From a virus, in IMG/VR virus record IMGVR_UViG_3300044858_005604, positions 1 through 25,069 of that record: a stretch of DNA of 25,069 nucleotides. One strand, 5' to 3'. The position numbers were made by a program, and so were the translations under genes. The notes under the pieces are model-generated. The model saw only the letters and a list, made by a program, of their open reading frames with translations. It did not search any database and was not told the DNA's origin. Positions 1-25,069 of the stretch are shown piece by piece (positions within the stretch are counted from its first letter, which is position 1; the number at the start of each line of letters is the position of its first letter).

Positions 1-1235
1 CCGAGGCACCAGTAGCTATCACTGCTGGCGCTGATATTCCTGGTTACAGCGCGGGAAGCCCAGTAGAAAACATGGCTGAGGTTGCTCAGCTATTTGAGAA
101 GAGACTACACTCTCTTCGCCGCGTAAATGGTGGAGATGGAGAGCAGCACATCGTTGCATCCCTCTCAACCCAGTACCCAGAAACTCGTTTCCTTGGTACC
201 GACCCACTAGAGAACGCCGCAAAGATTGAAGGTGTTGTAGGCCGCGATGCACTTGTTGCTTCCGGTGGACACGCAGCTCCAGTCGAGGTTAAGTATGACA
301 TCTTCGGAATTGGCTCCACCACTGCTCGTCCAGTGCGTGACGCTCTTCCAAAGTTCCAGGCTGACCGTGGCGGTGTTCGCTTCGTAACCCCACCAAGCTT
401 TGCAGATGGTTCATACGCTAACGCAGTTGGCGTTTGGACTGCAGCAAACGACTCAGCAGAGACTCCTTCTCCTTCGAGCAAGACCTCTCTGACCGTTTCT
501 GCCGCCGCTGAGCAGACTGCTGTAACTGATGCTGTAACCCTACAGCTACAGTTCGGTAACCTCATGACCCGTGCTTACCCAGAGTTGATTGCTCGCCACA
601 ACGAGCTAGCTCTTGTACAGCACGCACGTGAGGCAGAGCAGAACATCCTCAGCAAGATTGAGGCTGGCTCAACCGCTGTTACTTCCGGAACCCTTCTAGG
701 CTTCGGTCGTGACTTCCTAGTAACCGTTCGCAAGGCAGCTGCTGCTTACCGTTCACGTCACCGTCTATCCGTCGACACCCGCCTGAAGGCATTCATTCCT
801 TCATGGGTTGCTGACGCGATGGCAGCTGACTTGGCTGTAGCAATGCCTGGCGATGGTACCCTAAACGTAAGCCGTTCCGAGATCGAGGGCTACCTTGCAT
901 CTCTAAACGTTGACATGGTCTCTACTCCAGACCAGAACGTGTTCGGTTCACAGGGTGTAGCCGGCCTACTAGAGTTCCCAGACACCTTCAAGTGGTACCT
1001 CTTCTCAGAGGGCACCTTCTTGTTCCTAGATGGTGGAACTCTAGACCTAGGTATCATCCGCGACAGCTCACTTGTTGGAACCAACGACTACAAGATGTTC
1101 GTTGAGACCTTCGAGGGCGTTGCCAAGGTAGGTATTGAGTCTCTAGTAATTACCCAGACCGTTAACGTTAACGGTGTGGCTGCTGCTCTACGCGACACCA
1201 CTGGTGGCGCAACCGCAGCTGCTATTGAGCTCTAA
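1..1235 (+). CDS. Major capsid protein (HK97 fold), 5'-truncated
   Basis: Shell-forming protein of the icosahedral head. The reading frame is open from the first complete codon at base 3, so the gene begins upstream and the first ATG visible at 72 is internal. The first residues (motif ITAGADIPGYSAG) match the N-terminal arm I recall from actinophage capsid proteins. Later family hallmarks are RPVRDALP and FQADRGGVRF, ELALVQHAR, an ADAMAADL-like segment, PGDGTLNVSRSEI, and the C-terminal run FLFLDGGTLDLGIIRDS followed by FETFEGVAK-type residues and a final beta strand. A fused protease or scaffold domain upstream of the window is possible but cannot be seen. Leucine is encoded by CTA in about half of cases, which is unusual and shared with the major tail gene. 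A strong hairpin follows the stop. Recognition rests on remembered family motifs, with no alignment run. Confidence 0.9.
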   Translation, partial: EAPVAITAGADIPGYSAGSPVENMAEVAQLFEKRLHSLRRVNGGDGEQHIVASLSTQYPETRFLGTDPLENAAKIEGVVGRDALVASGGHAAPVEVKYDIFGIGSTTARPVRDALPKFQADRGGVRFVTPPSFADGSYANAVGVWTAANDSAETPSPSSKTSLTVSAAAEQTAVTDAVTLQLQFGNLMTRAYPELIARHNELALVQHAREAEQNILSKIEAGSTAVTSGTLLGFGRDFLVTVRKAAAAYRSRHRLSVDTRLKAFIPSWVADAMAADLAVAMPGDGTLNVSRSEIEGYLASLNVDMVSTPDQNVFGSQGVAGLLEFPDTFKWYLFSEGTFLFLDGGTLDLGIIRDSSLVGTNDYKMFVETFEGVAKVGIESLVITQTVNVNGVAAALRDTTGGATAAAIEL

Positions 1236-1249
1236 AATATAACTAAATA

Positions 1250-1284
1250 GGGAAGCCCTCCGAGTTTCGACTCGGGGGGCTCCC
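1250..1284 (+). terminator. Long hairpin with TTCG tetraloop after the capsid gene
   Basis: GGGA (1250-1253) and GCCC plus CCGAG (1255-1264) pair with the complementary bases 1271-1284, with one bulged A (1254) and one T-G wobble. An extra T-A pair closes a TTCG tetraloop at 1266-1269, one of the most stable RNA loops. The following bases are C-rich, with no T run, so this may be an inefficient terminator or a 3' mRNA-stabilising or processing hairpin. It separates the capsid gene from the next gene, whose ribosome site AAGGA lies just before the ATG. Confidence 0.7.
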
Positions 1285-1316
1285 ACCCCCTAAAAGTTTA
1301 AATTTAAGGATTTTAA

Positions 1317-2192
1317 ATGGCTTTCTCAAATAAAGGAGTGGTTTCGGCACCCGCAATTGTGCCGTCCGCTTTTGGACTATTTGCCGTAGTTAAGCCAGAA
1401 AATGCTCCAAGTGAGGACAGATGGATTCGTGGGTTTGCTCAGGAATGGGAGACCACGGTCCAGGAGCTAAAAAACTGGGACGACACTGACAGCACTAGCG
1501 GTTCAGTAGTAACTGGCGGAGTCATCAATTATTACGATGACATTAAGCCATTCTTTATCGAGCTAGAGGAAACTCGCTCGGCACTAAGTTTTAATGCAAT
1601 CGACAGGGTTGCTCGTCTGACTAGACAGTTGGACGGTATGACTCAAAAAGCAATTGAAAAAGAGCTGTGGGACGGTGCTGTTAGAAAGGGAGAGTCCCAC
1701 GACAACAAGTCTCTCTCCGATGCAGCTGCAACACTCGTAAATAGCGGAACTGCTCTTAGTGCTCAGAAGGCACTTGCTCAAATAGAGGCAGCTATTGCTG
1801 CTCAGTCTCACGCCGGCGAGCAGGGAGTGATTCACATGACTAGAGATGTGGCTGCTCTACTATCGACTACTGGTCAGGTATTTCTTCACGATGAAGGAAA
1901 GGACCACCTACAAACTTTGTCTGGCACACCAGTAATTATCGGTTCTGGATACTCTGGAACCGGGCCAGACGGGGCTACTGGTGCAACTGCATCAGCAACC
2001 AATAAATGGATCTACGGCACTGGAACCGTCAAGTTATATCTTGGCGATATCGATGTCGTAAACGACAATCTAAGCCAAGCTTACGATGTGTCGGGAAATG
2101 CAAATGACATGCGTATCAAAGCAATCCGCCCAGCTGCGGTTTACTTTGACACATCCATCCACCTCGCTGCCAGGGTTGACCTGTCAGCATAA
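1317..2192 (+). CDS. Head-type virion structural protein (actinophage family)
   Basis: A 291-residue protein directly downstream of the capsid gene. The C-terminal half resembles a family I recall from actinophage head operons, with the pattern IYGTGTVKLYLGDI, then a run of charged and small residues, then a RPAAVYFD-type strand and a final hydrophobic strand. The N-terminal part contains FGLFAVV followed by a W-rich segment (WIRGFAQEWETTV). A central helical segment (about residues 95-165) is rich in Ala, Lys and Glu. Many relatives carry cysteines near the N terminus; this one has none. The role is probably capsid-associated: a minor or second capsid-fold protein or a decoration protein. 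It is preceded by TTAAGGATTTTAA and followed 24 bases later by the major tail gene. Position and the family pattern support virion structure; the exact role is inferred. Confidence 0.6.
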   Translation: MAFSNKGVVSAPAIVPSAFGLFAVVKPENAPSEDRWIRGFAQEWETTVQELKNWDDTDSTSGSVVTGGVINYYDDIKPFFIELEETRSALSFNAIDRVARLTRQLDGMTQKAIEKELWDGAVRKGESHDNKSLSDAAATLVNSGTALSAQKALAQIEAAIAAQSHAGEQGVIHMTRDVAALLSTTGQVFLHDEGKDHLQTLSGTPVIIGSGYSGTGPDGATGATASATNKWIYGTGTVKLYLGDIDVVNDNLSQAYDVSGNANDMRIKAIRPAAVYFDTSIHLAARVDLSA

Positions 2193-2216
2193 GAAGAAAC
2201 TAAGGAGAATAGCTAG

Positions 2217-3323
2217 ATGGCTACTCAAGAATATGCAGCCAGCATTCAGGGTGTGTCAATCCGTGTCACCCGCCTAGATGCTGCTGGTAACCTAATGACC
2301 GGATCTGGTAATTCATATACCACTTCCGCGTTTATGAGGGTTTCGTTTACCCCTGAATATGAAGAGGGTGACGAAATCACCGAGAAGGGTGCCAACGGTG
2401 TTGTATGTGTAACATACAAGGCTCCCGACACCCTAAAGCGAATCACCATGGAGCTCGCAATCTGTGAGCCAGACCCAGAGCTATCTGCTCTGATTTCTGG
2501 TGGTTTGCTTCTACGCAAGAATCTAGGAACTTCGACCAACCCAGACAACAAGTCCATCGGTTGGGCAGCTCCTGGTGTTGGCGACGACCCAGCCGGAAAC
2601 GGTGTTGCTCTAGAAGTATGGTCACACGCAATCAAGAACGGTAAGAAAGCTTCGGTTCTTCCTTACTTCCACTGGATTTTCCCATTCGTAAAGATGCGCC
2701 AATCTGGCGACCGTGTTATCGAGAATGGCCTAATGGCCAACACCTTCGAGGGCTACGGACTAGGAAACCCTAACTTCCAGGGTGGACCTGACGGCCGCTG
2801 GGAGTTCCCAGTTGCTGCAGAGCGTCCATACGCTTATGCACGCACCGACTGGGCTCCAACTGGCCTAAACGGATTCTACAACTGGACTGATGGAACTGGA
2901 CAGGTTTACTTCACCTCTGCTACTGCAACTAACCCAAGTGATGTAAATGTTGTTAGTGCTTCAGCTCTTCTATCCGGAACCACCGCTACTTTGACCTTCA
3001 GCGCTGCTCCTAGCATCGCTGTTGGAGACGAGATTAAGGTTGAAAACGTTAACCCAGTGCTTAATGGAAATTACACTGTAGCTTCTATCTCAGGAAATAC
3101 AGTTAGCTACTCCAGCGCTGGAATTACCGCAGACATTAGCTCATTCAACGTTTCTCGCGGTGCTAAGGTTAGTGTTGTTAACAGCGTATCCGAGTCCCCA
3201 ACCTACACAGCTGTTACCAGCTTGCCTGCAGGTGGATCCTCGTTTAACGTTCCTGGAAACATTGATTACAATGCAGATACTGCAATCGACAACATCATTG
3301 CTTCTAACGAAAACCCTAGCTAA
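2217..3323 (+). CDS. Major tail protein (tail tube subunit)
   Basis: A 368-residue protein expected to form the hexameric rings of the tail tube. Residues 1 to about 235 are the tube domain, beta-rich, with motifs EEGDEITEKGANG, LELAICEPDPEL-like residues, and the PYFHWIFPFVKMR and EGYGLGNPNF segments I recall from actinophage major tail proteins. Residues about 244-315 form an added module with the pattern VGDEIKVENVNP, then NGNYTVASISGNTVSYSS. This is likely an Ig-like or SH3-like beta domain displayed on the tube surface. The same pattern recurs in two other tail genes here. A clear ribosome site (AAGGAG) precedes the ATG, CTA leucine codons are frequent, and a strong hairpin follows, all consistent with high expression. 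Confidence 0.82.
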   Translation: MATQEYAASIQGVSIRVTRLDAAGNLMTGSGNSYTTSAFMRVSFTPEYEEGDEITEKGANGVVCVTYKAPDTLKRITMELAICEPDPELSALISGGLLLRKNLGTSTNPDNKSIGWAAPGVGDDPAGNGVALEVWSHAIKNGKKASVLPYFHWIFPFVKMRQSGDRVIENGLMANTFEGYGLGNPNFQGGPDGRWEFPVAAERPYAYARTDWAPTGLNGFYNWTDGTGQVYFTSATATNPSDVNVVSASALLSGTTATLTFSAAPSIAVGDEIKVENVNPVLNGNYTVASISGNTVSYSSAGITADISSFNVSRGAKVSVVNSVSESPTYTAVTSLPAGGSSFNVPGNIDYNADTAIDNIIASNENPS

Positions 3324-3333
3324 TAGCTAAATC

Positions 3334-3377
3334 AACGGGTGGTGGCTTGAGCAAATTAGCTTGGGCTACCACCCGTT
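3334..3377 (+). terminator. Hairpin after the major tail gene
   Basis: AACGGGTGGTGGC (3334-3346) pairs with GCTACCACCCGTT (3365-3377): 13 pairs with one G-T wobble. The loop can form a small extra stem (GAGC 3349-3352 with GCTT 3359-3362). No T run follows. It is probably a partial terminator or mRNA 3'-end stabiliser that lets the major tail protein be made in excess over the downstream connector genes. Confidence 0.75.
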
Positions 3378-3398
3378 AAACTTATAAAGAGGAAAAAC

Positions 3399-4520
3399 AT
3401 GGCAAATTCTTGGATTACTCCAGCTGACCTTGGTGATTATTCGTATACTGAATATACAGAAGAAGCCATCCAGGTAGCGTCCAACCTACTCTGGGCCATG
3501 TCTGGACGAAAATATACAGGAGAGACAATTGTCACCGAGCGTTACACATGCACCCTTCGCAATAATCGAATGGGGCCTTCCGATCGTACTAACAGTCCTG
3601 TACTATTCGGTGGTGATGTATACAATATTCCGTCCGGCGATTATGACGAATATTCTGAGCTGGTCTCTGATGGTCTCTCCCCAGACGCAAGAGTCAGACT
3701 CCGCGGTCGGCCAGTCACAGAAATAATTACAATTAGAAATAAGAATGGGATGATTCTTGACCCATCGACTTATTATTTAGTTGACCACTCAACTATTCAC
3801 ATCCGCGCCGGAACTCCCTGGACACCATGTAACGTAGAAATTACTTACAAGTATGGAATTCCAGTACCTACGGCCGGAAAGATGGCTGCTAGAAAATTAG
3901 CCATTGAGTTTGCCCGTCTTTGGTCAGGTGACGAGTCTTGCGAGCTTCCACAGCGTGTAACTTCTGTGTCGCGGCAGGGCGTCTCTTATACCATCCTCGA
4001 CAACCAAGAGTTCATCGACGAGCTTCGCACCGGTCTTTACGAGATTGATCTATTCCTAAAGACAGTAAACCCAGACAACGCTCGACGTAGGTCTAAGGTC
4101 TTTTCTGTGGACACCCCCCGTGCCCGTAAATATACTGCAAAGCCCCTTAGGCTACTTCCAGACACGGAATTTGATTTAACACTAAATGCAACTAGTGCTT
4201 CAGATTCGGTCGGGTGGAACTCGGCAGGTAGTGGGACAGATTTAAGCAACTTTTTTCCACTTAACGCAACTTACACTCCAAAGGTAATTCTTAGAAATTA
4301 TGGAGAAACCACCTCTGTCACTCTTGACTCTGGTGATATCACTTTGGACTATTCCGACAACACTTTAGATTTCACCATATCTTACGCAAAAGCAAAAAGT
4401 GCTTTGGGATTGGTGGATCCAGGGACCTGGACACTCTATGCATCTAGTACTGATGGTAATGGCATAGAGAGCCTGGTCGAGCTTGCATCTGGGAACCTCC
4501 AGATCAAGATGTACGCATAA
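3399..4520 (+). CDS. Head-tail adaptor protein with extra C-terminal beta domain
   Basis: A 373-residue protein. Residues 1-225 look like the actinophage head-to-tail adaptor: WITPADLGDY, then ASNLLWAMSGRKYTGE, a middle RLRGRPVTEI plus YYLVD segment, AARKLAIEFARLWSGDE, and a final helix DELRTGLYEIDLFL. Such adaptors sit under the portal and open the neck. Residues about 253-373 are an added domain beginning PDTEFDLTL and running through VTLDSGDITLDYSDNTLDF to GTWTLYASSTDG and SGNLQI. This resembles the BppU/Ig-like beta sandwiches common in phage baseplate and decoration proteins. The ribosome site is AGAGG before the ATG. The adaptor assignment is fairly firm. The nature of the C-terminal domain is inferred from its strand pattern. 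Confidence 0.72.
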   Translation: MANSWITPADLGDYSYTEYTEEAIQVASNLLWAMSGRKYTGETIVTERYTCTLRNNRMGPSDRTNSPVLFGGDVYNIPSGDYDEYSELVSDGLSPDARVRLRGRPVTEIITIRNKNGMILDPSTYYLVDHSTIHIRAGTPWTPCNVEITYKYGIPVPTAGKMAARKLAIEFARLWSGDESCELPQRVTSVSRQGVSYTILDNQEFIDELRTGLYEIDLFLKTVNPDNARRRSKVFSVDTPRARKYTAKPLRLLPDTEFDLTLNATSASDSVGWNSAGSGTDLSNFFPLNATYTPKVILRNYGETTSVTLDSGDITLDYSDNTLDFTISYAKAKSALGLVDPGTWTLYASSTDGNGIESLVELASGNLQIKMYA

Positions 4521-4532
4521 GAAGGAAAGAAT

Positions 4533-4706
4533 ATGTACATTCAGACTAACTTCCGTGCTCAGGATATGCTGGGCATCGCGAAGCCAACTAAGAAGGCTGC
4601 TCCAGCTCCACGCGTGGTTCCTCCAGCTCCTAAGCCAGAGCCAGTAGTCGAGCCTGTTGCAGTTGTTGAAGAAGTAAAGGTAGAAGAGACCTCTAACGAG
4701 GAGTAA
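4533..4706 (+). CDS. Small Pro/Ala/Glu-rich protein (57 residues)
   Basis: A 57-residue gene between the adaptor and the next connector, starting at ATG 4533 with a good ribosome site (GAAGGAAAGA) and ending 3 bases before the next ATG. The N-terminal 20 residues (MYIQTNFRAQDMLGIAK) look ordered. The rest is a low-complexity tail of Pro, Ala, Val and Glu ending in acidic residues, so probably disordered. No membrane segment or signal peptide is seen. The tight fit in the operon and the ribosome site argue that it is real. Its function is unknown; a small virion or assembly protein is possible. Confidence 0.72.
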   Translation: MYIQTNFRAQDMLGIAKPTKKAAPAPRVVPPAPKPEPVVEPVAVVEEVKVEETSNEE

Positions 4707-4709
4707 TCC

Positions 4710-5219
4710 ATGCCAAGCCAAGAACTAGATCTAACTGGAGTCTCTGAGGATGCGGTAAATCTCAGAGATATGATGCAGGGCGTACTGGGAAGGGTACAAT
4801 CTGTTTTTCAGTCTTACAACGTAGAGTTGCCTATGCGCCAATACTGGACGATGGGAACTCCCGCCATAGACTGCGAACAGTTAGTTGTCTATTTCCAGCA
4901 GCTATATTTAGGCCCTCCAGGTGCGCAGGTTGGCGAACCGCAACGTTGCCACGTACCTAGGAGTGCCACTTTAACGATTTCTATCGCCAGACAAACTCCC
5001 ATTGTTAGTCAAAATGGGCGTCCTCCAGCTCCTGAAAAAATCGAGGCATCTGCTGAAGTTTTAGCTATTGACGCTTGGGTTTTAATGGAGTGCATAAACC
5101 AACTCGACCAGTGGGATGAGACTGGTTATGGTGTTGGTGTTATTGCTACTCTAGAAGTTAATCCACCAGAAGGCGGTTTCCAGACAACCGATATGGTTGT
5201 CACAATGGCGGTCCCATAA
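4710..5219 (+). CDS. Head-tail connector / tail terminator-like protein
   Basis: A 169-residue protein. It matches an actinophage family I recall from this operon position: YWTMGTPAIDCEQLVVYF, then GPPGAQVG, a Cys-containing segment (CHVPRSATLTISIARQTPIV), GRPPAP, and a C-terminal EGGFQTTDMVVTMAVP strand. Proteins with this layout are usually called tail terminator or head-to-tail connector proteins. They cap the tail tube or join it to the neck. The start ATG follows the stop of the small Pro-rich gene by 3 bases, with GAGGAG ending that gene as a likely ribosome site. The exact neck role (stopper or terminator) cannot be settled here. Confidence 0.66.
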   Translation: MPSQELDLTGVSEDAVNLRDMMQGVLGRVQSVFQSYNVELPMRQYWTMGTPAIDCEQLVVYFQQLYLGPPGAQVGEPQRCHVPRSATLTISIARQTPIVSQNGRPPAPEKIEASAEVLAIDAWVLMECINQLDQWDETGYGVGVIATLEVNPPEGGFQTTDMVVTMAVP

Positions 5220-5220
5220 A

Positions 5221-5769
5221 ATGCCAGCATACGGTCTGATACCGGATAGTCCACTTTTTTATTTTGGCGGAAAATTAAGAAGAGGCTTATCAAAAAATTT
5301 CAGAAACAAGGGTTTAAATTTAAGACCTAGAAACATACAAGTTTCAATTCAATTTAAAAAACTTGTTGTTTATAAGCCAATTCTGGAATTTGAGTTGAAT
5401 CACAGCTACGGCACTGTGGGTCGACACCTACATAGAACAGCCAACAAAATAACTCAGTTGGCTAGACTTCAGGTTGGCAAAAAAACTGGTCGATTAATGA
5501 GAAGTATAAAGTTCGAACATTTAGCCAAAAATGCCCTGGGCCCTGGAGTCAAAGTTGGTGCCTACACTCATTATGCTCTTTTACATCATCGCGGCACAAA
5601 ACCACATATAATTACCCCCAATAAACCTGGCGGTACTTTGGTATTTAGGAGCGGGTCAAAAATCGTCAGAACTCCTATGGTTAGGCACCCTGGCACCCGC
5701 CCCAACAGGTATTTGACCGACCCTATGACAACAGTAATTAGACAGCAGCGGCGCACACTCAGGGCTTAA
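5221..5769 (+). CDS. Neck/connector protein, HK97 gp10-like
   Basis: A 182-residue basic protein. Key features are a helix ending RLQVGKKTGRLMRSI, then VGAYTHYALLHHRGTKPHII, a VFRSGS strand and VRHPGTRPNRYLTDPM. This tyrosine, His-x-Gly-Thr-x-Pro-His and His-Pro-Gly-Thr layout is typical of HK97 gp10-like connector or tail-completion proteins. The ATG at 5221 directly abuts the previous stop (TAA-ATG). A TTG start 24 bases upstream is possible but would overlap the preceding gene and has no better ribosome site, so I prefer the ATG. The N-terminal 60 residues are less conserved in appearance. Confidence 0.68.
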   Translation: MPAYGLIPDSPLFYFGGKLRRGLSKNFRNKGLNLRPRNIQVSIQFKKLVVYKPILEFELNHSYGTVGRHLHRTANKITQLARLQVGKKTGRLMRSIKFEHLAKNALGPGVKVGAYTHYALLHHRGTKPHIITPNKPGGTLVFRSGSKIVRTPMVRHPGTRPNRYLTDPMTTVIRQQRRTLRA

Positions 5770-5771
5770 TT

Positions 5772-5818
5772 ATTACGGTAAAATTAATGAGTACTGCGAA
5801 AAGCAGTGTGTCCGTAAT
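5772..5818 (+). terminator. Nested hairpin before the tail assembly chaperone gene
   Basis: ATTACGG (5772-5778) pairs with CCGTAAT (5812-5818). Inside, ACTGC (5793-5797) pairs with GCAGT (5803-5807) around a GAAAA loop. The next bases are TATAAAAAG and then the ribosome site GGAATGAC. It lies in the 74-base gap between connector and chaperone genes. It may attenuate transcription or protect mRNA ends. No T run is present, so terminator is a tentative label. Confidence 0.45.
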
Positions 5819-5843
5819 TATAAAAAGAAATAGGAATGACTAA

Positions 5844-6176
5844 ATGGCAAAATTTAAGGACTTTGGGTCCCCAAAGATTGAAAATGCAGAACCAATCTCT
5901 TTCAAGCTTTTTGAAGAAGATTTTAACTGTGTACCGGCACTTCCAGGAAAGGTGCTTTTGGACTTGGTAGCTAAATCAAGTTCAGAAAATTCAGCTGACC
6001 AGGCGCTAGTTATTAATGAGTTTTTTTCTAGCGTTTTAACCGCTGAGAGTTTAATTAGATTTAATGCCTTGGTTGTAGACAAAGAAAGAGTTGTTACCAC
6101 CGAGACATTGGGAGAGATTACCGGGTGGCTCATTGAGCAGTACGCAGACCGCCCAAATCCGCAGCCAGAGGTCTAG
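5844..6176 (+). CDS. Tail assembly chaperone, short (gpG-like) form
   Basis: A 110-residue acidic protein directly upstream of the tape measure region, the standard place for the tail assembly chaperone. It begins MAKFKDFGSPKIENAEP and contains a helical core (PGKVLLDLVAKSSS, then VINEFFSSVL, FNALVVDKERVV, LGEITGWLIEQYADRPNP). Relatives keep the tape measure soluble and recruit the tail tube subunit. Most ribosomes would terminate at TAG 6174-6176; a minority shift frame at CCCAAAT to make the longer product. Ribosome site: TAGGAATGA. Confidence 0.82.
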   Translation: MAKFKDFGSPKIENAEPISFKLFEEDFNCVPALPGKVLLDLVAKSSSENSADQALVINEFFSSVLTAESLIRFNALVVDKERVVTTETLGEITGWLIEQYADRPNPQPEV

Positions 6177-6532
6177 CAGAATGGGCCATTGATCTCTGGC
6201 CATATGTAAATGGAAAGGCGCTAACTTTAGGCCTAAGGTTAGCAGACATGGAGATGCGTGACATGCTAGATGTTGTGCACTATCTGTTTGAAGAGGATTC
6301 AAGATACTCTTCAGCCGAAGAAGCAGAGTCTGTTAGCGCCATTCGCACTTCCATATATGGAAGACTATATGGAACGACATATAAATATAAAGTTAAATCA
6401 AAATCTAGTGGTAACGACATGAATTACTCATTCAGTGACCCTAATGAAGTTAAACCATACATTCCGCCAACTGAATTTGACCCGGAGTCTGCTGACCCGT
6501 TTGGCGGTCTTCTAGATGCTCCGATAAGGTAA
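5844..6532 (+). CDS. Tail assembly chaperone, -1 frameshift fusion (gpGT-like)
   Basis: Product of a programmed -1 frameshift, 229 residues if the slip is at 6152-6158. The first 105 codons (to AAT 6156-6158) come from the short chaperone frame, then translation continues in the -1 frame from TCC 6158. The extension frame is open from 6137 to 6532, and its first 37 codons before the first ATG (6248) encode a sensible sequence (GLAEWAIDLWPYVNGKALTL). They run straight into LDVVHYLFEED, a motif I recall from actinophage second chaperones. The extension has no ribosome site of its own at 6248. It ends 3 bases before the tape measure ATG. Lambda G/GT is the classical model. Confidence 0.82.
6152..6158 (+). 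promoter_or_regulatory. -1 ribosomal frameshift slippery site C CCA AAT
   Basis: In the reading frame of the short chaperone the seven bases read C CCA AAT, an exact X XXY YYZ heptamer. After slippage the P- and A-site codons become CCC and AAA, with matched first two anticodon pairs. It lies in the window where both frames are open (6137-6173), 15 bases before the zero-frame stop. A weak hairpin (GGCCA 6184-6188 with TGGCC 6197-6201) lies 25 bases downstream, rather far for a stimulator. Confidence 0.82.
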
Positions 6533-6535
6533 AAA

Positions 6536-9412
6536 ATGGCAGTAATCGGACATGCAGAAATAGTTGTTAGAGCTATAACTAACAACTTCGAAAAAGAACT
6601 CAAGGACACGCTTAAAAATGTGTCTAAGAGTATTTCTGTTGGTGCCGGCAGAAGAATTGGTGATGGCTTTGCTGATGGATTCAATCGAAGCAGAGCTAGT
6701 GGCATGTTTGGAAAAATTGCCGATGGCCTTAGAAGCATGGTACCGGAGGCCGAAGCTGCCAGAGAAAGATTCCAAAGCTTAGTACGAACCGGCTTTGTTT
6801 TACAGGGCGTACTTGGAGCGATAGTTGGTGCCATATCGTCCGTTGTAGTCTCGATTGGTCCTTTAGTGGGTTCTCTGCTTAAAGCTGCGTCATCGGCCGG
6901 AATTTTACTTAATGCTTTTGTTGCTCTTAGGGTAGCAATAGCCGTTGGTAGAACTGCTTTTGGAAATATCTTTCAAGCTGTTCAACAAGCTACTCAAGTA
7001 AATGGTGGCTACGCGAAATCCTTAAAAGACATTCGCGAAGAGTGGCAGCAACTTCTATTTGATGCTGAAGCAGCTTCATATAGTGAAGAAGAGGCAGCAT
7101 TAAATCTCGAGAAAGCATTTAATAATCTTCGTCGAATGGCGGACCTTCCGCCAAACTCTATGGCTAGACGAGAGGCGGAGCTTGAGTATAGACAGGCAGA
7201 TTTAGCCTATAGGCGAGCTAAAGACAGAACTCAAGACTTAAATGAAACTGTTCAGGAAGGCTTTGATGCATTTAAAGATGCTCAGAGGACCGCTGGTGGG
7301 GCTGGAGCCGATCCATTATCTCAGTTAAATGAGGCTCAAAGAAAGTTTGCTGAGAGGCTTATTCAGTTAAACCCGAAGCTTGACCGACTAAAGCTAAAGA
7401 TGTCAGACGCTTTCCTAACGCCTCTGTATGAAACTGTAGATGTATTTGAAAAAAGACTGCTCCCTATCTTAGATAAAAGACTACCTGAGATAGCTGGCCA
7501 AGCTGGTGAAGCAATCAATCAGGTGTTTACTGGACTAAATTTTGACAGAATAAACACAATTCTCTCGGAGATGACTACGCCATTCGAAGAGGGTGGCAGA
7601 AGCAACCTTCAGCTTTTTGGCGACATCCTGGGACAAATTCTAGACCTCTTCCTAAAGATACTTGATGCTACTGGAAAACCACTAAATGATCTTTTAACTT
7701 CTATAAAAAACACTTTTGGTGATTTTGTCGCTAACGCTGACACTAACAAGATGGAGACGTTTTTTACCAACGCTTTAGAAGAGGCCAAAAAGTGGGTGCC
7801 AATAATTTCCAACATCTTTGGCGGCCTAAAAACTTTGATGGATCTTACAACTGGTCCTGGTAGCGCTGGCGAGTACATGCTCGAGTGGTTTACTGAAGCC
7901 ACTGCAGCATTTAAAAACATGTTTGCAGAAGACCCCGAGGCCGGAAAAACGTTCTTTAAAGATGCAATGGTAAATGCTAGGTCTGTTCTATCTTCAATTG
8001 GTGCATTTATTAAAGCGATTTTGGGAGTTGCAGATAACCCGGCCATCAAAGAAACCTTTGACAGATTAAAAGAGGGTGCGCCAGGCTTTGAAAGATTCCT
8101 AGATGAAATTATTGAAGCCGGCCCTTCTTTCGCAGATCTTTTAATAAATGTTGGAAGAATTATTACCGCGCTAACAGATTCAGAGCAGCTCTCTGCGTTC
8201 TTCGACACTCTTAGTGTTGCTGCCGGCAAATTTGCAGACGCTCTAGAGTCAGAGGGAGTTCAGGGATTTTTAGATAGAGTTGGTCCACTATTTGGTGCAC
8301 TATCTGCAATTGGTGTAGTTATTGATGCAATAACATTTGGATTCCAAGTGTTAGTTGGTTACGCTGCGCTTTTCTATTTAAATACTCAAAAAGCTTTTGA
8401 CTTTTTAAAACTTACTCCAGCAAATATATCTAAAGCTTTTGGTATTTTAGGAAATGTCCTAAAAGGCGCTGGAGTACTCGGAGTAATTTTATTTATAGTT
8501 TCAAAAATAGATGAATTTTATAATAAATTTTCAGATTTTCGCGGAATGGTAGATAGAGTTTTTGCAAATATTGCAGAAGCTTTCGGGGAACTTTGGGCTC
8601 AGTTGAGTGAATTATTTGAGAATCTATTTGGTGGAAATGGTATTGGCGGAATAATAGAGGCACTGGACCCAGTAATAAAATTTATTCTTGAATTTTTAAT
8701 TCCAATTGCTGGCTATATAGTAGAGCGATTTATAAATGCATTTACATTTATTGTAAGCGTTATAAATACAATAGTTTCACCAATTATGCAAATAATTAAG
8801 GGTCTTGTAGAAGGAATAGTTCTTCTATTCACTGATTTTCCTACTGGTGTAAAGAAAATTGCAGCAACAGTTGTTACTATCTTTGTTGGAATTGGTGAGA
8901 TAATTGTTAACTTCTTTGTTGACATAATTAACTGGATTTTGGGGGGAATCGAAAATCTTGTAAGAGCTATTGGAAATACTCCTCTTGGAAAAGTTATTAA
9001 AGACTTGACTGGCATTAATTTGGCAGCTGCAAAGCTTATTAGATTGGAAAAAGTTCAGTGGGTCAGAGATGCAATAGCAAATACCAACTCAAAACTTGGA
9101 TTAAACAAGCAATCAGCTAATGTTACAAACAGAAATCGAGCCGATGGAACACCAAAACTTGCAATGGGCGGAACTATCTATCCATCTAGAGGCGGAACCC
9201 TGGTTACAGTAGCTGAAGCCGGCCGTCCAGAGCGCATCGAGCCACTAAATCCAAACGGTTTATCTGACCGCGACATAGCACTAATCAACCAGATGGGCGG
9301 CGGACCCAAGGTAAGCATCACGGTAAATCCAGCCCCTGGCATGGACGAAAAAGAACTTGCTGCGGCTGTTTCTCGCCGACTTGCATTTGAGATTCGTAAA
9401 GGAACAATCTAA
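6536..9412 (+). CDS. Tape measure protein
   Basis: A 958-residue protein and the second-longest gene here; it sets tail length and passes through the tail tube during DNA delivery. The N terminus (residues 1-85) is helical. Hydrophobic stretches lie at about 86-138, 580-620, 635-660 and 702-808, typical membrane-inserting segments of tape measures. Between them are charged helical regions (about 160-260). The C terminus (from about 875) carries AMGGTIYP, GGTLVTVAEAGRPERIEPLNP and a final helix, the conserved tape measure tail-tip end. At about 1.5 angstroms per residue the tail would be near 140 nm (inference). No peptidase or lysozyme motif was recognised. The region around 8440-8960 is markedly A+T rich. 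The 3' end overlaps the next ATG by one base (TAATG). Confidence 0.93.
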   Translation: MAVIGHAEIVVRAITNNFEKELKDTLKNVSKSISVGAGRRIGDGFADGFNRSRASGMFGKIADGLRSMVPEAEAARERFQSLVRTGFVLQGVLGAIVGAISSVVVSIGPLVGSLLKAASSAGILLNAFVALRVAIAVGRTAFGNIFQAVQQATQVNGGYAKSLKDIREEWQQLLFDAEAASYSEEEAALNLEKAFNNLRRMADLPPNSMARREAELEYRQADLAYRRAKDRTQDLNETVQEGFDAFKDAQRTAGGAGADPLSQLNEAQRKFAERLIQLNPKLDRLKLKMSDAFLTPLYETVDVFEKRLLPILDKRLPEIAGQAGEAINQVFTGLNFDRINTILSEMTTPFEEGGRSNLQLFGDILGQILDLFLKILDATGKPLNDLLTSIKNTFGDFVANADTNKMETFFTNALEEAKKWVPIISNIFGGLKTLMDLTTGPGSAGEYMLEWFTEATAAFKNMFAEDPEAGKTFFKDAMVNARSVLSSIGAFIKAILGVADNPAIKETFDRLKEGAPGFERFLDEIIEAGPSFADLLINVGRIITALTDSEQLSAFFDTLSVAAGKFADALESEGVQGFLDRVGPLFGALSAIGVVIDAITFGFQVLVGYAALFYLNTQKAFDFLKLTPANISKAFGILGNVLKGAGVLGVILFIVSKIDEFYNKFSDFRGMVDRVFANIAEAFGELWAQLSELFENLFGGNGIGGIIEALDPVIKFILEFLIPIAGYIVERFINAFTFIVSVINTIVSPIMQIIKGLVEGIVLLFTDFPTGVKKIAATVVTIFVGIGEIIVNFFVDIINWILGGIENLVRAIGNTPLGKVIKDLTGINLAAAKLIRLEKVQWVRDAIANTNSKLGLNKQSANVTNRNRADGTPKLAMGGTIYPSRGGTLVTVAEAGRPERIEPLNPNGLSDRDIALINQMGGGPKVSITVNPAPGMDEKELAAAVSRRLAFEIRKGTI

Positions 9413-10395
9413 TGTCACCATACTATGAGCAAACTAACTTAGATGCCACGACGCAGTCTGATGAAAATAAATTAGTAAGAACGGCGCTTACTAAATACCC
9501 AGAACCATACCTCTCCGGGCTTAAACTAAATGCTGACGTTGAAATAAACGGTCTTACTTTAAATACTATTGATGCAAACAATGTAGTTTGGGTAGTCTCT
9601 GACATTGACGGTTGGTGGACTCTGCCAGAAAACGAACTTCCAGATCTACCCCGAGGATGGGGCGACGGCTCATATGACGCTATTGGTCGGTGGTCTAACA
9701 GAATAATTACACTTACTGGATCTTTTATGCCTCAGAAGCCAGAAGATGCTCCAGCAGCTAGAAATGCACTAATTGAAGCAGTTAGTTTAATCAAAACTGG
9801 CGGCTGGCTAATTGTTTACGAGGAAAAAGCAACAGACCCGTCTGCTTATGGAAAAGCTTCTTATGTCAGACTTAGTGGCGTCCCTCAAATTGCAAGCGTT
9901 AATGCTCGTGGTCGTCACGATTTTTCTATTGGATTAAAAGCTGTAGACCCGATAAAGTATGAGTTTGTTGATGGGCATCCGGACGGGTACAACTCTGTAA
10001 CCATAACTGCTGCTAGCCCTACTGCAACAATCGAAAACACTGGCAATGTTCCGGTTCCTGTTGTCATTGAGCTTTCCAAAGGTTTTGCGGTTTCCGACCC
10101 AGAAAACGCTCCGCCGACAATTACTAACACTGAAAATGACCAAATAATTACCATAATTGCTGGTACTTCGGCTACTAATACTCTAGAGATAGACACCTAC
10201 AACAGAGAAATTTTGGAGGTCCAGTACGACACTGTAGACCCAACAAAAGTTATAAGTGTCTCTAATGGAAGAGCAAAAGCTTCAGTTTTAATAGATTGGA
10301 TATATTTGCAGCCAGGGGAAAACGAGATAACTTTATCAGACTTCCCGGCCGGATCAACCTGCACGATTTTATATCGCTCTGGGTGGATTGGCTAG
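9412..10395 (+). CDS. Distal tail (Dit)-like minor tail protein
   Basis: A 327-residue protein immediately after the tape measure, where siphoviruses place the distal tail protein that forms the hub ring below the tube. The N-terminal half has the Dit pattern: a GLTLNTID strand, then DIDGWWTLPENELPDLPRGWGDG, RIITLTGSFM, and a KTGGWLIVYEEKA plus VRLSGVPQIA region ending DFSIGLKAVDPIKYE. The second half (about residues 185-327) is a beta-rich galectin-like or carbohydrate-binding-like part, beginning SVTITAASPTATIENTGNVPVPVVIEL and ending SDFPAGSTCTILYRSGWIG. The ATG overlaps the tape measure stop. A 36-base gap with an AAAGGA ribosome site precedes the next tail gene. Confidence 0.75.
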   Translation: MSPYYEQTNLDATTQSDENKLVRTALTKYPEPYLSGLKLNADVEINGLTLNTIDANNVVWVVSDIDGWWTLPENELPDLPRGWGDGSYDAIGRWSNRIITLTGSFMPQKPEDAPAARNALIEAVSLIKTGGWLIVYEEKATDPSAYGKASYVRLSGVPQIASVNARGRHDFSIGLKAVDPIKYEFVDGHPDGYNSVTITAASPTATIENTGNVPVPVVIELSKGFAVSDPENAPPTITNTENDQIITIIAGTSATNTLEIDTYNREILEVQYDTVDPTKVISVSNGRAKASVLIDWIYLQPGENEITLSDFPAGSTCTILYRSGWIG

Positions 10396-10431
10396 CTGCT
10401 AAAATATTAGAAAGACATTAAAGGACAAAAG

Positions 10432-12552
10432 ATGGCAATTTCTACTTCACCAGACAACCAGTCTGTGAATTATCGCTATTTTGTTTGCGATTTAATGACT
10501 AACGCTCTGCTTGCAGAAATACCATTTAAGGGCGTTTCGTATTCTAGGTCACTTACAGAAGCCGGAACATTTACTGGCGACATTGCCGTAACTGAAGACA
10601 CCTATAACTTAAACCTATACGAAAATACTTTGCCTGCAAAAACAGCTTTGTATATTGTTAGAAATGGGGTTTGCGTATGGGGAGGCATAGTCTGGGGAAG
10701 AACTTACAGCCTTATCGACAAAGTTCTTTCTGTTACTGCTGCAGAATTTCCTAGCTATTTAAACAGAAGAGTTGTATGGAAAACTTGGAATAGCGCGTAC
10801 GAAGCTTCTGCAATTGTAGAAAGCGGAACGGCAACAGTAACCCTAAAACTTGGGCAGTATCCATTTGCAGTAGGTGAAACAGTTTGGATTGATTGGGGTA
10901 AAAATTATGCTAAATACAACGGCTATTTTACAATACTAACCACTGGAGTAACTGTTGAGGACAGTTTGTCATTTTTTACTGCTTCTGCAACATATGTGAA
11001 TGAAAATGGGCAAAACAAAACTATTCCAGATATGCCAGTTGGATTTCTTGACCCGGATACTGGCGAAGAAACTTTTATTACCGTAGAAACTAGACAAGAC
11101 ACTTACAACTATGCTCGTGATTTAATTAATGAGCTAAAGACTGACCTTTTTGACTTTGATTTTGCAAACGATGATATCAGGCCCGGTATTGATTTATTTA
11201 ATGAAATTGCTTCTGTTTCTAGGTCTGGCAATATTGCTACAGTTGTTTTAACAAAAAAGCACGAACTCGTTGCTGGCCAAAAAGTTTCTATTTCAGATGT
11301 AGAAATCGCCGGGTTTGACAATAAAGAAGCAATTGTTCGTTCAGTTCCAAATGATACTACATTTACATATAACAATTCTGGCTCTAATGTTACTTCTAAC
11401 ATAAGCCCGTTTGAGTACACAGTTCAATCTTTTAGTAGAAGCGGAAATATTGCTAAATACACAACTACAACTTCTCATGCTTTGGCAGCAGATGACATAG
11501 TCTACATAGAAAATGTCAGCGAAACTTTTGATGGTTATTTTAGAGTTTACGATGCCCCGAGCTCAACAACTTTTAGAGTTGTAATGGCTGGAGCAAATAT
11601 TGCAAATAGTAATACTGACGTAAACTCTGTTACCTTTCCCCCGAAAGTAAGAAGGCGGGGCGCTATTACTTATGGAACATACGGCGAGCACACAACCTTA
11701 GGAGATTTAGGATTTGACCTGTCTCAGGCTCCACTTGAGAGTCAAAAATTAGAGCTAAATCCAATTATTAGGGGTTTTGAGCTAAAAACTGTCGCAGAAA
11801 TACTTGAAGAATACTCATCAAAACCAAATGGTTTCGAGTATCGAATTGATTGTGAATACGATGCGGCAACGAATACATTCAAAAAATATTTTAAATTTTT
11901 GCCACTAATCCCTCAAAGTCTTTCAGATTATTTAGATTCTTTGTCTCCAGGATGGAGTGGAGATATACCAGCTAGTGCTTACGGTGCTCAAAATCTTATA
12001 TTTGAATACCCTGGAAACATTTTAGAGGCTCAGTTTGAGGAAAACGCCGAAGAAGCGGCAACTAGAATTTTTGTAAAGGGTAAAGACCCTAACTTAAATT
12101 CTGACGCAAGCCAACCCTATTCTTCGGCTTCCAACCACAAACTGTTGAATCAGGGGTGGCCACTAATTGACGATGTTGACGACTTAGACTCTCCCGACGA
12201 AACAGTACTTTGGAAACAAGCTGCTAGGCTATTAGAAGAGTCAGTTCCCCCAATAAGTACGTTTACTATTTCTGTAAATGGCTCTGCCAACCCAATGCTG
12301 GGCTCCTATAAGCCAGGAGACTGGTGCTCTATAAAACTAAATGATGACTTTGTTAGCTTAAGAGCAAACAGCTATTTGGAGCAAGACTACGGAACTGATA
12401 GTGGAGTTTTGGTTAGAAAAATAATTTCATACTCAGTTACTATTCCAGATACGCCAAGTTACCCGGAAGAAGTTTCATTAGACTTAGTTACAGAGCCCTC
12501 TATTCCAATTAGCGGGATTCAAATTATTGACGGAAAGGCAATACTAGAGTAA
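10432..12552 (+). CDS. Tal/hub-like minor tail protein with three inserted beta modules
   Basis: A 706-residue protein resembling the actinophage family often named ReqiPepy6 gp37-like, or tail hub. N-terminal hallmarks are YRYFVCDLMTNALLAEIPF, YSRSLTEAGTFTGDI, and RNGVCVWGGIVWGRTYSL. The C-terminal part contains FKKYFKFLPLIPQSL, EYPGNILEAQFEENAEEAATRIF and GSYKPGDWCSIKLND, matching the second half of hub proteins. Inserted at residues about 129-189, 259-326 and 329-402 are three copies of a short beta module (pattern GxxATVxLxxxHxxxxGDxVxIxxVxxxFDGxFxVxxxxxxTTFxY). The protein should sit at the tail tip, below Dit, and may anchor the fibre. The ribosome site is AAAGGA. It overlaps the fibre gene by TAATG. 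Confidence 0.75.
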   Translation: MAISTSPDNQSVNYRYFVCDLMTNALLAEIPFKGVSYSRSLTEAGTFTGDIAVTEDTYNLNLYENTLPAKTALYIVRNGVCVWGGIVWGRTYSLIDKVLSVTAAEFPSYLNRRVVWKTWNSAYEASAIVESGTATVTLKLGQYPFAVGETVWIDWGKNYAKYNGYFTILTTGVTVEDSLSFFTASATYVNENGQNKTIPDMPVGFLDPDTGEETFITVETRQDTYNYARDLINELKTDLFDFDFANDDIRPGIDLFNEIASVSRSGNIATVVLTKKHELVAGQKVSISDVEIAGFDNKEAIVRSVPNDTTFTYNNSGSNVTSNISPFEYTVQSFSRSGNIAKYTTTTSHALAADDIVYIENVSETFDGYFRVYDAPSSTTFRVVMAGANIANSNTDVNSVTFPPKVRRRGAITYGTYGEHTTLGDLGFDLSQAPLESQKLELNPIIRGFELKTVAEILEEYSSKPNGFEYRIDCEYDAATNTFKKYFKFLPLIPQSLSDYLDSLSPGWSGDIPASAYGAQNLIFEYPGNILEAQFEENAEEAATRIFVKGKDPNLNSDASQPYSSASNHKLLNQGWPLIDDVDDLDSPDETVLWKQAARLLEESVPPISTFTISVNGSANPMLGSYKPGDWCSIKLNDDFVSLRANSYLEQDYGTDSGVLVRKIISYSVTIPDTPSYPEEVSLDLVTEPSIPISGIQIIDGKAILE

Positions 12553-15500
12553 TGGGAATTCGTCGTCGTCGCAGAAAATTAACTAGTCTAATGAGCAGAC
12601 TGGAGCAACGCGTTCGTTCTGTCGAGATGCGCTCTACTAATCTTCTAACCAACAGTGAAATACAAGCTTTACTACCAATAGACACTGCTCCCGAAACTCC
12701 CGCTTCTGTGGTCGGTCCAGATGCCCCGGGACAGTTTAGAAAAATACAAGACGCTTATTTATATACGGCAAAACATGCCGGAACCCAGCAGGACCGAGTT
12801 GAAATATATTTAGAGTCAGATTTAGGTGTAGAAACAAATGAAAAAATTGAAGTACGAGGCATCTATATCACCACTGACGCCAGTTTACAGATAGATGTAG
12901 ATGGAACTTTTGACGTAAAACATACTGACACTCCACCCTGGGACAACAGAAATCTTCCAATTAAAGTTACTCCGCCAAGAGTAAAGCACGACCCTACTCA
13001 AGATCAGCTTGCTGGCGTAACGATTACAAACACATATTCATTTGTCCCCGAAACTCAGGCTCCTACCACTTTAAGTGCTAGAAAAAGGCTTTCAACTAAA
13101 CGACTAATAAGCACGTATGCAATTACTGGCACAACTGCAACTATTACTACAAGCTCTGCTCATAGTTTTAAAGCGGGAGATATACTTTTCTTTGACTTAT
13201 TTTCCTCTAGCCCAACTGTTTTTGGCTTAGATGGTCTTTTTAAAATTGATTCTGTAACGAGTAACACTCTTGTCTATACTTTGCCAGCGGGCGTAGTTAC
13301 TCCAGTTCCGGCCACTGCCCCTGTTTCTGCTAGCTATGTATTTCCAGTTGCTAGAGAATATCTTCCAATTGGGTCTACGTGGGCGGATAGCACTAATAGT
13401 AAAATCTATTATTGGGACGGCATTCGTTGGGTAGATTTTTCTACTGTTGCTGACCCCATTAGAGATGGAGACCCTCCCGCAGCTCCAACAAATTTACAGG
13501 TTACTTCTGTTCCAAAAGTACATGGCCCTCTTTTTAATTCATATTCTGAAGTAACACTAACTTGGACTGCCCCGACTTTAACTGAAGCAGGAGAGCCTCT
13601 AACAGACTTAATAGGTTATGTAATTAAATACCGAACTAGTCCGACTGCTAACTGGGATGAACATCTGCTACCTACCACTTCTGCATCGTCATTTGTATTT
13701 GGCCCTAATTTTGATTTAGAGCAGGGTGAAACTTACTATTTCGAGCTATACGCAAGAGACTCTGGTAGCCAAGACTCTGATCCTGCCACTGCTACTCACA
13801 CTACCCAGCTAAAAACAGGCGACCACACTACTTATCCACCAACTCCTCCCATTGCTACTAGTAGATTAGGAACAATTACCGTTACTTGGGATGGATTTTT
13901 AAAGACAGGTCCAAGTACAACTGTAGCTGCTCCAGCTGACATAGTTGTGATGAAAATTTATCTTTCAACGGTTTCTGGGTTTACTCCTGGACCTACCAAT
14001 TTGGCTTTAAGCACTAGAGTATTTGGTCCGGAGGGCGGGTTTGATGTTCTTACAGATTTAAATTACAACACTTCTTACTACATAAAAATATCTCTAGTAA
14101 ATACTTCTGGAGTGGAAGGGTCCCCCTCCGAACAAGTGACTGCTCAGGTCACGCCTTTAGTTAACACTGACATAATTTATTCGACTTTAAATACTTGGCC
14201 CTTTGTTGATGGGACAGTTTCGGCCAACGCATTGGCAGACGGCTCTGTAATTGCGTCTAAAATTTTAGGCGGGGCTGTTACTGCCTCGGCCTTAGCTGCA
14301 AATGCAGTAACTTCAGTAGCATTAGCAGCAAATGCAGTAACTGCAGCAGCTATAGCAGCCAATGCCGTGACCGGGCCCGCTATTTCTTCTTCTGCCATTA
14401 CAGCGAACAAAATATCTGCTGGTGCTGTAACTGCTGTATCCATAGCGGCGGGGGCTATAACCAGCGAAAAAATTACAGCTGGAGCTATTGGCGCTCAGCA
14501 AATAGCAGCTGATGCAATTACTGCAGATAAAATTTCTGCCGGAGCTATTGGAGCCGACGAGATAGCTGCCGGAGCTATTATTGCTGGAAAGATTGGTGCT
14601 GACGCAGTTACAGCTGCCACCATAGCAGCTGGCGCAATTACTGCTGGAAAAATAGCAACTAATGCCGTAGAAGCAGACAAAATAAATGCCGGAGCAATTA
14701 CTGCTGTAAAAATAGCAACTGATGCAATTACTGCAGACAAAATTCAGGCTGGCGCTATTGTGGCCGACAAAATTCAAGCCGATGCTATAAGCACCTATGT
14801 TTTTAATGGACGAGAAATTAGACTTTCTGCTTTTAATACCAATCAAAATCCAAAAATTAGCTTGACTAAAGATAGAATTGCAGCTTTTAGGTCAAACGGA
14901 ACAACAACCTTCCGACTAACTGCCGCTGGTGATTTCTATGCGGATGACGTATTTATTGATAGTGCAACTGTTACTGGAAATATTACTGGTGGAACTCTTA
15001 GGACCGCATCTACTGGCAAGCGCGTAGAAATATTGGGTTCAACTAATAGTATTAGATTTAGAGATACTGGTGGAACTCTTAGGGGGGAAATAGAGGGAAC
15101 CACAGGTGGCCTCACTACTGACGTTACAGGGCAACATGCATTTCAGGTTGGTGGTGTTCAAGCTTTTTTGATTACTTCTTCCGGTATTGGAATACCCACT
15201 GGGAGAACAGTTAGCGGAAGTCTAGATGCAACTGGAAACGTTAGTGGACAGACTATTACAGCTGACGTAAATTTTATTAGGGCCCTTTCTGTTGGTGGCG
15301 GTTTAACTGGTGCATCCATATCTAATACTGGTGCAATAATAAGAACAACATCCTCTGAGAGATACAAAACAGACGTAGAGCAACTATCAATTCCCTATGA
15401 GTCTGTCTTGTCTCTTAACCCCAAAAAATTTAAAAGACTAGAAGAATCAGCTGAAGACCCTAATGCAAAATATTACCCTGGATTTATAGCAGAAGATTTA

Positions 15501-15677
15501 GCTGGAACTCCACTAGATATTTTTGTTTTCTATGACAAAGATGAAGACGGAAACTTACGTCCAGAAGGTATTCACTATGGGGAACTAACTGCCGCTCTAG
15601 TCGAAGCAATTAAAGAACAGCACAATATTTTAACTTCTTTAGAGGCTAGAATAATTGAATTAGAGGCTAAGGGCTAG
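12552..15677 (+). CDS. Tail fibre/receptor-binding protein with FN3, decapeptide repeats and S74 chaperone
   Basis: A 1041-residue protein, probably a homotrimeric fibre. Parts in order: a basic N terminus with RRRRR near residue 4 and a helix; a beta-rich attachment region; one beta module (about 186-260); fibronectin type III domains at about 307-422 and 427-537; 17 decapeptide repeats at 575-744 (pattern AxTAxKIxAG); a shaft or tip (about 750-930); and a C-terminal S74 intramolecular chaperone (about 930-1041). In the latter S934-SERY-K939 fits the SxxRxK catalytic pattern. Chaperones of this type fold the trimer and then cleave themselves off. The start overlaps the hub gene by TAATG. FN3 boundaries are estimated by eye. 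Confidence 0.82.
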   Translation: MGIRRRRRKLTSLMSRLEQRVRSVEMRSTNLLTNSEIQALLPIDTAPETPASVVGPDAPGQFRKIQDAYLYTAKHAGTQQDRVEIYLESDLGVETNEKIEVRGIYITTDASLQIDVDGTFDVKHTDTPPWDNRNLPIKVTPPRVKHDPTQDQLAGVTITNTYSFVPETQAPTTLSARKRLSTKRLISTYAITGTTATITTSSAHSFKAGDILFFDLFSSSPTVFGLDGLFKIDSVTSNTLVYTLPAGVVTPVPATAPVSASYVFPVAREYLPIGSTWADSTNSKIYYWDGIRWVDFSTVADPIRDGDPPAAPTNLQVTSVPKVHGPLFNSYSEVTLTWTAPTLTEAGEPLTDLIGYVIKYRTSPTANWDEHLLPTTSASSFVFGPNFDLEQGETYYFELYARDSGSQDSDPATATHTTQLKTGDHTTYPPTPPIATSRLGTITVTWDGFLKTGPSTTVAAPADIVVMKIYLSTVSGFTPGPTNLALSTRVFGPEGGFDVLTDLNYNTSYYIKISLVNTSGVEGSPSEQVTAQVTPLVNTDIIYSTLNTWPFVDGTVSANALADGSVIASKILGGAVTASALAANAVTSVALAANAVTAAAIAANAVTGPAISSSAITANKISAGAVTAVSIAAGAITSEKITAGAIGAQQIAADAITADKISAGAIGADEIAAGAIIAGKIGADAVTAATIAAGAITAGKIATNAVEADKINAGAITAVKIATDAITADKIQAGAIVADKIQADAISTYVFNGREIRLSAFNTNQNPKISLTKDRIAAFRSNGTTTFRLTAAGDFYADDVFIDSATVTGNITGGTLRTASTGKRVEILGSTNSIRFRDTGGTLRGEIEGTTGGLTTDVTGQHAFQVGGVQAFLITSSGIGIPTGRTVSGSLDATGNVSGQTITADVNFIRALSVGGGLTGASISNTGAIIRTTSSERYKTDVEQLSIPYESVLSLNPKKFKRLEESAEDPNAKYYPGFIAEDLAGTPLDIFVFYDKDEDGNLRPEGIHYGELTAALVEAIKEQHNILTSLEARIIELEAKG
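14274..14783 (+). repeat. 17 tandem 30-bp coding repeats in the fibre gene
   Basis: Seventeen uninterrupted in-frame units of exactly 30 bases encode decapeptides of the form A-[IV]-T-A-x-K-I-x-A-[GDN]. The first units have Ala or Leu in place of Lys-Ile (AVTASALAAN, AVTSVALAAN). Later units are more uniform (AITADKISAG type). A partial unit lies just upstream (about GSVIASKILGG). Codons differ between units, so the array is old and under protein-level selection rather than a fresh slippage expansion. Hydrophobic residues every five positions suggest a repeating trimeric shaft. Confidence 0.9.
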
Positions 15678-15679
15678 TA

Positions 15680-16153
15680 ATGTTTTCTATAAAAGACGGA
15701 GATCGAACTCTTCAATTCAACGGAACCTTATTAGCTAAGTCCACTTCGGAGCGTAGGGGTGCTTACCGTTGGATAGAGTTTGAGCTCTATAAAACCGAAA
15801 GCGGATCTTATATTCTTTCTAGAGTTGGCGTTTCTCTTATTTACCATGGAGCTGCATGCTCTATAGTTTCTAAATACAGATTAAATGAATTTCCTAGCCA
15901 CGATTTGAGGAAAAATTCTGTTCCATGCGAAGAGTGTGAGCCAGATGATAGCTTAGATTTAGTTTTTCCTGAGAAGTATAGATACTGGGCCCAAGTGAGC
16001 GATCAGCCTGGGGCAGTTTTAGATTCCTTATATAAATATGACGATTCGAATGGAGCGTACTATTTAACCAGTGTTGCTCAGCGTTTACTTCAGCAAGCCG
16101 CTAAAGTTGACTCTGGCATAGCTAAGGTATACAATGTTCAAGTAATACCCTAA
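15680..16153 (+). CDS. Conserved actinophage protein of unknown function, possible Zn site
   Basis: A 157-residue protein between the fibre gene and DNA polymerase. I recall a family with the same opening (MFSIKDGDRTLQFNG), RWIEFELYKTESGSYILSRVGVS, a CxxC pair, RYWAQVSDQPGAVLDSLYKYD and the YYLTSVAQRLLQQA helix in actinophages, but with no established function. H56, C60, C83 and C86 could bind a metal. No membrane segment is seen. It starts 2 bases after the fibre stop. Its position at the boundary of virion and replication genes does not decide the role. Confidence 0.7.
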   Translation: MFSIKDGDRTLQFNGTLLAKSTSERRGAYRWIEFELYKTESGSYILSRVGVSLIYHGAACSIVSKYRLNEFPSHDLRKNSVPCEECEPDDSLDLVFPEKYRYWAQVSDQPGAVLDSLYKYDDSNGAYYLTSVAQRLLQQAAKVDSGIAKVYNVQVIP

Positions 16154-16165
16154 AGAAAGACACTA

Positions 16166-17986
16166 ATGACGCAAGAACTAGACGGAGTTGAACTCCACCT
16201 AGTTGATTCAGTAGAAAAAGCCAGCCAATTTATGGCTTGGCTGGGTGAGCGGCGTCCACTAAATGCAATCGCCATAGACACCGAAACTGGAGAGCTTCCA
16301 GGCAACCCCAAAAACCATGCCTTATCGCCCTGGCACGGTCGTTTGAGACTAGTTCAGGTGGGGGATGCTCGTCAGGGGTGGGCAATTCCTTGGGACAGCT
16401 GGAAGGGCGTTTTCTACGATGCTATGGGCAGATTTGACGGGCCTATTGTCTGCCACAACATAGCCTTCGAATCCAAGTGGTTTGATCAGCAGTCGGAGTG
16501 GAAGATGCCATGGCACCGCGCTCATGACACCATGATTATGGCAAAGATTATTGACCCGCTAGGGTCAGGCGCTCTAAAAACACTTACAGAGTCTTTTGTT
16601 GATCCTAGGGCTGCCGCTTTGCAGTCTGTACTAGACAACAGTCTTTTAGATAATGGCTGGACTTGGGGAACTGTTCCAATCAAATTTGAACCTTACTGGT
16701 CTTATGGTGCTCTTGACCCAGTTCTAACCATGAAACTATTTGAGCGCTTTTGGGACAAGTGTGCCCCGGGTAAGCCATATAGCTATGCCTATGAACTGGA
16801 AATGAATACTCGCAGGATAGCTACTCGAATGGAGTTAAATGGTGCTCGTTTGGATCTTAATTACTCCAAGAAAAAATACGACGAGCTAATTAAATATACG
16901 GAAGATGTGTCTGAATGGGCAAAAACCCACCATGGAATTAGTGTAGGCAGTAATCAACAGCTAGTAGTTCAGTTTGAAAAACTAGGCGTTGAAATTACTG
17001 AGCGCACCGAAAAGGGACAAAAATCTGCTAACGCCGATCAGCTAAAGATGATTGTTCGTGACGGAAGTCTAGAGGCGCAGGAGTTAGCAAAAACTACTTT
17101 AAATTATCGACAGTCATTAAAGCTAGCAAATACTTATTTCTTAAATTTCTTAAATGACAATATTGGCGGGCTTGTTCACCCGTCTGTTAACACTATGGGT
17201 GCGCGTACTGGTCGTATGTCAATCCAAAATCCTGCGCTGCAGACTCTACCTAAGGGTGACGACACTGTGCGCCGTGCGTTCCTACCTAAAGATGATGACC
17301 ACGTCATCGTTACTTCTGACCTTGACCAGGTTGAGTTCAGAATGTTTGCGTCTTTATCGCAAGATCCAAACTTAATTCAGCTATTCCGTAGAGCAGATGC
17401 AACTGGCTCTGATCCATTTACTGAAATTGGACGTGAGGTCTATCAGGACCCCGCTATGCAGAAATCTGACAAGCGTCGTGCGCTCATCAAGGGAGTTGTA
17501 TATGGGCGTTTGTATGGTGCTGGCGTTGCTAAGCAAGCACTAACTGCTGGCGTGCCGGAGGAGCAGATGCGTGCAGTTTCTAACGCATTTGATGAGAGTT
17601 ACCCTGGTATGCAGAGATTCCAAAAAGCAGTCGAACAAAAAGGTCTGATGCGTCTAGAGACAGAGGGGCAAGGCTACGTAAACACTTGGACAGGACGTCG
17701 CTTGCCTTGTGATGAAGATAGGGTATACACCCTAGTCAATTATTTAATTCAGGGCGGAGCTGCCGAGGTCTTTAAGTCGAACCTAGTAAAGCTAGACCAA
17801 GCGGATTTGACTGATTTGCTAATCGTGCCCGTTCATGATGAAATAGTCCTTAATGCCCCCCGAAAGGACGCAGAAGAGATAAAACAGCTAGTTAGGAAGT
17901 GCATGACTACTACTGAAGGCTGGGCAGTGCCTCTAACGGCAGACGTAGACGGGCCCCTGGAAAACTGGGGCGCTAAGTATGCCTAG
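16166..17986 (+). CDS. Family A DNA polymerase with 3'-5' exonuclease domain
   Basis: A 606-residue replicative polymerase lacking a 5'-3' exonuclease domain. Exonuclease: D38-x-E40 (Exo I), N98 with E102 where Asp is usual (Exo II), Y180-x3-D184 (Exo III). Polymerase: TGR at 348-350 followed by QNPALQTLPK; motif A D385-LDQVE390-F-R392, with Asp at the position that is Ser in E. coli Pol I (DYSQIELR); motif B R438-x3-K442-x3-Y446-x3-Y450; motif C H557-D558-E559. Y446 stands at the site of E. coli F762, as in T7 polymerase. The gene has a weak ribosome site (GAAAG) and overlaps the resolvase gene by 8 bases. Assignment is firm. Confidence 0.95.
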   Translation: MTQELDGVELHLVDSVEKASQFMAWLGERRPLNAIAIDTETGELPGNPKNHALSPWHGRLRLVQVGDARQGWAIPWDSWKGVFYDAMGRFDGPIVCHNIAFESKWFDQQSEWKMPWHRAHDTMIMAKIIDPLGSGALKTLTESFVDPRAAALQSVLDNSLLDNGWTWGTVPIKFEPYWSYGALDPVLTMKLFERFWDKCAPGKPYSYAYELEMNTRRIATRMELNGARLDLNYSKKKYDELIKYTEDVSEWAKTHHGISVGSNQQLVVQFEKLGVEITERTEKGQKSANADQLKMIVRDGSLEAQELAKTTLNYRQSLKLANTYFLNFLNDNIGGLVHPSVNTMGARTGRMSIQNPALQTLPKGDDTVRRAFLPKDDDHVIVTSDLDQVEFRMFASLSQDPNLIQLFRRADATGSDPFTEIGREVYQDPAMQKSDKRRALIKGVVYGRLYGAGVAKQALTAGVPEEQMRAVSNAFDESYPGMQRFQKAVEQKGLMRLETEGQGYVNTWTGRRLPCDEDRVYTLVNYLIQGGAAEVFKSNLVKLDQADLTDLLIVPVHDEIVLNAPRKDAEEIKQLVRKCMTTTEGWAVPLTADVDGPLENWGAKYA

Positions 17987-18446
17987 GTACGTTTTAGCCA
18001 TAGATCCAGGGAAGGTGACTGGAATGGCCCTATTTAGCCTTGAGAGCCTCTCTGAGCCGGTTTTAGAGTGGGCTAAGGAGTTAGAACAGGACGAGGTTGC
18101 CGAGGCCGTACGGAGCGTTTTATGGGCTCCCGAGAAGCGTTTTCAGCTGGACGTTGTCTGTGAAAGATTTATAATCAATGCCCAGACTGTCAGGAACTCC
18201 CAGGCCCCCTATTCATTAGAGGTTATAGGCATAGTTAAGCAGTGTTTGAAGGACAACGGGCGTCAAATGGATGACATCTTCTTCCAAGCCCCCGCCGATG
18301 CAATGACAATGTTTGACAACAAGAAGCTTAAGAAACTAGAATACTGGTATGTAGGAGGTGGCGGACACGCATTAGATGCAATCCGACACGCCCTACTGAG
18401 ATTAGTAAAAATTGGCTGGAAACCAGTAAAATTGCTGGAATCTTAG
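17979..18446 (+). CDS. RuvC-like Holliday junction resolvase
   Basis: A 155-residue RNase H-fold nuclease. Acidic residues in the expected order are D9 in VLAIDPGKVTGMA, E62 in VVCERFII, and D133 with H137 in GGGHALDAIRHAL. This is the RuvC/resolvase active-site layout. It should cut branched DNA made during replication and recombination before packaging. It overlaps the polymerase by 8 bases, so the two are translated as a unit. A large inverted repeat follows the stop. The C terminus is short with no extra domain. Confidence 0.85.
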   Translation: MPRYVLAIDPGKVTGMALFSLESLSEPVLEWAKELEQDEVAEAVRSVLWAPEKRFQLDVVCERFIINAQTVRNSQAPYSLEVIGIVKQCLKDNGRQMDDIFFQAPADAMTMFDNKKLKKLEYWYVGGGGHALDAIRHALLRLVKIGWKPVKLLES

Positions 18447-18448
18447 TT

Positions 18449-18490
18449 ATTATCAAAAATTTCCGACAAACGGAAAATTTTTGTGATAAT
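18449..18490. promoter_or_regulatory. Large inverted repeat with a possible promoter
   Basis: Arms 18449-18465 (ATTATC, A5, TTT, CCG) and 18471-18490 are complementary apart from small bulges, around the loop ACAAA. The hairpin works on either strand. A candidate promoter overlaps it: CCGACA (18463-18468), 18-base spacer, TAATAT (18487-18492), giving a start about 12 bases before the helicase ATG at 18511. The element could be a terminator for the polymerase-resolvase pair, an operator, or both. The helicase ATG has only a weak ribosome site. Confidence 0.5.
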
Positions 18491-18510
18491 ATAAATAGAC
18501 AGAATGACGA

Positions 18511-20349
18511 ATGGAGTCCCGATTGGGCGTTTATGTAGAGCTTGAGGGCGATCACATAATTATTAATGCTGAGTGGCGGCTAAAAGAGGTCTGCAGAGCG
18601 CTACCTGGGTCTAAATGGGACTCCGATAAAAATGTGTGGCGAATTCCTGTTTCTTGGACTGGTTGCCTATCTCTCAGATCAACTTTTGGTCAACAGCTCG
18701 AGATTGGTCCCAAGCTGGCCGACTGGGCAAAAAACGAAAAGTCTGGACGAATAGACCCCTGCAATGTTCTCCGTGAAATAGAGGCAATGGAAGATGGTGA
18801 CCAGGACTTATTCCCACATCAAAGAGCTGGTGTTGAGTGGATTGCAAATGCTAGGCGAGGACTTCTAGCTGACGAACCAGGACTAGGAAAAACTGCTCAG
18901 GCAATCAGAGGGCTTAAGAAATTACATGAGCGTGGAGAGAATGTTTTTCCGCTGTTAGTTGTATGCCCAAACACTTTAAAGACAAACTGGGAGCGTGAGT
19001 TTGACCGCTGGTGGCCTGGAATTGATGTCCAAATAATTAAGGGCTCTGCCACACAAAGAAGAAAAGCTTTTGACCATGAGGCTCAGGTCTACGTAATCAA
19101 CTGGGAATCTTTGAGAACTCACTCGAGACTTGTGTCGTACGGCTCGATTGCCCTGGCACGCTGCACCGAGTGTGGCGGGCACGACTCCAAAATCACTCCA
19201 GCCCGCTGCGAAGTTCATCAAAGAGAACTGAACACCATTAATTTTAATTCTGTAATAGCAGACGAAATTCATCGATCTAAGGATCCTAAATCTAAGCAGA
19301 CTCGTGCTCTTTGGGCTGCGACAGGCGAAGCAGAATTTAGATTTGCTCTCACGGGTACACCAATTGCAAATAACGTAGTAGACCTTTGGCCTATTTTGCA
19401 CTGGCTGGACCCAAAGGAGTGGCCAAGCAAAACTAAGTGGATTGATCGCTATGTGAATACTTTTCCTAATGCGTTTGGTGCCTTAATGGTTTTAGGACTT
19501 AAGCCAGCCATGGAAACCGAATTTTTTGCTGGAATCAATCCTCGAATGCGCAGGATGCTTAAAGCTCGAGTTCTTCCTTGGCTTCCTGAGGTTGTTACTG
19601 ACCGCAGAGATGTCGAAATGGGCTCCAAGCAGGAAAAGGCTTATAGACAAATGCTAGATAACATGATGGCAATGCTTGAGTCTACATCTGCTAGTGACTT
19701 GGGCGATGGTTCCATGGAAGAGACCGAATATTCTGGTGACCTTATTGTAGCTACTAACCCCATGGTTCAAATGGGTAGATTAATTCAGTTTGCTAGTGCT
19801 TATGGTCAAATAGAGCTAACTGAAGCGGGCGAAAAAATGATTCTTTCCGACCCGTCCTGCAAGGTAGATGCCCTCATGGATGACATCTCGAATGGAGACT
19901 TTGGAGATGATTCGGTGGCGGTTTGTGCCGTCTCTAGACAGCTAATTGAACTTCTTAGTGCAAGAATGACTAAAGAGGGAATTAGGCATGGCCTAATTAC
20001 TGGCTCTCAAAATGAATTTGAGCGGCAACAGGCTATTGATGATTTTCAGTCAGGACGAATTAAGTGGATTCTGTTCACTGCCCAGGCGGGTGGTGTAGGT
20101 GTCACCCTTACCGCGGCGCGGAGACTGGTGATGTTACAGCGTCCTTGGTCATTGGTAGATTACAAGCAGGCTTTAGACCGTGTGCACCGAATTGGCTCGG
20201 AAATTCACGACTCAATCGTCATTACCGACTATGTGACCGAGGGTACGGTCGAAGAAAAGGTAATTGACACTTTGGGGGCTAAAGACTACAATTTCCAGCA
20301 AATAGTAAAAGATAAAGAACAGCTATTGAAAATTCTTAAGGACGCCTAA
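18511..20349 (+). CDS. SNF2-family DNA helicase/translocase with zinc-finger-like insert
   Basis: A 612-residue ATP-dependent DNA translocase. Motif I is DEPGLGKT (121-128), motif II D251-E-I-H254, motif III TGTP (281-284), motif V around TAQAGGVGVTLT (523-534), motif VI Q553-x2-DR-x2-R560-IG. The N-terminal ~80 residues, with LKEVCRALPGSKWDSDKNVWRIPV, look like the HARP-type or substrate-recognition part seen in annealing helicases. A four-ligand metal-like cluster C218, C221, C233, H236 lies between motifs Ia and II. It probably remodels forks or displaces proteins. The ATG at 18504 is out of frame and rejected. It overlaps the nuclease gene by TAATG. Confidence 0.9.
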   Translation: MESRLGVYVELEGDHIIINAEWRLKEVCRALPGSKWDSDKNVWRIPVSWTGCLSLRSTFGQQLEIGPKLADWAKNEKSGRIDPCNVLREIEAMEDGDQDLFPHQRAGVEWIANARRGLLADEPGLGKTAQAIRGLKKLHERGENVFPLLVVCPNTLKTNWEREFDRWWPGIDVQIIKGSATQRRKAFDHEAQVYVINWESLRTHSRLVSYGSIALARCTECGGHDSKITPARCEVHQRELNTINFNSVIADEIHRSKDPKSKQTRALWAATGEAEFRFALTGTPIANNVVDLWPILHWLDPKEWPSKTKWIDRYVNTFPNAFGALMVLGLKPAMETEFFAGINPRMRRMLKARVLPWLPEVVTDRRDVEMGSKQEKAYRQMLDNMMAMLESTSASDLGDGSMEETEYSGDLIVATNPMVQMGRLIQFASAYGQIELTEAGEKMILSDPSCKVDALMDDISNGDFGDDSVAVCAVSRQLIELLSARMTKEGIRHGLITGSQNEFERQQAIDDFQSGRIKWILFTAQAGGVGVTLTAARRLVMLQRPWSLVDYKQALDRVHRIGSEIHDSIVITDYVTEGTVEEKVIDTLGAKDYNFQQIVKDKEQLLKILKDA

Positions 20350-21284
20350 TGACAACCCCCAAACCAGTACGAATTTCAAACTCTGAGATTCAAACATTTA
20401 AAGACTGCCGTCGTCGGTGGTGGTTTACCTACTACCGAAGGCTTCGTCCTAAAGTTGAAGAATATACCGGAGCTCTAGCTTTAGGTTCTAGGATTCACGA
20501 GGCTTTAGACAGATACTATTCAACTGGTCAAAATCTTCTAGAGGCTCATGCTGACCTCGTCAGAGAAGATATGAAAAAGATGAATGATGCTTTTAGAGAC
20601 ACCTCTAATTTGGAGACAGAAGCAGAGCTGGGAAGAGTCATGCTTGAAGGCTACCTAGAATGGGTAGAGCTAAATGGTATCGACGCTGAACTAGAAAAGA
20701 TTTCTACAGAAGAAATAATTGAGCGCCCAATGATGGACGGGCGAGTAATTCTTCAGGGCAAGATTGACATGCGAGTTCGTCGCAAGATTGACGGAGTCCG
20801 CATGTTCCGCGACTTCAAGACAGTTGGTGGTTCGTTTGCTGACTTTGGATCAATTGCCCACATGAATGAGCAGATTCTAACCTACATGATTCTGGAGGAA
20901 GCGCAGAACCAAGAAGGTGAGCGTTCAGAGGGTGGAATCTTTACTATGCTTCGAAAGGTTAAGCGTGGTGCTTATGCTAAGCCACCTTTTTACGATCAAA
21001 TTGAAGTTAGACACAATAGATTTGCGCTTCGTTCTTTCTACGAGCGACTAGAGGGCACGCTAGATGACATTCTTCGCGTACGTGATTCTCTAGATGCTGG
21101 AGAAAGTCACTACAAGCACGCATATCCACGCCCGACTAGGGATTGCAAGTGGAAGTGCCAATTCTTCGCTATTTGCCCGTTGGTTGACGACGGAAGCGCC
21201 GCAGAGGCTGCAATTAGCGATGCGTTTGAGGTCGCCGACCCTTACGGATACTACGGAATAGAAAAAGAGAAGGGAAGTGAGTAA
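20349..21284 (+). CDS. Cas4/RecB-like PD-(D/E)XK exonuclease with 4Fe-4S cysteines
   Basis: A 311-residue nuclease. It has one cysteine near the N terminus (C20 in FKDCRRRWW) and a C-terminal C266-x3-C270-x5-C276, the Cas4/AddB-type Fe-S layout. Catalytic elements: H50 in GSRIHEALDRYY, D140 in GKIDMRV, D155-F-K157, and Q175-x3-Y179 (QILTYM). This phage-type enzyme should resect DNA ends for recombination. It is in a tight unit with the SNF2 helicase upstream (TAATG) and the Sak4-like annealase downstream (stop and ATG abut). There is no sign of Cas1 or Cas2, so a CRISPR role is unlikely. Confidence 0.9.
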   Translation: MTTPKPVRISNSEIQTFKDCRRRWWFTYYRRLRPKVEEYTGALALGSRIHEALDRYYSTGQNLLEAHADLVREDMKKMNDAFRDTSNLETEAELGRVMLEGYLEWVELNGIDAELEKISTEEIIERPMMDGRVILQGKIDMRVRRKIDGVRMFRDFKTVGGSFADFGSIAHMNEQILTYMILEEAQNQEGERSEGGIFTMLRKVKRGAYAKPPFYDQIEVRHNRFALRSFYERLEGTLDDILRVRDSLDAGESHYKHAYPRPTRDCKWKCQFFAICPLVDDGSAAEAAISDAFEVADPYGYYGIEKEKGSE

Positions 21285-22052
21285 ATGCCTAATGCAGTAG
21301 ATCGCAGTTTAACAATTATGGTTTATGGCGAATCTAAGGTTGGTAAATCCAGCTTTGCAGTAACAGCACCATACCCACGCCTCATGCTCGATGTTGAGGG
21401 TGGGCATAGATTCCTACCAATCAACATTAAGTATTGGGACCCCCTAACTGAAGAGCCACCGCTTGCGGATGGGACCTGGGACACTGTTGTAGTCAAAGTT
21501 AATAGCTATGACATTGTTATCAAGGCATTCCAATGGCTTCAGTCAGGAAAACACCAGTTCAAGTCCTTGATTATTGACTCCATCTCGGAGCTTCAGGTCA
21601 AGTGCATGGAAAACATCGCAGGTACAGAGCAGATGAAGATGCAGCAGTGGGGAGAGCTACTTCGCCACATGGGTGCACTACTTCGTGACCTTCGCGACCT
21701 GACAATGCACCCAACTCAGCCTCTTGAGGCTGTAGTACTGACCGCTATGGCACGTAAGGGGCAGGATGGCGTCTACCGTCCTTACCTACAGGGCCAGCTA
21801 GCGATTCAGGCCCCATATTTCTATGACATTCTTGGTGCAATCACAGTGGAGACGGAACCGAATCCAGACCCACTTCAGCCACCATACAAGGTACGTCGCA
21901 TGTATGTGGAACGTACCCCTGAGTATGAAGCTGGCGAGCGCGTCCAGGGACGTCTAGGAAAAGTAGTACAGCAGGGAGACCTCGGGGTCGAACGCATGCT
22001 GGACATGGTCTTCGGCGAAAAGAAGACAGAAACAACTAAGAAAACAAACTAG
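21285..22052 (+). CDS. Sak4-like RecA-fold single-strand annealing ATPase
   Basis: A 255-residue RecA/RAD51-core ATPase with Walker A G15-ESKVGK21-SS and Walker B-like SLIIDSIS (D98). Its length and lack of the RecA C-terminal domain match phage Sak4 proteins, which pair strands with an SSB partner. Here an SSB-like gene follows 11 bases downstream, and a Cas4-like nuclease precedes, the expected recombinase set. The start follows the previous stop directly. The C terminus is Lys/Thr-rich and probably flexible. The alternative is a generic phage AAA/RecA-like ATPase. Confidence 0.82.
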   Translation: MPNAVDRSLTIMVYGESKVGKSSFAVTAPYPRLMLDVEGGHRFLPINIKYWDPLTEEPPLADGTWDTVVVKVNSYDIVIKAFQWLQSGKHQFKSLIIDSISELQVKCMENIAGTEQMKMQQWGELLRHMGALLRDLRDLTMHPTQPLEAVVLTAMARKGQDGVYRPYLQGQLAIQAPYFYDILGAITVETEPNPDPLQPPYKVRRMYVERTPEYEAGERVQGRLGKVVQQGDLGVERMLDMVFGEKKTETTKKTN

Positions 22053-22063
22053 GAAAGGCAGTT

Positions 22064-22609
22064 ATGACTACTGTTAATTTCGCAGCGCTCGTCCAGAAAG
22101 CTGGAGATGCTGCTGCAAAAACAAACTATGAGCCTCTACCAGACGGCGATTATGAGTTCAAAGTAATCGAGGCTCAAGCTACCGTTGCTTCAACTGGAAA
22201 GCTTATGTTTAAGCTAACCAATGAAGTTCAGGGTGGCCCTCACGACAAGCGTCGTGTCTGGGACCAGTGGGTTGTAAGCCCAGATAACGAAATTGCTATG
22301 AACATTTTCTTTGCGAAGGCTGCAGCAATTGGTCTTAGTAAGGAATATTGGCTAGCAAACCCATCGCCTGCTATGGTTGAGCAAGCTCTACTTGGAAGAA
22401 CTTTCCGAGGAAAGGTTGCAATTCGTAGCTATGAGGGAAAGCCAAGTAATGAAATTAAAAATTACTATGCTTCTTCTTCGGCAAGTAGGCCAGCGGCAGC
22501 CCCTACGCAAGTAGCTGCGGCCGCTCCTGCTCCTGCTCCAGCTCCAGCGCCAGCGCCAGCCCCTGCTCCGGCTTCGCCTGTTGCTGAAACTGGAGATGCT
22601 CCTTTCTAG
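22064..22609 (+). CDS. Single-strand DNA-binding protein, DUF669-like
   Basis: A 181-residue protein. The first ~130 residues, containing YEPLPDGDYEFKVIEAQA, GKLMFKLTNEVQGGPHDKRRVWDQWV and a GRTFRGKVAIRSYEGKPSNEI strand, look like the DUF669/SSB-like fold found beside phage recombinases. The C terminus is a low-complexity Ala/Pro linker (about 145-171) ending GDAPF, which resembles the acidic, Phe-terminated tip by which SSBs recruit partners. A strong ribosome site (AGGAAAGG) precedes the ATG. The protein probably coats single-stranded DNA and supports Sak4-like annealing. It is followed by a hairpin. Confidence 0.8.
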   Translation: MTTVNFAALVQKAGDAAAKTNYEPLPDGDYEFKVIEAQATVASTGKLMFKLTNEVQGGPHDKRRVWDQWVVSPDNEIAMNIFFAKAAAIGLSKEYWLANPSPAMVEQALLGRTFRGKVAIRSYEGKPSNEIKNYYASSSASRPAAAPTQVAAAAPAPAPAPAPAPAPAPASPVAETGDAPF

Positions 22610-22616
22610 TAAAAAT

Positions 22617-22644
22617 GGCGGGGTGCTTCTACAGGCACCCCGCC
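22617..22644 (+). terminator. GC-rich hairpin after the SSB gene
   Basis: GGCGGGGTGC (22617-22626) pairs perfectly with GCACCCCGCC (22635-22644), 10 pairs around TTCTACAG. It is followed by TAAACTAAATTTTGG, only a weak T run. It starts 8 bases after the SSB stop and closes the recombination unit. Confidence 0.75.
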
Positions 22645-22665
22645 TAAACTAAATTTTGGACTTAA

Positions 22666-23676
22666 ATGAAAATTTTATTTACAGGCATGGGATCCCATCA
22701 TTGCAAAAAACCAACTAATACGAGTTTTTTTACTATTTTAGATACTGTTCTTTCCGAACATGCTGAAATTACCTGGGCATCCCCAGAGATGTCTTGGAAA
22801 CTAGAAGATCTAGAAAAGTATGATCTAATTATTTTTGGTCTGCTTCCCCCGACTTCCTTGAGCGCAAACAAACTTTATGGAGCGCTAAACGTACTTGGAC
22901 TAATGTTTGATTCCCCCAAGCTTAAGCTTGTCGTGGACAGCCCTCAGGTTTGGCAGTATAAAAACAGCATAGCTGCGTCTATTAAAAATCCTTCTATTCT
23001 TTTTGGCAATTTCTACGCTAAAAGAGAGGGTTATCAAAAAGCTTTAAAAAATCCTTCCGTTGTAGAAAAGGCAATTGCTCACATGATGGTTACTGAATGG
23101 CCAACCATTATTTACCCGAGTCTTCCTTGGAATACGGATGAGAAGGTAGCTTCTCTGCTTGGTTTCGGGGATGAGAAAAAAGTTTTAGGAGTGAACTTTG
23201 ATTCTTTGTTCATAGATCCAGAGACTCCTAGAATTGGCAGAAAAGACTACTGGTCAGTAGAAAACATCAAAAATAGCTGGCTTGAGTATGTAAACAAGTC
23301 AACAGTTTTTCCCAAAGAACCAACTAAGCTTGGGAGGAAAACGGATGATGACTATGCTCTGGAAGTTATCAGGTCCGGTGTTGGCTTAATTATTCCGCCT
23401 CAGGAAAGAACTTTACTTACTTGGTGGAACTATAGAATAATTCAAGCCCTAAATACTTCTACCCCGCTGGTCACCTACTGGCCTGACACTCAGGGGTTTA
23501 GCCCGAGTTGGTCTATGTTGGCTTATCAGGTAGAAGATATGTCTCCGGCTCAGAGGCAGCAACTTGCCTCTACCCAGAGGGGCGTCTATTTGGAGGCGTT
23601 GCCATCTACAAGCGAACTTTCCGCTGAAGTAGAAAAAATTCTGATAGTATCTAACTTAGAGAGGACTAGATTTTAA
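22666..23676 (+). CDS. GT-B-like putative glycosyltransferase (conserved phage protein)
   Basis: A 336-residue protein. N-terminal Rossmann-like half: MKILFTGMGSHHCKK, then a Leu-rich helix, a DLIIFGLLPPTS strand and a LVVDSPQVWQY segment. C-terminal half: SGVGLIIPPQ, then TWWNYRIIQALNTSTPLVTYW (253-272), similar to the GT-B segment in which a Trp/Ser-rich helix is followed by ALxxGTPV. I recall similar proteins in actinophages, annotated as unknown or glycosyltransferase. A donor, acceptor and target (DNA base or virion protein) cannot be named. No transmembrane helix is seen. The gene has only a poor ribosome site and follows the SSB hairpin, so it may have its own transcription start. Confidence 0.6.
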   Translation: MKILFTGMGSHHCKKPTNTSFFTILDTVLSEHAEITWASPEMSWKLEDLEKYDLIIFGLLPPTSLSANKLYGALNVLGLMFDSPKLKLVVDSPQVWQYKNSIAASIKNPSILFGNFYAKREGYQKALKNPSVVEKAIAHMMVTEWPTIIYPSLPWNTDEKVASLLGFGDEKKVLGVNFDSLFIDPETPRIGRKDYWSVENIKNSWLEYVNKSTVFPKEPTKLGRKTDDDYALEVIRSGVGLIIPPQERTLLTWWNYRIIQALNTSTPLVTYWPDTQGFSPSWSMLAYQVEDMSPAQRQQLASTQRGVYLEALPSTSELSAEVEKILIVSNLERTRF

Positions 23677-24111
23677 ATGCCAGAAATTGACAAAAATTGG
23701 GCAGCAGAACAGCTGCAGCTAGCAAAGGTTAAGGTTGGCTCCGGCAAGGCAATAATGAAATTGCTTGAAGCCTGGAGTGAAATCCCTGAACTTAATGAAA
23801 ATATGAAAAATGAAGTTTTATCTGTTTTTCCAGTTATCGCTAGAGGACATGTTTTAGTACAAGAAGAAGACGAAAATGACTACATATGGACACCGCTCCA
23901 GCCAGGACAAATCTCAGTTGGAGACACAGTTAGAGTTAAAGCAGATGCTTACAGTGACAAGCTCGGAACCCTCCACAACGGCCGCCGCGGCACAGTGGTT
24001 GCGGTTCGTTATGGAGACGTCATCTTCAACGACACCGACGGGAAAAAGCCAGAACTTAGGGGCGTCCACTACTCGCCATATAAGCTCGAAAAACGAATAA
24101 GAAAGTCGTAA
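23677..24111 (+). CDS. Conserved phage protein with C-terminal KOW/SH3-like domain
   Basis: A 144-residue protein. The N-terminal 60 residues are helical and acidic. From about residue 78 a compact beta-barrel pattern appears: VGDTVRVKADAYSDKLG, then HNGRRGTVVAVRYGDVIF, ending ELRGVHYSPYKLEKRI. This is typical of KOW/SH3-like domains that bind RNA, DNA or ribosomal or RNA-polymerase partners. I recall close relatives in other actinophages with no assigned function. It abuts the preceding stop and overlaps the next gene by TAATG, so the three genes form one unit. Confidence 0.65.
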   Translation: MPEIDKNWAAEQLQLAKVKVGSGKAIMKLLEAWSEIPELNENMKNEVLSVFPVIARGHVLVQEEDENDYIWTPLQPGQISVGDTVRVKADAYSDKLGTLHNGRRGTVVAVRYGDVIFNDTDGKKPELRGVHYSPYKLEKRIRKS

Positions 24112-24374
24112 TGAGAACAAGCTTTGAGTTAAAAATACTTGCCAATACTCTAGAAAAAGCTAAGAAAACTGCGATAGCAGAGGTTGGCAGGTTTTTAGGT
24201 ATTTCAGCAGAAGATGTAGAAGAAAAAGTATCTTTAGAGCTAAAAATTTCTTATCCGGAGGCTGAGACCATACCCGAGATAGAAAGCGCCGTAGAAGCTG
24301 GAATATTTGTGGTTACAGTGTATGGCTCTTTAAAGCAAAGTGTGGCTAAGCCTTTTGGATTTGACAAATCTTAA
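24111..24374 (+). CDS. Small protein of unknown function (87 residues)
   Basis: An 87-residue acidic protein with a beta-alpha-beta-beta look: strand FELKILA, long helix TLEKAKKTAIAEVGRFLG, strand VSLELKISYP, helix EIESAVEAG, strand IFVVTVYGSL. No motif points to a reaction. I recall similar small genes in actinophages but no function. It starts by TAATG overlap and is likely translated with the upstream KOW protein. The -35 box of the following gene's promoter lies inside its last codons. Confidence 0.7.
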   Translation: MRTSFELKILANTLEKAKKTAIAEVGRFLGISAEDVEEKVSLELKISYPEAETIPEIESAVEAGIFVVTVYGSLKQSVAKPFGFDKS

Positions 24375-24389
24375 AGTTTTTGCTACCGT
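24361..24389 (+). promoter_or_regulatory. Sigma70-like promoter predicting a leaderless mRNA
   Basis: TTGACA (24361-24366, perfect -35), exactly 17 bases, then TACCGT (24384-24389), which fits the actinobacterial -10 pattern TAnnnT. Six bases (ATAGGT) separate the -10 box from the ATG at 24396, so transcription would begin at or next to the A of the start codon. No ribosome site is present, consistent with a leaderless message. Confidence 0.75.
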
Positions 24390-24395
24390 ATAGGT

Positions 24396-24887
24396 ATGCA
24401 AACATTTGTACCGCTATTTGGCTCGGCGGACACTGCACAAGTTCTTGACCGCGCCCGTTTAAATAAGCAAGCCCTAGAAGGCTGGCAGATTCTGATGAAC
24501 CTTGTAGAACTGGATCCACAGGGTAATCACCGCACAGCCAAGGGCTGGCGTAACCACCCCGCCGTTAAGATGTGGCGAGGTCACGAGGGCGCTTTGGTGT
24601 CCTACATTCTTAAGATGGTCATGGAGTGGGAGAAACGTGGCTATAAATCCACGATTGGCACCAAGACTTTGATTACATACATACAGGCCGTTAAGCTTGG
24701 CCGCATTACTAGGGAAAGTCATCGCTACCCTGCTTGGATGAAAGACAGAGAATTATTTGCTCAGATTGCGTCTAGCCACAGGATGGCGCTGCTTAGTAAA
24801 GACTACGAGTGGTACTCGCAGTTTGGTTGGCCAGAAGACACGGGGTCGCGTCCGGCGTCTTATGACTATATTTGGCCAGTTTTGTAA
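24396..24887 (+). CDS. MSMEG_6728/pyrimidine-dimer glycosylase-type protein
   Basis: A 163-residue protein matching the family around MSMEG_6728 and Pfam Pyr_excise: MQTFVPLFGSADTAQVLDRARLNKQALEGWQIL, then GWRNHPAVKMWRGHEGALVSYI, a WxxRG helix, SHRMALLSKDYEWYSQFGWP and a final YDYIWPVL. Some family members are DNA glycosylase/AP lyases acting on UV pyrimidine dimers, as in T4 endonuclease V, whose N-terminal Thr is catalytic; here residue 2 is Gln, so catalysis is uncertain. Driven by its own promoter. Repair of UV damage would suit a phage in sunlit water, but that is inference. Confidence 0.72.
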   Translation: MQTFVPLFGSADTAQVLDRARLNKQALEGWQILMNLVELDPQGNHRTAKGWRNHPAVKMWRGHEGALVSYILKMVMEWEKRGYKSTIGTKTLITYIQAVKLGRITRESHRYPAWMKDRELFAQIASSHRMALLSKDYEWYSQFGWPEDTGSRPASYDYIWPVL

Positions 24888-24904
24888 TTTACGGTAACCT
24901 TACC

Positions 24905-24939
24905 TTTACGCCTTGTACATTTATTGTATGAGGCGTAAA
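24905..24939. promoter_or_regulatory. Perfect 9-bp inverted repeat around a -10 box and start codon
   Basis: TTTACGCCT (24905-24913) and AGGCGTAAA (24931-24939) are exact inverted copies with a 17-base centre. Between them lie TACATT (24916-24921, TAnnnT) and, six bases later, the ATG at 24928, the same box-to-ATG spacing as the upstream promoter. No clear -35 is seen (GGTAAC at 24893-24898 is the best 17-spaced match). It could be an operator on DNA or, if transcribed, a hairpin holding the start codon in its loop. Confidence 0.5.
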
Positions 24940-25069
24940 AAAGTTATTGCTGAGCCAGTCTGGCTAATGTGGGAAGGCGACGATTTTCCACGCAAACTAG
25001 ACTCTGACTCTTTAGTGTTTTATTTAAATGAGCACATTTATTTAGATTCCGATGACATTGCTAAGAAAT
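24928..25069 (+). CDS. Partial gene of unknown function, truncated at window end
   Basis: The first 47 codons are visible (MRRKKVIAEPVWLMWEGDDF, then PRKLDSDS, FYLNEHIYLDSDDIAKK). The frame is open to the last base. The N terminus is basic, the following part acidic and rich in Asp and hydrophobic residues. No family is recognised. The start is inside an inverted repeat and has no ribosome site, suggesting a leaderless or regulated message. Confidence 0.6.
   Translation, partial: MRRKKVIAEPVWLMWEGDDFPRKLDSDSLVFYLNEHIYLDSDDIAKK

Follow-up and report, generated by a model that had tools for sequence, protein, structure and literature searches.

Tail assembly chaperone frames of actinobacterial phages probably joined by a -1 frameshift at a conserved C_CCN site

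The short tail assembly chaperone gene considered here (A) and the -1 reading frame that overlaps its end (B) are very probably a lambda G/GT-type chaperone pair, joined by a -1 shift at C_CCA_AAT. In this manuscript, the window refers to the whole 25,069-base IMG/VR virus record. The initial annotation had proposed that a -1 programmed frameshift joins the two chaperone frames, and at the level of sequence this proposal is supported by conservation of the frame relation, by selection, and by constraint on the slip site and on a downstream hairpin. The mechanism itself, a -1 frameshift in tail assembly chaperone genes, is known; what is new is an unannotated member in a large family.

Results

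Gene order and overlapping frames

The overlapping pair lies between the genes for the major tail protein and the tape measure protein, which is the usual position of tail assembly chaperones and the arrangement of a G/GT-type pair. The relevant features of the window are as follows.

2217..3323, + strand: major tail protein gene (phrog_792, E 4e-24)
5844..6176, + strand: ORF A, putative short, G-like tail assembly chaperone of 110 aa (by the annotation of relatives, and Pfam PF23781 in the family)
6137..6532, + strand: B, T-like, the open region of the -1 frame (stop at 6530-6532)
6174..6176, + strand: 0-frame stop TAG of ORF A, which sits in the hairpin loop (6174-6190)
6248..6250, + strand: first ATG of the -1 frame, the likely B start for a gene-finder and one that B expression would not need
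6536..9412, + strand: tape measure protein gene (phrog_58, E 5e-27)

The upstream neighbours are the major head protein (72), the major tail protein (2217), a head-tail adaptor (3399) and a tail-completion-like protein (5197), and downstream the tape measure gene (6536) is followed by a Dit-like protein (9412). The last upstream stop in the -1 frame is at 6134, and A and the -1 frame are jointly open over 37 nt (6137-6173); the initial annotation had recognized this joint overlap, with its length given as 36 bases. It had also counted 37 codons ahead of the first ATG of the -1 frame at 6248, and this figure agrees with ours. The portion of B decoded after a shift would be 6158-6529, and the predicted A-B fusion is 229 aa long.

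Three other regions of the window have features of their own. The tail-completion-like ORF (5197-5769) is listed with a TTG start and overlaps the end of the preceding ORF, and its real start may be more internal. The tail-fibre-like protein at 12552-15677 (1041 aa) contains numerous short repeats of the AGAITADKI type in its middle, and an ORF of 336 aa at 22666-23676, which has no PHROG match, follows a Sak4-like gene (21285) and another ORF (22064).

Relatives and their frame relation

The first sample of relatives, from two IMG/VR scans, comprises 132 loci; 98 distinct sequences were left after duplicate removal, with the window and the named phages included, and the 74 representatives are those with <92% nucleotide identity in A. 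The second sample is from a B-profile scan with 552 relatives; of the 80 that were retrieved, 30 were new sequences. This set of 30 is enriched for B proteins close to the query. With the apparently broken L104 set aside, each of the 98 distinct sequences has B in the -1 frame of A, as do 30/30 of the new sequences, so that a comparison with the chaperone pairs of related phages, which the initial annotation had suggested as a check, finds the relation kept throughout. Every relative retains an open A/B overlap. L104 is the sole exception to the frame relation among those of the 132 loci that have both parts; its A looks broken when compared with L103, a locus of equal B identity, possibly by a contig indel.

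The closest cultured relatives are Microbacterium phages, Arthrobacter phages and one Actinomycetia phage, and their records name A a tail assembly chaperone and B a separate hypothetical protein. In L001-L009 (OP068343, NC_073468, OQ999401, MZ150783, OK040793, ON637770, OK040794, MN234211 and MN234206, respectively) the B start is late or ad hoc, and the joined frameshift product is annotated in none of these nine cultured records. For the Arthrobacter phages Atuin, Mimi and Racecar, B was missed by tblastn, yet the -1 frame and the sequence CGC CCT ACG are present.

Sequence evidence for translation of B upstream of any start codon

Across B codons 13-31, which precede the ATG of the window and where only the -1 frame is open, dN/dS is 0.13 in that frame, while the same bases give 1.4 and 2.4 in the other two frames. 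This purifying selection bears out the earlier impression that the codons before the ATG read as coherent protein. The W-W-NGK block of B is conserved among the representatives, with Trp codons 10 and 15 and Gly codon 20 invariant in all 74. When ATG, GTG or TTG was sought ahead of this block, before codon 20, none was found in 59 of the 74 representatives; the first possible start is at codon 49 in L023, L025 and L034, at codon 57 in L133 and at codon 72 in L054. In those phages an independent start therefore cannot make this segment, and B would be expressed solely as an extension of A, lacking a conserved start of its own, as is characteristic of the G/GT type. A conserved B start with a ribosome site, which had been named as the observation that would count against a frameshift, was sought in the relatives and not found. 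The first ATGs of B (codons 32 and 37) do have SD-like bases close by, so a separate short B product may be made in addition.

Protein families and predicted folds

Searches of PHROGs and Pfam with A and B of the window gave no usable match. Across the family, PF23781 (Phage_TAC_16) matches 24 of 71 members weakly, with a best E of 3.6e-4. A profile search of PDB sequences with A gave no match, and Foldseek searches of the PDB with the predicted structures of A and B gave nothing below E 0.001. The predicted fold of A is a beta-hairpin with four helices (pLDDT 82). B is predicted to be helical, and its confident helix begins at the junction. The two top matches of B in BFVD are weak (E 0.24 and 0.79), and both are named tail assembly chaperone.

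The slip site and its conservation

The elements of the putative frameshift signal, in order along the window, are as follows.

6135..6140, + strand: position of a possible SD-like stimulator (GAGGAG or GGAG in many relatives, a weak GAGCAG here)
6150..6152, + strand: Arg103 codon CGC, invariant despite synonymy; the slip site begins at its third base
6152..6158, + strand: slippery heptamer C_CCA_AAT, in X_XXY_YYZ register inside the overlap, with the C_CCN core at 6152-6155
6159..6163, + strand: spacer CCGCA, 5 nt, between heptamer and hairpin
6164..6173, + strand: 5' arm of the hairpin, GCCAGAGGUC, a putative stimulator
6191..6200, + strand: 3' arm of the hairpin, GAUCUCUGGC, which includes the constrained Leu codon CTC (6194-6196)

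The heptamer CCCAAAT at 6152-6158 is the sole in-register X_XXY_YYZ sequence across 6060-6200; the initial annotation was correct in reporting C CCA AAT in exact register within the overlap. Taken alone, the heptamer is weak evidence: the window's remaining coding genes have 0.0065 in-frame X_XXY_YYZ sequences per codon, which corresponds to a chance expectation of about 0.08 for the 12-codon overlap. The frameshift is convincing because of conservation across relatives, and not because of the motif alone.

Arg103 is CGC in 73 of the 74 representatives and in 30/30 loci of the second set, and its synonymous identity (obs/exp 4.23) contrasts with that of a control, Arg72 (0.96). The third base of Pro104 is unconstrained (obs/exp 1.04). 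Along A, synonymous constraint is near background before Arg103 and high across the dual-coded codons after Pro104, and the rapidly evolving positions pass from third bases of A to third bases of B across the slip site, which locates the switch of frame. On the protein tree, the third base of Arg103 changed once and that of Pro104 at least 11 times, compared with 12-28 changes at each variable third position of the seven codons before Arg103. Of the 74 representatives, 27 have a -1-frame stop directly beside the xCG-CCC of the site. In L185, a 0-frame TAA directly follows CCA AAT and a -1-frame TGA precedes CCG; here the stretch open in both frames is just CCGCCCAAAT.

The invariant part of the site, as read from the aligned sequences, is C_CCN only and not the full heptamer. 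C_CCA_AAT or C_CCA_AAA is complete in 13 of the 74 representatives vs 28 of the 30 second-set sequences, and the heptamer state changed at least 4 times on the tree. In 60 representatives the codon after C_CCN leaves the heptamer incomplete, i.e., the site is a Z_ZZN tetramer; the forms seen in other relatives include C_CCG_GAA, C_CCT_ACG, C_CCC_ACC and C_CCC_GAG. Since C_CCN is common to the family, tRNA-Pro can re-pair on CCC, and since the full heptamer occurs in a minority of representatives, several relatives probably shift on tRNA-Pro alone. One representative (L118, CGT CCT) has neither heptamer nor C_CCN. L118, L120 and L123 form the sole group without C_CCN (site CGT CCT CAA CAG GGG), and in these the shift may occur elsewhere, e.g., at G_GGG. 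Slippage at G_GGG, considered on account of a downstream xxG GGG in some relatives, is not general across the family.

Downstream hairpin and upstream SD-like element

A 10-bp hairpin that starts 5 nt 3' of the heptamer is conserved in the family, and is an addition to the initial annotation, which had missed it. It was read from a gapless 80-column alignment, in which the two arms pair in 86% of cells vs 27-49% in controls with one arm slid. In 29 of the 30 new loci the 3' arm carries CTC as its Leu codon, and the constraint on this codon (obs/exp 4.03) is the only comparable one outside the dual-coded region. Covariation is modest, with 10 cells changed on both sides; an example of compensation is G-C to U-A in L036, L065 and L090. 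RNAalifold applied to all 72 sequences failed to recover the hairpin owing to a few divergent members in which it is broken; the count of paired cells for the given structure did recover it. The hairpin of the window itself (-17.9 kcal/mol) is moderately better than shuffles (z -1.94) and no better than synonymous recodings, 41% of which are as good, and so the support for the hairpin comes from the family and not from the window alone.

Some members have other structures. In Atuin and Mimi the corresponding place is occupied by another hairpin, of 8 bp. The Microbacterium phage members L001, L004 and L005 deviate from the common stem, and L001 has an alternative hairpin farther downstream (UGGGCCAU / AUGGCCCA).

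Upstream SD-like stimulators are an optional part of -1 frameshift signals, as in dnaX. A possible element of this kind is located 10-14 nt upstream of the site in many relatives; the mean signal of the family has its minimum at about -18 to -11, and the signal is weak in the window.

Proposed mechanism and alternatives

In the mechanism that we propose, the majority of ribosomes would terminate A at 6174. A minority would have CCA-AAT in the decoding sites on reaching the hairpin (6164-6200); these would move back by one base at C_CCA_AAT and read on in the -1 frame, which would give the A-B fusion of 229 residues. On the lambda model, A may coat the tape measure, and the rarer product, the fusion, may recruit the major tail protein through its B extension.

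An alternative is that B is a separate gene, translated from its own ATG (6248 or near) by reinitiation or coupling after A, with the overlap and the heptamer incidental. Many relatives do have an ATG at B codon 32 or 37, in some cases preceded by GGAGG at 8 nt, and the annotated B start of Pumpernickel overlaps the A stop. We consider a separate gene very unlikely, since strong protein-level constraint precedes any start codon, most representatives have no candidate start before codon 20 (with first starts as late as those of L025 and L054), and the invariant CGC and the constrained Leu CTC would be left unexplained. Splitting of a single gene by a sequencing or assembly error, which is a generic concern with metagenome contigs and nothing more, is improbable in the extreme given the identical -1 split in all independent contigs and in finished genomes of cultured phages. 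Transcriptional rather than ribosomal slippage is scarcely more credible: the longest run at the site is three bases, so there is no long homopolymer, and the bacterial case that has been described involves runs of 9 A or T (PMC5009743).

Within the preferred explanation, ribosomal frameshifting, there is also a choice of which tRNAs slip. A tandem slip at the site of the window would give the junction R-P-N-S, while a slip of tRNA-Pro alone, after which AAA is read as Lys, would give R-P-K-S; judged from the bases present, both routes are open, and they differ in their junctions (P-N-S vs P-K-S). The junction predicted earlier, PN then SAARGL, thus holds if both tRNAs slip and fails if tRNA-Pro slips alone (P-K-SAARGL). 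The second route, in which tRNA-Pro moves from CCN to CCC, re-pairing at AAT is dispensable and the heptamer merely improves a C_CCN site, is a tentative one, and is compatible with the overall explanation. It is consistent with the family-wide conservation of C_CCN alone, with the changes at the Pro third base (at least 11, vs one for the first C), and with following codons (GAA, ACG, ACC and GAG) that re-pair in the -1 frame poorly or not at all; moreover, C_CC.N tetramers are among the -1 motifs known from E. coli (PMC4066793), and slippage of peptidyl-tRNA alone has experimental support (Atkins et al. 2016; PMC5009743). Against it are the presence of the tandem heptamer in the window and in 28/30 of the second set, and the far higher efficiency of heptamers in E. 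coli (PMC4066793). For the family as a whole, we regard as evenly balanced the broader idea that frameshifting is programmed by a bare C_CCN (tRNA-Pro alone) with an SD-like element and a fixed hairpin, the heptamer having been gained or lost several times.

Discussion

The annotation is corrected here for a large family of actinobacterial phages, with >550 matching IMG/VR stretches, in which B has been filed as a separate hypothetical gene or given a start that is too late. The family also provides a natural series of sites, in which the hairpin and C_CCN are fixed and the A-site codon is variable, so that the question of one vs two slipping tRNAs becomes testable, in part in the cultured Microbacterium and Arthrobacter phages. 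Tools that demand X_XXY_YYZ would overlook many of these sites. Programming by a bare C_CCN, if true, would put to natural use a motif that is known chiefly from constructs, and would account for tail genes that have no detectable slippery sequence. According to PRFect, some SEA-PHAGES genomes have annotated frameshifts without a recognised motif (PMC10885494); the present C_CCN and hairpin family may be one natural explanation for these, a link that we infer.

Comparison with known systems

The -1 frameshift of tail assembly chaperones, exemplified by lambda G/GT, is conserved in dsDNA phages (Xu, Hendrix and Duda 2004, as cited in PMC3711429; PMC5009743, section 9). The present pair shares with lambda G/GT its location between the major tail protein and the tape measure, the short A and longer A-B products (here predicted) made by a -1 shift near the end of A, and a slippery heptamer. 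It differs in that no sequence similarity to the lambda proteins was detected, and in that the family has a C_CCN core in place of a fixed heptamer, together with a conserved hairpin. The HK97 tail assembly chaperone 2ob9 is matched by the predicted fold of A in the VIA comparison only (Z 5.0, rmsd 5.9, 84 residues), at 8% identity, and with scores of this size the common arrangement may be incidental. This chaperone ranks below 3fgx (Z 8.0), an uncharacterised Bacillus protein, and 5ir0 also has Z 5.0.

The named relatives with a homologous A are Microbacterium phages Cece, Pumpernickel, A3Wally, Zooman and Big4, Actinomycetia phage DSL-LC01, and Arthrobacter phages Atuin, Mimi and Racecar. 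They have the same gene order, -1 B frame and CGC-CCN site, with 32-51% identity in A, and differ in having C_CCG_GAA or C_CCT_ACG in place of the canonical heptamer.

The closest experimental counterpart of the site is the series of Z_ZZN and X_XXZ_ZZN motifs assayed in E. coli (Sharma et al. 2014; PMC4066793). These assays used IS3 or IS911 stimulators in E. coli, rather than the present hairpin in actinobacteria. With a strong pseudoknot, C_CC.U and C_CC.C exceeded background more than fourfold, and C_CCA and C_CCG did so 1.8- to 3.6-fold, while the related heptamer C_CC.A_AA.G reached 54%. The heptamer of the window, C_CCA_AAU, is one of the 64 included in the series, and C_CCN, the part common to the family, is a tested tetramer class that requires a 3' structure.
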